Below are positions 1 through 64,000 of a stretch of 64,000 nucleotides of DNA, piece after piece (within the stretch, counting starts at the first letter, position 1; the number at the start of each line of letters is the position of its first letter). Both the position numbers and the translations under genes were made by a program. Source of the DNA: Oscillospiraceae bacterium (GTDB taxonomy: Bacteria > Bacillota > Clostridia > Oscillospirales > Oscillospiraceae); contig SVLH01000002.1 of the NCBI GenBank assembly GCA_015068025.1, positions 1 through 64,000 of the forward strand, in the 5' to 3' direction. A model generated the notes under the pieces. The model made no database searches. It saw only the letters and a program-made list of their open reading frames with translations, and had not been told where the DNA came from.

Positions 1-1
1 C

Positions 2-97
2 GGTTTTGTGCAGAACGCTGTGATCTGCCTGCTCATCGGCGCTGTGCTGACCATCGCCGTCCTGTTCGGCATCAAGAAGGTAACTGTGAAGGCGTGA
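2..97 (+). CDS. C-terminal end of a hydrophobic (membrane) protein, truncated by window start
   Basis: Open frame from base 2: GFVQNAVICLLIGAVLTIAVLFGIKKVTVKA*, one TM-like helix. Confidence 0.6.
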   Translation, partial: GFVQNAVICLLIGAVLTIAVLFGIKKVTVKA

Positions 98-110
98 TTT
101 TCCGCTTATC

Positions 111-148
111 AAAAACCGCCCGATTCGTGAGAGTCGGGCGGTTTACTT
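111..148 (+). terminator. Rho-independent terminator
   Basis: aaaaccgcccga-ttcgtgaga-tcgggcggttt hairpin with T-rich tail. Confidence 0.8.
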
Positions 149-211
149 TTTGCCACGAAAGTGCTATGGTAACAGAAGGAAGAAACACTGCGACAAAAGG
201 GAGGCGGGGCT

Positions 212-1012
212 GTGGAACAGGAGATCCGACAATATCTGCAAAGAACGGAAACTGTGGGCAGCGCCATCCTGTATTTTGATACCATCGATTCCACCAACAC
301 CTGCCTGAAAGAACAGGCGCTCCGCGGTGCGGCAGACGGCACGGTAGTCATTGCGGGACACCAGACGGCAGGGCGGGGGCGGATGACGCGCTCTTTTGAA
401 TCTCCGGAAGGGAAGGGGCTCTATTTGTCCGTCCTGCTGCGGCCGAAGCTGCCGTCGGAGCGACTTCTTCCCCTGACGGCCATGGCTGCCGTCGCAGCGT
501 GCGACGCGGTGGAGCGCGTGTGCGGCGCGCGACCGGGTGTGAAGTGGCCCAACGATCTGGTACTGGGCGGGAAGAAGCTTTGCGGCATCCTGACGGAACT
601 GGTCATGGATGGGACGCAGCCCTGCGTGGTGCTTGGTGTTGGAGTCAATGTTTCCCAACAGCCGGCGGATTTTTCACCGGAGGTGGCGGACATGGCCACA
701 TCGCTTGCCGTGCAGCTGGGGAGAGCCGTGTCCCGGGCGGAGTTAGCCGCTGCGTTGATCGAGGCGCTGGATCGGCTCTATACTGCGTTAAAGGCCAATG
801 ATTTGCTGCCGTGGCTGACGGCCTACCGGCGGGATTGTGTGAATCTGGGAAAACCGGTGCAGCTCATCGCACCGGACGGAACACGGGAAGCAGCCACAGC
901 ATTGGATGTGGATAAGGCGTTCGGCCTGACCGTACAGACGGCGGAGGGAACGGGCAAAACCGTGCGTGCGGGAGAGGTTTCCGTGCGCGGTTTGTACGGA
1001 TATATCGAGTGA
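212..1012 (+). CDS. birA: Biotin--[acetyl-CoA-carboxylase] ligase
   Basis: Motifs DSTNT, GRGRMTRSFESPEGKGLYLSVLLRP, VKWPNDL, GILTE typical of BirA/BPL. Confidence 0.93.
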   Translation: MEQEIRQYLQRTETVGSAILYFDTIDSTNTCLKEQALRGAADGTVVIAGHQTAGRGRMTRSFESPEGKGLYLSVLLRPKLPSERLLPLTAMAAVAACDAVERVCGARPGVKWPNDLVLGGKKLCGILTELVMDGTQPCVVLGVGVNVSQQPADFSPEVADMATSLAVQLGRAVSRAELAAALIEALDRLYTALKANDLLPWLTAYRRDCVNLGKPVQLIAPDGTREAATALDVDKAFGLTVQTAEGTGKTVRAGEVSVRGLYGYIE

Positions 1013-1023
1013 GGAAGTGCGAC

Positions 1024-1566
1024 ATGAAAGAACTTTGGGATCTTTACATTACATATGCGAAAATCGGTATTATGACTTTTGGCGGGGGCATGACCATGCT
1101 GCCTATTTTGCAGCGTGAAGTGGTGGAACGCAAGCACTGGGTCACGGAGGAAGAGTTGATGGATTATTACGCCATCGGTCAGTGTACCCCGGGCATTATT
1201 GCAGTCAACACCGCCACCTTTATCGGGCAGAAGCGCAAAGGGATCCTTGGCGGCATTCTGGCGACTTTCGGCGTAGTCACGCCCTCTCTGCTCATCATCA
1301 CGCTGCTGGCGGGTATCATTCAGGAGTTTTCCCACCTCCCGGCGGTGAAGAACGCCTTTGCCGGCATTCAGGTCTGTATCTGCGTACTGATTTTCAACGC
1401 CGTAAAAAAACTGCTGAAAAAAGCGGTGATCGATAAGCGCACCGCAGGCATCTTTGCGCTGGTACTGCTGGGTGGTGTGTTTTTGAATGTGTCGCCGGTG
1501 TGGTTCGTGATGGCGGCGGCGCTGGCGGGCATTGCCCTGAAAGGACTGGAGGTGCGCGGGAAATGA
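1024..1566 (+). CDS. Chromate transporter (short CHR-domain subunit)
   Basis: TFGGGMTMLPILQREVVE.....QCTPGIIAVNTATFIG; start ATG 1024 inside ORF 1009-1566. Confidence 0.88.
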   Translation: MKELWDLYITYAKIGIMTFGGGMTMLPILQREVVERKHWVTEEELMDYYAIGQCTPGIIAVNTATFIGQKRKGILGGILATFGVVTPSLLIITLLAGIIQEFSHLPAVKNAFAGIQVCICVLIFNAVKKLLKKAVIDKRTAGIFALVLLGGVFLNVSPVWFVMAAALAGIALKGLEVRGK

Positions 1567-2162
1567 TGTATCTGCAGCTGTTCTGGGAGTTCTTTAAGAC
1601 CGGCCTCTTCGCGGTGGGCGGCGGTATGGCCACCATCCCCTTCCTGAAAAATATCGGTGAGGCCAACGGCTGGTACACCTATGCGGATCTGATGAACATG
1701 ATGGCGGTCTCCGAGTCCACCCCCGGCCCTATCGGCATCAACATGGCTACCTATGTGGGGTTCACGGTGGGCGGTGTGCCCGGCGCGCTGATCGCAACCC
1801 TGGGTGAGGTGACACCGTCCATCATCGTGATCCTCTGCATTGCAGCGGTGCTGAAGAACTTTCGCGATAACCGATATGTTGACCGCGCCTTTTACGGTTT
1901 GCGTCCGGCTTCTACGGGACTGATCGCCGCTGCCTTTGTCGGCGTGGCGCTGGAAGTGTTGACCGGCGTGGAAGTCACCACCGTGGGTATTGTGAACTTC
2001 CTTTGGGTACAGGGCTGCCTGATCAACTGGAAGGCCGTTGCCCTTGCGGCGGTGCTGCTGGTGCTGACCAACTGCGTGAAGCGGATGAAAAACTGGCACC
2101 CCATCGTGTTTATTGCGCTGTCCGCTGTGGTTGGCGTTGTCTTTGGCTTTGCGGGGGTTTGA
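1563..2162 (+). CDS. Chromate transporter (second short CHR-domain subunit)
   Basis: FAVGGGMATIPFLKNI, STPGPIGINMATYVG; ATGA overlap with the upstream CHR gene. Confidence 0.88.
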   Translation: MMYLQLFWEFFKTGLFAVGGGMATIPFLKNIGEANGWYTYADLMNMMAVSESTPGPIGINMATYVGFTVGGVPGALIATLGEVTPSIIVILCIAAVLKNFRDNRYVDRAFYGLRPASTGLIAAAFVGVALEVLTGVEVTTVGIVNFLWVQGCLINWKAVALAAVLLVLTNCVKRMKNWHPIVFIALSAVVGVVFGFAGV

Positions 2163-2265
2163 CTGACAGGATTTGGCAGGTTTCACGGAAAAACGACAGG
2201 GAACTCTTGACGGGTATGTAAAAAACAGATATTATGTAAATAAGAAAAATACCGGAGGGTGTGCC

Positions 2266-3198
2266 ATGGCCATGAAAAACTGCCCCGTTTGCGGGGAGAA
2301 TTATTCGGACACATATCGTGAATGTCCTTTCTGTGAGGAGGATAAGATGATGCGAAAAAGAAAAGGTCGCGGCCACGGAAGCAGGTCCAGAGGGTACAGT
2401 ATGGTGACCCCGACACTGGTGGTGCTGATCCTGATCATGGGCGGCCTGCTGACCTATCTGCTCTACGGTGACAAGATCGCGGAAAAGCTCGGAAAGGGTG
2501 ACGAACAGACCGACGTTCCCGGCATCGAGCAGGAGCAGGGATCGGAGCAGCAGGGAACGCCCATCCAGCCCATTGATCCCGAGGCGCCCGAGGTGACCAT
2601 GCCCGAGGATCCGGATCCTGTCACGCCTCCTGAGGAGCAGACACCTGATGTTTCTGCATACGACTCGGCTGCGAAGCTGCCGGATGGGCTGGTTCTGGCC
2701 AATGCCGGCGCAGAGAATGACTTCACGCTGAAGGGCGCAGGCACCGCCTGGTCGCTGAAGGTGAGCGGCGGCTCCGGGAACTACACCTGGATCAGCAAGG
2801 ATCCCAAGATCGCCACTGTAGACAACAACGGCAAGGTTCTTACTGTTTCCGACGGTCATACCACGATCCTGGTGACCGACGGCAGCAAGAAGGCCACCTG
2901 TATCGTCCGAGTGAGTGGCGCGGGCAAGGCTCCTTCCGGCGGCGGTGAGACCACCACGCCCACGACTCCTGCCGAGAACCACGAGCTGAACCGCACGGAC
3001 TTCACCATCAAGAAGGGCGAGACCTTCCGCCTGCGGGTCAGCGGTCTGACCACCGGTCTGACCTGGACCATTGACAAGACCAGCGTTGCCACCATTTCTG
3101 ATAACGGCACCGTTACCGGTGTGGGTAAGGGTCAGGCTAAGGTCACCGTCACCTGGGACGGCGGCACGGCCACCTGTATCGTCCGCTGCACCGGATAA
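2266..3198 (+). CDS. Zinc-ribbon N-terminus + TM helix + two bacterial Ig-like (Big_2-type) domains
   Basis: CPVCGENYSDTYRECPFC zinc ribbon, one TM segment, then two repeats ending ATVDNNGKVLTVSDGHTTILVTDGSKKATCIVRVSG and ATISDNGTVTGVGKGQAKVTVTWDGGTATCIVRCTG; RBS ggagg before ATG 2266. Confidence 0.8.
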   Translation: MAMKNCPVCGENYSDTYRECPFCEEDKMMRKRKGRGHGSRSRGYSMVTPTLVVLILIMGGLLTYLLYGDKIAEKLGKGDEQTDVPGIEQEQGSEQQGTPIQPIDPEAPEVTMPEDPDPVTPPEEQTPDVSAYDSAAKLPDGLVLANAGAENDFTLKGAGTAWSLKVSGGSGNYTWISKDPKIATVDNNGKVLTVSDGHTTILVTDGSKKATCIVRVSGAGKAPSGGGETTTPTTPAENHELNRTDFTIKKGETFRLRVSGLTTGLTWTIDKTSVATISDNGTVTGVGKGQAKVTVTWDGGTATCIVRCTG

Positions 3199-3210
3199 AC
3201 TGCATAAAAC

Positions 3211-3243
3211 ATCCCCGAATGCTGCGGCATTCGGGGATATTTC
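3211..3243 (+). terminator. Rho-independent terminator
   Basis: atccccgaatgc-tgcg-gcattcggggat + attt. Confidence 0.8.
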
Positions 3244-3309
3244 ATTGCGCGCAGGCAAGATTTATGATAAACTACACACTTGAACAAATCTCCGGAAAGG
3301 AGTATGGAT

Positions 3310-5061
3310 ATGACAAGCAAAGACTTCCGGGAGCGGTCTGCTCTGCAGATCTTTCTCTCGTATTTTAAGCCCCACAGAAAGCTGTTTTTCATAGACATGG
3401 CCTGTGCGCTGCTGATTTCGGTTATTGATCTGGCCTTTCCCTATGTGTCCAGATGGTGTATGCATGAGCTGCTGCCCCAAAGTGCCTATCAGACCTTTTT
3501 CGCGGTGATGGCAGTGGTGTTTGCGGCCTTTGCGCTGCGTGCCGTGCTGAACTATGTGATCTGCTATTGGGGGCATACCTTTGGTATTCTGGTGGAGGCG
3601 GACATTCGGCGGGATCTGTTCCGCCACATGCAGGAATTGAGCTTCGATTACTATGACCGCAACCGGACGGGTCAGCTGATGAGCCGGCTCACCTCCGACC
3701 TGTTTGACATTACGGAACTGGCGCACCACGGCCCGGAGGATATCTTCATCTCCGGTGTGACCATCGTGGGTGCGCTGGCGGTCATGTTCTCCATCCAATG
3801 GCGGCTGGCGCTGGTGATTGCCGTGATTTTGCCGGTGTTTTTGGTGGTGGTTTGGAGCTGCCGCAAGTCCATGCGGGAGGCCTCTGCGAAAGTCAAGCAG
3901 CGCACCGCCGTTATCAACGCGGACATCGAATCCGCGCTTTCCGGCATCCGAACGGCAAAGGCCTTTGCCAACGAAGGCACGGAACTGAAGAAATTCCGTG
4001 CGTCCAACGATAGTTTTAAGACCTCCAAACGGCAGTTTCATCAGGCTATGGGCCGGTTCAACGCGGTCATGGAATTTTTCCTGTGCATTCTGTCTGTGGC
4101 GGTGATCGCCGCCGGCGGCTTTTTCATTATGAAGGGGCAGATGAATACCGTAGACCTCATCACCTTCAGCCTGTATATCACCACCTTTGTCAATCCCGTC
4201 CGTAAGCTCTCTGTCTTTGCAGAACTGTTTGCCAAGGGAACAGCAGGTCTGGGACGGTTCATCGAACTGATGCGCGAAGAACCTGCCTTGCAGGATGCGC
4301 CGGATGCAAAGGTGCTTTCCCGGGTGGAGGGGCGGATCGATGTGGATCATGTCAGCTTCGCCTATCGTGACGATCTGGCGGTGCTGCACGATGTGGATCT
4401 GCACATCAAGGCAGGGGAGACCATCGCGGTGGTCGGCCCCTCCGGCGGCGGAAAATCCACGCTGTGCCAGCTGATCCCCCGGTTCTACGATGTGACCGAC
4501 GGTGCCATCCGACTGGATGGCGAGGACGTCCGCCAGGTGACCCAGGAATCCCTGCGGCAAAATGTGGGTGTGGTGCAGCAGGAGGTGTTCCTCTTTGCGG
4601 CCAGTATTCTGGAAAACATCCGCTACGGACGCCCCACGGCAACGGAGGAAGAGGTAGCGCAGGCGGCGAAACTGGCGGAGATCTATGATGACATCATCGC
4701 CATGCCGGATGGATTCAACACCTATGTGGGAGAGCGTGGTACGCTGCTCTCCGGCGGACAGAAGCAGCGGATCTCCATCGCCCGCATCTTCCTGAAAGAT
4801 CCGCCCGTGCTGATTCTGGATGAGGCGACCTCCGCGCTGGACAGCGTGACGGAGGCGCGGCTGCAGGAGACTTTTGAACGGCTTTCCGAGGGGCGAACCA
4901 CCGTCATCATTGCCCATCGGCTTTCCACCGTCCGCAACGCAGACCGCATCGCGGTGATCGAGGACGGACGGATCCGGGAACTGGGCAGCCACGAGGAACT
5001 GATGGAGAAAAACGGCGCCTATGCCGCGCTGGTGCGGACACAGGAGCTGCGCCATGGATAA
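3310..5061 (+). CDS. ABC transporter, fused permease/ATP-binding protein (lipid A/multidrug exporter-like)
   Basis: Walker A GPSGGGKS, LLSGGQKQRISIARIFLKDPPVLILDEATSALD; N-terminal TMD; best RBS spacing favours ATG 3310. Confidence 0.92.
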   Translation: MTSKDFRERSALQIFLSYFKPHRKLFFIDMACALLISVIDLAFPYVSRWCMHELLPQSAYQTFFAVMAVVFAAFALRAVLNYVICYWGHTFGILVEADIRRDLFRHMQELSFDYYDRNRTGQLMSRLTSDLFDITELAHHGPEDIFISGVTIVGALAVMFSIQWRLALVIAVILPVFLVVVWSCRKSMREASAKVKQRTAVINADIESALSGIRTAKAFANEGTELKKFRASNDSFKTSKRQFHQAMGRFNAVMEFFLCILSVAVIAAGGFFIMKGQMNTVDLITFSLYITTFVNPVRKLSVFAELFAKGTAGLGRFIELMREEPALQDAPDAKVLSRVEGRIDVDHVSFAYRDDLAVLHDVDLHIKAGETIAVVGPSGGGKSTLCQLIPRFYDVTDGAIRLDGEDVRQVTQESLRQNVGVVQQEVFLFAASILENIRYGRPTATEEEVAQAAKLAEIYDDIIAMPDGFNTYVGERGTLLSGGQKQRISIARIFLKDPPVLILDEATSALDSVTEARLQETFERLSEGRTTVIIAHRLSTVRNADRIAVIEDGRIRELGSHEELMEKNGAYAALVRTQELRHG

Positions 5062-5851
5062 GTCAAAACTGCTGGATCGGGTCGGCGCGCTTGGGGACGA
5101 CCGCCTTGTGCTGGCCAAAATACTGGATCGCGCGGAGCAGGCGGAGGGCCGAAACATTCCCGCTGCTACGGATTTCCTCAGCCCCCAGCAGCAGGCAGCA
5201 GCGCTTGAACTGCTGCGTCTGGCAGGGATCGGAGAGAGCCGCTATGTGTGCTTCGGCGGGTATGACGGCGCCGAGCGGAAGCTGATTTTGTTCCTGCCGG
5301 ACTGGCTGGAGGCGGAGGACGCCGCGGAGCAAAGCCCCATCCGCTGCCTGCGCGCTGTGTTTCGCGAGGAAGATGTCCTGTCCCACCGGGATTTCCTCGG
5401 CAGCCTGATGGGATTGGGCATCGTGCGGGAAAAGGTGGGCGACATTCTGGTGAGCACTGGCAGCGCCGATATCGTGGTGCTGGACTCTGTGGCGGAGTTT
5501 CTGCGGCAAAGCTGGGATGGTGCCGGACGAGTGAAGCTGTCCGTCAAAGAGATTGAACCGGCACACCTGCACATCCCGGAGGTCAAGTGCCGGGAGATGC
5601 GGGACACGGTGTCGTCTTTGCGGCTGGATGCGCTGGTTTCCACAGGCTTTCAAATGGCGCGGGGGAAGGCGGCGGATCTGATCGCTGCCGGCCGCGTGCA
5701 GCTGAACTGGAGAGAATGCACCAAACCGGATAAAATGATGGCGGCGGGAGACACTGTTTCCGCTCGCGGCTTTGGAAAGTTTGAACTGACGGAAGTGGGC
5801 AGCATTACGCGTAAGGGCCGCATATCCGTTGTGCTGAAACGATACATTTGA
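5054..5851 (+). CDS. S4-domain RNA-binding protein, YlmH-like
   Basis: C-terminal S4 domain LRLDALVSTGFQMARGKAADLIAAGRVQLNWRECTKPDKMMAAGDTVSARGFGKFEL. Confidence 0.85.
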   Translation: MDKSKLLDRVGALGDDRLVLAKILDRAEQAEGRNIPAATDFLSPQQQAAALELLRLAGIGESRYVCFGGYDGAERKLILFLPDWLEAEDAAEQSPIRCLRAVFREEDVLSHRDFLGSLMGLGIVREKVGDILVSTGSADIVVLDSVAEFLRQSWDGAGRVKLSVKEIEPAHLHIPEVKCREMRDTVSSLRLDALVSTGFQMARGKAADLIAAGRVQLNWRECTKPDKMMAAGDTVSARGFGKFELTEVGSITRKGRISVVLKRYI

Positions 5852-5856
5852 GGTGA

Positions 5857-6078
5857 GTGACGATGCTGGAATATGAGTTCGAGACCATCGGCTGTGACAT
5901 CTCCGGATACAGCCTGTTTGGAGGCGTCGGTTTGGAGACCTGCGCGCATCAGGACTGCATTCGCCGGCGGGCTGCCGAAGGATGGCGTTTTGTCGGTTAT
6001 ATTCCCCGCAGTCAGAGGGCCGGTGGCTTTATCGAAACCATTGACTTGGTGTTCGAGCGGGAAGCATTGGACAGGTAA
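5857..6078 (+). CDS. Small protein, DUF4177-like
   Basis: 73 aa, EYEFETI...RRRAAEGWRFVGYIP pattern; located between conserved genes on the same strand. Confidence 0.6.
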   Translation: MTMLEYEFETIGCDISGYSLFGGVGLETCAHQDCIRRRAAEGWRFVGYIPRSQRAGGFIETIDLVFEREALDR

Positions 6079-6091
6079 CAGGAGGAAAAGC

Positions 6092-6298
6092 ATGGAACAG
6101 AAGAAAATCGACCGCATCAATGAACTGGCGAGAAAAGCCAAGGCAGAAGGCCTGACTGAGGCGGAGACCGCCGAGCGCGCCGCGCTGCGCCGGGAATATA
6201 TTGACTCGGTGGTGGGCAACCTGCAAGGGCATCTGGATAACGTCTATTTTGTGGACGAAGCAGGCAATCAGGAGAAGCTGAAGAAAAAGGGTGAGTGA
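6092..6298 (+). CDS. DUF896 / UPF0291 family protein
   Basis: MEQKKIDRINELARKAKAEGLTEAETAERAALRREYIDSVVGNLQGHLDNVYFVD. Confidence 0.9.
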   Translation: MEQKKIDRINELARKAKAEGLTEAETAERAALRREYIDSVVGNLQGHLDNVYFVDEAGNQEKLKKKGE

Positions 6299-6300
6299 GC

Positions 6301-7743
6301 ATGGCGCTGGAGCATCTGGAGCCCAGAGGGGTCTTTCGCATTTTTGAGGAATTATGCGGGATTCCACACGGTTCCCGTAATACAAAAGCTGTAAGTGACT
6401 GGTGTGTAAGATTTGCAAAGGAAAGAGGCTTTACATGTTATCAGGACGCTGCGGACAATGTTATCATCATTGCAGAGGCCTCTGTGGGCTATGAAAATGC
6501 TTCTGCGGTGATTTTGCAGGGGCATCTGGACATGGTTTGCGAGAAAAACGGCGACTGTGCGAAGGACATGGAGCGCGAGGGACTGGATCTGGCGGCAGAG
6601 GGTGACTTCGTGTTTGCCAAGGGTACGACACTGGGTGGCGATGACGGCATTGCCGTGGCCATGGCTCTGGCGATCCTGGATGATCCCACCATTCCCCGCC
6701 CCCATCTGGAAGTGGTGCTGACCAGTGATGAGGAAATCGGCATGCTGGGTGCCGCAGCGCTGGATGTATCCCCTCTGCGGGGACGGCAGCTGCTGAACAT
6801 CGACTCGGAAGAGGAGGGGGTATTTACCGTCAGCTGCGCCGGCGGAAGCCTGACTCGCTGCGATCTGCCCCTCACGAGAGCGGCCTTTTCCGGCACGGCG
6901 CTGCGTATCCGCGTGGCGGGACTGGCGGGCGGACATTCCGGCGTGGAGATCCACAAAGGTCGTGCCAATGCTGACATTTTGCTGGGACGGCTCTTGCGGG
7001 CCATGGAGGAAAAGACGCAGCTGCGGCTGGTTTCCGCGGCAGGCGGGCTGAAAGACAATGCCATTCCCGTGGAAGCGGAGGCGGTGGTACTGGCGGCAAA
7101 TACTGCGATGGCAAAGGCGGCGGCGCTTGCCCTTGGGACGGCGCTGCAAAGCGAATACCGCGTGACCGACCCGGGTTTGACGGTGTCTGTAGCGGAAGCG
7201 GACACGGCTGCAGAGCTGCCCATGGATGAGGCATCCACGGAGCGCGCCATCTGCTTTATGACTTGCGCCCCCAACGGCGTGCAGGCCATGAGTGCAGACA
7301 TTCCTGGACTGGTGCAGACTTCTCTGAATCTGGGTATCCTCCGCACCACGGAAGATATGCTCACCGGCGTGTTCTGCGTGCGAAGCAGTGTGGAGAGCCA
7401 GAAGGAAATGCTCAACGATCGCCTGCGCTGCCTGACACGGCAGCTGGGCGGAACGGTGGATGTCAGTGGCGACTATCCCGCATGGGCATACCGCCCGGAC
7501 TCTCCGCTGCGTGAGCGAATGGTGGAGGTATTCCGCAGGCAGTATGGCTATGATCCGAAGATCGAGGCCATCCACGCCGGCGTGGAATGCGGTCTGTTCT
7601 GCGGAAAGATCCCCGGACTGGACTGCGTGTCCATCGGCCCGGATCTGACGGAGATCCATACACCACGGGAGAAGATGAGCATCTCCTCCGTACAGCGGGT
7701 GTGGGCCTTTGTGCTGGAAGTGCTGAAGTGTTCCAACGAATAA
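6301..7743 (+). CDS. pepD: Aminoacyl-histidine dipeptidase (M20 family)
   Basis: EELCGIPHGSRN, LQGHLDMVCEKN, LGGDDGIAVAMALAILDD, SDEEIGMLGA, GLAGGHSGVEI. Confidence 0.93.
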   Translation: MALEHLEPRGVFRIFEELCGIPHGSRNTKAVSDWCVRFAKERGFTCYQDAADNVIIIAEASVGYENASAVILQGHLDMVCEKNGDCAKDMEREGLDLAAEGDFVFAKGTTLGGDDGIAVAMALAILDDPTIPRPHLEVVLTSDEEIGMLGAAALDVSPLRGRQLLNIDSEEEGVFTVSCAGGSLTRCDLPLTRAAFSGTALRIRVAGLAGGHSGVEIHKGRANADILLGRLLRAMEEKTQLRLVSAAGGLKDNAIPVEAEAVVLAANTAMAKAAALALGTALQSEYRVTDPGLTVSVAEADTAAELPMDEASTERAICFMTCAPNGVQAMSADIPGLVQTSLNLGILRTTEDMLTGVFCVRSSVESQKEMLNDRLRCLTRQLGGTVDVSGDYPAWAYRPDSPLRERMVEVFRRQYGYDPKIEAIHAGVECGLFCGKIPGLDCVSIGPDLTEIHTPREKMSISSVQRVWAFVLEVLKCSNE

Positions 7744-7773
7744 AATGAAGCGGCGCAAGCCGCTTCATTTTTT
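7743..7773 (+). terminator. Rho-independent terminator
   Basis: aaatgaagcggc-gcaa-gccgcttcattttttt. Confidence 0.8.
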
Positions 7774-7797
7774 ATATGCACTTGTTTTATACTGCAC

Positions 7798-7826
7798 TTG
7801 CATTTTGCCAAAATACATGGTATGAT
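7798..7826 (+). promoter_or_regulatory. Putative sigma-A promoter for the zinc SBP gene
   Basis: TTGCAT (7798-7803), 17-nt spacer, TATGAT (7821-7826). Confidence 0.6.
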
Positions 7827-7833
7827 GTCGACT

Positions 7834-7848
7834 TGAAAATCATTCTCA
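7834..7848 (+). promoter_or_regulatory. Fur/Zur-family box (7-1-7 inverted repeat)
   Basis: TGAAAATCATTCTCA, close to TGATAATNATTATCA, just downstream of the predicted -10. Confidence 0.6.
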
Positions 7849-7866
7849 AATTAGAGGAGACCCCCT

Positions 7867-8802
7867 ATGAAGAAAACTGTTCTGATGCTGCTGTGCATCG
7901 TGCTGTGTCTGTCCGGCTGCGCGGAGCAGAAAGCTCCCCAGGAGCCTGACACCCTACAGATCGTCACCACCATTTTCCCTGCCTATGATTTTGCCCGTGC
8001 CGCGGCAGGGGAGGGGGTCGAGGTGACGCTGCTGCTGCCCCCCGGCACGGAGAGCCACTCCTACGAGCCCACGCCTGCGGACATCATGGCGGTGCAGTCC
8101 TGCGACCTGTTCATCTGTTTGGGCGGTGAGTCCGATACCTGGGTGGAAACCATCCTTTCGGCCGTAGAGCCGAAGGGTGAGGTGCTGCGGATGGTGGACT
8201 GCGTGGAGCTTCTGCCGGAGGAGCATGACCACGGAGAGGCAGAGCATGACCACGACCACAGCCTCGGCGCCGTGGTGGGTATGGACGAGCACGTTTGGAC
8301 GGCGCCCGGCAATGCTGCGGAGATCACCCGGAAAATCGGGGAAAGGTTGGCGGCGCTGGATGGCATCAATGAAGTGCAGTACCGAAAAAATGCCGCCGAC
8401 TATGCGGAAAAACTGGCAGCGCTGGACGACGCGTTTGAAGCCTTTTTTTCTGCGCAACCGGACAAAACCGTTGTGTTTGGAGATCGCTTCCCCCTGCGGT
8501 ATTTCGCGGAGGCGTATGATCTGGATTACTATGCGGCTTTCCCCAGCTGCAGTACCCAGACGGAGCCGTCGGCGGCCACCATTGCATTCCTGACGGAAAA
8601 GGTGCGTGAAGAGAACATCAAAACAGTCTGGTATATCGAGTTTTCCAACCATCTGGTGGCAGACAGCATTGCCGAGGCTGCTGGGGTGAAAACTGCCATG
8701 TTCCATACCTGCCACAATGTGTCTGCGCAGGAGATTGAAGCCGGTGCCACTTATCTTTCTCTGATGGAGGGGAATCTGGAAGCCCTTCGGGAGAATTTTT
8801 AA
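7867..8802 (+). CDS. Zinc ABC transporter substrate-binding lipoprotein (ZnuA/AdcA-like)
   Basis: Lipobox LSGCAEQ; IVTTIFPAYDFARAAAG, LLPPGTESHSYEPTPADI, His-rich loop EEHDHGEAEHDHDHS, DEHVWTAPGNA. Confidence 0.9.
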   Translation: MKKTVLMLLCIVLCLSGCAEQKAPQEPDTLQIVTTIFPAYDFARAAAGEGVEVTLLLPPGTESHSYEPTPADIMAVQSCDLFICLGGESDTWVETILSAVEPKGEVLRMVDCVELLPEEHDHGEAEHDHDHSLGAVVGMDEHVWTAPGNAAEITRKIGERLAALDGINEVQYRKNAADYAEKLAALDDAFEAFFSAQPDKTVVFGDRFPLRYFAEAYDLDYYAAFPSCSTQTEPSAATIAFLTEKVREENIKTVWYIEFSNHLVADSIAEAAGVKTAMFHTCHNVSAQEIEAGATYLSLMEGNLEALRENF

Positions 8803-8809
8803 TGAAGCA

Positions 8810-8842
8810 AGCCGCCTGTTTTGCAAAACAGGCGGCTTTTTT
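8810..8842 (+). terminator. Rho-independent terminator
   Basis: agccgcctgttt-tgc-aaaacaggcggctttttt. Confidence 0.85.
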
Positions 8843-8967
8843 ATGGGTGCTTTGCGCATACATTTCCATAGGCATACGTGCTGTGCGGATACAAACGCCG
8901 CAAACATATTTTTCCGTATGCAAATGGTAAAAGCTGTGTTATACTGAAAAAGAGGGAGGATTGCAGA

Positions 8968-10173
8968 ATGAAGCAGAAAAAGAGAAAAAAATGGGTCCGC
9001 CCTCGGCATCGTGTGTTTCGCAGCCTGCTGTTGTTGGTGATAGCGCCCTATGTGAAGCTGCGCTTTGGTGTGAAAGTGGAGCGCTTTGCGCAAGAGGGCA
9101 AGCGGCAGTATCTGGTCATGATGAATCACCAGACGTCGGCTGACCAGTTCTTCATCAGTATGGCCTTCCGCAAGCATGTGTATTATATCGCAACCGAGGA
9201 TATTTTCTCCCTCGGTTGGATCTCCAAGGTGATTCGCTATCTAGTGGCGCCGATCCCCATTAAGAAACAGACCACCGACCTGCAGGCGGTGAAAAATTGT
9301 ATACAGGTGGTCAGGGAAGGCGGCACCATCGCGCTGGCGCCGGAGGGAAACCGCACTTACAGCGGAAAGACCGAGTACATCAAGCCTTCCATCGTGAAGC
9401 TGGCGCGGGCGCTGAAGCTGCCCGTTGCGATTTTCCGGATCGAAGGCGGCTACGGCGTGCAGCCCCGCTGGTGTGACGGCACCCGAAAAGGCAGAATGCG
9501 CGCCTTTGTGTCCCGCGTGATAGAGCCTGAAGTGTATGGGGCGCTCTCCGATGAAGAATTTATCGCCCTGCTTCGGGAGGAACTCTACGTTAACGAGGCC
9601 GTGGCAGATGCCTGCTATACTCACGGCAAGCTGGCGGAATATCTGGAACGGGCGGTGTATGTCTGTCCGGACTGCGGCCTTTCTGTCTTTGAGAGTCACG
9701 GGGACATCATCACCTGCAAGACCTGCGGAAAGCAGGCGCGCTATCTGCCCAGCAAGGAACTGGAGGGCATTGGCGCGGCGTTCCCGTTCCGCTTTGTGAA
9801 TGACTGGTACGAGTACCAGACGGACTTTGTCAGCAAACTGGATCTGACACCGTTTTGCGAAACAGCCATGTACTGCGATACTGTGCGGCTTTCTCGGGTG
9901 CATCTCTACCAGTACAAGGAAGTGCTGAAACCGGAGACCCAAGTTTGCCTTTACGGCGACCGCATCGTGATCGGAGGGGAGTTGGTGCTGCCCTTTGATG
10001 ACGTTTCTGCCGTCACCGTGCTGGGACGGAACAAACTGAACATCTATCACGACGGCACGGTCTATCAGCTCAAAGGCGACAAACGCTTCAATGCGCTGAA
10101 ATATGTGAATATCTATTATCACTACAAAAACATCAATGAAGGTAGGGAAGATGGAAAATTTTTGGGACTTTAG
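8968..10173 (+). CDS. 1-acyl-sn-glycerol-3-phosphate acyltransferase-like protein with C-terminal zinc ribbon
   Basis: MMNHQTSADQFF (NHxxxxD), APEGNRTYSGK; CPDCGLSVFESHGDIITCKTCG zinc ribbon. Confidence 0.85.
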   Translation: MKQKKRKKWVRPRHRVFRSLLLLVIAPYVKLRFGVKVERFAQEGKRQYLVMMNHQTSADQFFISMAFRKHVYYIATEDIFSLGWISKVIRYLVAPIPIKKQTTDLQAVKNCIQVVREGGTIALAPEGNRTYSGKTEYIKPSIVKLARALKLPVAIFRIEGGYGVQPRWCDGTRKGRMRAFVSRVIEPEVYGALSDEEFIALLREELYVNEAVADACYTHGKLAEYLERAVYVCPDCGLSVFESHGDIITCKTCGKQARYLPSKELEGIGAAFPFRFVNDWYEYQTDFVSKLDLTPFCETAMYCDTVRLSRVHLYQYKEVLKPETQVCLYGDRIVIGGELVLPFDDVSAVTVLGRNKLNIYHDGTVYQLKGDKRFNALKYVNIYYHYKNINEGREDGKFLGL

Positions 10174-11545
10174 TGTTTGGGGTGATTTTCACCTGATCGC
10201 GATGCTGCTGTTGAGCCTGTTGGCAGCCAACGCTTTGAAGCGGGTCATTCCCATGCTGCGGGCGTCTTTGATTCCGACATCCGTGCTGGGCGGCGCATTG
10301 CTGCTGCTGGCATCGGGGCTTTATAAGTTGTTTACCGGAGATGTGATGTTCGACACGGCCTTTTTTGCCGGGAAGGGCATGGCCTTGCTGGAGACGATCA
10401 CCTATCATACGCTGGCGCTGGGCTTTATCGCCTCCACGCTGAAAACGTCGGACGAGAAGATGACCAAGCAGCGTACCGTGGAAATTTTCAACACCGGCGT
10501 GACCACTGTTTCCACTTACCTGATGCAGGCCGTTCTGGGTTTTGGCATCACCATGGTGGCGGCGAAGCTGGTTTCCGACTTTTTCCCTGCTGCGGGCGTG
10601 CTGCTTCCCTTTGGTTACGGTCAGGGTCCCGGACAGGCGATGAATTACGGCGGCATCTACGAGCTGGAATACGGCTTCGAGGGTGGCAAGAGTTTTGGCC
10701 TGACCATTGCGGCGCTGGGCTTTATCAGCGCGGCGCTGGGTGGTGTGATCCATCTGAATCTGCTGAAGAAGAAGCGGAAGATCAACATCGGCAGCGGCGA
10801 GGAGATCTCCTATGACACCGAGGAGATCCAGCTGGCCAACGAGATCCCCATGCAGGGCAGCATGGATAAGCTGACCGTGCAGGTGGCCTTTGTGTTTGCG
10901 GCCTACTTCATGGCTCACGGGCTGATGTATATGCTGGGCCGTCTGCTGCCGGGGATGCGCTCCGTCATTTACGGGTTCAATTTCCTGCTGGGCGTGATGA
11001 CGGCCACGCTGCTGAAAGTGACCCTGGGCCTGCTGGAAAAGAAGGGCATTATGAAGCGGCGCTATACCAATAACTTCCTGATGACCCGTGTCAGCAACTT
11101 CTTCTTCGATATCATGGTGGTGGCCAGCATTGCCGCCATTCGCCTTGGCATTCTGGAACAGTACTGGGGCATCATTCTCGTTCTGGGTGTGTCCGCTCTG
11201 GTTCTCACCTACCTTTACAACTATGTTGTGGCAAAGGCACTGTTCCCTGCCTATCAGGAGGAGCAGTTCCTCACTATGTACGGCATGCTTACCGGTACCG
11301 CCAGCACCGGCATCGCACTGCTGCGCGAGCTGGACGGTCGGTTTGAGACCCCCGCTGCGGACAATCTGGTTTACCAGAACTTCCCGGCCATCGTGTTTGG
11401 CTTCCCCATGATGCTGCTGGCAACGCTGGCACCCCGGAAGCCGGGCGTGACCATGGTGTGTCTGGTGGCGTTCTTCCTGGTTATGAATGTGATCCTGTTC
11501 CGATCCTTCCTCTTCCGGCGGCGGAAAACACCCGTGGAGCAGTAA
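10151..11545 (+). CDS. Sodium/glutamate symporter-like (GltS family) membrane protein
   Basis: Multi-TM; IPTSVLGGALLLLASG, PFGYGQGPGQAMNYGGIYE, TGTASTGIALLREL. Confidence 0.8.
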   Translation: MENFWDFSVWGDFHLIAMLLLSLLAANALKRVIPMLRASLIPTSVLGGALLLLASGLYKLFTGDVMFDTAFFAGKGMALLETITYHTLALGFIASTLKTSDEKMTKQRTVEIFNTGVTTVSTYLMQAVLGFGITMVAAKLVSDFFPAAGVLLPFGYGQGPGQAMNYGGIYELEYGFEGGKSFGLTIAALGFISAALGGVIHLNLLKKKRKINIGSGEEISYDTEEIQLANEIPMQGSMDKLTVQVAFVFAAYFMAHGLMYMLGRLLPGMRSVIYGFNFLLGVMTATLLKVTLGLLEKKGIMKRRYTNNFLMTRVSNFFFDIMVVASIAAIRLGILEQYWGIILVLGVSALVLTYLYNYVVAKALFPAYQEEQFLTMYGMLTGTASTGIALLRELDGRFETPAADNLVYQNFPAIVFGFPMMLLATLAPRKPGVTMVCLVAFFLVMNVILFRSFLFRRRKTPVEQ

Positions 11546-11560
11546 GCCTGTTTATCAATA

Positions 11561-11599
11561 AAAAACCACTCCGAGGCATGCGGCCCCGGAGTGGTTTTT
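11561..11599. terminator. Bidirectional terminator between convergent genes
   Basis: aaaaaccactccg...cggagtggttttta. Confidence 0.8.
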
Positions 11600-12572
11600 A
11601 ATTCTGCCAATCAAAATCTGTGGTGGTGCGCAGTGGGTAGGCGATGAGGGTGTCCGTCTCCAGATCCTCGCGGTGCAGATCGACTGCGGTGATCCGCCGG
11701 TTTTCATAGGTGGTGTAGTAATAGATGCCCCGTTCCATGCTGCAGCAGCAGGAATAGAGAGTGATTTCGTAGGCACCCCCGCCCAGATGGACGCAGCCCC
11801 GCTGCTGCTCTACGCTGCCCAGAATGTGGAAAAATTGGCTTACGCTCTCTGATTCCGTTTCGCCGGAGGCGGCATTCAGCCGGGTGAAGGCGGCGCGGAC
11901 GAAACGGGAGGCGGAGGAGGGGTCACCCGGCAGCCCCATGGCGCCCATCCCACGGCTGTACGGCTGCAAGTCCAGCTCGGTGGAAAAGGTGTTGACCGGC
12001 ACCTCTCGGGTCAGACGCATATAACCGGCCAGGTTGGTCAGGTGGAAGTCGAAGGGCGGGGCGTTGGTCAGGACCCCTACCGGGTTTTTCCGGAGCCGCA
12101 GACCGTCCTGTAACGGCTCAACAACGATTGCCCCCGTGCGGTCGGCAATCATCCAGTGCAAGGGCGTGCGGGGCAGTTGGGGGCTGAAATCCAGCGCCAG
12201 CAGATTGGTGCGCTGCAATAATTTCCGTGCCTCGTCCAGAGTGGCGCATTGCCCAAGCACCCATGGGATCAATTCAAAGGGGGCGATGTTCTCCCGTCCG
12301 GCCTGCTGTGGGTGATAACAGGCGAAGTGCGGAAAATTCAGCCCCGCCATGGCAAGACCCGCCTCGTTGACGGCGTCATAATAGAGGGGATAGCCCTCGG
12401 CCACGTGGGCCATGCCGATGATGGCGTAATGGCGGTTTTGGGGCGGAGCGTGCCGAAAGGCGAGGGGGAAGTTCCGGGGCGTAATGGTGACCGTTTCCCC
12501 CGGCGAGCCTTCCAGATCTAGATTCCGACCGAAATAGTGGCCTTTGGTTTGATAGGTGATCGCCGTACACAT
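11598..12572 (-). CDS. Choloylglycine hydrolase / linear amide C-N hydrolase (candidate bile salt hydrolase)
   Basis: MCTAITYQTKGHYFGRNLDLE (Cys2 nucleophile, R, NxD), NEAGLAMAGLNFP, GVLTNAPPFDFHLTNLAGY. Confidence 0.9.
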   Translation of the reverse strand: MCTAITYQTKGHYFGRNLDLEGSPGETVTITPRNFPLAFRHAPPQNRHYAIIGMAHVAEGYPLYYDAVNEAGLAMAGLNFPHFACYHPQQAGRENIAPFELIPWVLGQCATLDEARKLLQRTNLLALDFSPQLPRTPLHWMIADRTGAIVVEPLQDGLRLRKNPVGVLTNAPPFDFHLTNLAGYMRLTREVPVNTFSTELDLQPYSRGMGAMGLPGDPSSASRFVRAAFTRLNAASGETESESVSQFFHILGSVEQQRGCVHLGGGAYEITLYSCCCSMERGIYYYTTYENRRITAVDLHREDLETDTLIAYPLRTTTDFDWQN

Positions 12573-12635
12573 TATGGCACACCTCCGTAGGTATGAAGAT
12601 AGCCATAGTTTGCGGAATGGGGCGCGTATTATTAC

Positions 12636-12667
12636 AAAAGAGCGGAAAGCACAGCTTTCCGCTCTTT
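12636..12667 (-). terminator. Terminator downstream of glyA
   Basis: agagcggaaag-cacag-ctttccgctct flanked by A-run on + (T-run on -). Confidence 0.75.
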
Positions 12668-12674
12668 GACGTAA

Positions 12675-13922
12675 TTATTCGTAAATGGGGAACTGACGGC
12701 ACAGCGCCTCCACCTCGGCGCGGACCTGTGCGGCGTTGCCTTCGAAGTCCTCAGCCACCATGGCCATCCACTTGGCGATCTTCACCATCTCGGCTTCCTT
12801 GAAGCCGCGGGAGGTGACGGCAGGGGTGCCCACGCGGATACCGCTGGTCACGAAGGGCTTTTCGGGATCGTTGGGGATGGCGTTCTTGTTGACGGTGATC
12901 TGCACCTCGTCCAGACGATGCTCGAACTCCTTGCCGGTGATGTGGAAGTTGCGGACATCCACCAGACACAGGTGGTTGTCCGTACCGCCAGACACCAGAC
13001 GGAAGCCGTTCTTCACCAGTTCGTCGGCCAGCACCGCGGCGTTCTTCACCACCTGCTCGCCGTAGGCCTTGAATTCCGGCTTCAGGGCTTCGCCAAAGCA
13101 CACGGCCTTGGCGGCGATGATATGTTCCAGAGGGCCGCCCTGGGTGCCGGGGAACACGGCGGAGTTGATCTTTTTGTACATCTCCTCGTCATTGCAGAGG
13201 ATCATACCGCCACGGGGGCCGCGCAGGGTCTTGTGGGTGGTGGTGGTCACCACGTCGGCATAGGGAATGGGGGAGGGATGGACGCCTGCGGCCACAAGGC
13301 CGGCGATGTGCGCCATATCCACCATCAGGTAGGCGCCCACGGCGTCGGCAATCTCGCGGAACTTCGCAAAGTCCAGCGTGCGGGGATAGGCGCTGGCACC
13401 GGCCAGAAGCAGCTTGGGTTTGCAGGCCTTGGCGGTTTCCATCAGCTTATCGTAGTCGATGGTCTCGGAGTTGTCCTCCACGCCGTAGGGGACGATGTTG
13501 AAGTACTTGCCGGAGATGTTGACGGGGCTGCCGTGGCTCAGGTGGCCTCCGTGTGCCAGATTCATGCTCAATACGGTGTCACCGGGCTGCAGCAGGGCAA
13601 AGAAGGCAGCCAGGTTGGCGTTGGCGCCGGAGTGAGGCTGGACGTTGGCGTAGTTGCAGCCAAACAGCTTGCAGGCGCGCTGGCGAGCCAGTTCTTCCGT
13701 GATGTCCACGGCGTAGCAGCCGCCGTAGTAGCGCTTGCCGGGATAACCCTCGGCATATTTATTGGTCAGGCAGGTTCCCATCGCAGCCATCACAGCTGGG
13801 CTGACAATGTTTTCGGAGGCGATCAGCTCGATGTTGCGGCGTTCGCGGTCGAACTCCTCGCGAATGGAAGCCCCGACCTCGGGATCAAAGCCGGAGATGA
13901 AATCAATGGTCTGCTGGATCAT
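12675..13922 (-). CDS. glyA: Serine hydroxymethyltransferase
   Basis: [53 protein letters not shown]. Confidence 0.97.
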
Positions 13923-14044
13923 GGGACTGGCCCTCCTTTAGTGTTGAAAAAGATACTACCTTTCGAAGATGCTATCATTTTAGGATAGAATATGCCTCTT
14001 TACAAGGGGTATTTTCGACGGTTTTTTATGGAAAACGCGCAGAT

Positions 14045-14067
14045 AAATCGACGGTTTCCGTCGATTT
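14045..14067. terminator. Hairpin, possible weak terminator
   Basis: aaatcgacgg-ttt-ccgtcgattt; short U-tract. Confidence 0.4.
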
Positions 14068-14653
14068 AGCCTAATCGGGCGGGGATGCCGTCCTCATACA
14101 GCCCGCGCTCTGTGAGGACCCATGGAATGGGGTAGTCATGAGGCTCTACGGGGATCTCGTCCCGCAGGAGAAGCTCGGGACAAAGCAGGACGCTGCCGCT
14201 GCGATAGTGGGAGAGAAAGCGGTCGTAATACCCGCCGCCCTTGCCCAGCCGCTGTCCCGCACGGTTGCAGGTCATGCAGGGGATGATGGCAAAATCCACT
14301 TCGTCGGGCGTCAGCGATGGACTGTCGGCAGGCGGCTCCAAAAGCCCGTAGCTTCCGGGCACAAGCTGATCGAGGGAAGTGATCTCCCGCAGCTCCATGA
14401 TGCCCTTGTCCACGCACAGGGGCACGCACAGTCGCTTTCCGGCGGCCAGGGCGTGTTCCAGAGTGGGGTGGGTATTCACTTCGGGATAGCGCCCCACAAA
14501 GCAGAAGATGCAGTCTGCGGCCTGGTATTCCGGCATGGCCGACAGGTGTTGCAGTATGGCGTGTCCGGCTTTTTCCAGATAGTGGGGGGAAATGGTTTTC
14601 AGCAAGGTGCGCATGGTTTTCCGCAGCTGCTGTTTTTCTTCCTGTCTGGTCAT
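14066..14653 (-). CDS. 5-formyltetrahydrofolate cyclo-ligase
   Basis: IIPCMTCNRAGQRLGKGGGYYDRFL; MTHFS family. Confidence 0.92.
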   Translation of the reverse strand: MTRQEEKQQLRKTMRTLLKTISPHYLEKAGHAILQHLSAMPEYQAADCIFCFVGRYPEVNTHPTLEHALAAGKRLCVPLCVDKGIMELREITSLDQLVPGSYGLLEPPADSPSLTPDEVDFAIIPCMTCNRAGQRLGKGGGYYDRFLSHYRSGSVLLCPELLLRDEIPVEPHDYPIPWVLTERGLYEDGIPARLG

Positions 14654-15864
14654 GGCAGAGGGTCATCCTCCTTTTTCGGCTGTGCCGCGCCAAAGAGGAT
14701 GGCGCCGCTGCCGTATTTGCCGCGAATGTGGTCCATGGTGGCCTCCAGCCTCTCCTGCTTTTCCCGGCGGGGCGCTGCGGGAGAGGTAAAGAGATCCACC
14801 TGCTCATAGGCGTCCTGATCCGCAACCAGATAAATGGCGGTGACGGTCAGCGCCCGGATGGGCGCAGGCGGCGTCCATAACTCCTCCACCAGCTCAATGG
14901 CGGTGTCGGTGATGTCGCGGATCAGATGGGTGGGGGCAGAGAGCCGCTTTTGGCGAGAGCGGTCGTGGAACGCGGGGTCGCGTATCGTGACATGTACACC
15001 GGTGGCATACAGCCCCTCGTGGCGCAGACGGGATGCCACGGAATCCGAGAGCATGGCGATGCCGGCACGCACCTGCTCCCGGGTTGTCAGATTCTGGGGA
15101 AAGGTCGTTCCGTTTCCCACGGATTTTACGGGCTCGGCGTCGAAGCGGGAGCGCACCGGGGCGGTGTCCAGACCGTTGGCAAACTCGTGGAGCTGCACAC
15201 CCATCTTTCCCATCAGCGTTTCCAGCATTTCGCTTTTGCACGCCGCCAGCTGACCGATGGTGGTGATGCCGTATTGGCGCAGGAGTTTACGGGCGGCGCC
15301 GCCCACATACAGCAGATCGCCCACCGGCAGCGGCCAGATCAGTTCCTGCCAATTTTCGCGGGAGATCACGGTGGTGGCGTCCGGCTTTTTATAGTCGCTG
15401 CCCAGCTTGGCAAAGACCTTGTTGAAGCTGACACCGACAGAGAGCGTCAGACCCAGTTCGTTCCGAACCCTGCGGCGCAGGGTGTCGGCCAGCGCGCGGG
15501 CGTCGCCGCCGAAAAGGTGCAGCGTGTGGGTCACGTCCAGCCAGCTTTCGTCAATGCCGAAAGGCTCCACCAGATCGGTATATTCATCGTAAATGGCATT
15601 GACTTTTTGGGAGTATTCCCGGTACAGATCGTGGTGCGGCGGCAGCAGTACCAGATCAGGACACTTCTTCTTTGCCTGCCAGACGGTTTCTGCCGTCTGG
15701 ACGCCAAAGCGCTTGGCAGGTTCGTTTTTGGCAAGGATGATGCCGTGGCGGGAGGCGGGATCGCCGCAGACGGCTGTAGGAACATGGCGCAGATCGGGAT
15801 GACTCAAAAGCTCTACGGACGCGTAGAAGCAGTTCAGATCACAGTGCAGGATGATGCGGTCCAT
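14650..15864 (-). CDS. dinB: DNA polymerase IV (Y-family)
   Basis: HCDLNCFYASVELL, SIDE-type motif FGIDESWLDVTHT, LSVGVSFNKVFAKLGSDYKKPDATTVI. Confidence 0.95.
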   Translation of the reverse strand: MDRIILHCDLNCFYASVELLSHPDLRHVPTAVCGDPASRHGIILAKNEPAKRFGVQTAETVWQAKKKCPDLVLLPPHHDLYREYSQKVNAIYDEYTDLVEPFGIDESWLDVTHTLHLFGGDARALADTLRRRVRNELGLTLSVGVSFNKVFAKLGSDYKKPDATTVISRENWQELIWPLPVGDLLYVGGAARKLLRQYGITTIGQLAACKSEMLETLMGKMGVQLHEFANGLDTAPVRSRFDAEPVKSVGNGTTFPQNLTTREQVRAGIAMLSDSVASRLRHEGLYATGVHVTIRDPAFHDRSRQKRLSAPTHLIRDITDTAIELVEELWTPPAPIRALTVTAIYLVADQDAYEQVDLFTSPAAPRREKQERLEATMDHIRGKYGSGAILFGAAQPKKEDDPLP

Positions 15865-15926
15865 GGCGAACCCTCCTTTCCAAAGATGGTTCTATCATAC
15901 CACGGAGGAGGGTGTTTGAAAAGAGA

Positions 15927-15957
15927 AAAGCGGCTCGCCGACAGCGAGCCGCTTTTT
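15927..15957 (-). terminator. Rho-independent terminator downstream of ribU
   Basis: aaaagcggctcgc-cgaca-gcgagccgctttt. Confidence 0.75.
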
Positions 15958-15960
15958 ATG

Positions 15961-16677
15961 TTATCGAAGTTTTAACAGGCGTTCAATGCGCTTATACAGC
16001 AGGAAAGTCAGGAAAGAGACCAGGACACCCTTGAGAAGATTGAAGGGAACAACGGCAAACAGAACCAGCGTTGTCAAATCGGTGATCGCTTTGTTGACTT
16101 CTGTTCCCATTCCAATAATTGCCTCCAGAGGAAGTCCATACAGCTTGGAAAAGGCAGGAATAAGGTACAAAGCATTGAACAGACTGCCAAATACTGTCAT
16201 TACAAGGGTTCCGGCAGCCATGCCGATCAAAGCGCCCTTCTTTGTTTTGACACAATGATAGACGATGGTGGCAGGAAGGACGAAGGAGCAGCCCACTACA
16301 AAGTTGGCAAAGTCACCGACAAATGCGGTGCTGGTTCCCTTCAGGAAAAGCTTGATGATGATCTTCAAAAGCTCACAGACCACGCCGGCGACAGGTCCCA
16401 GAGAGAAGGAACAGATGAACACGGGAACTTCACTAAGATCGATCTGGTAAAAGGGAGGAGCAAAGGGAAGAGAAATTTCAAAATACATCAAAAGAGCGGC
16501 AACAGCACTGAAAATACCAATATAGGAAACCCGTCTTGCAGGGGAGATTTTGTGGGTCTTGATCCAGAACCGTTCGGAGAGCACCGCGATGAGGAGAATG
16601 CCGAGAAAGACCAACAGACACATGGCGAGAAAGGCAACATTTTCTTGAATTTGCGTCCACAGGGCAGAAAGTTTCAT
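15961..16677 (-). CDS. ribU: ECF transporter S component, riboflavin-type
   Basis: YFEISLPFAPPFYQIDLSEVPVFICSFSLGPVAGVVCELLKIIIK; FMN riboswitch immediately upstream. Confidence 0.88.
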   Translation of the reverse strand: MKLSALWTQIQENVAFLAMCLLVFLGILLIAVLSERFWIKTHKISPARRVSYIGIFSAVAALLMYFEISLPFAPPFYQIDLSEVPVFICSFSLGPVAGVVCELLKIIIKLFLKGTSTAFVGDFANFVVGCSFVLPATIVYHCVKTKKGALIGMAAGTLVMTVFGSLFNALYLIPAFSKLYGLPLEAIIGMGTEVNKAITDLTTLVLFAVVPFNLLKGVLVSFLTFLLYKRIERLLKLR

Positions 16678-16783
16678 AAAAAATACACTCCTTTATTCGT
16701 TTGAAAACACCCCGGACTTTGACTTCTCCAAGGTGAACAAACGACAAAGGAGCGCGCCAAAAGGCACGGCCTTGGCCGTACGC

Positions 16784-16899
16784 ATCTTCTTCCATCCAGA
16801 CTATACTGTTGGTTCCGGAGTTGCACCGAATCAGCGGCCGCCGTAGCAGCCGGTCGCGGACTATACCGCCAGTGGGGAATCGCACCCCGCCCTGAAGAC
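16784..16899 (-). ncRNA. FMN riboswitch (RFN element)
   Basis: Minus strand: gtcttcagggcggggtgcgattccccactggcggtatagtccgcgaccggctgctacggcggccgctgattcggtgcaactccggaaccaacagtatagtctggatggaagaagat, canonical RFN core. Confidence 0.95.
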
Positions 16900-17143
16900 A
16901 AAGTATGCAGTTGTTTTCTGGTCATATTATATGCCCCTGCCGCAGAAAAAGCAACGGTTTTTTGTGCCCTTGTGCCGGATCGGCGCCAGAAGATGGAGGG
17001 GAGCAGCGGAAAAAGAGGAAAACACCGGTCGAAATATGTATAGTGGTTATACTTTACAGGTGCTGGGCGACGGGACAGTAAAAATAATGGTGGACAAAGA
17101 CAAACAAATGTTCTATAATGGGTTTGTGAAAGGGGTGGTTGCG

Positions 17144-17656
17144 ATGCGGGCACGGCAGGAATCCTGTTGCTTTACCGGACACAGAGCCGCGAAGCTGCCA
17201 TGGAAATATGACGAGAGCGATCCGCGGTGTCTGGCTCTGAAGCACCGCATGATGGATGCGGTGGAGCTGGCATACGAGCAGGGGTATCGCCATTTCCTGT
17301 GCGGAATGGCACAGGGATGTGACCTTTATTTTTGTGAGTGCGTGCTGGCGCTGCGGGAGAGCCGTCCTGATGTGACGCTGGAGGCGGCCATTCCCTGCCC
17401 CTCGCAGGCGGACGCCTGGCCGGCAGCGCAGCGTGAGCGGTATCAAAAGCTGGTGTCGGCGTGTGATTTTGAGACGCTGGTTTCCGCCGGCTATTCCTCC
17501 TCCTGTATGCAGCGGCGTGACCGCTATATGGTGGATCACGCCTCGCTGCTGATCGCTGCCTTTGACGGCAGCAGCGGCGGAACGCGGTATACAGTGGAGT
17601 ATGCGCTGAAGCGCGGTGTGACCATCGTGGATCTGCCGATTCTACGGGAATGGTAA
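17144..17656 (+). CDS. DUF1273 / YpsA-like SLOG-family protein
   Basis: CCFTGHRAAKLPWK, FLCGMAQGCDLYFCECVLALR, LLIAAFDGSSGGTRYTVEYA. Confidence 0.85.
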   Translation: MRARQESCCFTGHRAAKLPWKYDESDPRCLALKHRMMDAVELAYEQGYRHFLCGMAQGCDLYFCECVLALRESRPDVTLEAAIPCPSQADAWPAAQRERYQKLVSACDFETLVSAGYSSSCMQRRDRYMVDHASLLIAAFDGSSGGTRYTVEYALKRGVTIVDLPILREW

Positions 17657-17710
17657 GTTGTAAAGTGATTTTGCTTTATAAAAAACGGTATCAAAACGGA
17701 CAAGAAGATA

Positions 17711-17743
17711 AAAAAGCGGACCGGCAAAGCCGGTCCGCTTTTT
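17711..17743. terminator. Bidirectional terminator
   Basis: aaaaagcggaccggc-aaa-gccggtccgcttttta. Confidence 0.85.
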
Positions 17744-17753
17744 ATGCCTGGAA

Positions 17754-18941
17754 TCAGAAGCAGGCGCGATAGATGCCCTCAATGTCTTCCAGCTCGAAGG
17801 GAGCGTAGGCATTGGTCATCAGGCGCTGCTGGTTGGCCTCAACAGACAGGGGGAAGGTCTTGAAGTCAGCCTCGGTGAAGCCGCAGTCATGCAGAGGACG
17901 CAGGGGCAGGATGCGCTGCAGCAGAGCGTTCATCTCGGGGATGGCGTTCTCCACAGAGCAGCCCAGGATCTCGGCGACCATCTTCTTGAACTTCATGATC
18001 TCGCCGGTGGGGTTCTTGGCGTCATAGTAGTTCATGATGGCGCCGAACAGCATGTAGTTGGACTCGCCGTGAGGCACATGATAAGTGCCGCCCAGAGGGA
18101 AGCTCATGGCGTGGACGGGGCCGCAGCCGGCCTTCAGGAAGGCGATACCGGCATAGAAGGAAGCGGTCACGAACTCCAGCATGTAGTCGAAGCGAGCCTC
18201 GGGGCCCTTCTCGTCGATCAGCTTGAAGCCCTTCAGGATCATGTCCATAGCCTTCTCGCTGAACAGCTCGGAGGTGATGGTCTTACGATAGGGGCTCAGG
18301 AAGGACTCGGTGGCATGCACCAGAGCGTCGATGGCGGAGCAGGCGAAGGGCTTGTAGGGCAGGGTGCGCAGCATGTCGGGAACCAGGCACACCTTGTTGG
18401 GGATAATGTCGTCGGACACCAGACCCAGCTTGGTCTCGCCGCCGGTCAGCACGCCGTCCTTCTCGTCCTTAACGATAGCGACGGAGATGTTGGTGCACTC
18501 GGAGCCGGTGCCGCAGGTGGTGGGAACGGCGATGACATCCTTCTCGTGGATGACGGGGAAGCGCTTGAAGTACAGGTTGTGTACGGTGTCGGGGCGCTTG
18601 CAGCCCAGCAGCTTGCACATATCCATGATGGCGCCGCCGCCCACGGCGATGACACGGTCATAGCTGTCATAGGGGATGGCGTCGTACATGATCTGGATCA
18701 TTTCTTCGCTGGGCTCGCCGGCGCCGAACTTCTCCTGGAACACGAACTGGCACTTCAGGTTCAGATCCTTCATGAAGGGGATGTAGATGAACTCGTTGGT
18801 CAGAACCACGTCGCGCTCATTCAGCTTGAACTCCTCTGCCAGCTGGGCAAAGGTCTCGAACTTATAAACGGTGGGAGCAAAGATGATCTCGCGCTTGTCG
18901 GCCATCAGTGCGGCAGAGAAAGCGTCCATTTTCTTGGCCAT
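17754..18941 (-). CDS. Iron-containing alcohol dehydrogenase, 4-hydroxybutyrate dehydrogenase-like
   Basis: VVLTNEFIYIPFM, VIAVGGGAIMDMCKLLG, VPTTCGTGSECTNISVA, SAIDALVHATESFLSPY, FPLGGTYHVPHGESNY. Confidence 0.82.
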   Translation of the reverse strand: MAKKMDAFSAALMADKREIIFAPTVYKFETFAQLAEEFKLNERDVVLTNEFIYIPFMKDLNLKCQFVFQEKFGAGEPSEEMIQIMYDAIPYDSYDRVIAVGGGAIMDMCKLLGCKRPDTVHNLYFKRFPVIHEKDVIAVPTTCGTGSECTNISVAIVKDEKDGVLTGGETKLGLVSDDIIPNKVCLVPDMLRTLPYKPFACSAIDALVHATESFLSPYRKTITSELFSEKAMDMILKGFKLIDEKGPEARFDYMLEFVTASFYAGIAFLKAGCGPVHAMSFPLGGTYHVPHGESNYMLFGAIMNYYDAKNPTGEIMKFKKMVAEILGCSVENAIPEMNALLQRILPLRPLHDCGFTEADFKTFPLSVEANQQRLMTNAYAPFELEDIEGIYRACF

Positions 18942-19018
18942 TGGAATCGACTCTCCTTTAAATTTAAAATTATTCTGACACTGTCCCGGCGTTGCGCCGG
19001 GACAGGGGTCAACAAAAA

Positions 19019-19993
19019 TTACTTGCGGGCGATGGCCTTCTTCACGGCCTCCACGATGTTGGCGGCACGCAGACCGAAGCGATCCATCAGATAGCTCTGG
19101 GGACCGACTTCACCGAACTCGTCCTGAACACCCACGAACTCCTGCACGGTGGGACGGTTCTTGGCCAGACAGTTGGCAACCACGCTGCCCAGACCGCAGG
19201 TGACGTTGTGGTTCTCGGCGGTGACGATGGCGCCGGTCTCCTTGGCGGCCTTTACGACCAGTTCCTCGTCCAGAGGCTTCCAGGTGAACATATCGATCAC
19301 GCGGACGGTGATGCCTTCTTCCTTCAGAGCCTCGTAGGCCTTCAGAGCCTCGTCCACCATGATGCCGGAGGTGATGATGGTGGCGGCGTCGTTCTCGCTC
19401 TCGTGCAGAACGATGCCCTTGCCGATCTGGAAGTCGGTGCCTTCGCCGTAGACCTGGATGACATCCTTACGGACGAAACGGGTGAAGGTGACGCCCTTGG
19501 TGATGCCGGGCAGCTGACGGACGATGCCCTCCAGCTGGTCGTAGTCACAGGGATCGAAGACGGTGGACTCGGGAATGGACAGATACATGGCAGCATCTTC
19601 CAGAGGCATGTGGGTGCCGCCGTTGAAGGCAGCGGAAACGCCGGCGTCGGAGCCCAGAACATGGACAGTCAGGTCGGCATAAGCGGCGGACATATAGATC
19701 TGGTCATAGATGCGGCGGGATGCGAAGGTGCCGAAGGTGTGCAGGAAGGGCTTCTTGCCTGCGGCAGCCAGACCAGCACAGACGCCGGCGGCGTTGCCCT
19801 CGGCAATACCAGCCTGCAGAGCACGGTCGGGATAAGCGGCCACCAGCTGCTTGGTGTTGATGCAGCCCATGAGGTCACAGTCCACATAGACGATGGACTT
19901 ATCCTCGGCCATCATTTCCTTCAGAGGCAGAGCGACTGCGTCGCGGCAGGCGCGGGGATCTTTTTCATGCTTGCCAATCAGATTCACGTTCAT
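19019..19993 (-). CDS. Transketolase, C-terminal subunit (split transketolase)
   Basis: DKSIVYVDCDLMGCINT...GIAEGNAAGVCAGLAAAGKKPFLHTFGTFASRR; TAENHNVTCGLGSVVA. Confidence 0.92.
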   Translation of the reverse strand: MNVNLIGKHEKDPRACRDAVALPLKEMMAEDKSIVYVDCDLMGCINTKQLVAAYPDRALQAGIAEGNAAGVCAGLAAAGKKPFLHTFGTFASRRIYDQIYMSAAYADLTVHVLGSDAGVSAAFNGGTHMPLEDAAMYLSIPESTVFDPCDYDQLEGIVRQLPGITKGVTFTRFVRKDVIQVYGEGTDFQIGKGIVLHESENDAATIITSGIMVDEALKAYEALKEEGITVRVIDMFTWKPLDEELVVKAAKETGAIVTAENHNVTCGLGSVVANCLAKNRPTVQEFVGVQDEFGEVGPQSYLMDRFGLRAANIVEAVKKAIARK

Positions 19994-20008
19994 CGTTCTT
20001 GCCCTCCT

Positions 20009-20842
20009 TTAAGCGTTCTTGATTTCTGCCAGAGCCTGCTCAGCTGCGGCGATGGCTTCCTGCCACTGATCTTCCTTGGGCTGAGAGGAGTGGTCATGCT
20101 TGGGCTCCGCGAAGGTAGCGCCCTTGCCCTTGCAGGTGTTCAGCACGATGCAGGAGGGAACGCCCTTCTTGGCATAGGCGTTCTGGATGGCGTCATAGAT
20201 CGCCTTCACGTCATGGCCGTCGATCTCCTGCGTATAGAGACCGAAGCCCTCGGCCTTCTTGGCCAGACTGCCGTGATCCAGAATGTCGGCGGTGGGGCCG
20301 TCCAGCTGGTAGCCGTTGTTATCGAAGAAGTAGATGATGTTGTCCAGCTTGTGGGCATAAGCAAAGTGCAGAGCCTCCCAGACCTGGCCTTCGTCGGCCT
20401 CGCCGTCACCGATGACGCAGAACACGTGGTTGTCACGGCCGTCGATCTTGTTGGCCAGCGCAGCGCCGGTGGCGGTGGAAGTGCCCTGACCCAGAGAGCC
20501 GGTGGTCAGATCGACACCGGGGGTCAGCTTGCGGTCGGTGTGGCTGGGGAACTTGGTGCCGGGCTGGTTCAGAGTGTAGGCATCCTCCATGGGGTAGAAG
20601 CCCATCAGGCCGAAGGTGGCGTATGCCACGGGGCCGGCGTGACCCTTGGACAGAACCAGCCAGTCGCGATCCTCCCAGCGGGGGTTCTTGGGATCGTATT
20701 TCATGACCTCGCCGTACAGAACGGCCATCAGGTCGGCCAGGTCCATAGAGCCGCCCACATGGCCGAAACCACGGGAGTGGATGACCTTCAGGGTCTCCAG
20801 CCGGATCTCGGCCGCCAGAACTTTCAGATTCTTCTCGTTCAT
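20009..20842 (-). CDS. Transketolase, N-terminal (TPP-binding) subunit
   Basis: GFGHVGGSMDLADLMAVLY, LSKGHAGPVAYA, GSLGQGTSTATGAALANKIDGRDNHVFCVIGDGEADEGQVWEA. Confidence 0.93.
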   Translation of the reverse strand: MNEKNLKVLAAEIRLETLKVIHSRGFGHVGGSMDLADLMAVLYGEVMKYDPKNPRWEDRDWLVLSKGHAGPVAYATFGLMGFYPMEDAYTLNQPGTKFPSHTDRKLTPGVDLTTGSLGQGTSTATGAALANKIDGRDNHVFCVIGDGEADEGQVWEALHFAYAHKLDNIIYFFDNNGYQLDGPTADILDHGSLAKKAEGFGLYTQEIDGHDVKAIYDAIQNAYAKKGVPSCIVLNTCKGKGATFAEPKHDHSSQPKEDQWQEAIAAAEQALAEIKNA

Positions 20843-20904
20843 GGGGTGTATCGTCCTTTCCTTTTTGAAATGAGCGTCTGTCTCCATGCAGGGAAGGCGG
20901 ACGC

Positions 20905-20975
20905 AAAAAGTACAGCATACAGCCGGCCTCATCCTGCGGACGGGGCCGAGATCTCCCGATCATCCGCTGCTGTAC
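20905..20975 (-). promoter_or_regulatory. Predicted structured leader/terminator-like hairpin upstream of the transketolase genes
   Basis: Minus strand GTACAGCA...TGCTGTAC (8/8 pairing; 20968-20975 with 20910-20917) followed directly by TTTTT; internal GCGGA...TCCGC and CGGG...CCCG pairings. Confidence 0.5.
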
Positions 20976-21240
20976 CTGCATCAGATGTCGATTCTATTTT
21001 ACAGCAGATACGGCCGCATAGTCAATGACCGTTTGCGTTGAAATGCTAAAAAATAGAGCCTTTTTTTCGGTAAAACAGAATTTTATCACATGGAGAGGGA
21101 GGGAAGCCGTTTGCCGTCGGATCGGTGTCGCCGGCAGGTGCGGAATCGTTTGCCTGAAAAAGGCACCTGCCTCCAGTTGATGTCGGAAAACAACAGGAAC
21201 GTGGTTGCGTTTTGTGGTGGATTTTACAGCAAATTACACC

Positions 21241-21270
21241 TTGAAACGGGCGCAGGTTATGAGGTATACT
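21241..21270 (+). promoter_or_regulatory. Putative sigma-A promoter of the aminotransferase operon
   Basis: TTGAAA, 18-nt spacer, TATACT. Confidence 0.6.
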
Positions 21271-21309
21271 ATACTATCGGAAAAAATGACCATGAAAGGA
21301 TGATAGACA

Positions 21310-22587
21310 ATGACCGCTTATTCCGCAATGACGGCAGAAGAGCGCAAAGCTGAATACGCCGTGCTGACGAAAGAATTTGAGAGATTGAAAGGCTTGGGCC
21401 TGAATCTGAACATGGCGCGCGGCAAGCCCGGCAAGGAACAGCTGGATCTGGTCTCTGATATGACTTACAGCCTGATGGATCGTCCGGAAAACTTCATGTC
21501 CGGGAACATTGATGTGCGCAACTATGGCGAAATGTCCGGCCTTCCTGCGGCAAAGGAACTGTTTGCCGAGATTCTGGGCTGTAAGGCAGAGCAGGTGTTT
21601 GTGGGCGGCAACGCCAGCTTGCAGCTGATGTATGACACCATTTCCAAGGCATACACCCATGGTCTGCTCCATAGCGAGAAGCCCTGGTGCCGGGAAGAAA
21701 CGGTGAAGTGGCTGTGTCCCGCCCCCGGCTATGATCGCCACTTCAAGATCACAGAGTCCTTCGGCTTTGAGATGATCACCATTCCCATGACTGCGGATGG
21801 CCCCGATATGGACGCCGTGGAAGAAGCGGTGAAAGACCCGGCGGTCAAGGGTATCTGGTGCGTGCCCAAGTATTCCAATCCCGACGGCATCATCTATTCC
21901 GATGAAACGGTGCGCCGTATGGCGAACCTGAAGCCTGCTGCGCCGGATTTTACCATCATGTGGGATAACGCTTACTGCGTCCATGAGTTTGAGGGCGAGT
22001 ATGTGGAGTTCCCCGACATCATCTCCGCCTGCGCCGAAGCGGGCAGCCCGGACATGGTGTATGAATTCGCCTCCACGTCCAAGATCACGCTGCCCGGCGC
22101 TGGTATTGCGTGCTTTGCCACTTCGATGGAAAATCTGCGCTATATGGAGCAGCTGCTGACCATCCAGATCATCAGCTTTGACAAGGTGAATCAGCAGCGC
22201 CATGTACTGTTCCTGAAAAACAAGAAAAATGTGCTGGAGCTGATGAAGCGGCACGCCACCATTATGGCGCCGAAATTCCACGCAGTCCTCGACGCGCTGG
22301 AAACGGAGATCAAGCCTGTCGGCATTGCCGAGTGGTGCAAGCCCAAGGGCGGCTACTTTGTGTCCCTCAACGCCATGCCTGGCACCGCCAAGCGGACGCT
22401 GGCGCTGTGCAAGGAGGCCGGCGTCACCATGACCGGCGCCGGAGCAACCTTCCCTTACGGCAAGGATCCCCAGGACAGCAACATCCGCATCGCGCCCTCT
22501 CTGCCTCCCGTGGTGGAGCTGGAGCAGGCCATCGCGGTGTTCTGCACCTGCCTGAAGATGGCGGCTCTGGAGAAGCTGGGCGTATGA
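21310..22587 (+). CDS. PLP-dependent aminotransferase class I/II (aspartate aminotransferase-like, PF12897 type)
   Basis: LNLNMARGKPGKEQLDLV, GGNASLQLMYDTI, FASTSKITLPGAGIACFA. Confidence 0.85.
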   Translation: MTAYSAMTAEERKAEYAVLTKEFERLKGLGLNLNMARGKPGKEQLDLVSDMTYSLMDRPENFMSGNIDVRNYGEMSGLPAAKELFAEILGCKAEQVFVGGNASLQLMYDTISKAYTHGLLHSEKPWCREETVKWLCPAPGYDRHFKITESFGFEMITIPMTADGPDMDAVEEAVKDPAVKGIWCVPKYSNPDGIIYSDETVRRMANLKPAAPDFTIMWDNAYCVHEFEGEYVEFPDIISACAEAGSPDMVYEFASTSKITLPGAGIACFATSMENLRYMEQLLTIQIISFDKVNQQRHVLFLKNKKNVLELMKRHATIMAPKFHAVLDALETEIKPVGIAEWCKPKGGYFVSLNAMPGTAKRTLALCKEAGVTMTGAGATFPYGKDPQDSNIRIAPSLPPVVELEQAIAVFCTCLKMAALEKLGV

Positions 22588-23453
22588 GATACTACGGCAA
22601 TGTTTATCGCCCGCCCTCCGAGGCATACAGCCTCATCGTGCAGGTGACCTACGGCTGCAGCCATAATACCTGCGCCTTTTGCAGCATGTTTAAGGAAAAA
22701 CGCTTCGCCATCCGTCCTCTGGAAGAGGTGCTGGAAGATTTCCACATGGCCAGAGCCCGCTACCGCCATGTCGACAAGGTCTTTCTGGCTGATGGCGACG
22801 CCCTGGTTCGTAAAGCATCTGAACTTTACATCATTTTGGATACCATCCGGGAACTGTTCCCGGAGTGTAAGCGCGTGACCAGCTATGCCTCTCCGTCCTC
22901 CATCCGCATCCGTACGGATGAGGAGCTGCAGACCCTGCGCGCCAAGGGGCTGACCATGGTCTACATGGGGCTGGAGTCCGGCAGCGATGAAGTGCTGAAG
23001 CTGATGCGCAAGGGCCACACCGCCGCCGAGATCGTGGAGATGGGACAGAAGGTGCGCCGCAACGGCATGGCGCTTTCCGTCACGGCCATCACCGGCCTTG
23101 GCGGCCCGGAGCTGCTGGAACAGCACGCTGTGGAAACGGCGAAGGCCTTCAACGCCATGAACCCGGAGTATATCGGCATGCTGACGCTGATGGTGGAGCC
23201 GGGCACGCCCCTGTATGACTGGGTGCAGGATGGCAGCTTCCGCCTGCTGACGCAGCCTCAGGTGCTGGAGGAGACCCGTCTGCTGATGGAGCATCTGGAC
23301 AGTCCCGGCAGCGTGTTCCGCATGAACCACGCCAGCAACTATCTGGTGCTGAAAGGTACGCTGAACGGCGATCAGGCCGCCATGCTGGCGGAGATCAAGC
23401 GGGCCGAGCAGGATCTTTCCCGTCTGCGTCCCGAGCATTGGCGCGGACTGTAA
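22584..23453 (+). CDS. Radical SAM protein
   Basis: VTYGCSHNTCAFCSMFKEKRF (CxxxxCxxC), MGLESGSDEVLKLMRKG; ATGA overlap with upstream gene. Confidence 0.87.
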   Translation: MRYYGNVYRPPSEAYSLIVQVTYGCSHNTCAFCSMFKEKRFAIRPLEEVLEDFHMARARYRHVDKVFLADGDALVRKASELYIILDTIRELFPECKRVTSYASPSSIRIRTDEELQTLRAKGLTMVYMGLESGSDEVLKLMRKGHTAAEIVEMGQKVRRNGMALSVTAITGLGGPELLEQHAVETAKAFNAMNPEYIGMLTLMVEPGTPLYDWVQDGSFRLLTQPQVLEETRLLMEHLDSPGSVFRMNHASNYLVLKGTLNGDQAAMLAEIKRAEQDLSRLRPEHWRGL

Positions 23454-23528
23454 GGCAGGAACCTTCCAAGAAGGCACGCCCCAAAATCGCAGCAAAAGCC
23501 GCGGCACCCCCCCGAATCAAAAAAACAA

Positions 23529-23560
23529 AACCCCCGCCTCAATTTGAGACGGGGGTTCTT
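23529..23560. terminator. Terminator between convergent genes
   Basis: aacccccgcctcaatttgagacgggggttctttt. Confidence 0.7.
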
Positions 23561-23566
23561 TTGCAT

Positions 23567-23992
23567 TTACTTCTTCTCGCTCAAAGCGGTTTCGCAGTAG
23601 GCACAGCGATAGGTGTGCTTTTCGGCGTTGCTCAGCAGGAAGATGGCGTCCAGCTGCGGCTCGCTGACAGTGATGCAGCGGGGGTTCTTGCAGCGGACGA
23701 TGTTGGTCAGCTTTTTGGGCAGTTCCAGCTTCTTCTTCTCCACACGCTCGCCGTTGCGGATGATGTTGACGGTGATGTTGGAGTCGATATAGCCCAGCAC
23801 ATCAAGATCCACTTCCATGGGGGAGTCGATCTTGATAATGTCCTTTTTGCCCATGCGGCCGCTGCGGACGTTTTTGATGATGGCAACGGAGCAGTCCAGC
23901 TCGTCCAGATGGAGATAGTTGTAGATCTCCATGCTCTTGCCGGCCTGAATGTGATCCAGCACGACGCCGTTTTGGATGCTGTCAATCTTCAT
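23567..23992 (-). CDS. pyrI: Aspartate carbamoyltransferase regulatory subunit
   Basis: IQNGVVLDHIQAGKSMEIYNYL; C-terminal Zn cysteines CKNPRCI...YRCAYC. Confidence 0.95.
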   Translation of the reverse strand: MKIDSIQNGVVLDHIQAGKSMEIYNYLHLDELDCSVAIIKNVRSGRMGKKDIIKIDSPMEVDLDVLGYIDSNITVNIIRNGERVEKKKLELPKKLTNIVRCKNPRCITVSEPQLDAIFLLSNAEKHTYRCAYCETALSEKK

Positions 23993-24009
23993 AAGTCAGG
24001 ACTCCTTTC

Positions 24010-24930
24010 TCAAACCTCGATGCCCAGCAGCTTCAAAATCAGGGCCATGCGGATGAACTTGCCGTTTTTGACCTGACGCCAATAGGCGGCGCGGGGATCC
24101 TTGTCCACCGCCACGGCGATCTCGTTGACGCGGGGCAGGGGATGCAGGATGGAGAGGTCCGCCTTGGCGTTTACCAGCTTCTCCGGTGTCAGGATATAGC
24201 TGTCTTTCAGGCGCAGGTAGTCCTCCTCGTTGAAGAAGCGTTCCTTCTGCACGCGGGTCATATACAGGATGTCCAACTGGGGGATCACAGACTCCAGATC
24301 AGTGGTCTGGGAGTAGGGGATGCCCTTGCTCTTGAGAGCCTCCTCCTTGACGTAGCGGGGCAGCTTCAGTTCCTCGGGGGAGATCAGCACGAAGTTGATG
24401 TTCTCGTAACGGCTCAGGGCGTTGACCAGAGAGTGGACAGTACGGCCGAACTTCAAATCGCCGCAAAAACCGATGGTGAAGTTGTCCAGACGACCCTTTT
24501 CGCGGTGGATGGTCAGCAGGTCGGTGAGGGTCTGGGTGGGATGGTTGTGGCCGCCGTCGCCGGCGTTGATGATGGGCACGTCGCAGAACTGTGCGGCGGC
24601 AAAGGGCGCGCCTTCCTTGGGATGACGCATGGCGATGATGTCGGCGTAGCAGCCGACGGTGTGAACGGTGTCGCCCACGGTCTCGCCCTTGGCGGTGGAG
24701 CTGGAATTGGCCTCGGAGAAGCCCAGCACGCTGCCGCCCAGCCCCAGCATAGCAGACTCAAAGGAGAGTCTGGTGCGGGTGGAGGGCTCGAAGAACAACG
24801 TCGCCAGCTGTTTGTGGGCGCAGGCGTCCTGATATTTGGCGGGGTGTTCGATGATGTCTTCGGCAACGGCGATCAGCTGGTCGATCTCCTCTACGGAGAG
24901 ATCGACGATATCAAGCAGATTTCTGGCCAT
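24010..24930 (-). CDS. pyrB: Aspartate carbamoyltransferase catalytic subunit
   Basis: [51 protein letters not shown]. Confidence 0.97.
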
Positions 24931-24942
24931 GACGCATCCTCC

Positions 24943-25581
24943 TTAACCGCCGATCCAACTCTCGTCGGAGGGATTGGCGCGGAACTTCTTCAGGCGGTCG
25001 ATATCCTCGGGCTTGATTTTTCCTTCCTCGGCGGCCACTTCGCACACGGCGTCGAAGTTGGACAGGCTGACGTTTTTCACATTGGCGGCGGCCATGCGGT
25101 CCAGACCCTTCTGCATGCCGTAGGTGAAGATGGACACGACGCCCAGCACCTCGGCGCCGGCCTCACGCAGGGCTTCTACAACTTCGATGCAGCTGCCACC
25201 GGTGGAGATCAGATCCTCCACCACGACCACCTTCTGGCCGGGGAGCAGCTTGCCCTCGATGCGGTTCTGGCGGCCGTGATCCTTGTTGCCGGAACGGACG
25301 TAGCCCATGGGCAGACCCATCAGGTGACCCACGATGGCGGCGTGGGCGATGCCGGCGGTGGAGGTGCCCATCAGGACCTCCACATCGGGATAGTGCTTGC
25401 ACACCAGATCCACCAGCCCTTCTTCCACATGGGTGCGGACGGCGGGGGCGGTGAGGGTCAGGCGGTTGTCGCAGTAGATAGGACTCTTGATGCCGGAGGC
25501 CCAGGTGAAGGGCTCATCGGGGCGCAGGAACACAGCGCCGATGGAGAGCAGGTCGTGGGCAATGGTTTTTTCCAGACTCAT
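24943..25581 (-). CDS. pyrE: Orotate phosphoribosyltransferase
   Basis: [52 protein letters not shown]. Confidence 0.95.
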
Positions 25582-25614
25582 ATCGTAAAATCCTCCTTGA
25601 TATTGTTTACACAG

Positions 25615-26331
25615 TTATTGTCCCAGAAAGTCTTTCACGGCGCGGCGGTAGGCGGCCACGGGATCTTCCGCCTGGGTGATGGGACGGCCCACCACGATGT
25701 AGTCGCAGCCGGACTTGCCGGCCTTCTCGGGGGTCATGATGCGCTTCTGGTCACCCACATCGCTGTCGGCGAAGCGGATGCCGGGGGTGACGGTGACGAA
25801 GCTTTCGCCGCATTTCTCCTTGACCAGAGCGGCTTCCAGAGGAGAGCAGACCACACCGTCCAGACCGTTGTCGGCGGCGTTTCTGGCATAAGACATGACG
25901 GTTTCCGCCATGGGGGTCTCGATGAGCAGCTCGTTTTTCAGGGTCTCTGCGTCGGTGGAGGTCAACTGGGTGACGGCGATGAGGATGGGGCGGGTGCCGT
26001 CCTCACGGGTCAGACCTTCCAGCGCGCCCTTCATCATGGCGGAGGCGCCGGCGGCGTGGAGGTTGCACATATCCACATCCAGGCGGCTCAACACCCGCAT
26101 GGCGCTCTTGACGGTGTTGGGAATGTCGTGCAGCTTCAGGTCGAGGAAGATCTTGTGGCCGCGCTCTTTGATCTCACGGACGATGGCGGGGCCCTCAGCG
26201 TAGAACAGCTCCATGCCGATCTTCACGAAGGGCTTCTCTCCGGCAGGGAACTGGTCCAGGAAGGCCAGCGTCTTTTCCTTGGTGGGGAAATCCAGTGCAA
26301 TGATGACGTCTTTTGCGCTCATATATTCCAA
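25615..26331 (-). CDS. pyrF: Orotidine 5'-phosphate decarboxylase
   Basis: [59 protein letters not shown]. Confidence 0.96.
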
Positions 26332-26360
26332 ATTCCTTTCAAAATTATTTGCTTGTTCAA

Positions 26361-27275
26361 TCAGCGGTGGGCTGCGCCGGTGAGGGCGGAGATGCCGTCC
26401 ACGCCCAGTCTTTCACAGACGGCAGGCAGCTTTTCGATGATGGTCTTGCAGGCGAAGGGATCCTTCAGGTTGGCAGCGCCTACTTCCACGGCAGTGGCAC
26501 CGGCCAGCATCATCTCCGCTGCATCCTCGGCACTGGAAACGCCACCGCAGCCGATAATGGGGATCTTCACAGCCTCGTACACAGCCCAGACCATCCGCAG
26601 GGCAACAGGGAACACGGCAGGGCCGGACACGCCGCCGGTACGGTTGGCAATGACGGGCTTTTTCGTGTTCAGGTTGATGCGCATACCCAGCAGGGTGTTG
26701 ATCAGGCACACGCCGTCGGCGCCGGCGTCCTCACAGGCGCGGGCGATCTCGGCGATGTCGGTGACGTTGGGGGTCAGCTTCATAAAAACGGGCTTGTCCG
26801 TCACGGCCTTGACAGCGGCGGTGACCTCCGCGGCGGCCCTGGGATCGCAGCCGAAATTCTTACCACCGGCGTGGACGTTGGGGCAGGAGATGTTGACTTC
26901 CAGGATCTTCACCTGCTCCACATCGTTGAGTTTGCGGCAGTTTTCGGCGTACTCCTCGATGGAGAAGCCGCCCACATTGGCAATGACGGGGCCGGAGAAG
27001 ATCTTTGCAATGTTGGGAACTTCTTCGGCGATGACGGCGTCGATGCCGGGGTTCTGTAGGCCCACGGCGTTGAGCATACCGCCGGTCATCTCCGCAATGC
27101 GGGGCTGGGGGTTGCCCAGACGGGCGGAGCCTGTGGTTCCCTTCCAGGAAAAACTGCCGAGGATGTTCAGGTCATACAGTTCGGCATATTCCCGGCCGTA
27201 GCCAAAGGTGCCGGAGGCGGGGATGATGGGGTTTTTCAGCTCCACGCCCGCCAGATTCACAGCGAGATTTACCAT
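26361..27275 (-). CDS. pyrD: Dihydroorotate dehydrogenase, catalytic subunit (PyrDB type)
   Basis: [54 protein letters not shown]. Confidence 0.95.
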
Positions 27276-28006
27276 ACGATCTCCTCCTTGAACAGGATGG
27301 GCCCGTCCTTGCAGACCCGCTTATAGCCGTTTTTGGTGGGAACGGTGCAGCCCATGCAGGCGCCGAAGCCGCAGCCCATGCGGGCCTCGAAGCTGAACTG
27401 TCCATCCTTGAGCTGGGGCAGGGAGTGCACGGCCTTCAACATGGGCAGAGGGCCGCAGGTGAGCACATAGTCACATTCGGGGACGGCTTTGATGCAGTCG
27501 GTGACAAAGCCTTTGGTGCCCATACTGCCATCCTCGGTGGCCACCAGCAATCGGCAGCCAAGCTTGGAGAATTCCTCCAGATAATAGACGTCCTTTGCGG
27601 TGCGGAAGCCCAGCGCCACGGTGGGGGTCATGCCGGCATCCAGCATCCGCTGGGCAAGACCGTACAGGGGGGCGATGCCGATGCCGCCGCCGGCCAGTAC
27701 GGAATGTTCGGAAGCGAGGCTGATGTCAAAGCCGTTGCCGAGGCCGGAGAGCGTGTCCAGCTCCGTGCCGGGAACACAGCGCACCAGTTCTTTGGTGCCC
27801 TCGCCAACCACCTTCACCAGCAGCATCAGCGCCTCGTCCGTCCAGTTGCAGATGGAGATGGGACGGCGCAGGAATTTGCCCGGCAGTTCCAGTTCCACAA
27901 ACTGACCCGGAGCGGTGATGGCGGAGGTGTCGCCGGAGAGGATCATTTCATAGGTGTCCGCCGTCAGCTGGCGGGTGTGTTCTACGGTAAAGAGGGATTT
28001 TTTCAT
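27269..28006 (-). CDS. pyrK: Dihydroorotate dehydrogenase electron transfer subunit
   Basis: RRPISICNW, AGGGIGIAPLYGLAQ, C-terminal FeS ligands MGCGFGACMGCTVPT...RVCKDGP. Confidence 0.95.
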   Translation of the reverse strand: MKKSLFTVEHTRQLTADTYEMILSGDTSAITAPGQFVELELPGKFLRRPISICNWTDEALMLLVKVVGEGTKELVRCVPGTELDTLSGLGNGFDISLASEHSVLAGGGIGIAPLYGLAQRMLDAGMTPTVALGFRTAKDVYYLEEFSKLGCRLLVATEDGSMGTKGFVTDCIKAVPECDYVLTCGPLPMLKAVHSLPQLKDGQFSFEARMGCGFGACMGCTVPTKNGYKRVCKDGPILFKEEIVW

Positions 28007-29286
28007 TGAAGCGCCTCCTGTTGTTTCAGGTCATGATATACGATTTCGCCGCCGCAGAGCGTCATGGCAACGGCTGCGGAAACGCCCCAGCCCTCAAAGG
28101 GAGTGGCACGGCCGAGGGAGAGGAAGGTGCTGCTGTCGATGACATGGGGGCGGTTGAGATCCAGCACCGTCACATCGGCGATGCTGCCTTCCTCCAGAGA
28201 GCCGCCGGGCAGACCGAAGATACGGCGGGGATTGACGCACAGGGCGTTGAGGATGGTCTCCAGCGGTACGATACCGGTCTGCACCAGATTGGTGTAGAGG
28301 ATGGGGAAGGCGGTCTCCAGACCCACGATGCCGTTGAAGCTGGCGGCAAGGCCGCGGCTCTTTTCCTCGGCGGAGTGGGGGGCGTGGTCGGTGGCGATGC
28401 AGTCCACGGTGCCGTCCAGCAGTCCGGCCACCAGCGCGTCGCGGTCTGCTGCGGAGCGGATGGGGGGATTCATTTTGAAGCGGCCGTCATCCTGCAGATC
28501 CTCGTCGCACATGACGAGATAGTGGGGGCCGGTTTCGCAGGTGACGGGCAGACCCTCTGCCTTGGCCTTGCGGATCAGTTCCACGGTTTCCTTGGTGGAG
28601 ATGTGGCAGACATGGTATTGACAGCCGGTTTCACGCACCAGCTGAATATCCCGCTCCACCTGTCGCCATTCGCTTTCGGGATTGTTGCCGATGAAGCCGT
28701 TCCGGCGGGCAAAGTCGCCGTCGTGGATCATCCACCCCTTGGTCAGCAGGCTCTCATCCTCGCTGTGTGCCACGATGGGCTTGTCCAGCGCCTTGGCCAG
28801 TTTCATGGCGGCGCGCATCATATCTTCGGACTGGACGCCGCGGCCGTCGTCGGAGAATCCGGCAACATTGGCGGCCAGATCGTTAAGATCCGCCAGCTCC
28901 TCGCCCCGCTCGCCTTTGGTGATGGCACCGTAGGGGTAGACATGCACCTTGGCGTTTTTGCGGATCAGATCCAGCTGAACCTTCAGGTTCTCTGCGCTGT
29001 CGGGCACCGGCTTCAGGTTGGGCATGGCGCATACGGCGGTGTACCCACCTGCGGCAGCGGCCTTTGTGCCGGAGAAAATCGTTTCCTTATAAGAAAAACC
29101 AGGCTCACGAAGATGAACATGCACATCAACGAAACCCGGAACGATCAAACAATTATCCAATTCAATGACAGAAGCGCCACCCTGCAGGGAAGAAACGGAA
29201 ACAATACGTCCCTGGTCGATGGCGAGGTCCATATTCTCGAAACGGCCGTTCAGAAAAACGGCGCCGCCGGTCAGAAGCAGGCTCAT
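28003..29286 (-). CDS. pyrC: Dihydroorotase
   Basis: PGFVDVHVHLREPGFSYKETI, CHISTKETVELIR, ATDHAPHSAEEKSR. Confidence 0.96.
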   Translation of the reverse strand: MSLLLTGGAVFLNGRFENMDLAIDQGRIVSVSSLQGGASVIELDNCLIVPGFVDVHVHLREPGFSYKETIFSGTKAAAAGGYTAVCAMPNLKPVPDSAENLKVQLDLIRKNAKVHVYPYGAITKGERGEELADLNDLAANVAGFSDDGRGVQSEDMMRAAMKLAKALDKPIVAHSEDESLLTKGWMIHDGDFARRNGFIGNNPESEWRQVERDIQLVRETGCQYHVCHISTKETVELIRKAKAEGLPVTCETGPHYLVMCDEDLQDDGRFKMNPPIRSAADRDALVAGLLDGTVDCIATDHAPHSAEEKSRGLAASFNGIVGLETAFPILYTNLVQTGIVPLETILNALCVNPRRIFGLPGGSLEEGSIADVTVLDLNRPHVIDSSTFLSLGRATPFEGWGVSAAVAMTLCGGEIVYHDLKQQEALQ

Positions 29287-29379
29287 AGACGGTTCTCCTT
29301 CCACGTACTTTTTCAACATATTATACTACCGAAAAACGCCTGCATTGTCAACGGGATTCCCCACCGTGAGGCAAGAAAA

Positions 29380-29412
29380 AATGTCCCGGAACATCCGTTC
29401 CGGGACATTGGA
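29380..29412 (-). terminator. Terminator downstream of the phosphoglucomutase gene
   Basis: aatgtcccggaa-catccg-ttccgggacatt preceded by an A-run on + (T-run on -). Confidence 0.8.
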
Positions 29413-29425
29413 AAAGGCGGGAGGG

Positions 29426-31153
29426 TCAGCCTTTCAGGCTCTCTGCCCAGGCGGCGTACTTTGCCGTCTTGGCCTCGCAGGCCTCGGCGGTCTCGGCGCT
29501 GGTGAGCACATAGACCTTGACCTTGGGCTCGGTACCGGAGGGGCGGACGATCAGGCTGGTGCCGTCAGCCAGCTCGTAGCGCAGCACATTGGAATCAGAC
29601 AGCTCCATGGTGGTCTTTTCGCCGGTGGAGACGTTGACCACACTGCCGTCCTTATAGTCCTTTTGCTCCTTCACGGCCACACCGGCGATCTCCACAGGGG
29701 GCTTTTCCCGCAGAGCGGCCATCAGCTGTGCCATCTTCTTCAGGCCGTCCAAACCGGGCATGACCAGATTCATCGTCTTTTCGGCGTAGAAGCCGTACTT
29801 CTTGTAGAGGCTCATCAGGGCGTCATAGAGGGTCATACCCTGATCGGCGTACCAGGCGGCCATCTCCGTCAGGATGAGGGCGGCGGTGACGGCGTCCTTG
29901 TCGCGCACGAAGTCGCCGAACATATAGCCGTTGGACTCCTCGAAGGCCATCAGCACCGTGCCCTCGCCGGCGGCTTCCAGCTGATCCTTCTTCTGGGCAA
30001 GGAACTTGAACCCGGTGAAGGTGTCGAAGCAGGCGAGACCGTTGGCCTCGGCGATGGTGCGGACCATCTCGGTGGAGACCAGAGATTTGAGGATGACGCC
30101 GTTTGCGGGCATCTTTCCGGTGCGCTTCCATGCGTCGATGGTGTAAGCGGTCAGCAGGATGCCGATCTGGTTGCCGGAGAGCACCTGATACACGTCGTCA
30201 CCGGTGCGCACCATGATGCCCACGCGGTCGGCGTCGGGGTCGGAGCCGAGGATGAAGTCGGCGTCCTCACGCTTGGCGATCTCCACGGCCAGATAGAAGC
30301 CCTCGGGATTTTCGGGGTTGGGAGAGACCACGGTGGGGAAGTCGCCGTCGATGACCATCTGTTCTGGTACGCAGATGACGTGCTTGAGCCCCAGTCGCTT
30401 CAGTGCTTCTGGGATGAGCTGATAGCCCGTGCCGTGGAAGGGGGTAAAGACCATCTTGAAGGTATCGGCCACCTTTTCCACCACGGCCTTGTCGTTGACC
30501 TGTGCCATGACGTTGGCGAGGAACGCCTCGTCAGTCTCCGCGCCCAACAGGACGATTTTTCCTTCGGCGATGGCGGCATCATAGTCCATGGTCTTGACGC
30601 ACTCGAATACGTCCAGCTCTTTCATCTTGCGGGCGACCTCGTCGGCGTGAACGGGGGGCAGCTGGGCACCGTCCTCCCAGTAGACCTTGTAGCCGTTGTA
30701 CTCCTTGGGGTTGTGGCTGGCGGTGACGTTAATGCCGGCAATGCAGCCGTATTCACGCACGGCGAAGGACAGCTCGGGGGTGGGGCGCAGGGCGGCAAAC
30801 AGGCGGACGGGGATGCCGTTGCCGGCCAGCACGCAGGCGGCCTCCCGGGCGAAGAGATCGGAGTTGTTGCGGCAGTCGAAACAGACGGCCACGCCGCGCT
30901 GCACGGCCTCGCTGCCCTCTTCCAGGATCACTTCCGCAAAGGCCTGTGTGGCGTGGCGGATCACATGGACATTCATCCGGTACAGGCCGACACCCATGGT
31001 GCCGCGCAGACCTGCGGTGCCGAAGGACAGCTGGTCAAAGAAGCGGGATTCAATCTCCTTGGCATCGCCGCGGATGGCGTCCAGCTCTGCTTTTTCATCG
31101 GCGGACAGGGCGGGGCTTGCCAGCCATTTCTGATATTCGCTCATGAAATCCAT
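29426..31153 (-). CDS. Phosphoglucomutase / phosphomannomutase
   Basis: GTAGLRGTMGVG, NVTASHNPKEYNGYKVYW, GSDPDADRVGIM, VRPSGTEPKVKVY. Confidence 0.95.
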   Translation of the reverse strand: MDFMSEYQKWLASPALSADEKAELDAIRGDAKEIESRFFDQLSFGTAGLRGTMGVGLYRMNVHVIRHATQAFAEVILEEGSEAVQRGVAVCFDCRNNSDLFAREAACVLAGNGIPVRLFAALRPTPELSFAVREYGCIAGINVTASHNPKEYNGYKVYWEDGAQLPPVHADEVARKMKELDVFECVKTMDYDAAIAEGKIVLLGAETDEAFLANVMAQVNDKAVVEKVADTFKMVFTPFHGTGYQLIPEALKRLGLKHVICVPEQMVIDGDFPTVVSPNPENPEGFYLAVEIAKREDADFILGSDPDADRVGIMVRTGDDVYQVLSGNQIGILLTAYTIDAWKRTGKMPANGVILKSLVSTEMVRTIAEANGLACFDTFTGFKFLAQKKDQLEAAGEGTVLMAFEESNGYMFGDFVRDKDAVTAALILTEMAAWYADQGMTLYDALMSLYKKYGFYAEKTMNLVMPGLDGLKKMAQLMAALREKPPVEIAGVAVKEQKDYKDGSVVNVSTGEKTTMELSDSNVLRYELADGTSLIVRPSGTEPKVKVYVLTSAETAEACEAKTAKYAAWAESLKG

Positions 31154-31182
31154 TTGCAGATCCTCCTGTTATATATTGAAAA

Positions 31183-31665
31183 TCATTTATGATATTTGCT
31201 TCCGGTGTTGATCTGATAGCCCCGGTAGATCTGTTCCAGCAGCATGACCCGGGCCAGATGGTGGGGGAAGGTCATGGGGGACAGGGACAGCTTCGTGCCT
31301 GCCAGCGCCTTGACGGAGGGGTGCAGGCCGAAGGAACCGCCGATAAGAAAGACGAGCCGTCCCTCTCCGAAGCTGGAGTTTTTCTCCATCAGGGCGGCCA
31401 GTTCCTCGCTGGAATACAGGCGGCCCTCCACGCACATGGCCACGATGGCGGCGGAGGCGGGGAGTTTGGCACGGATGGCCGCAGCCTCTTTGGAGAGGGC
31501 TGCTTCGATCTGTGCAGCGGAGGGGTCATCGGGAAGACGTTCCTCCGGCAATTCGATGATGTCCAGATCGCAGAAGCGGGAGAGCCGCTTGGCATACTCC
31601 GCCGCGGCGTCGATATAAAACTTTTCCTTCATCTTGCCTACGCAGATGATGCTTACTTTCTGCAT
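31183..31665 (-). CDS. rlmH: 23S rRNA (pseudouridine1915-N3)-methyltransferase
   Basis: MQKVSIICVGKMKEKFYIDAAAEYAKRLSRF...FLIGGSFGLHPSV...SLSPMTFPHHLARVMLLEQIYRGYQINTGSKYHK. Confidence 0.96.
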   Translation of the reverse strand: MQKVSIICVGKMKEKFYIDAAAEYAKRLSRFCDLDIIELPEERLPDDPSAAQIEAALSKEAAAIRAKLPASAAIVAMCVEGRLYSSEELAALMEKNSSFGEGRLVFLIGGSFGLHPSVKALAGTKLSLSPMTFPHHLARVMLLEQIYRGYQINTGSKYHK

Positions 31666-32453
31666 ACGCCTCTCCTCGTCACATGATGGGGCGGACTGAT
31701 ATGATCTCTTGGTGCCACCGAGATGGCAGGGGAAAGACCGGCGGCGGAGAGTGCCAGCGCCACGGCGTTTTGCGCCATGACCGGGGTGTTGTTCTCCTGA
31801 CTTAAGTGTACAAGCAGGATCTCGGACGTGCCGGATTCTGCCAGCGTTACGGCAAAGCGGGCGGCATCCTCGTTGCGCAGATGCCCCTCGCAGCCGAGGA
31901 TCCGCTGTTTCAGGTAGTAGGGGTAAGAGCCGCTGCACAGCGATTCTTCGTCGTAATTGGCCTCCAGCACCGCCAGATCCACGCCGGGGAGGATCCGGGC
32001 GGCGTCTTCCGTGACATAGCCGGTGTCTGTCAGCAGACCGACGCTGCCATGCTCCGTGTCAAAGCGGAAGCCGCAGGCGCCGGCAATGTCGTGAGAGATG
32101 GGAAACGGGGTGATGCGGACTTCGCCGATCTGCGTGCAGGCACACAGCTCCACGGGGAGCAGGCGGCCGAAGAACCCGGCGATGCGGTAGTCCAGCTGGC
32201 GGCAGGTCTGTTCCGTGGCCAGCACGGGGCAGGTGATGTGTTTCAGCAGGGTCTGCAGCCCGGCAATATGGTCGGTATGAGCGTGAGTGATGAGGACAGC
32301 GTCCAGATCCTCCGGAGAAAGCTCCAGCGTCCGCAGGGAGGCGGTGATGCGGCGACAGGAGATGCCGGCGTCCACCAGCAGGCGGGTCTGGCCGCAGGTG
32401 AGCAGCATCGCGTTTCCGGAGGAGCCGCTGGCCAGTGTATGTACGGTGGTCAA
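31653..32453 (-). CDS. MBL-fold metallohydrolase, WalJ/YycJ-like
   Basis: VHTLASGSSGNAMLLT, LITHAHTDHIAGLQTL, GLLTDTGYV; a TTG start near 32453 fits the RBS (inferred). Confidence 0.88.
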   Translation of the reverse strand: MTTVHTLASGSSGNAMLLTCGQTRLLVDAGISCRRITASLRTLELSPEDLDAVLITHAHTDHIAGLQTLLKHITCPVLATEQTCRQLDYRIAGFFGRLLPVELCACTQIGEVRITPFPISHDIAGACGFRFDTEHGSVGLLTDTGYVTEDAARILPGVDLAVLEANYDEESLCSGSYPYYLKQRILGCEGHLRNEDAARFAVTLAESGTSEILLVHLSQENNTPVMAQNAVALALSAAGLSPAISVAPRDHISPPHHVTRRGVCRK

Positions 32454-32477
32454 CCCAATCCCTCTCTTATCGTGTTG

Positions 32478-32535
32478 AAAAAACGTCCGCAAGGGAGGCC
32501 GTCGACGAAAGTCGCCATCCTCCATCGCGGACGTT
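32478..32535 (-). terminator. Long compound hairpin terminator between murA and walJ-like gene
   Basis: Minus strand AACGTCCGC...GGAGG...CGACtttcGTCG...CCTCC...GCGGACGTTTTTTC. Confidence 0.7.
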
Positions 32536-32553
32536 CAGCGGTGTTATTGAAAA

Positions 32554-33855
32554 TCAGCCGATGCTGGCGGTGGAAAGGGCATCATCGTCAGGGTAATCCA
32601 CAGAGTGGATGTTGGCACCCAGCGCCTGCAGCTTGAAAATGATGTTCTCGTAGCCGCGCTCGATATAGTGGACGGCAGAGATCTCGCTCTGCCCCTGTGC
32701 GGCCAGCGCGGCGATGACCATGGCGGCACCTGCCCGCAGGTCATAGGCCTGAACGGGAGCGCCGATCAGGCGTTCAACGCCCTCCACCACGGCAGTGCGC
32801 TCATCCACCTGGATGTTGGCGCCCATGCGGCACAGCTCATCCACATAGCGGTAGCGGCTGGCCCAGACGCCTTCGGTGATGAGGGAGGTGCCCTGTGCCA
32901 GAGCGAGCACGGTGGTGATCTGGGGCTGCATATCGGTGGGAAAACCGGGGTAAGGCATGGTCTTGACATTCACCTTGCGCAGCGCGCCGGTGCGGCGGAC
33001 CAGCAGAGTGTCCTCGTGTTCCTCCACTTCCACGCCCATTTCCACCAGCTTGGCGGTGATGCAGTCCATGTGCTTGGGGATGATATTCTTCACCAGGATC
33101 TGCCCGCCGGTGGCGGCCACAGCAGCCATGTAGGTGCCGGCCTCGATCTGGTCGGGAATGATGGCGTAAGTGCCGCCGTTGAGACGATCCACGCCGCGGA
33201 TCTTGATGGTGTCGGTACCGGCGCCGCGGATGTTGGCGCCCATGGAGTTGAGGAAGTTGGCCAGATCCACGATGTGAGGCTCTTTTGCCGCGTTTTCGAT
33301 CACGGTATCGCCCTCGGCCATGGCGGCAGCCATCATAATGTTCATGGTGGCACCTACAGAGACCACATCCAGATAGACGGTGGCACCCTTCAGGCGGCCG
33401 GTATCCGTGGAAGCCATGACATAGCCGCCCTCGGCAACGACCTTGGCGCCCAGCGCAGTGAAGCCCTTGACGTGCTGGTCAATGGGGCGGACACCGCCGA
33501 AATTGCAGCCGCCGGGCATGGCGACCTCGGCCTGACCGAAGCGGGCAAGCAGGGCGCCGATGAGGTAGTAGGAAGCGCGGATCTTACTGCACAGATCCAT
33601 GGAAGTGCGGGTGGAGTGGATCCTGCGGCTGTCGATCTCCACGGTGTGGCGATTGATGGTGCGGATATTAGCGCCCAGCTGCTCCAGGATCCGCAGACAC
33701 ATGGTCACGTCGGAAATCTGGGGCAGGTTTTCGATACGGCAGATCCCATCCACCATCAAAGCGGCGGGGATGATGGCGACGGCAGCATTTTTGGCGCCGC
33801 TGATCTCCACTTCTCCAAACAGGGGTTTTCCACCCTGTACAATGTATTTCGTCAA
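32554..33855 (-). CDS. murA: UDP-N-acetylglucosamine 1-carboxyvinyltransferase
   Basis: GEVEISGAKNAAVAIIPAAL, catalytic-loop region AMPGGCNFGGVRPIDQHVKGFTALGA, PYPGFPTDMQPQ. Confidence 0.95.
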   Translation of the reverse strand: MTKYIVQGGKPLFGEVEISGAKNAAVAIIPAALMVDGICRIENLPQISDVTMCLRILEQLGANIRTINRHTVEIDSRRIHSTRTSMDLCSKIRASYYLIGALLARFGQAEVAMPGGCNFGGVRPIDQHVKGFTALGAKVVAEGGYVMASTDTGRLKGATVYLDVVSVGATMNIMMAAAMAEGDTVIENAAKEPHIVDLANFLNSMGANIRGAGTDTIKIRGVDRLNGGTYAIIPDQIEAGTYMAAVAATGGQILVKNIIPKHMDCITAKLVEMGVEVEEHEDTLLVRRTGALRKVNVKTMPYPGFPTDMQPQITTVLALAQGTSLITEGVWASRYRYVDELCRMGANIQVDERTAVVEGVERLIGAPVQAYDLRAGAAMVIAALAAQGQSEISAVHYIERGYENIIFKLQALGANIHSVDYPDDDALSTASIG

Positions 33856-34071
33856 AATCTTGACCCTCTTTTCAAGACAATTATTCTTTCGTAACGGCAG
33901 AGTATGGGGCTGAAAACAGTTTACCCGCTTCGCGCTGCTTCATACCTGCCGGGAACAACCCAACAACGGACAGGATCGCCTGCCCGACAAACTTTCACAC
34001 ACATACCATAACACACCTGATGCGGAAAAGCAAACCTTTCCTGTCGGTTCACACAAAAAACAACGGGAGGA

Positions 34072-34881
34072 TCAGCCTGTGCTGACAGCGCCGGTCACGC
34101 AGTCTACATAGTATTTTGCAATGTCCGTTTCGATGCACCATGCGGGGGTCAGAGACAGGGAAACGGCGCTGCTTTCCAGTTCGTAGCAGAGGTCGATTTT
34201 CGTGACCGCGGAGGCCGACGCGCCGCTTTCTCTGCGGTATTGCTGGAAGGTAATCAGCGCAGCGGATGCGGTAAGAGGATCTTTCTGGAGCGGTACGGCA
34301 GTGCCGGCGGAGGGCAGCAGCGTCCCGCTGACGGAGGCCAGCACACCTTCGGTGATCACAAAGGTGACGGTGCAGTTGTACACGGAAAAACCGTTGTGAA
34401 CGGCGGTGGCCACGGCCGTTCCGCTGCCCTGTGCGTCCAGCGTAAAGACGAGAGCATCGTATGAGAAGGTGCGGCAGAAACTGCGGCAGAACGCCTCGGT
34501 GTCGCTCCGGGCGGGGATGCCGGTGATGTCAAAGCTGCCGCTGGAGCGGAATTGTGCGGTACCGGAACTGCCGGTATAGACGGCGTGAAGGCTGTCGCTT
34601 TCCCCCTCCTGGGGCAGCGCATCACCCAGGAAAAAGGCGGCGACTTCGCGTTCCCGGGCAAGATCTCTGGTAAAGGACAAGCCGGCGGGAGGCGTGGCGG
34701 AGGAGAATGCGTCCGCATAGAGGATCATGTCGTCTTCGGCAAAGAGGGCGGTGAGCTGATCCACCGTCCGGCTGCGGGCAGAGCGAACCGCGGCTTCCCG
34801 AATGACCAGCGCACTTAAAAGAAAGCCGTTGAGCAGCAGCAAGATGATAATGATGATATTTTTCAGCCGATGACGATCCAT
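34072..34881 (-). CDS. Membrane-anchored YycI-like regulator
   Basis: MDRHRLKNIIIIILLLLNGFLLSAL N-terminal anchor; position between the yycH-like gene and murA/walJ. Confidence 0.6.
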   Translation of the reverse strand: MDRHRLKNIIIIILLLLNGFLLSALVIREAAVRSARSRTVDQLTALFAEDDMILYADAFSSATPPAGLSFTRDLAREREVAAFFLGDALPQEGESDSLHAVYTGSSGTAQFRSSGSFDITGIPARSDTEAFCRSFCRTFSYDALVFTLDAQGSGTAVATAVHNGFSVYNCTVTFVITEGVLASVSGTLLPSAGTAVPLQKDPLTASAALITFQQYRRESGASASAVTKIDLCYELESSAVSLSLTPAWCIETDIAKYYVDCVTGAVSTG

Positions 34882-34904
34882 GGATCCACCACCTTATAAG
34901 CGAA

Positions 34905-36185
34905 CTAGTCCAGCAGCCAGCCTGCGCTGACCGTGCCGGAGCCGGTATCGGCATAGCCGATGGAGAGGTCAGTAAGGGGCTCGTTTTCTGCGATGGCCAG
35001 CATCTGCTGTATGGGCAGAAGCAGGGAAGTGCTTCCGGAGGAAGCATATTGCCGCAGGCGCAGAGTGATTTCCGATATGGTGCTGCCGGTAAGGGTCACA
35101 ACGGCGGCGCTGTCCCCATCGGAAAAGCGGATGGGAACACCGTGCGCCTGATAGTCAAACGTGAGAACAGTCGTATTTTGTGTTTGCTCGATGCTTTGCA
35201 GATACAGCGAGGCCTCGCCGGCGGTACTGCCCAGCAGGGAACGGAGCAGTGCGGCAGCGCCTGTTACGCATTCCGGAAGGGTCGGTTCCGTTCCGGCGGT
35301 GTCGATGCGCAGCTCGGCGTAGCTGGAGTTGTCCTGATAATAAACGGTTCCGTCGGGGCGGAGGTGCAGCGTGCGGCCGTTTTCTTCAATGAATTCCGTG
35401 CCGCTGGAGTCGGTGTAGCGGAACTTGGTATTGGGGTTGAAGTGAAGCGCAGACAGCAGCTGTGCGTTTTCGGAGAAATAGGGTACGGTGCTGCTCAAAA
35501 CCGGCAGAGACGGTGTGGTATCCGGCAGCAGCGAACAGGGGGAAAGGGTTTTGGCTGCAGGGGCAGCATCTGCGATATCCATGACGAAGCGGGCGTTGCC
35601 CAGTTCGTAATAGCTCAGGATCTCCTCCAGCGCCTGTGCGGAAAGGGCGGTGCCGCATTTCAGATAGCGGGCGTCGCCGTCCCAGTAGAACAGCACCACG
35701 CCGTCCTCTGCGGCGGAGAGGATCACCTGTCTGGCAGGGGTGGAGAGAGTGCTTGCGGCGTCCATCATGCCTGCCAGTACAGGCAGAGGCAGAGGGGTGC
35801 GGAAATCGTAAAAAACAGAAATCGTCTGCACCGCATCCAGAAAGTCCTGCTCGGTGACAGCGGAGGTGAGCGCGGCAGTCTGCAGCGCGGTGCCGAGCAG
35901 CTGGGCCAGCGGCTTGAAATCCTCGTCGGCGGTGGTGGCGGCCACGGAACCGTATCGGCCGTAAGCGCCGGTGACGGCGACCTGCACGGGTGCCGACAGG
36001 GCGGTGGTGGCTGCGGTTGTCTGTGTCGACTGTGTGGACGGAGCCGAAAAGATGTCAAAGAAACCGGAGTTTGCGCCCAGATGATAAAACTGACTTTGGA
36101 CGAACAGCACCACGGCGGAAAGGGACAGCAGGGTAATGGCGATGTTTTGCAGAAAGTCGCGGCGGCTCTGTGACGGTTCGTTCAT
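34905..36185 (-). CDS. YycH-like two-component system activity regulator
   Basis: N-terminal TM anchor, FRYTDSSGTEFIEENGRTLHLRPDGTVYYQD; directly downstream of walK. Confidence 0.65.
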   Translation of the reverse strand: MNEPSQSRRDFLQNIAITLLSLSAVVLFVQSQFYHLGANSGFFDIFSAPSTQSTQTTAATTALSAPVQVAVTGAYGRYGSVAATTADEDFKPLAQLLGTALQTAALTSAVTEQDFLDAVQTISVFYDFRTPLPLPVLAGMMDAASTLSTPARQVILSAAEDGVVLFYWDGDARYLKCGTALSAQALEEILSYYELGNARFVMDIADAAPAAKTLSPCSLLPDTTPSLPVLSSTVPYFSENAQLLSALHFNPNTKFRYTDSSGTEFIEENGRTLHLRPDGTVYYQDNSSYAELRIDTAGTEPTLPECVTGAAALLRSLLGSTAGEASLYLQSIEQTQNTTVLTFDYQAHGVPIRFSDGDSAAVVTLTGSTISEITLRLRQYASSGSTSLLLPIQQMLAIAENEPLTDLSIGYADTGSGTVSAGWLLD

Positions 36186-36215
36186 GCTGTCCCTCCTTTC
36201 ATTCGGCGATGGAAA

Positions 36216-38021
36216 TCAGTTGTTGGGTTGGGGCGGATTGATGGGAAGGGTCAGGCGGATCGTAGTGCCCTTGCCCTCATGGGGGGCAAGCGCGAGGGTG
36301 CCGCTGTGGCGCAGCACGATCTCCCGTGCGATGGAGAGGCCGAGGCCGGTGCCGCCGGACTCTCTGGAACGGGCCTTGTCCACGCGGTAGAAGCGGTCGA
36401 AGATCCGCTCCCGATCCTTTTCGGGGATGCCGATACCGGTATCCGAGACCTCCATCCAGACGGAATCCTCGATGACGCCGGCGGTGACGGTGATGCTGCC
36501 GCCGTCGGGCGTGTATTTGATGGCGTTGCCGATGATGTTCATCATAACCTGTTCCAGCCGGCTGCGGTCGCCGGTGACCAGCGGCAGATCCGCCGGGGCG
36601 TCGCAGGAGAACTGATGTCCCCGCTGCTGTGCGTTCAATGCGTTGGCGCGCACCACGCTTGCGATGGCGTCCCCGAAGGGGAAGCGGGAGAAGAGCAGCT
36701 CGGCGTTGCCGGAGTCCAGCCGGGAGAGAGTCAGAAGATCCTGCACGATATGGGTCATGCGGTCCGTTTCGGTGATGATGATGTCCAGAAAGCTGTTGGC
36801 CATGTCCAGAGGGATGTCCCCGCCGCTGTCGCGGAGGGTCTCGGCGTAGCTGCGGACATTGGTCAGGGGCGTGCGAAGCTCGTGGGATACGTTGGCGACG
36901 AATTCCTTGCGGCGTTCCTCACTGCGGTGCTGCTCCGTCACGTCGTGGAGCATAATGATGACACCGCCCTGCTCGGCGTTGGAGAAGGGGGCAAGGTACA
37001 GTTCCAGCGTCCGCTCGCCCACGGAGAGGACATCCTCTACATAGTTGGGGCGGTGCAGCGCCAGAATCTGCTCAAAGGGATGCAGATCGCCCAGCAGTTC
37101 TTCGTAGGTGCAGTCGGATGCCACCGTCCGCTGCAGCAGTTCGTTGGCTGCGGGATTGCAGTGGATCAGGCGGCCGGCATGGTCAAAGGCCACCACGCCG
37201 TCCGTCATATGGAGGAACAGCGTGTCCAGCTTGTTGCGCTCGTTTTCCATGGCGGTCAGGGTGGATTGCAGCACGCCGGCCATCTCGTTGAAGGTGCCGG
37301 TCAGGATGCCGATCTCGTCCGTGGATTCCACCGGCAGTGCGCTGTCAAAGTCGCCTGCCGCCACGCGCTCTGCGCCGGCGGTCAGCTTTTCAATGGGGTC
37401 CACCATGGTCTTTGACAGCAGGAAGCTGAGCAAAACGGAGATGAGCAGACCGATGACCAACGCCTGCATGATGATGAAGAACAGCTGGTCGTTCAGGCCG
37501 GAGACTGTGTCCTTGTTGTCCAAGATATAGATGATGAACGCGTTGTCGCCGCCCATGATGGGAATGGCCACATCCATGTAGTCCGAGGCGATGTCGCTCC
37601 GGTCACCCACCAGCGTTTCGTCGCCCTGCACCACGGCATTCCGCGCGGTCAGCAAATTGGCGCTCTGCTCACGGGGCAGGGAGGCGGCGTCCGCAGAGCC
37701 CACGAGATAGGTGCCGGTGGTGCCGTCCAGCACGAAGAAGTTGCGGGAACGGTAGTCGATGCCCAGATTACCGGCGTTGGAGTCCAGCATGTTGCGGATA
37801 CGCTCGGCGCCGTCCGGCTGTGCCGCTTCGCTGCGCAGGGAAGCGACAAAATCGCGGCTGTCCTCGCCGAACACATCACTCATCTGCTGGTAGAATGTGT
37901 TGATATAGAAATTGGAAACGCTGGTGGTCAGAAAGGTGCCCATCACAGCCATCAGCGACAGGATAAGCAGCAGCAGAATCAGCGTCAGTTTCATGTGCAG
38001 ACTGCGGAACAAGGTATTCAC
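36216..38021 (-). CDS. walK: Sensor histidine kinase WalK-like (dCache, HAMP, PAS, HisKA, HATPase)
   Basis: [67 protein letters not shown]. Confidence 0.9.
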
Positions 38022-38044
38022 CGTCCTTTACAAGGGAACGTACT

Positions 38045-38758
38045 TTACACGGAAAAATAGTATCCCACGCCGCGGCGGGTCAGAATGTAGACGGGGTTGG
38101 CGGGGTCGGCCTCGATCTTTTCCCGCAGGCGGCGGACGGTGACATCCACCGTGCGCACGTCGCTGCCCACATAGCCGTAGTTCCAGACCTGTTCCATCAG
38201 ATCCACGCGGGAATAGACCTTGTTGGGGTGGCTGGCAAGGAAGGTGAGCAGCTCGTATTCCCGCTGGGTCAGTTCCACCACCGCGCCGCCGCGGAAGACC
38301 TGATGGCTGTCCGTGTTGATGGAAAGTTCGCCGGCCACGGGCATGGCGCTGGCTGCGGCGGAGGCGGCGGAAGCAGGCGCTGCCATGCCGCTGCGGCGGA
38401 TGTTGGCGCCGATGCGGGCAGAAAGCTCCCGCATGGAGAAGGGCTTGGTGATATAGTCGTCTGCGCCGATCTCCAGCCCCAGAACCTTGTCGGACTCTTC
38501 CTCCCGGGCGGTGAGGATGATGACGGGGACATTGTTGCCCTCGGCGCGCAGCGTCTTGCACACGTCGAAGCCGATCATTTTCGGCAGCATCACGTCCAGC
38601 AGGATCAGATCCGGGTTTTCCGTGCGGGCCTTATTCAATCCGTCCTCGCCATCATAGGCCTCGCAGGTGCGGAAGCCTTCCCGCTGGAGGTTGAAGCGCA
38701 GAATATCCACAATGTTCTTTTCGTCCTCTACGATGAGGATGGTTTTCTGACTGTTCAT
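38045..38758 (-). CDS. walR: OmpR-family response regulator WalR-like
   Basis: ILIVEDEKNIVDILRFNLQREGF, LLDVMLPKMIGFDVCKTLR, winged-helix RVDLMEQVWNYGYVGSDVRTVDVTVRRLREKIE. Confidence 0.92.
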   Translation of the reverse strand: MNSQKTILIVEDEKNIVDILRFNLQREGFRTCEAYDGEDGLNKARTENPDLILLDVMLPKMIGFDVCKTLRAEGNNVPVIILTAREEESDKVLGLEIGADDYITKPFSMRELSARIGANIRRSGMAAPASAASAAASAMPVAGELSINTDSHQVFRGGAVVELTQREYELLTFLASHPNKVYSRVDLMEQVWNYGYVGSDVRTVDVTVRRLREKIEADPANPVYILTRRGVGYYFSV

Positions 38759-38788
38759 AAGTGAACCTCCCGAAACGTCTTTTAAGAA

Positions 38789-39328
38789 TCAAAGGTCGAA
38801 TTGCAGCTTGGCCTTCAGTACGGCGGTCACGGTCTTGGCGTCTTCGATTTCGCCTGCCATGCAGCGGCGCAGCAACTCGTCGAAGGGGATACGCTCCACA
38901 TTCAAAAATTCGTCCGGATCCAGCGCCTGCTGTTCAAAGCGCAGTCCTCTGGCAAAAAACAGATACAGCACCTCGCTGTAGCAACCCGGAGAGGGAAGAA
39001 TGCAGCCGAGGGGGATGAATTCCTCCGGCACGGCGCCGGTCTCCTCCCGCAGTTCACGGAGAGCGCCTGCTGTCGGGTCTTCTCCCGCGTCCAGCTTGCC
39101 GGCGGGGATCTCCGGCATCAGTTTGCCGAATACATAGCGGTACTGGGTGACCAGCAGGGCGTTGTTGTTTTCGTCCAGCGCCAGCACCGCCACGCCGCCG
39201 TTGTGTTCCACCACCTCGCGATAGGCGGTGTGCCCGTTGGGCAGCAGCACTTCGTCCACATGGACGCTGACGATGCGGCCGTGGAATTTCTCTTCACGCC
39301 GCAGCGTTTTTTCGGTCAGATCCGTCAT
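38789..39328 (-). CDS. NUDIX hydrolase (ADP-ribose pyrophosphatase-like)
   Basis: AGKLDAGEDPTAGALRELREETGAVPEE Nudix box. Confidence 0.92.
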   Translation of the reverse strand: MTDLTEKTLRREEKFHGRIVSVHVDEVLLPNGHTAYREVVEHNGGVAVLALDENNNALLVTQYRYVFGKLMPEIPAGKLDAGEDPTAGALRELREETGAVPEEFIPLGCILPSPGCYSEVLYLFFARGLRFEQQALDPDEFLNVERIPFDELLRRCMAGEIEDAKTVTAVLKAKLQFDL

Positions 39329-39422
39329 TGGCCAGTTCCCTCCCGGTTAACTTTGCCGAAACATAGTTATAATCACTTTATTATATCACAGGAAGTGTCC
39401 GTTGCCAAGTCCGCTCTTTCTC

Positions 39423-39451
39423 TTGAAGATTGCAAAAAACCGTGATATACT
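39423..39451 (+). promoter_or_regulatory. Putative sigma-A promoter of smpB
   Basis: TTGAAG, 17-nt spacer, TATACT. Confidence 0.6.
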
Positions 39452-39475
39452 ATAAAAACTTTCCAATGAAACGAG

Positions 39476-39949
39476 GTGAGTTCCACGGAGAAAAAGGGGA
39501 TCAAAATTGCAGCCCAAAACCGCAAGGCTTTCCACGATTACTTCGTGGAGGATCGCTACGAGGCGGGCATCGAACTGTTCGGTACGGAGGTCAAGTCGAT
39601 CCGTGCCGGCACGCTGAACCTGAAAGACTCCTACTGCACCGTCAAGGACGGTGAGATGTTCGTTCACAGCATGCACATATCGCCCTACGAAAAGGGGAAC
39701 ATCTTCAATCGTGACCCTGTCCGCACCCGCAGACTGCTGATGCACAAGCGGGAGATCCGCAAACTCCACGCCCTCATCAAGCAGGATGGCTACACGCTGG
39801 TGCCGCTGTCCGTCTATTTCAAGGATGCCCGGGTCAAGGTGGAGATCGGCCTGTGCAAGGGCAAGAAAAATTACGACAAGCGGGACGCCACCGCAGCGCG
39901 CGATGCGAAGCGGGAGATCGACCGCACCATGAAAGAAAGGAATCGATAA
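39476..39949 (+). CDS. smpB: SsrA-binding protein
   Basis: IAAQNRKAFHDYFVEDRYEAGIELFGTEVKSIRAGTLNLKDSY...GLCKGKKNYDKR; GTG start. Confidence 0.96.
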   Translation: MSSTEKKGIKIAAQNRKAFHDYFVEDRYEAGIELFGTEVKSIRAGTLNLKDSYCTVKDGEMFVHSMHISPYEKGNIFNRDPVRTRRLLMHKREIRKLHALIKQDGYTLVPLSVYFKDARVKVEIGLCKGKKNYDKRDATAARDAKREIDRTMKERNR

Positions 39950-39951
39950 CC

Positions 39952-40476
39952 ATGTCCAACCCCATTGTTACCATCACCATGGAAGACGGCCGTGTGATGC
40001 GCGGCGAGCTGTATCCCGAAAAGGCTCCCAACACCGTCAACAACTTCATTTCTCTGGCCAACCAGGGCTATTATGACGGCCTGATCTTCCACCGCGTCAT
40101 CCCCGGCTTCATGATCCAGGGCGGCTGCCCCAACGGCACCGGCATGGGCGGCCCCGGCTACCAGATCCACGGCGAGTTCGCCGGCAACGGCTTTACACAG
40201 AACGATCTGCTGCATACCACCGGCGTGCTGTCCATGGCCCGTACCATGGCTCCCAACTCTGCCGGCAGCCAGTTCTTCGTCATGGTGGCACCCGCCCCTC
40301 ATCTGGATGGTCAGTATGCTGCTTTTGGCAAGATCACCGAGGGTGAGCAGATCGCCATCGACATCTCCCGCGTCCAGCGCAATATGTTCAACGACAAGCC
40401 CAAGAAGGATGTGGTGATCGCTTCCATCCGTGTGGACACGCTGGGTGTGGAGTATCCCGCCCCCGAGACCCACTGA
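39952..40476 (+). CDS. Peptidyl-prolyl cis-trans isomerase (cyclophilin type)
   Basis: PNTVNNFISLANQGYYDGLIFHRVIPGFMIQGGCPNGTGMGGPGYQI; NSAGSQFFVM. Confidence 0.95.
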   Translation: MSNPIVTITMEDGRVMRGELYPEKAPNTVNNFISLANQGYYDGLIFHRVIPGFMIQGGCPNGTGMGGPGYQIHGEFAGNGFTQNDLLHTTGVLSMARTMAPNSAGSQFFVMVAPAPHLDGQYAAFGKITEGEQIAIDISRVQRNMFNDKPKKDVVIASIRVDTLGVEYPAPETH

Positions 40477-40499
40477 TTTCGAACAAAGGAGGCGGTTTG

Positions 40500-41258
40500 G
40501 TGAAAACTGCCATTATTACCGGCGCTTCCACCGGTCTGGGACGGGAGTTTGTCCGCCGTCTGGCGGATGTGTTCCCGGAAGTGGAGTGCTGCTGGCTCAT
40601 CGCCCGTCGGACGGAGCAGTTACAGGAAACGGCAGCTCTTTTATCCGGCAAGCGAGTGGAGTGCATTTCGCTGGATCTGTGCGATCCGGCCTCTTTTGCG
40701 GTGCTGCAGGACAAGCTGGCAACGGAAAAGCCGGAGGTCAGTATCCTCGTCAATAACGCCGGCTGTGGATATCTGGGCAACGTCGGGGAGGTGGATACGG
40801 CCTCCCAGACCCGTATGATCGATTTGAATCTGCGGGCGCTGACCGCCGTGACCAATCTGGTTCTGCCCTATATGGGGCGCGGAAGCCGCATCCTGAATGT
40901 GTCCTCCATCGCATCCTTCTGTCCCAATCCGCGGATGGCAGTCTACTCCGCCACCAAGGCGTTTGTGAGCTCCTTCACTGTAGGTATCAGCGAGGAATTG
41001 AAGCCCAGGGGCATTACCGCCACGGCGGTCTGCCCCGGTCCTATGCAGACCGAGTTTCTGGATGTGGGCAACATCACGGGCAACTCCAAGATGTTCCGGA
41101 TGCTGCCCTACTGCAATCAGGAGCAGGTGGCAGGCGGTGCGCTGCGAGCTGCAAAAGCAGGGTGCACAATCTATACGCCGAAGCTGTTCTATAAGTTTTA
41201 CCGCGTGCTGGCAAAAATCGTGCCGGTAAAGCTGATGGTCAAATTTACCAAGACTTAA
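40500..41258 (+). CDS. Short-chain dehydrogenase/reductase
   Basis: AIITGASTGLGREFVRRLA, VNNAGCGYLG, YSATKAFVSSF; AGGAGG 7 nt before GTG 40500. Confidence 0.9.
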   Translation: MKTAIITGASTGLGREFVRRLADVFPEVECCWLIARRTEQLQETAALLSGKRVECISLDLCDPASFAVLQDKLATEKPEVSILVNNAGCGYLGNVGEVDTASQTRMIDLNLRALTAVTNLVLPYMGRGSRILNVSSIASFCPNPRMAVYSATKAFVSSFTVGISEELKPRGITATAVCPGPMQTEFLDVGNITGNSKMFRMLPYCNQEQVAGGALRAAKAGCTIYTPKLFYKFYRVLAKIVPVKLMVKFTKT

Positions 41259-41271
41259 ATTCACGGAATTG

Positions 41272-41299
41272 TAACATACTTCCTCCGGGAAGTATGTTA
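41272..41299 (+). promoter_or_regulatory. Perfect inverted repeat with UNCG-type loop, between the SDR gene and tmRNA
   Basis: TAACATACTTCC-TCCG-GGAAGTATGTTA, overlapping a TATAAT at 41298-41303. Confidence 0.6.
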
Positions 41300-41464
41300 T
41301 AATCTCCATTGCAATCCCAAATCCTGTACCTGAAAAGGAACCCAACGGTCTCCAAAATCCGAGCGAAACCCAGCGGAGCGGATTCGCGAGGAAGAGGAGA
41401 TGCAACGGAATGAGTAAGCTTTGGCTAAAGGCCGAAGCGAACGATATGGAGTTTGCATCGACGA

Positions 41465-41828
41465 GGGGGTGTACCGGTTTCGACGGGGGTATGGAGGCGG
41501 GACAAGCGGGCGGATGCGCCTGACATCCTTAAAACGGGCAATTTATAAATTAAATAACAACAACACTGTTGCTGTTGCTGCCTAATTAAAGGCGGCCGTC
41601 TGAACCGGAGAGGCCACAGGCCGGGGAAGGCGTCGTTGATGTGGCGTCCGTGAGGCGGGAAAGAGTTGACCCGCCCACGCATCATGACTCTTACCTGAAC
41701 AGGCGGCGTGACGGCTTGCCGTCTGGGATGGGAACAGGGAGGAAGACTCCCGCAATAACCGTCTGCGCCCGGAGAAAGTCCCGTTAAAGTGCTTTCGGAC
41801 GGGGGTTCAACTCCCCCCACCTCCACCA
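41465..41828 (+). ncRNA. ssrA: tmRNA
   Basis: 5' gggggtgtaccggtttcgacggggg, tag frame ending AACAACAACACTGTTGCTGTTGCTGCCTAA, 3' ggacgggggttcaactccccccacctccacca; acceptor stem GGGGGUG:CACCUCC. Confidence 0.95.
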
Positions 41829-41905
41829 ACGTGGTATAAAGCGAACACCTACTACTTCAAAGGTGGCTTTGCTGTAACGGTTTGGCTTTAATACCATCAC
41901 AGAAA

Positions 41906-41942
41906 AAGAACGGCTTTCCAATCACGGAAAGCCGTCTTTTTA
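41906..41942 (+). terminator. Rho-independent terminator downstream of tmRNA
   Basis: acggctttcc-aatcac-ggaaagccgtcttttta. Confidence 0.8.
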
Positions 41943-41960
41943 TTTTCCAAAAGATTAAAG

Positions 41961-42335
41961 TTAAAGTACAAGTTCAGATATCATACGGCAGATCTCTGCA
42001 ACATTTGCGCTGCTAACAAAATCAAACTTTACGCGACCAAGCCCAGAAAACCACAGTTCTAATTCGCTATCCAAATCAAGAACACCCGCAGTTTCTACGC
42101 TGAACGCTTGAATTTTACTGTAAGGAAGCGAAGTATAATCAATCTTCTTCCCTGTAATGCCCTGTACATTGATCGCAAAAATTCGCTTATTTGTGAAAAC
42201 AACACCGTCACGAACGGTTTTAAAGCTGCCAAGTATTTGCTCACCAGACACAAACATTGGAGAAATCGTCTTTATGAAAGTTTCATTATCAACAGGTCTG
42301 AGTTTAAGAAATTCTGCATTTTTAAAATCGATCAT
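41961..42335 (-). CDS. Bacterial PH-domain-like small protein
   Basis: GEQILGSFKTVRDGVVFTNKRIFAINVQGITGKKIDYTSLPYSKIQAFSVETAG. Confidence 0.7.
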   Translation of the reverse strand: MIDFKNAEFLKLRPVDNETFIKTISPMFVSGEQILGSFKTVRDGVVFTNKRIFAINVQGITGKKIDYTSLPYSKIQAFSVETAGVLDLDSELELWFSGLGRVKFDFVSSANVAEICRMISELVL

Positions 42336-42524
42336 ATTCCGTCTTCCTTTCATTTTGTAATGGTTGCTTTAAGTACACTATTATCTTAATATCAAGGCTA
42401 ATATTTGTCAATATTGGACAACTGCATCATCTTTGTGGCAAGAGAAAACCGCCCGACAAATGCCGGACGGCTTCCCTTTTGAAAGGAGAAATTCTATGTC
42501 TGCCCTACAGGGGGACAAGTAAAT

Positions 42525-42769
42525 TTATTCGGCTTCTTTCCTTTTCTGAAAAGCCGCCTGTGCTTCCATTCTGCGCCTACGGTTTTCTTTTGCCTGTTGA
42601 GCATTATAAAAAGCATCTAAAGACTGTTGCGCTTTTCGGCGGTCTGTTTGATACTGCCGCTGCCGCTGTTTCTTTTGTTCACGAAAACAAGCATCCGCTC
42701 CGGTGCATTCCTCTTTTGTACAGAATAGGCATATAGCGGCATTTTCACGCTCATTTTCTGCGGCTCGTT
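42525..42769 (-). pseudogene. 5'-truncated Cys-rich mobile-element-type ORF
   Basis: Minus-strand open frame without start codon: AAENERENAAICLFCTKEECTGADACFREQKKQRQRQYQTDRRKAQQSLDAFYNAQQAKENRRRRMEAQAAFQKRKEAE*. Confidence 0.55.
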
Positions 42770-43000
42770 TTAGTTTTTGGGCTCCAGAATAATATCTCTG
42801 GCCTTGAGCAGCTCAGTATAATCGTCCTGGCCTTTACTCCAAAGGAACGCACTTGCGCGGAGGGTTTCGCGCTTGGTGCCGCTGACGGCAACTGCGATAT
42901 CAGATATGCGCAGCTGAGAACGGAACTCATCGAACACGATGGTATCTTCGCCGTTGTATCGCTCGAAGGGGTGGTCGTAGTCGGTTACGCGACATACGTG
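42770..43000 (-). pseudogene. Fragment of a plasmid/ICE-type replication initiation (Rep) helicase, chimeric C-terminus
   Basis: Minus-strand open frame without start: HVCRVTDYDHPFERYNGEDTIVFDEFRSQLRISD-IAVAVSGTKRETLRASAFLWSKGQDDYTELLKARDIILEPKN*. Confidence 0.55.
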
Positions 43001-43013
43001 GTTTAAAAAGGAG

Positions 43014-43541
43014 GTGCCGGTATCGGAAGCGGATGCGGCGAAAAGTTATGTTAAAGAATCGGTAGAATTCTTTAATAGCTATTTGTCCCTTTGTGCAAAG
43101 CATAGTGTTCAGGGATACGCATACTTGAAAGAGTTGGAAGACCATGAATTCGGCGTTAATACGGAGGTGGCGTGTCAGCTGTTTCGAGTGGATGGCGATG
43201 ATGCCGCAGATGCGTTTTGGAGTATCCCTAATATTTATCGAAAGCAACAATTAGCGGAATTGCAAAAGTCCTATAAAGATTATCAGGCGGCGACGCAGGT
43301 GCTTGAAACGCACATCCGAAGTTTCTTTGGTTGTACAGATTTGCATTATGTTTTTCTTGACCCGGACGAATACAAATTTGATAATTCGGCGGTACGCTTT
43401 GAATATGAGCGGCAGATTTTTAAGAACCAAGGAAAATGGAGGGCAACAATGTATGTCATAAAAAAGGAGCTGCTGGAGAAGTGGCCCAACGCAAGCGTTG
43501 AAATCAGGGAAAAATCGATTTTTGTTAAATACAAGGAGTAA
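43014..43541 (+). CDS. Hypothetical protein
   Basis: 175 aa ORF with GTG start after aaaaggag, balanced composition; start may be artefactual because it abuts the Rep fragment. Confidence 0.5.
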   Translation: MPVSEADAAKSYVKESVEFFNSYLSLCAKHSVQGYAYLKELEDHEFGVNTEVACQLFRVDGDDAADAFWSIPNIYRKQQLAELQKSYKDYQAATQVLETHIRSFFGCTDLHYVFLDPDEYKFDNSAVRFEYERQIFKNQGKWRATMYVIKKELLEKWPNASVEIREKSIFVKYKE

Positions 43542-43646
43542 ATGGCGGAATTAAGGCTGTGGATTCTATATAAAACACTATAAAATACGAGGACGACCTC
43601 ACCCGGAAAACCCTTCCGGATGAGGTCGTTTTGTTGCTTTGTGCTA

Positions 43647-44049
43647 TCAGCCCAGGGGGAGCACACTCTTGCCGTATTCCTCGTTGGGGATCTGGTCCAT
43701 GGCGCTGTAAATGGCAGACAGGCCACAGAAAATGCCAACGAAACCGGCGGTGGTGATGGTGTGGTTGCCGGTGAAATCGCCGGCGGCCAGCAGCATGAAC
43801 AGCACGGTCAGAGAACCGAAGACCACCTGTGTTGCACGGTTGTGCTTCAGGGTGCCGACAAACATGAACAGGGTGAAGATGCCCCACAGCAGCAGGTACC
43901 ACCCATGGCAACGATCACGATGGAAAGGGGCAGAAAGCCTGCATTGTGCAGGTTCAGCAGCACGGTGGTCATGCCAAAGCCCAGCAGACCCAGAGGCCCG
44001 GATTTGCCATTTTTGCTTTCCGTTCAGTGGACAGGGTTATTTCCTCCAT
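43647..44049 (-). pseudogene. Acetate uptake transporter (GPR1/FUN34/YaaH, SatP-like), decayed
   Basis: [18 protein letters not shown] then frameshift into [32 protein letters not shown], then missing middle, then [44 protein letters not shown]...[29 protein letters not shown]. Confidence 0.8.
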
Positions 44050-44147
44050 ACACAAATCAATTTTGGCCGAACGTTGGCATTATATGCCCCCAAAAAGCAG
44101 AAAGGCAAGGGCGAATGGAATTTGTTGTATCGGTGTTTGCGGAGCAA

Positions 44148-44732
44148 TTACACCTTGTGCTTCATCAAACCGTGGCGGTTGCAATACACATAGAGATACC
44201 CGTGGCCGCGGAAGCGGAATCTGCACGCTGCGCTGCCTTCCGGATAGAGCTTTACCAGCTCGAATTTGTCCGCTGTTACATAGGCAAGAAAAGAGATGTA
44301 GTGTTGCTTGGTCATGGGGTGGTCAACGACGATATACTGCTCGTCCTCCACGGCTTCCGTGGTGATGCGGTGGGCATCGTCCACATCCTCTGTCTCCAAA
44401 GGCGGGAGCGTTACGCCGCAGCAGGCGACGACGGCCTCACCCATGGCGTGGAGGATGTTGCCGCATACGGGACACACATAGAGCCTGGAGCGCAGCATGT
44501 TGGCAGAGAGATTCTGGTTGATCACGGTATTTCCCGACATCAGCTCCATCACGGAAACGTCCAGCGCTGCAGCAAGGGAGGTCAGCAGAGAGATGTCCGG
44601 CAGACCCTTCGCTGTTTCCCATTTGGACACGGTCTTGGGGCTGACGTCGATGCGGTCGGCCAGCTCGGCCTGTGTCATTTTTTTGGATTCGCGCAGTCGT
44701 TTGATGGTGGCGCCTGTTACATAGTGATCCAT
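44148..44732 (-). CDS. XRE-family HTH regulator fused to a desulfoferrodoxin-like (superoxide-reductase fold) domain
   Basis: HTH: IKRLRESKKMTQAELADRIDVSPKTVSKWETAKGLPDISLLTSLAAAL; YVCPVCGNILH...VACCGVTL; DHPMTKQHYISF...YCNRHGLMK. Confidence 0.85.
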   Translation of the reverse strand: MDHYVTGATIKRLRESKKMTQAELADRIDVSPKTVSKWETAKGLPDISLLTSLAAALDVSVMELMSGNTVINQNLSANMLRSRLYVCPVCGNILHAMGEAVVACCGVTLPPLETEDVDDAHRITTEAVEDEQYIVVDHPMTKQHYISFLAYVTADKFELVKLYPEGSAACRFRFRGHGYLYVYCNRHGLMKHKV

Positions 44733-44833
44733 CCTTGCGCCCTCCTTTTCTTCAAATTGTTTTTATGATAAACCGGAATGCCGCCGGATGCAACCTACGG
44801 TTCGTGGAGAGGGGCGAGAACTGCGTTTTGGAA

Positions 44834-44862
44834 TTGACTTGCGGCGAGATTTATTGTAAAAT
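44834..44862 (+). promoter_or_regulatory. Putative sigma-A promoter of ddh
   Basis: TTGACT, 17-nt spacer, TAAAAT. Confidence 0.6.
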
Positions 44863-44926
44863 GTGGCGTCGGCAAATGTGCGGTTTCGCACAGGTGTCTG
44901 TATGCTTTTTCGGGAAGGTGACCGAT

Positions 44927-45919
44927 ATGAACGATCCAATCAGAATTGCAATTTTAGGCTACGGAAATCTTGGCAGAGGGGTGGAACTTGCGCTTCGAGC
45001 CAATCCGGATATGAAGCTTTCCGCAGTTTTTACAAGAAGAAATCCGGCGGCGCTGAAGCTCCTGACAGAGGGTGTTCCCGTATACGGGATCGACAGGCTG
45101 ACAGCAATGCACAGCGAGATCGATGTGCTGATCCTCTGCGGCGGTAGTGCAAAGGATCTGCCCGTGCAGAGCGCGGAATACGCAAAATATTTCAACATTG
45201 TGGACAGCTTTGACAATCACTCTGCCATCCCCGAGCATTTTGAGCGGTGCGACCGCCGCGCGCTGGAGGGTGGAAAAACGGCAGTGATCTCTGTGGGTTG
45301 GGATCCCGGCATGTTCAGTCTGCAGCGTCTGCTTGGCAACTGCATCCTGCCCAACGGCAGTGACTACACCTTCTGGGGCAGAGGCGTCAGCCAGGGACAT
45401 TCCGATGCCATCCGCCGTATCGACGGTGTGAAAAACGGCAAGCAGTACACGGTGCCCGTGCCCGCCGCGCTGGAAAAGGTGCGCAGCGGCGAGAATCCCG
45501 AACTGACCACCCGGGAAAAGCACACCCGCGAATGCTTCGTTGTGGCGGAGGAGGGCGCGGACCTGCAGCGCATCGAGCAGGAGATCAAGACGATGCCCGC
45601 CTACTTCGCACCCTACGATACCACGGTGCATTTCATCTCCCAGGAGGAGTTTGACCGCGACCACGGCGGCATGGCACACGGCGGTTTTGTGATGCGCAGC
45701 GGCGTCACCGGCATCAACGGCGAGACCCGCCAGATGATCGAGTATTCCCTGAAGCTGGGCTCTAATCCGGAGTTTACTGCCAGCGTGCTGGTATGCTGCG
45801 CCAGAGCGGCATATCGTATGAATGCGGCCGGTCTCACGGGTGCAAAGACCATCTTTGACATTCCACCCGCATCTCTCTCTCCCAAGAGCGGGGAAGAACT
45901 TCGCAGAACGCTGCTGTAA
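44927..45919 (+). CDS. ddh: meso-diaminopimelate dehydrogenase
   Basis: IRIAILGYGNLGRGVELALRANPDMKL, ISVGWDPGMFSLQRLLG, YTFWGRGVSQGHSDAIRRIDGV. Confidence 0.93.
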   Translation: MNDPIRIAILGYGNLGRGVELALRANPDMKLSAVFTRRNPAALKLLTEGVPVYGIDRLTAMHSEIDVLILCGGSAKDLPVQSAEYAKYFNIVDSFDNHSAIPEHFERCDRRALEGGKTAVISVGWDPGMFSLQRLLGNCILPNGSDYTFWGRGVSQGHSDAIRRIDGVKNGKQYTVPVPAALEKVRSGENPELTTREKHTRECFVVAEEGADLQRIEQEIKTMPAYFAPYDTTVHFISQEEFDRDHGGMAHGGFVMRSGVTGINGETRQMIEYSLKLGSNPEFTASVLVCCARAAYRMNAAGLTGAKTIFDIPPASLSPKSGEELRRTLL

Positions 45920-45931
45920 AAAAGCGTGAGA

Positions 45932-45966
45932 AACGCGCAGTCCGCCATACAGCGGACTGCGCGTTA
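45932..45966. terminator. Bidirectional terminator
   Basis: aacgcgcagtccgc-catac-agcggactgcgcgtt. Confidence 0.75.
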
Positions 45967-45996
45967 TTGATTATGCGCGGACAGGGGAGATGACAT

Positions 45997-46878
45997 TCAG
46001 GCGCAGGCCGATTCGTCGGCTGCGGGCATCTCGTTTCGGAACATGACCGGAGGGCTTTGTGTCGTGTCGCTGCTGGGCAGTTCCTCCAGCGAGGCAAAGG
46101 TATAGCCCATCTCCTCCCACTTGGTCAGTAGCTCGTCCAGAATGGCGGCGTTGGTGGCGGAAGTGGAATGGAGCAGCACGATGGCGCCGTCATGGATGCG
46201 GGGCAGCAGCTTGGCGTAGGCCTGCTGGGCAGTGGGCTGGTTGTCCACATACCAATCCACGTAGGCAAGACTCCAGAATACGGTCTTATACCCCAGCGCG
46301 CAGGCCTGTTTCAGGTTCTCCTCGCTGTATTTTCCCTGGGGCGGGCGGTAGAACATGGGCATGTCCTCCCCCGTGACTTCCCGGTACAGGGCGGAGAGCC
46401 CATCCAGCTCCTTTTGGAAAGCGGTCTGGTCGGAGATGGCGGACATGTCCGGGTGATGGAGGGTGTGGTTTCCCACGATGTGTCCCTCTGCTGCCATGCG
46501 GCGGACGATGTCCGGCGCGGTGTCCAGCATGGTGCCCACGATGAAGAATGCGGCGGGCGCATTGTGCTTTTTCAGCGCATCCAGGATGGGCGCGGTGTAG
46601 CCGTTTTCATAGCCGCAGTCGAAGGTCAGGTAGATGACCTTTTTGCCGGTGTCTCCCAGAAAGCAGGCGTTGTATTTTGCCAGCGCCTCCGATGTGGCGT
46701 TGCCGATGGGGGATTTACCCTCGGTGGGGAAGGATAGCCCCCAGTCGGCAGCGGCGGCCGGCACGGCGGCGGGTGCGGATGCGGGCTGCATTTGCCCTTG
46801 CAGCCAGAGCATTCCCGCCAGGAACAGGCAGGGAGCCAGCAGGATGAAAAATACGAGAACGCGGCGGTGAACTGTCAT
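45997..46878 (-). CDS. Polysaccharide deacetylase (PdaA-like)
   Basis: VIYLTFDCGYENGYTAPILDALKKHNAPAAFFIVG, IVGNHTLHHPDMS, FYRPPQGKYSEENLKQACALGYKTVFWSLAYVDW. Confidence 0.92.
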   Translation of the reverse strand: MTVHRRVLVFFILLAPCLFLAGMLWLQGQMQPASAPAAVPAAAADWGLSFPTEGKSPIGNATSEALAKYNACFLGDTGKKVIYLTFDCGYENGYTAPILDALKKHNAPAAFFIVGTMLDTAPDIVRRMAAEGHIVGNHTLHHPDMSAISDQTAFQKELDGLSALYREVTGEDMPMFYRPPQGKYSEENLKQACALGYKTVFWSLAYVDWYVDNQPTAQQAYAKLLPRIHDGAIVLLHSTSATNAAILDELLTKWEEMGYTFASLEELPSSDTTQSPPVMFRNEMPAADESACA

Positions 46879-46975
46879 GAGAATTCCTCCGAAAACCGTA
46901 GTGAGACTAGTGTTTCCCGGAAGCCGTTGAAAAAACCGCGAAAAAGAACTATAATGCAGCAAAAGGAGTGATTGG

Positions 46976-47653
46976 ATGGAGCAGCTTTGGGCGCAGTTTG
47001 ACCGCATCGTGATTTTTGATACGGAAACCACCGGCATCGAATTCGGAAAGGATCGCATCATCGAACTGGGGGCGGTCTCTCTGGAAAACGGGGTGGAGGT
47101 GGATCAGCTGAATGTGCTGATCCGGTTGCCGGAGGGTGAGCGCCTTCCGCCCTTTATCGTCGAACTGACGGGCATCACAGATCTTCAGCTGTGTGCGGAG
47201 GGCGTGGAGCAGGCAGAGGCGGTGGATGCCTTCTGCCGTCTGCTGGAAGGGGCGCAGCGACCGCTTCTGGTGGCCTATAACGCGCAGTTCGACCTGAACT
47301 TCCTGTACCACTTCCTGAAGCCCTATGGCAGGGTGGAGGTGCTGCGCGCGCCGCGGTTTCTTGATGCCCTGACGGTGTACCGCGACCGGCGAGACTATCC
47401 CCACAAGCTCTCCAATGCAATTGACGCATACGGCTTGGGCGATGCGGCGGTAAACAGCCACCGGGCTGTGGACGATGCCCGGGCAACGGTGCTGCTGCTG
47501 GAGAAAATGGCGCAGGAGAAGGACGACCTTGCGCGGTACATCAATTTGTTTGGTACGCACCCGAAATACGGCGTTTCCGGCCGCCCCATTTCTTCGGTGA
47601 CCTACCGCAGCCAGCCCTATCAGCGTCTGAAACCCCTGTATGATCTGACCTGA
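46976..47653 (+). CDS. 3'-5' exonuclease, DnaQ/PolC epsilon-like
   Basis: IVIFDTETTGIEFGKDRIIELGAV, LLVAYNAQFDLNFL, HRAVDDARATVLLL. Confidence 0.9.
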   Translation: MEQLWAQFDRIVIFDTETTGIEFGKDRIIELGAVSLENGVEVDQLNVLIRLPEGERLPPFIVELTGITDLQLCAEGVEQAEAVDAFCRLLEGAQRPLLVAYNAQFDLNFLYHFLKPYGRVEVLRAPRFLDALTVYRDRRDYPHKLSNAIDAYGLGDAAVNSHRAVDDARATVLLLEKMAQEKDDLARYINLFGTHPKYGVSGRPISSVTYRSQPYQRLKPLYDLT

Positions 47654-47690
47654 AAAAAGCCTCTCCGCATGAGCGGAGAGGCTTTTTTAT
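47653..47690. terminator. Bidirectional terminator
   Basis: aaaaaagcctctccgcatgagcggagaggctttttt. Confidence 0.85.
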
Positions 47691-47719
47691 TCATGATACC
47701 CCACATTGGCAGCGGAGCC

Positions 47720-48514
47720 TTACAGCCCCAGCATCGCGTCGCGCAGACGGTCGGTGACAGCGCCCTCGAAAATGGGGGTGCTGTGGCCGTGGAGGGTTTC
47801 CAGCGCGGCGGCAGCCATGGTGCAGGAGACATTCCCACCCATGGACAGATCCAGATCGAAAATGAATTTTGGCTCCGGATCCTGCTGGGGATTGGCGCCC
47901 TTGGTTTGGAGACGGCCCGGCCCGGCATGGATCTTTGCAATGCAGCTGGAATCCAGCTTCAGCTGCAGATCGCAGCCGCAATGGAGAAGTCTTTCCTCCG
48001 CCACGTCCGCTTCCGCCATGGGTCCCAGATAGGCGGGGGCAAACAGCTCCGCCCAGGGGGTGTTCTCCAGCCCCAGCTTTGCGCGGGAAACGATGTTCAC
48101 ATAGCGCAGCCCCACCCGCTGAAAGTAGGCGGGCTTGTAGAGCTGGATGAAGGCGGCCAGCGGCTTGTCCAGCTGGCGGGCAAAGGCCTCCCAGCCGGGG
48201 TAACGGAGGGTGGAGAGGGAGATGAAATCCCGGGTGAGATTCAGCTTCCACATGCCGTCGGCGGAGAGGAAATGGTAGTTTGCCGTAGGAGAGGGCTGTT
48301 CTACGCGGGGATTTGCGCTGCCCAGCCCGGTGATCTTCGGCGCAGGGGTCTCCTGCTTGCAGGCGTAGCGGGGAAATTCCTCCCGGATCGCCTCCTGAAA
48401 TGCTGCCGGCTCCACGGTGTTGATGGAAAGAATGGTGGGGAAGCGAAGCTGGCAGATCACCTCATGTACCGGTGCGTTGGGGTAGATGACTCTGGAACGG
48501 TCGGAAAACAGCAT
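47720..48514 (-). CDS. TIGR04255-family protein
   Basis: YPNAPVHEVICQLRFPTILSINTVEPAAFQEAIREEFPRY; RDFISLSTLRYPGWEAFARQL. Confidence 0.7.
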   Translation of the reverse strand: MLFSDRSRVIYPNAPVHEVICQLRFPTILSINTVEPAAFQEAIREEFPRYACKQETPAPKITGLGSANPRVEQPSPTANYHFLSADGMWKLNLTRDFISLSTLRYPGWEAFARQLDKPLAAFIQLYKPAYFQRVGLRYVNIVSRAKLGLENTPWAELFAPAYLGPMAEADVAEERLLHCGCDLQLKLDSSCIAKIHAGPGRLQTKGANPQQDPEPKFIFDLDLSMGGNVSCTMAAAALETLHGHSTPIFEGAVTDRLRDAMLGL

Positions 48515-48584
48515 ACGGTATGCTCCTTTTCGGATAATTTCACACCGATATTTTAGCCGCTGTCGGGGAAAAAGTCAAACACCG

Positions 48585-49364
48585 TCACAGGTAAAAGCGG
48601 TGACAGCCGATGGTGGTGAGATAGGGGCGGTTGGCGTTGATCCAGATGCCCTGGGACAGGGCGGGAGCATAGAAGTACAGCGCCTTGCCCACCACGGACT
48701 CCCCATCCAGTGCCCGCTTGGCGGCGGTGACAGACTGGGCTGTGGGCGGGTTGTAGATCGTTCCGTTTTCCACGGGCTCAAACTGCACGGCAAAGTTGCG
48801 GTCGAAGACCACGGCGGGGATGGTATTGGGAAAAGTTTCGCTCTCTACCCGATTCAGAACCACATTGCCCACTGCGATCTGCCCGTTCAGGGGCTCCGCG
48901 CCGCTTTCCGCGCTGATAACCCGGGAGAGCCAGTACAGCTCCACGGCGTCGTAGGCCGCGCCGGGAGAGGTCATGGCCGCGCCGTCCATATAGCGGTCCC
49001 ACTCCGCACTGCCGCCCAGCGCCTCGGCCACCAGTCGCAGGGGGACGTAGGTTCGGCCGTTTTCCACCGTGACCCGCCCGCTGTAATCGACCCCGTTGAT
49101 GGTGATGCGGTTTTCATCCGGGTCGGCGGCAAGGTCGTGATCCGCGGACGTCGCCACGGCCATTTTCTCCGTGCTGTCCCACCAGATCTCCCAACCGCCC
49201 AGCGTGTCCAGCAGTGTCCGCAGAGGGACATATGTAACGCCGCTGTCCACATAGGAAACGCCGGGAAGGTGCCGGCCGTCTACCTGTACGGGAATGGTTC
49301 TGGCCGCCCGGGCGGGCAGGGAGAGAGAAGCGGCCGCCAAAAGACCGCATAGAGCTCGTTTCAT
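48585..49364 (-). CDS. Cell-wall hydrolase (SleB-like) with copper-amine-oxidase-like stalk domains
   Basis: YVPLRTLLDTLGGWEIWWDS / YVPLRLVAEALGGSAEWD; LSRVISAESGAEPLNGQIAVGNVVLNRVES. Confidence 0.9.
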   Translation of the reverse strand: MKRALCGLLAAASLSLPARAARTIPVQVDGRHLPGVSYVDSGVTYVPLRTLLDTLGGWEIWWDSTEKMAVATSADHDLAADPDENRITINGVDYSGRVTVENGRTYVPLRLVAEALGGSAEWDRYMDGAAMTSPGAAYDAVELYWLSRVISAESGAEPLNGQIAVGNVVLNRVESETFPNTIPAVVFDRNFAVQFEPVENGTIYNPPTAQSVTAAKRALDGESVVGKALYFYAPALSQGIWINANRPYLTTIGCHRFYL

Positions 49365-49497
49365 CGGTTTTCTTCCTTTCTGTGGTGATTTACGCAGTCA
49401 ATGGTACAGGAAAGGCGGCGGAGGAAGCAACCCTCAAAAGGTGGCAAACCTTCCAGAATGAGGGTTGGCAGGAAGCGATTTGAAATTTCCCTGGATA

Positions 49498-49532
49498 TTG
49501 ACAAACCAAAACAAAAAGTGTAAAATTACACT
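49498..49532 (+). promoter_or_regulatory. Near-consensus sigma-A promoter overlapped by a palindromic operator
   Basis: TTGACA (49498-49503), 17 nt, TAAAAT (49521-49526); AGTGTAA-AA-TTACACT at 49517-49532. Confidence 0.75.
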
Positions 49533-49550
49533 AAAAAGGAGGAGATGACA

Positions 49551-50003
49551 ATGGACAAGCATCGGTTTGTGGCGGAAATGGATCGGCAGGTCAAGCTGGT
49601 CAGGACAGAATTTGGCTTGACGCAGGAGACCATGGCAAAAGTGCTGGGCATCTCCAAAAAGACGCTGGTGGAAATCGAAAAAGGGAGAGCCTCACTTGGT
49701 TGGATGGGGGCAGTTGCCTTTTGCTGCATCTTTGCCCGAAGTCGGGTACTGGCCGGTCTGCTGGGCGGCGAGGCGGAGGATATGATCCTTGCGCTGGCCT
49801 TTGCGGACTTGAAGCCTACCTATCCCAAAACCATGGGCGGCAAGGTCTGGTGGCGCTTTGTAGAGACCTGCTGTGGCTGCAAGATCCAGCAGAATATCAT
49901 TTCCCAGCATTATCGCGCATTGGACAGCGAGGACGGAAGAATTTGTTCCTCCTTTGATTTGGAGGAGGTTCGCAGACAGCTGCGGGAATTGGAGGGCGTA
50001 TGA
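49551..50003 (+). CDS. XRE-family HTH transcriptional regulator
   Basis: VRTEFGLTQETMAKVLGISKKTLVEIEKGRASLGW; ggaggag RBS. Confidence 0.82.
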   Translation: MDKHRFVAEMDRQVKLVRTEFGLTQETMAKVLGISKKTLVEIEKGRASLGWMGAVAFCCIFARSRVLAGLLGGEAEDMILALAFADLKPTYPKTMGGKVWWRFVETCCGCKIQQNIISQHYRALDSEDGRICSSFDLEEVRRQLRELEGV

Positions 50004-51199
50004 AAGTGAATTGGAAAACCGTGTTGAAGAAACTCCTGCTCGTCCTGGCCGTCGTATTCATTTTTGGCGCAGGCACATTTCTGCTTTATTTGTTCGGGAA
50101 TTTTGGCATGTTTCCTCTGTATGTGACAAAAGTGATTCCGGTGCTTGGTGTTGCCCTGACGGTGGCACTGTCTGTGCTTTGCGCGGCGACTTTGAACAGG
50201 AATCAGAAGCGGCTGTTGTGGGGCGGCTTTGCCTGTGTATTTCTTATCTGCGCGGTTTATGTGGGGTGGGGCGCCTACGAGGACAGCATCCCCACTGTGG
50301 ACGACCGGCAGCTTTTGCTGTGGGAGTATGAACCCTTTCAGGATGGCAACAAGCTGGTGACGCTGGATACGGAGTCCTCGCTGAAATTCGACAATCCGTG
50401 GGCGGTGCGTTTGGATGGCGCCACGGCGCTGTATCCCATTTACGCGGCCTTTGCGCAGGCGGTTTATCCCGAAAGCCATTATCCGTATTATGAGGGGTCT
50501 GTGCAGTGCGGAGGTACCATTGACGCCTACGAACGCCTGGTCAAGGGCGAAGTGGACGTGATTTTCGTGGCCGGTCCTTCGGATGCGCAGTTGAATATGG
50601 CCAAAGTTGCTGGCAAGGAATTTCACTATACGCCAATTGGAAAAGAAGCGTTTGTATTCTTTGTAAACAGTGAAAATCCCGTCACAAGCCTGACGGTGGA
50701 GCAGATCCGGGGCATCTACTCCGGTGCGGTCAAAAACTGGAAGGAAGTGGGCGGAAAGCGGCAGTCCATCCGCCCCTTTCAGCGGGCGGAGAACAGCGGC
50801 AGCCAGACGTCTCTCCAGCGGCTGATGGAGGGGCTGCCGCTGATGGAACCGGAGAAGCGGGACCGCATTGCGGGCATGGGCGGCATCATCAGTGAGGTGG
50901 CCAGCTATCGCAATCACAGCAACGCCATCGGCTTTTCCTTCCGGTTCTACTCCACCGAGATGGTGAAAAACGGCGACATCCGTCTGCTGGCGCTGAACGG
51001 CGTGGAACCCACAAAGGAGACTATCCGGGGTGGCAGCTACCCCATTGCCTCGGAGTTCTATGCCGTGACAGTTTCGGATATTGGAGCGGCAGCACCGCAG
51101 GAGAGCAATCCGGATCTGGCGGCATTTCTGGATTGGGTTTTGTCTGAACAGGGACAGGAGATCGTCGAAAAGACGGGGTATGTTTCTTTGCAGGGATAA
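50000..51199 (+). CDS. Membrane-tethered PstS/PBP2-like substrate-binding protein
   Basis: Three N-terminal TM helices, then LDGATALYPIYAAFAQAVYPE, VKGEVDVIFVAGPSDAQL, YTPIGKEAFVFFVNSENPVTSLTVEQIRGIYSGAVKNWKEVGG. Confidence 0.85.
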   Translation: MKVNWKTVLKKLLLVLAVVFIFGAGTFLLYLFGNFGMFPLYVTKVIPVLGVALTVALSVLCAATLNRNQKRLLWGGFACVFLICAVYVGWGAYEDSIPTVDDRQLLLWEYEPFQDGNKLVTLDTESSLKFDNPWAVRLDGATALYPIYAAFAQAVYPESHYPYYEGSVQCGGTIDAYERLVKGEVDVIFVAGPSDAQLNMAKVAGKEFHYTPIGKEAFVFFVNSENPVTSLTVEQIRGIYSGAVKNWKEVGGKRQSIRPFQRAENSGSQTSLQRLMEGLPLMEPEKRDRIAGMGGIISEVASYRNHSNAIGFSFRFYSTEMVKNGDIRLLALNGVEPTKETIRGGSYPIASEFYAVTVSDIGAAAPQESNPDLAAFLDWVLSEQGQEIVEKTGYVSLQG

Positions 51200-51225
51200 G
51201 CAGCAGGGAAGGAAAGGAGCAGGCC

Positions 51226-51666
51226 GTGAAGAATAAGTGGGTTTGGTTTCTTTGGACTGTGGCCTATGCAGCGGCCTTTACCGCCAATCTGGGATATTTC
51301 TGGTGGAGCTGGGATGTGGGGGCGCTGCAGGTTTTGGCAAGTACCCTGTATCTGGCCGTCTGCGTCCTGTTGTTTTATCGAAAGCGAAAGAATGTGTTCT
51401 GCATGCGCTGGGCGGTGCGGTTGAGTGTGCTGACGGTTGCTGCGGGCGTTCTGGGCCTGCTGGTGCGCGTGGGCGGGCCGGAGGTTTCCTTTCTGATGCT
51501 GCCCGCTCTCTTGCTGGCCGGTGCCTTTGTGACGCCGCTGTACGGGCTTCTGGGTTTCTTTCCAGATTTTGACCTTTGCTATGCGGCGGCAGCGGCGCTG
51601 GGCGCTGCGTGGTTTTTGTGGGCGCTGTATTTGAAACGCAGCATCACCAGAAAAAACCTGACCTGA
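51226..51666 (+). CDS. Hypothetical multi-TM membrane protein
   Basis: 146 aa hydrophobic ORF co-directional with, and 26 bp from, the PstS-like gene. Confidence 0.65.
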   Translation: MKNKWVWFLWTVAYAAAFTANLGYFWWSWDVGALQVLASTLYLAVCVLLFYRKRKNVFCMRWAVRLSVLTVAAGVLGLLVRVGGPEVSFLMLPALLLAGAFVTPLYGLLGFFPDFDLCYAAAAALGAAWFLWALYLKRSITRKNLT

Positions 51667-51678
51667 AGGGGGCAGTTT

Positions 51679-52011
51679 ATGCAGCCTGCGCTGTTACAGG
51701 GAGTTGAAATTGGGATGCATATCATCCCGCTCCATCCGGAAAGTCCACTTTGCTGGATTTTCTGGGTGTGCTGTTTGCTGGGCGGAGGCATTTGGTTTAT
51801 GCTGTCACGGTCTGGACAAAGGAAGCGGAAACGGTGGATTTTTATTGGAGTGCAGATATATGCGCTGTTGTGCTGTGAGATCGCCTGTCAGGTAGTAACC
51901 GGATGGGATCTGCTCATCCCTGTGGTGCTGTATTTTTATCTGCTGGCCATATTGCTGGGCGCAGGAATTTGCGCGCTGGGAATATTTCTGCTTCAAAAAA
52001 AGAGATCATAA
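51679..52011 (+). CDS. Hypothetical small membrane protein
   Basis: 110 aa, about three TM helices; 12 bp after preceding ORF. Confidence 0.6.
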   Translation: MQPALLQGVEIGMHIIPLHPESPLCWIFWVCCLLGGGIWFMLSRSGQRKRKRWIFIGVQIYALLCCEIACQVVTGWDLLIPVVLYFYLLAILLGAGICALGIFLLQKKRS

Positions 52012-52018
52012 ACAAAAA

Positions 52019-52052
52019 AACGCCCGAGGGCAATGCCCTCGAGCGTTTTCAT
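52019..52052. terminator. Bidirectional terminator
   Basis: cgcccgagggc-aat-gccctcgagcg flanked by A-run and tttt. Confidence 0.75.
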
Positions 52053-52065
52053 TTACAGGGATAAT

Positions 52066-53571
52066 TTACTTGTTGCTGCCGGTGGAGTCCTTGAGCATGA
52101 CATCGTGGGCGCCGCCTTCCACGATGGAAACGGCGGAGACCAGCGTCAGCTTGGCCTTGTCACGCAGCTCGGGGATGGTGAGTGCGCCGCAGTTGCACAT
52201 GGTGGAGCGCACCTTGGCCAGCGTAGTGGCCATACCATCGGCCAGAGAGCCGGCGTAGGGGACGTAGGAGTCCACGCCTTCCTCGAAGGAGAGCTTGGCG
52301 GCGCCGCCCATATCGTAGCGCTGCCAGTTACGGGCACGGGCGCTGCCCTCGCCCCAGTACTCCTTCATATAGCTGCCGTTGATGAGCACCTTGCTGGTGG
52401 GGGACTCGTCGAAGCGGGAGAAGTAACGGCCCAGCATACAGAAGTCCGCGCCCATAGCCAGCGCCAGCGTGATGTGATAATCCTGCACGATGCCGCCGTC
52501 GGCGCAGATGGGTACATAGATGCCGGTCTCCTCAAAGTAACGGTCACGCTCGGCAGCCACATCGATGACAGAGGTGGCCTGACCGCGGCCGATGCCCTTG
52601 GTCTCGCGGGTAATGCAGATGGAGCCGCCGCCGATGCCGACCTTCACAAAGTCTGCGCCGGCGTCCGCCAGGAAGCGGAAGCCCTCGCCGTCCACCACGT
52701 TGCCGGCGCCCACCTTCACGGTGTCGCCGTAGTGCTCGCGGATCCACTTCAACGCGCGGGCCTGCCACTCGGAATAGCCCTCGGAGGAGTCGATGACCAG
52801 CACGTCCACGCCGGCCTCCACCAGCGCAGGTACACGCTCTGCGTAGTCGCGGGTGTTGATACCGGCGCCCACCACATAGCGCTTATGCTCGTCCAGCAGC
52901 TCCAGAGGATTGCCCTTGTGGGCGTCATAGTCCTTGCGGAACACGAAGGCCACCAGATTGCCCTCCTTGGACACGATGGGCAGGGCGTTGAGCTTGTGAT
53001 CCCAGATGATGTCATTGGCGGCCTTCAGAGAAGTGCCCTCGGGAGCGGTGATGAGTTTTTCGGAGGGGGTCATGAACTCCGCCACGGGGGTGGAGGGATC
53101 CATGCGGCTGACGCGATAGTCACGGCTGGTGACGATGCCCAGCAGTTTGCCGGTGCCGGTGCCGTCATCGGTGACGGCCATGGTGGAGTGGCCACGGGCC
53201 TCTTTCAGAGCCAGAACATCAGCCAGTGTATCGGTGACACGGAGATTGGAATCGCTGGTGACAAAGCCGGCCTTGTGATTCTTCACGCGGCGGACCATTG
53301 CGGCCTGCTGCTCAATGGGCTGGGAGACGAAGATGAAGGCGATGCCGCCTTCCTTGGCCAGACCGATGCCCATCTCCTCGCCGGAGACCGCCTGCATGAC
53401 GGCGGAGACCATGGGAACGTTCATGGTCAGGGGGCATTCCTCGCCCTTTTTGTACTTTACCACCGGAGTCTTGAGAGACACGTTGGCGGGGATGCAGTCG
53501 GCAGAGGAGTAGCCGGGCACCAGCAGATATTCACTGAAGGTATGAGAAGGTTCCTTAAAGAAATATGCCAT
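52066..53571 (-). CDS. guaB: IMP dehydrogenase (Tritrichomonas-like clade)
   Basis: [71 protein letters not shown]. Confidence 0.93.
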
Positions 53572-53638
53572 GGGAGGCCACCTCAATTCAAAAGATTTAT
53601 TAAGGTATTATCTTACCACAAAAGACGGGAAAATCAAC

Positions 53639-56600
53639 TTAAATATCAAAATAATCTCGGGCGGCCTCAAACAGATGCAGATCGTAGTCGCCGGGGATAT
53701 TCCGATACAGGGCAGGACCGATTCGCTCGGCGTGACCCATTTTGCCGAAGACACGGCCGTCGGGAGAGGTGATGCCTTCAATGGCCCAGACGGAGCCGTT
53801 GGGGTTGAAGTCCACATCCATGGTGGGCTGGCCTGCCAGATCCACGTACTGGGTGGCGATCTGACCGTTTTCAGCCAGCTTCTTCACCAGTTCCGCAGAG
53901 CAGAGGAAGCGGCCTTCACCGTGGGAGATGGGAACATTCACGATGTCGCCCACCTGCATCTTTGCCAGCCACGGAGACCGGCTGGAGGCAATGCGGGTGC
54001 GGACGATCTTGGACTGGTGGCGGCCGATGACGTTGTAGCTGAGGGTGGGGCAGGTCTCGTCGGTGTCGATGATCTCGCCGTAGGGCACCAGACCCAGCTT
54101 AATCAGCGCCTGGAAGCCGTTGCAGATGCCCAGCATCAGACCGTCGCGGTTCTTCAGCAGGTCGTGGGTGGCGTCCTTCACCGCGGGGTTGCGGAAGAAG
54201 GCGGTGATGAACTTGCCGGAGCCGTCAGGCTCGTCGCCGCCGGAGAAGCCGCCGGGCACAAAGATGATCTGGCTCTCCTTTGCGGCCTTGGCGAAGCGGG
54301 CGGCAGAGTCGGCAACACCCTGTGCGGACTGGTTGTTCAGCACCAGGATCTGGGGTTCCAGACCTGCGCGGACAACGGCACGGGCGCTGTCATATTCGCA
54401 GTTGGTGCCGGGGAACACGGGGATCAGCACGCGGGGCTTTGCCACGCCGATCTTGGGTGCCACGCGATTTGCCGCAGCGGCATTCAGCACAGGAGCGGGC
54501 GTGGGATCGGTGGGCACGCGGCTGGGATAGATGCCTTCCAGAACGCCTTCGTTCAGAGCCAGCAGTTCCTCAACAGAGGCGCTGTCCTTGCCGATGGTGA
54601 TCACACCGTCGGCGGTGGTGACGCCCAGCTTCACGGCACCGTCGATCTCCTCGGTCAGTTCGGCCACGATGGCGCCGATGTCGCTCTTGTTCCATGCGGC
54701 GTCAGTCTCGGCGATGAAGCCGACACCGTTGCCGAAGGACATCTTCATGACAGCCTCTGCCAGACCATTTTCCACGGCCCATGCGGCTTTGACCTTGCCG
54801 GTCAGGCACAGGGTGTGGAAGCGCTCCCACGCAGCCTTTACTTCTTCAGCGTTCTTGCCGGAGAAGAGGTACACGGGATGGCCGGCTTCCTTGAACTCGG
54901 GGGAGAGCACGTCGCCCGCCTTGACGGGGGCGATGGCGAAGGAGATCAGGGTGGGGGGGACATCCAGATCCAGGAAGGAGCCGGACATGGAGTCCTTGCC
55001 GCCGATGGCAGCGGCGCCCAGCTCCAGCTGTGCGGTCAGGCCGCCCAGCAGAGCGGAGAAGGGTTTGCCCCAACGGACAGGTTCATTGCGCAGCTTCTCA
55101 AAGAATTCCTGGAAGGTCAGATAGGCTTTCGTATAGTCCGCGCCGGCGGCAACCAGTTTTGCCACAGAGGAATACACGGCGTTGTAGGAGCCGGTGTAGG
55201 GATCCATGGAGGACTGGTCGGGGTCGAAGCCCCAGGCCATCACGCTGGCCTGATCGGTCTCCTGACCGGGCAGAACGGGGAACAGAGCGGCCATGGCCTG
55301 GGCGGGCGTGCGCTGCGTCTTGCCGCCGAAGGGCATCAGGACGCTGCCGCAGCCGATGGAGCCGTCAAAGCGCTCGGTGAGACCCCGGCGAGATGCAGAT
55401 TTCAGGCTGGAAGCCATTTCACGCAGGGAGGAGTACTGCTCTTTGCCGAAGCCGGAGCGGTCTTTTTCGGCAATGGCGACGGCGGCGTGCTTCACGGCAC
55501 CGTTGGTGTTCAGGAAATCGCGGGAGAGGTCGGCGATGACGGCGCCGTTCCACTCCATGACCATGCGAGCCTCCTCGGTGACCACAGCCACGCGGTAGGC
55601 TTCAAGGTTTTCAGCCTCTGCAAAGGAGATGAACTTGTCAGCGTCCTCGGCGGCCACGACCACAGCCATACGCTCCTGGGACTCGGAAATGGCCAACTCG
55701 GTGCCATCCAGACCGTCGTACTTCTTGCGCACGGCATCCAGGTCGATCTTCAATCCGTCGGCCAGTTCGCCGATGGCGACGCTAACACCGCCGGCGCCGA
55801 AGTCATTGCAGCGCTTGATGAGGCGGGTGACCTCGCCGTTGCGGAACAGACGCTGAATCTTGCGCTCTTCGGGGGCGTTGCCCTTTTGTACCTCGGAGGC
55901 CATGGTGGTCAGGGACTTGAGGTTGTGGCTCTTGGAGGAGCCAGTGGCGCCGCCGATGCCGTCACGGCCGGTGCGGCCGCCCAGCAGGATGATCACATCG
56001 CCGGGGGCGGGACGCTCACGGCGGACATTGCAGGCAGGCGCAGCAGCCACCACCACGCCGCATTCCATGCGCTTGGCGATGTAGCCCTCGTGGTAGAGTT
56101 CGGCAACGTGGCCGGTGGCAAGGCCGATCTGGTTGCCGTAGGAAGAATAGCCGGCGGCAGCCGTCTGGCACAGCTTGCGCTGGGGCAGCTTGCCCGTCAG
56201 CGTTTCGGACAGGGGCGTGCGGGGGTCGCCGGCGCCGGTGAGGCGCATCGCCTGATGCACGTAGGCGCGGCCGGACAGGGGGTCACGGATGCAGCCGCCG
56301 ATGCAGGTGGCGGCGCCGCCGAAGGGTTCGATCTCGGTGGGGTGGTTGTGGGTCTCATTCTTGAACATCAGCAGCCAGTCCTGCTCCTCGCCGTTCACGG
56401 TGGCGGTGGCGCGGATGGAGCAGGCGTTGATCTCCTCGCTCTCATCCAGTTCGGGCAGGAGACCCCGTTTCTTCAGGGTCTTGGCGCCGATGGTGGCGAT
56501 ATCCATCAGGGTCTGGGGGCGTTTTGCGGCCTTCTCCTCGCCGTAGACCTCCACACGGGCGGCCAGATAGCGTTCATAGGCGGCCTGGATCTCCGGATCG

Positions 56601-57313
56601 TCGATCTTCACATCGTCGATATGGGTGGAGAAGGTGGTGTGGCGGCAGTGGTCGGACCAGTAGGTGTCCACCACGCGGATCTCGGTGATGGTAGGATCGC
56701 GCTTCTCGTCGTCACGGAAGTAGGTCTGCAGGAATTTCAGGTCATCCAGATCCATGGCAAGACCCAGCTCGTCCAGAGTCGCGGCGAGACCGGCCTCGTC
56801 CAGCGCGATGAAGCCGGAAACGGTCTTGACAGCGGTGGGGATCTCGTACTCCACCTGCAGGGTCTCAACGGTGTCCAGAGAAGCCTCCCGGGACTCCACA
56901 GGGTTGATAACGAACTTCTTGATCTTTTCCACATCCTCGGCGGTCAGGGCACCGGAGAGCAGATAGACCTTCGCCGCGCGGACGGCAGGGCGGTCGCCCT
57001 GGGTCATCAGCTGGATGCACTGGCTGGCGGAGTCTGCCCGCTGGTCAAACTGACCGGGCAGGGACTCCACGGCAAACACGGTGTATTCGCCTTCGGGCAA
57101 AGCGGTGTAGGTGTCATCCACCTGGGGTTCGGAGAAGACGGTTTTGACGGCGCGGTCAAAGGTGGCCTCGTCCAGACCCTCCACATCATAGCGGTTGATG
57201 AGCCGCAGACCTGTCAGGGCGGTCAGCCCCAGCAGGCTTGTCAGCTCGCTGAACAGTCCCGCGGCTTCGTGCCGCAGGGCTTCTTTCTTTTCAACATAGA
57301 TCCGTCTGACCAT
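53639..57313 (-). CDS. purL: Phosphoribosylformylglycinamidine synthase, large single-chain (clade II type)
   Basis: SDHCRHTTFSTHID, LMFKNETHNHPTEIEPFGGAATCIGGCIRDPLSGRA, glutaminase domain VLIPVFPGTNCEYDSARA, MLGICNGFQALI. Confidence 0.95.
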   Translation of the reverse strand: MVRRIYVEKKEALRHEAAGLFSELTSLLGLTALTGLRLINRYDVEGLDEATFDRAVKTVFSEPQVDDTYTALPEGEYTVFAVESLPGQFDQRADSASQCIQLMTQGDRPAVRAAKVYLLSGALTAEDVEKIKKFVINPVESREASLDTVETLQVEYEIPTAVKTVSGFIALDEAGLAATLDELGLAMDLDDLKFLQTYFRDDEKRDPTITEIRVVDTYWSDHCRHTTFSTHIDDVKIDDPEIQAAYERYLAARVEVYGEEKAAKRPQTLMDIATIGAKTLKKRGLLPELDESEEINACSIRATATVNGEEQDWLLMFKNETHNHPTEIEPFGGAATCIGGCIRDPLSGRAYVHQAMRLTGAGDPRTPLSETLTGKLPQRKLCQTAAAGYSSYGNQIGLATGHVAELYHEGYIAKRMECGVVVAAAPACNVRRERPAPGDVIILLGGRTGRDGIGGATGSSKSHNLKSLTTMASEVQKGNAPEERKIQRLFRNGEVTRLIKRCNDFGAGGVSVAIGELADGLKIDLDAVRKKYDGLDGTELAISESQERMAVVVAAEDADKFISFAEAENLEAYRVAVVTEEARMVMEWNGAVIADLSRDFLNTNGAVKHAAVAIAEKDRSGFGKEQYSSLREMASSLKSASRRGLTERFDGSIGCGSVLMPFGGKTQRTPAQAMAALFPVLPGQETDQASVMAWGFDPDQSSMDPYTGSYNAVYSSVAKLVAAGADYTKAYLTFQEFFEKLRNEPVRWGKPFSALLGGLTAQLELGAAAIGGKDSMSGSFLDLDVPPTLISFAIAPVKAGDVLSPEFKEAGHPVYLFSGKNAEEVKAAWERFHTLCLTGKVKAAWAVENGLAEAVMKMSFGNGVGFIAETDAAWNKSDIGAIVAELTEEIDGAVKLGVTTADGVITIGKDSASVEELLALNEGVLEGIYPSRVPTDPTPAPVLNAAAANRVAPKIGVAKPRVLIPVFPGTNCEYDSARAVVRAGLEPQILVLNNQSAQGVADSAARFAKAAKESQIIFVPGGFSGGDEPDGSGKFITAFFRNPAVKDATHDLLKNRDGLMLGICNGFQALIKLGLVPYGEIIDTDETCPTLSYNVIGRHQSKIVRTRIASSRSPWLAKMQVGDIVNVPISHGEGRFLCSAELVKKLAENGQIATQYVDLAGQPTMDVDFNPNGSVWAIEGITSPDGRVFGKMGHAERIGPALYRNIPGDYDLHLFEAARDYFDI

Positions 57314-58597
57314 TTACTGTTCCTCCATGGCGGCCAGCGCCCGCTGACCGATGTCGCGGCGCATGTATTTTCCTTCAAATTCCACGGTTTCCGCGGCGGC
57401 ATAGGCGTCTGCCAGCGCTTCCTTCAGGGTAGGGGCGGTAGCGGTGACGCCCAGCACGCGGCCGCCGTTGGTGACCAGCTGATCGCCCACAAGTTTGCTG
57501 CCGGCGTGGATGATGGCAACATTGGCGGGGGTGGTTTGGGGCAGCGTCATGACCTTGCCCTTTTCATAGGCCTCGGGATAGCCGCCGGAGGCCAGGATCA
57601 CGCAGGCGGCGGCGCCGTCGTGCCATTCCACGGTCAGGTCGGCGAGGGTTTCGTTCTCCACGGCCTGCATCACCGTCAGCAGATCGGTTTTCAGCAGGGG
57701 CAGCACCACCTGCGTTTCGGGATCGCCGAAGCGGCAGTTGTACTCAATGACTCTGGGGCCGTTGGGGGTGAGCATCAGACCGAAGTACAGACAGCCCTTG
57801 AAGGGGCAGCCCTCGGTGCGCATAGCGGCCAGAGTGGGCAGGAAGATGGTGTCCATACAGACCTTTGCAATTTCTTTGGTGTAGCAGGGGTTGGGGGCGA
57901 TGGTGCCCATGCCGCCGGTGTTCAGGCCGGTATCACCGTCGCCGATGCGCTTGTGATCCATGGAGGAGACCATGGGTGCGATGGCAGTGCCGTCGGTGAA
58001 GGCCAGAACGGAGACTTCCGGGCCGGTGAGGAACTCCTCGATGACGATCTCGTTGCCGGAATCGCCGAAGGTCTTGTCCTCCATGATGCTCTTGACGGCG
58101 TCACGGGCTTCTTCCAGATTCTGGGGGATCAGCACGCCCTTACCCAGAGCCAGACCGTCGGCCTTGATGACGATGGGGAAGGTGTTGGTCTCCTCCAGAT
58201 ACGCCATGGCCTTTGCGGGATCGTTAAAGACCTCGTAGGAGGCGGTGGGGATGCCGTATTTCTTCATCAGGTTTTTGGAGAAAACCTTGCTGGCCTCGAT
58301 GCGGGCAGCCTTGGCATCCGGGCCGAAGCAGGGGATGCCGGCCTCATGCAGACGATCTACACAGCCCAGCGCCAGAGGATCGTCCGGCGCCACCACGGCA
58401 AAGTCGATGGCGTTGGATTTTGCGAACTCCACGATGGCGGAAATGTCCTTTGCACCGATCTCGGGGACGCAAATTGCATCCGCGGCGATGCCGCCGTTGC
58501 CGGGCAGTGCATAGATCGATTCCACCGCGGGATTTTCTTTCAGTTTTTTGATGATGGTGTGCTCGCGGCCACCGCCGCCAACGACGAGAAGGTTCAT
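57314..58597 (-). CDS. purD: Phosphoribosylamine--glycine ligase
   Basis: VVGGGGREHTIIKKL, FGPDAKAARIEASKVFSKNLMKKYGIPTA, YFGLMLTPNGPRVIEYNCRFGDPETQVVLPLL. Confidence 0.96.
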   Translation of the reverse strand: MNLLVVGGGGREHTIIKKLKENPAVESIYALPGNGGIAADAICVPEIGAKDISAIVEFAKSNAIDFAVVAPDDPLALGCVDRLHEAGIPCFGPDAKAARIEASKVFSKNLMKKYGIPTASYEVFNDPAKAMAYLEETNTFPIVIKADGLALGKGVLIPQNLEEARDAVKSIMEDKTFGDSGNEIVIEEFLTGPEVSVLAFTDGTAIAPMVSSMDHKRIGDGDTGLNTGGMGTIAPNPCYTKEIAKVCMDTIFLPTLAAMRTEGCPFKGCLYFGLMLTPNGPRVIEYNCRFGDPETQVVLPLLKTDLLTVMQAVENETLADLTVEWHDGAAACVILASGGYPEAYEKGKVMTLPQTTPANVAIIHAGSKLVGDQLVTNGGRVLGVTATAPTLKEALADAYAAAETVEFEGKYMRRDIGQRALAAMEEQ

Positions 58598-58599
58598 AA

Positions 58600-58876
58600 A
58601 AGCCTCCTTGATAATCTGTCTTTTGCCGGGAATACCGGCACTTCACAAATCGCGGCCTTGCCGCGGGAATGCGCCCCCCATTTTCTTTTGTCTTGTCAAA
58701 AGAAAATGCGCCGCGCCCGGTGGAAAAGAAAACCGCTAGGCGCGAGCATGGCCGGAGGGCGAACAGCCCTCAAGCCGCGCGAAGGGGAATTGCGTGACTG
58801 CAGCGCGTCGGATTTGGTCTGCGCCTATCTCCGCGCGTTCCGTTTCACTACGCGCTGCATGGGTGGTTGAAGAAAA
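58600..58876. repeat. Non-coding intergenic block with AG-rich perfect inverted repeat; candidate dispersed repeat
   Basis: 277-bp gap within the pur operon; ATTTTCTTTTG-tcttgt-CAAAAGAAAAT at 58680-58707 plus GC-rich imperfect repeats. Confidence 0.4.
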
Positions 58877-60055
58877 TTAGTGATGGAATAAGCGCATGCC
58901 GGTGAAGCACATGGTCATGTTGTACTTATTGGCGGTCATAATGACATGGTCATCGCGAATGGAGCCGCCGGGCTCGGCGATGTACTGCACGCCGGACTTG
59001 CGGGCGCGCTCCACATTGTCACCGAAGGGGAAGAACGCGTCAGAGCCGACGGTCACGCCGGACTGGGTGGCGATCCAGGCCTTCTTTTCCTCGGCGGTCA
59101 GCACCTCGGGCTTGACCTTGAAGATGTTCTGCCAGGTGCCTTCGGCCAGCACGTCCTCATACTCGTCGGAGGTGTAAATGTCGATGGCGTTGTCGCGGTC
59201 GGGACGGCGGATGTCATCCACAAATTGCAGACCCAGTACCTTCGGGTGCTGGCGCAGATACCAGTTGTCGGCCTTCTGACCGGCCAGACGGGTGCAGTGG
59301 ATACGGCTCTGCTGGCCGGCGCCCACGCCAATGGCCTGGCCGTCCTTCACATAACACACGGAGTTGGACTGGGTGTACTTCAGGGTGATGAGGGCCACGA
59401 TCATATCGATCTTGGCCTGCTGGGGCAGGTCCTTGTTGTCGGTAACGATGTTGTTCAGCAGTTCTTCGTCGATCTTGAAATTGTTGCGGCCCTGCTGAAA
59501 GGTAATGCCGAAGACGTCCTTATACTCTTCCTCGGCGGGAATGTAGTCGGGATCGATCTGAACGACGTTGTAGCCGCCCTTCTTTTTGGTTTTCAGGATC
59601 TCCAGCGCCTCCTCGGTGTAGCCGGGGGCGATAACGCCGTCGGAGACCTCGGCCTTCAGATAGGTGGCGGTAGCAGCGTCGCAGACCTCGGACAGGGCCG
59701 CCCAGTCACCGTAGGAGCACAGGCGGTCGGCGCCGCGGGCACGGATATAGGCGCAGGCAATGGGGGAGAGTTCAGCACCCTCTTCTACGAAGTAGATCTT
59801 CCGATCGGTCTCGCTCAGGGGCAGACCCACGGCGGCACCGGCGGGGGAGACATGCTTGAAGGACGCTGCGGAGGGCAGGCCGGTGGCGGCCTTCAGTTCC
59901 CGCACCAGCTGCCAGGAGTTGAAGGCGTCCATGAAGTTGATGTAGCCGGGCTTGCCGTTGAGAACGGTGATGGGCAGCTCGCGGCCGTCGCGCATGAAGA
60001 TGCGGGAGGGTTTCTGGTTGGGGTTACAGCCGTATTTCAGTTCCAGTTCATTCAT
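58877..60055 (-). CDS. AICAR formyltransferase-only PurH-like protein (lacks IMP cyclohydrolase domain)
   Basis: LKYGCNPNQKPSRIFM, AASFKHVSPAGAAVG, YTQSNSVCYVKDGQAIGVGAGQQSRIHCTRLAGQKAD; 392 aa. Confidence 0.92.
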   Translation of the reverse strand: MNELELKYGCNPNQKPSRIFMRDGRELPITVLNGKPGYINFMDAFNSWQLVRELKAATGLPSAASFKHVSPAGAAVGLPLSETDRKIYFVEEGAELSPIACAYIRARGADRLCSYGDWAALSEVCDAATATYLKAEVSDGVIAPGYTEEALEILKTKKKGGYNVVQIDPDYIPAEEEYKDVFGITFQQGRNNFKIDEELLNNIVTDNKDLPQQAKIDMIVALITLKYTQSNSVCYVKDGQAIGVGAGQQSRIHCTRLAGQKADNWYLRQHPKVLGLQFVDDIRRPDRDNAIDIYTSDEYEDVLAEGTWQNIFKVKPEVLTAEEKKAWIATQSGVTVGSDAFFPFGDNVERARKSGVQYIAEPGGSIRDDHVIMTANKYNMTMCFTGMRLFHH

Positions 60056-60067
60056 AGCAGATCGTCC

Positions 60068-60673
60068 TCAACTTTCTGTGATTTGTTTACATAACATTTC
60101 AGTTGCCTGGGGCAGCAGGACCCATTCGGCCTGCTCCATGACCCGGCGCTGCAAGGTCTCCGCAGTGTCGTCGGGCAGGATCTCCACGGCTTTCTGCAGC
60201 AGGATACGGCCGCCGTCGGGTATCTCATTGACCAAATGGACTGTAGCGCCGGTCACCTTTACACCCTTTGCAAGAGCAGCCTCGTGGACTTTCAGACCAT
60301 ACATTCCTTTGCCGCAGAAGGAGGGGATCAGAGAGGGGTGGACATTGACGATGCGCTCCGGCCACTGCTTCACAAACTCCTCCGACAGGATGGAGAGGAA
60401 ACCGGCCAGAACGATCAGGTCGATGCGATGCTCCGTCAGGTGGCGGGTCAGTTCCACCTCAAATTCCGCCTGTGTACGGCCCTTCTTGGGGACGGCCACG
60501 CCAGTCACGCCGTGGTTGGCGGCGCGGGTCAGGGCGTATGCGGTCTCGTTGCTGGCGCAGACCAGCACGATCTCGCCGTGGGGGATGGCGCCGGATTCCT
60601 GTGCCTGCAGCAGCGCTTCCAGATTAGTGCCGCCGCCGGAAACAAAGACAGCAATACGGGCCTTGGTTAACAT
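60068..60673 (-). CDS. purN: Phosphoribosylglycinamide formyltransferase
   Basis: [73 protein letters not shown]. Confidence 0.95.
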
Positions 60674-61695
60674 AATGTCACCTTTTCCTCGCCGGCGACG
60701 ATCTCACCGATGACATAGGCACCGCAGTCCAGAGCTGCGATAGCGGCGTCGGCGTCGGCCTTGGGAACGATGACGATCATGCCCACGCCCATGTTGTAGG
60801 TGTTGAACATGTCATGCTCATCGATGTTGCCCTTCTTCTGCAGCATGGAGAAGATGGCGGGCGTCTTGATGGCGGCCTTGTCGATCTTTGCGCACAGACC
60901 GTCGGGGATGCAGCGGGGCACATTTTCGTAGAAGCCGCCGCCGGTGATATGGCTGATGCCCTTGACGTCTGCGGCCTCGATGCAGCGCAGAACCTGCTTG
61001 ACATAGATGACGGTGGGTTTGAGCAGAGCCTCACCCAGTGTGCAGCCCAGTTCCTCAAAATACTCGTTCAGGTCGGCATTCTCCACGTCAAAGACCTTGC
61101 GGACCAGAGAGTAGCCGTTGGAGTGGAAGCCGGAGGAGGGCAGGGCGATGACCACATCGCCCTCGGCCATGCGGGCAGAGTCGATAACCTTGGGTTTGTC
61201 CACGATGCCCACGGTGAAGCCAGCCAGATCGTAATTATCGGGATCCATCATGCCGGGATGCTCGGCGGTCTCGCCGCCGATAAGGGCGCAGCCTGCCTGC
61301 ACGCAGCCTTCGGCCACGCCGGAGACGATGGTGGCCACCTTCTCGGGCACGTTCTTGCCGATGGCGATGTAGTCCAGGAAGAACAGGGGCTTTGCGCCGC
61401 AGCAGATGACATCGTTGACGCACATGGCCACGCAGTCGATGCCGATGGTGTCGTGCTTGTCCATCAGTTCGGCCAGACGCAGTTTGGTGCCCACGCCATC
61501 GGTGCCGGAAACCAGAACGGGTTCGGCCATGCCGGTCAGGTCGGGAGCGAACAGACCGCCGAAGCCGCCGATGTCGGAGACCACGCCGGGGATGTGGGTG
61601 CGCTTGACGTCAGCGCTCATCAGTTTTACGCCCTTGTAACCGGCGGTAATGTCAACGCCGGCAGCAGCGTATGCTGCAGAATGAGAGTTTTCCAT
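60667..61695 (-). CDS. purM: Phosphoribosylformylglycinamidine cyclo-ligase
   Basis: [57 protein letters not shown]. Confidence 0.95.
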
Positions 61696-61699
61696 TTCC

Positions 61700-63124
61700 T
61701 TATTCCTTTCCGTTCCAGCAATAGGTACAGATTTTGTCTTTGTCGATACCGATGGCTTCCAGCACGCCGTCAAGAGACTGATAGCCGAGAGAATCGAAGC
61801 CGAACTTCTCGCAGATGGCCTTCAGCAGGCACTTGCCGCGTTCCGTAGAGGCGTCGGCGTATTCCTCCACGTGCTTCTGGCCTTCGTCACCTTCCAGTTC
61901 CTGAATGGTGCGGCGGGCAAGCAGATCCATATCGGAATTGCCGCGGGAGAAGTTCAGGTATTTGCAGGCATACATGATGGGGGGGCAGGCGGAGCGCATA
62001 TGCACTTCTTTTGCGCCGGATTCGTACAGGAAGTCCACGGTCTCCTGCAGTTGGGTGCCGCGGACGATGGAATCGTCCACGAATAGCAGTTTCTGGCCGC
62101 GGATCAGTTCCGGCACGGGGATCTGCTTCATCTTTGCCACCTGATTGCGCACCTTCTGGTCGCTGGGGGTGAAGGAGCGGGGCCAGGTGGGGGTGTACTT
62201 CACGAAGGGACGGGCAAAGGGCTTGCCGCTGCGGTTGGCGTAGCCGATGGCATGGGGGATGCCGGAATCCGGCACGCCGGCCACATAGTCCACCTTGGGC
62301 AGACTGCCCTGCAATACCTCGTCACGGGCCATGATCTCGCCGTTGCGATAGCGCATGACCTCCACGTTTTTGCCCTCGTAGTTGGAGTTGGGGTAGCCGT
62401 AATAAGACCACAGGAAGCCGCAGATCTTCATCTGCTCTCCAGCGGGGGAGAGGGGTTCGATCCCGTCAGCCGTCACGCGGACGATCTCGCGGGGACCCAG
62501 CTCGTAGGCGTCCGCATAGTCCAGCTTGTGGTAGGCAAAGGATTCGAAGGAGATGCAGTGTCCATCCTCGCTCTTGCCGATCAGAACGGGCAGGCGACCC
62601 AGCTTGTCGCGGGCGGCGATGATGCCGTCACGGGTCAGCAGCAGGATGGTGATGGAGCCGTTGATGATCTCCTGCGCGTGGAGGATGCCCTCTACAAAGG
62701 AATCCTTCTGGTTGATGAGGGCGGCGGTCAACTCGGAGGAGTTGACCTTGCCGCTGCTCATGGCCATAAACTGATGGCCGTGGTCGGAGAAATAGGTTTC
62801 CACCAGCTCCTCGGCGTTGTTGATGATGCCGACAGTGGAAATGGCATACATGCCCAGATGAGAGCGCACCAGCAGCGGCTGGGGATCGGTGTCGGAAATG
62901 CAGCCGATACCGCTGCAGCCGTGCAGTTCATGCAGATCCTTTTCAAACTTGGTGCGGAAAGGGGTATTTTCGATATTGTGGATCTCCCGCTGGAACTTGT
63001 CGACCGCGGCATCATACAGCGCCATGCCGCCGCGTTTGGTGCCCAGGTGGGAGTGATAGTCCACGCCGAAGAACAGGTCAAGCACGCAGTCCCGCTTGGA
63101 AGCTACGCCAAAAAAACCACCCAT
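61700..63124 (-). CDS. purF: Amidophosphoribosyltransferase-like protein with N-terminal MGGFFG (no Cys nucleophile)
   Basis: PRTase motif [60 protein letters not shown]. Confidence 0.9.
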
Positions 63125-63226
63125 AGGGTCCTCCTTGATTCATATGTCCTCGGGTCAGTACAGGCTTTGTCGTCGTGCGGAAAAGCAGGATGACCGAGGG
63201 GCAGAGAGCGAAATAAAGTTCTTTTG

Positions 63227-63252
63227 GTTCTTTTCTTTCTCAAGAAAAGAAC
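63227..63252 (-). terminator. AG-rich inverted repeat overlapping purC stop
   Basis: GTTCTTTTCTT-tctc-AAGAAAAGAAC, perfect 11-bp arms. Confidence 0.4.
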
Positions 63253-63920
63253 AGCTCGTTGAGCTTCATGGGATCGACATACTCGCCGTCCTTGTAAACG
63301 CGCATGTTGCCGGAGGCAACCTCGTCGATGAGCATGACGGTGCCGTCGGGCGCGTAGCCGAACTCGAACTTGATGTCATACAGTTCCAGACCCTTTTCGG
63401 CCAGATCGTCGGCCACGATCTTGGTGATCTGCTGGGTCTGGGCTTTCAGGGACTCGTACTGTTCGTCGGTCATCACGCCGATGGCGACCAGAGCGTCCTT
63501 GGTGATCAGGGGATCGCCCTTCTCATCGTCCTTCAGGGTGGTCTCCACGTAGGAGGGCAGATCGGCGCCGGACTCGATCAGGGCGCCGTAGCGGCGGATG
63601 AAGGAACCCACGGCCTTGCGGCGGCAGATGACTTCCAGACCTTTGCCGAAAACCTTGGCAGGGAGGACTTCCATGGTGGTGTTGGCCAGATCGGCAGAGA
63701 CATAGTGGGTCTTGATGCCGGCGGCGTTGATCTTCTCGAAGAAGTAGATGGACATGCGCAGGTTCACGTCGCCCACGCCCTCAATGGTCAGGCCCACGGA
63801 GTTTTCACCGGGATCGAACACGCCGTCCTTGCCGGTGCAGTCGTCCTTGAACTTCAGCAGGCAGTTGCCGTTTTCCAGAGCGTAAACATTCTTGGTCTTT
63901 CCGGTGTAGAGCAGTTTCAT
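63240..63920 (-). CDS. purC: Phosphoribosylaminoimidazole-succinocarboxamide synthase
   Basis: [63 protein letters not shown]. Confidence 0.95.
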
Positions 63921-63972
63921 GGTAAAAATCCTCCCATATCAAAAATACATTTTTGTGATTGTTGTGTCAGGT

Positions 63973-64000
63973 TCAGGCCTTCAGCTCTGCCTGCAGTTTT
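63973..64000 (-). CDS. C-terminal end of the next purine operon gene (possibly purE), truncated by window end
   Basis: Minus-strand frame ...KLQAELKA*; co-directional with purC. Confidence 0.4.

Follow-up and report, generated by a model that had tools for sequence, protein, structure and literature searches.

The combination of domains described here is already known: SORGOdb catalogued it in 2011, when it named an HTH-Dx-SOR class of 19 proteins in which an N-terminal HTH precedes a desulforedoxin and superoxide reductase (SOR) module (PMC3116461). Our protein belongs to that class by architecture, and in the text of the SORGOdb article the class is defined by architecture alone, with no operator, target or function given (PMC3116461). 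The iron domain resembles the class I SORs, or desulfoferrodoxins (2ji2, 1dfx and 1y07), in its fold, in the ligands of both metal centres and in the HPMxxxH and CNxHG motifs, but the fused proteins carry an extra HTH, have a centre I loop that is two residues shorter, lack a Glu-Lys pair before the first ligand His, show a near-invariant Lys at HPMxKxH, and form a separate clade. With XRE/HTH_3 repressors such as P22 c2 they share the HTH fold and an inverted-repeat operator over the promoter, whereas their effector part is an iron domain and their recognisable target is restricted to their own promoter. HppE, HEPD and MPnS are likewise built from an XRE-like HTH and an enzyme domain with mononuclear iron, but that domain is a cupin, while the fused family has the SOR fold and an operator that is conserved. 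TrtA of Treponema denticola (PMC12724145), also an XRE-type regulator and one that acts in the oxygen stress of an anaerobe, was considered as a characterised member and set aside, as it is a protein of 104 aa with no SOR domain. No functional study of the class was found in open-licence PubMed Central literature, in line with an earlier note on this DNA that knew of no characterised member, and what is reported below on the operator and how it covaries with the HTH, on self-targeting and on a linked flavoprotein appears to be undescribed in the open-licence literature searched.

The window, a 64,000 nt stretch of a contig from an Oscillospiraceae bacterium (a gut-type anaerobe), carries one gene of this class (Table 1). 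The earlier note had placed an open reading frame at the same position without stating its strand, which is minus; the plus-strand ORFs across the interval are mechanical overlaps of this gene. Its reading of the product as an XRE-type HTH fused to a Dx-SOR-like iron domain agrees with the profile searches and with structure prediction, both of which it had proposed as checks. The Pfam search detected HTH_3 with an E-value of 8.9e-16 and PF01880 (Desulfoferrodox) on residues 136-191 at 23.8 bits, above the gathering score of 22.2, while PF06397 (Desulfoferrod_N) gave a sub-threshold hint (E 0.2). TIGR00320 (dfx_rbo) covers residues 82-191 (E 3.8e-10), scoring 40 bits against an equivalog cut-off of 146.9, and a phmmer search of the PDB aligned desulfoferrodoxin 2ji2 to residues 81-191 (E 2.2e-7). 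When the profile of the fused domains was compared with that of standalone Clostridial SORs, the two matched with a probability of 99.9 (E 1.8e-31). An AlphaFold model built from 53 homologues had a mean pLDDT of 90.8 and a pTM of 0.63, the latter leaving the orientation of the domains unfixed. Its C-terminal part superposed on Dx-SOR structures, and 1vzg, 2ji2, 1dfx and 1y07 were the best Foldseek matches in the PDB (target TM about 0.71-0.77, top E 1.7e-9); the HTH was matched by the P22 c2 repressor with a target TM of 0.87-0.89.

Table 1. Predicted features of the HTH-Dx-SOR locus, numbered from the first letter of the window.
Feature	Position	Strand	Remarks
HTH-Dx-SOR gene (P0001)	44148..44732	minus	194 aa + stop; profile searches, orthologues
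HTH_3 DNA-binding domain	44541..44705	minus	aa 10-64; recognition-helix Lys33
Desulforedoxin-like centre I	44418..44474	minus	C87/C90/C104/C105, CX2CX13CC; PF06397 sub-threshold
SOR-like centre II domain	44151..44393	minus	about aa 114-194; near-invariant K142; PF01880 above cut-off
Ribosome-binding site GGAGG	44741..44745	minus	8 nt upstream of ATG
-10 element TATCAT	44765..44770	minus	17 bp from -35
-35 element TTGCAT	44788..44793	minus	TTG common to operator; identical geometry in homologues
Predicted operator TCCACG-AAC-CGTAGGTTG	44791..44808	minus	imperfect inverted repeat over -35
Divergent ddh promoter TTGACT-N17-TAAAAT	44834..44862	plus	ddh ATG at 44927

Nine metal ligands are present in the window protein, and the five of centre II (H121, H138, H144, C184 and H187) are complete, as the earlier note had listed them. 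Its comparison of the other four with a desulforedoxin-type centre I stands as far as the cysteines go but not for their spacing, which is CX2CX13CC instead of the CX2CX15CC of classical Dx-SORs (PMC3116461). Across 53 diverse homologues, no change is seen at the centre I cysteines, H138, H144 or C184, and hardly any at H121 and H187, a conservation well beyond what chance would give. In a larger set of 128 distinct fused domains, the centre I CC pair is found in 126 and the Lys of HPMxKxH in 127, and the fifth-ligand His is replaced by Asp in nine members and by Gln in one. Two fused homologues (L069 and L077) have the CC of centre I altered to CH.

Ahead of the first ligand His, the window protein reads DA where standalone SORs have Glu-Lys. 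The pair occurs in none of the 128 fused domains and in all 19 standalone SORs compared, so the absence of the Lys, pointed out in the earlier note, is a trait of the whole family, and a tree separates the fused from the standalone domains with a split support of 0.998. The conclusion that had been drawn from it, that a protein missing this Lys is a sensor and not an enzyme, is weak. A SOR need not follow the consensus throughout, as that of N. equitans functions without the conserved Glu (according to a title listed in PMC3116461), and the Lys of HPMxKxH is almost always there, so that the lack of Glu-Lys does not, judged on sequence, by itself exclude SOR activity. A second clade (L023-L032 and L243-L282) has CS(R/Q)(D/H)G instead of CNxHG, and the fifth ligand is gone in several of its members (CSRDG) and the first His in some; because of these lost ligand His residues, SOR catalysis cannot be general in the family.

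The collection of fused homologues came to at least 158 distinct sequences. Of 86 genomes assigned to the same genus, well over half have a full-length member, as do about 47 of 295 from the order, and relatives are encoded in at least 508 genome stretches, mainly of gut Clostridia but also of Peptostreptococcus and Treponema ruminis. A further SOR match was found in 33 of the 47 genomes of the order with the fusion and in 114 of the 248 without it (Fisher p 0.002, a value that ignores relatedness and rests on counts made by hand from the match table, at least one of the 33 genomes having two fused copies). Since genomes with the fusion mostly show a further SOR match, the fusion is usually no replacement for the enzyme; the window's genome also encodes a canonical Dx-SOR with the EKH motif, adjoining a flavodiiron-like gene. 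In Faecalibacterium longum and in G314 (L061 5776-6918, L242/L130), the HTH-Dx-SOR protein continues into a C-terminal GNAT acetyltransferase, the single ORF coding for about 380-400 aa; the operator is retained. One standalone SOR (L227, an open frame of 211 aa) carries a C-terminal Cys-rich domain that by eye looks like a BFD-like [2Fe-2S] domain.

Clustering of the ORFs around 80 homologue loci revealed no neighbouring gene family that recurs beyond chance, and a neighbour cluster seen at five of these loci consists of antisense ORFs. The divergent ddh gene was considered as a partner or target and rejected, as it stands beside the gene only in the window's genome and in its 90% relative. 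Just downstream, at 43560-44050 on the minus strand, is a remnant of a GPR1/FUN34/YaaH-type acetate transporter; it is split over two frames, as the word decayed in the earlier note implied, and the sequence read downstream of the gene in the 90% relative (L033) does not show it. The absence of a shared partner also fits the earlier note, for which the neighbours of this one locus pointed to no obvious regulon.

An alignment of the upstream regions of homologues revealed a conserved inverted repeat, TCYACG-NNN-CGTAGGTTG, which in the window reads TCCACGAACCGTAGGTTG and lies within the intergenic region (44733-44926) that the earlier note had named for EMSA. Nearly all homologues have an inverted repeat of the form YYACG-NNN-CGTAG-GTTG, the TTG of which is that of the -35 box, and because the -35 hexamer begins with it, the predicted operator overlaps the -35. 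Upstream sequence was available for 72 homologues; each agrees with the consensus at 11 or more of 15 bases, and in 45 of the 72 a -10 element follows exactly 17 bp past the TTGNNN hexamer. When the sequence of the arms was disregarded, and only a 5-3-5 palindrome with at most one mismatch, a TTG at a fixed place and a -10 at 16-18 bp were demanded, 115 of 157 upstream regions passed, against 1.2% of mononucleotide shuffles. Most of the failures have visible yet imperfect sites, and about five to eight homologues among the 157 have no recognisable site. The operators of the second clade read CAACG-NNN-CGTTG or CTACG-NNN-CGTAGATTG.

The arms of the operator covary with the HTH. Residue 33, the second position of the recognition segment, predicts them: Lys33 goes with CTACG/CGTAG arms (CGTAG in 91 of 94), Gln33 with CAACG/CGTTG arms (CGTTG in 24 of 24), and one His-Arg helix with CGCCG/CGGCG arms. 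The association has a Fisher p of 4e-22, which overstates the independence of the members because they are related. The second clade is itself mixed at this position (15 Lys, 24 Gln and 3 Arg), and there too the arms track the residue. This covariation is the strongest support for the view that the HTH-Dx-SOR protein itself reads the predicted operator.

Where else the operator occurs was then a matter of genome scans. Within the window's genome (1.54 Mb, 71% complete), a site with zero mismatches was found nowhere but at the gene's own promoter, and the canonical Dx-SOR gene of that genome has no operator. Two sites with one mismatch look like chance, being at about the control frequency; one is in an RNA-polymerase-subunit-like coding frame and the other has no promoter-like setting. 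Exact CTACGNNNCGTAGGTTG occurs at eight sites in 86 genomes, six of them at the own gene, and at ten sites in 295 genomes, eight of them at the own gene. A scan for the right half-site with promoter geometry, blind to the left arm, gave 16 sites in 86 genomes. Of these, 14 precede HTH-Dx-SOR genes and one an FMN-reductase-like gene (G067); the last, where a contig ends (G073), we read as the regulator's own promoter parted from its gene by an insertion. Applied to 290 genomes, the same scan gave 17 own-gene sites and one case (G253) in which the operator is followed by an HTH remnant and then an FMN_red gene; the remaining matches were rejected, every one examined lacking the left arm. A class-level scan of 391 genomes found three sites, two at the own gene and a third (G686) that precedes nothing recognisable, and none for a control pattern. 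Most genomes without the fusion lack the operator. In about 375 genomes the full operator-promoter precedes only the HTH-Dx-SOR gene or, rarely, that of an FMN-reductase-like flavoprotein, with the proviso that the scans see recognisable sites and that weak or degenerate targets would escape them. In one genome (G278), an operator stands before a truncated HTH pseudogene copy (L156), a second and decaying regulator. Two contigs of another (G063, C128 and C133) carry a tandem repeat of about 67 bp with TTACGGGGCGTGGGTTG, which accounts for ten one-mismatch matches and represents a repeat, not operators.

The recurring second target is a single FMN_red (PF03358) subfamily with a CxxCxxCx7C motif, which we take to recall iron-sulfur flavoproteins; it has a weak PDB match to 7d38. 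Its gene lies directly downstream of the regulator at L099, L011/L190 and L102 (where it is interrupted), and alone behind the operator or a local variant of it at L150/L192, L191 and L193 (where it is broken), while at L154 the order is operator, broken HTH and FMN_red. The link recurs, though in no more than a handful of genomes, and a search of the window's genome (71% complete) gave no close copy. In G073, the regulator-FMN_red pair is split, with the promoter and start codon at the end of one contig and a start-less body on another (C5, L152, and C19, L011), probably by an insertion or an assembly break.

In our favoured reading, to which we give a probability of about 0.55, the protein is a dedicated autorepressor that controls its own synthesis through its iron domain. 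Comparison of sequences and models shows the fold and ligands, the operator, its overlap with the promoter, its covariation with the HTH and a near-absence of other recognisable targets; the mode of action set out next, dimerisation and any catalysis included, is inferred. A dimer of the N-terminal HTH would bind YYACG-NNN-CGTAG over its own -35 and block transcription, and the C-terminal Dx-SOR domain would gate this binding. The position of the operator over the -35 suggests repression, which we infer in preference to activation; in principle, a site overlapping the -35 might also serve an activator. The iron centre would be a natural switch: the DNA may be released when this centre is oxidised, when its five-coordinate Fe binds superoxide, NO or some other ligand, or when iron is lost, whereupon more protein would be made that consumes or buffers the signal, and reduction would restore repression. 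Sequence cannot tell a redox, iron, NO or other signal apart. In the few species where an FMN-reductase-like flavoprotein is under the same operator, it would plausibly supply electrons. Because the iron domain would gate the protein's own synthesis, the effector is probably the protein itself, an SOR-like scavenger or iron-redox protein under its own control rather than one that commands a large regulon; a regulator that targets itself alone makes sense if the protein itself acts, by scavenging, electron transfer or iron binding. More tentatively, sensor, repressor and effector may all be united in the one polypeptide, with an oxidised iron domain derepressing its own gene only and a flavoprotein reductase having been recruited in some lineages.

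The earlier note had instead favoured a redox/O2-/NO/Fe sensor, a role that would imply control over a distinct set of stress or metabolic genes at other loci. The union of an HTH with an iron domain stands, and with the catalytic pair missing, no fixed neighbour, and a co-regulated FMN_red in some genomes indicating that non-self targets can exist, such a role can be argued. Nonetheless, the recognisable operator is essentially confined to the own promoter, where the operator-promoter signature nearly always occurs once per genome, and it is lacking even at the canonical Dx-SOR gene of the same genome; this argues against a wider redox regulon and, together with the weakness of the argument from the Lys, makes the proposal unlikely. 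The regulon had also been called not obvious, which is right in that the neighbours offer no clue but understates the case, given where the operator is found; a sensor of uncertain regulon is therefore supported in part only. Doubtful, too, is the converse idea of a true superoxide reductase provided with its own repressor domain, in which Lys142 replaces the catalytic Lys and the flavoprotein is the reductase, although it partly overlaps the autorepressor reading. It would explain the retention of all five ligands in the clade of the window protein, the near-invariant Lys at HPMxKxH, the co-regulation of the flavoprotein and the logic of an autoregulator with no other target, the product itself being active; set against this are the complete lack of the EKH motif in fused proteins when all the standalone SORs compared have it, the second SOR that genomes with the fusion usually match, and the ligand losses in the second clade.

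Two further explanations would separate the fusion from its operator. Foldseek returns HppE, HEPD and MPnS, which pair an XRE-like HTH with an iron enzyme domain, and by analogy the HTH might be a structural part of an enzyme that does not bind DNA; a conserved promoter operator whose arms covary with the recognition helix makes this very improbable. Alternatively, the operator could belong to another regulator, such as a paralogous XRE, the fusion itself only sensing or acting. Paralogous XRE proteins of about 270-310 aa with a membrane-anchor-like segment do lie behind a related operator, CTACGNNNCGTAGGGTG (L166, L167 and L170). Yet the variants differ consistently (GGTTG versus GGGTG), each in step with the HTH encoded next to it, and most fusion-less genomes lack the operator, so that we regard this explanation as improbable. 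Judging from these sequences, a self-operator design may be common to the HTH subfamily of the XRE paralogues.

Since 2011 the HTH-Dx-SOR class has stood in the catalogue with no function assigned, yet it is common. With an operator defined whose arms change along with the recognition helix, a single DNA probe and a single protein would suffice for a direct test of this orphan class. If the self-targeting design is borne out, it would illustrate how a strict anaerobe can match the amount of an iron-oxygen protein to its redox state with no regulon involved. If sensor, repressor and effector are indeed one polypeptide, the gene would constitute a one-gene redox homeostat, unlike the usual design of a sensor plus regulon exemplified by OxyR, PerR and SoxR.
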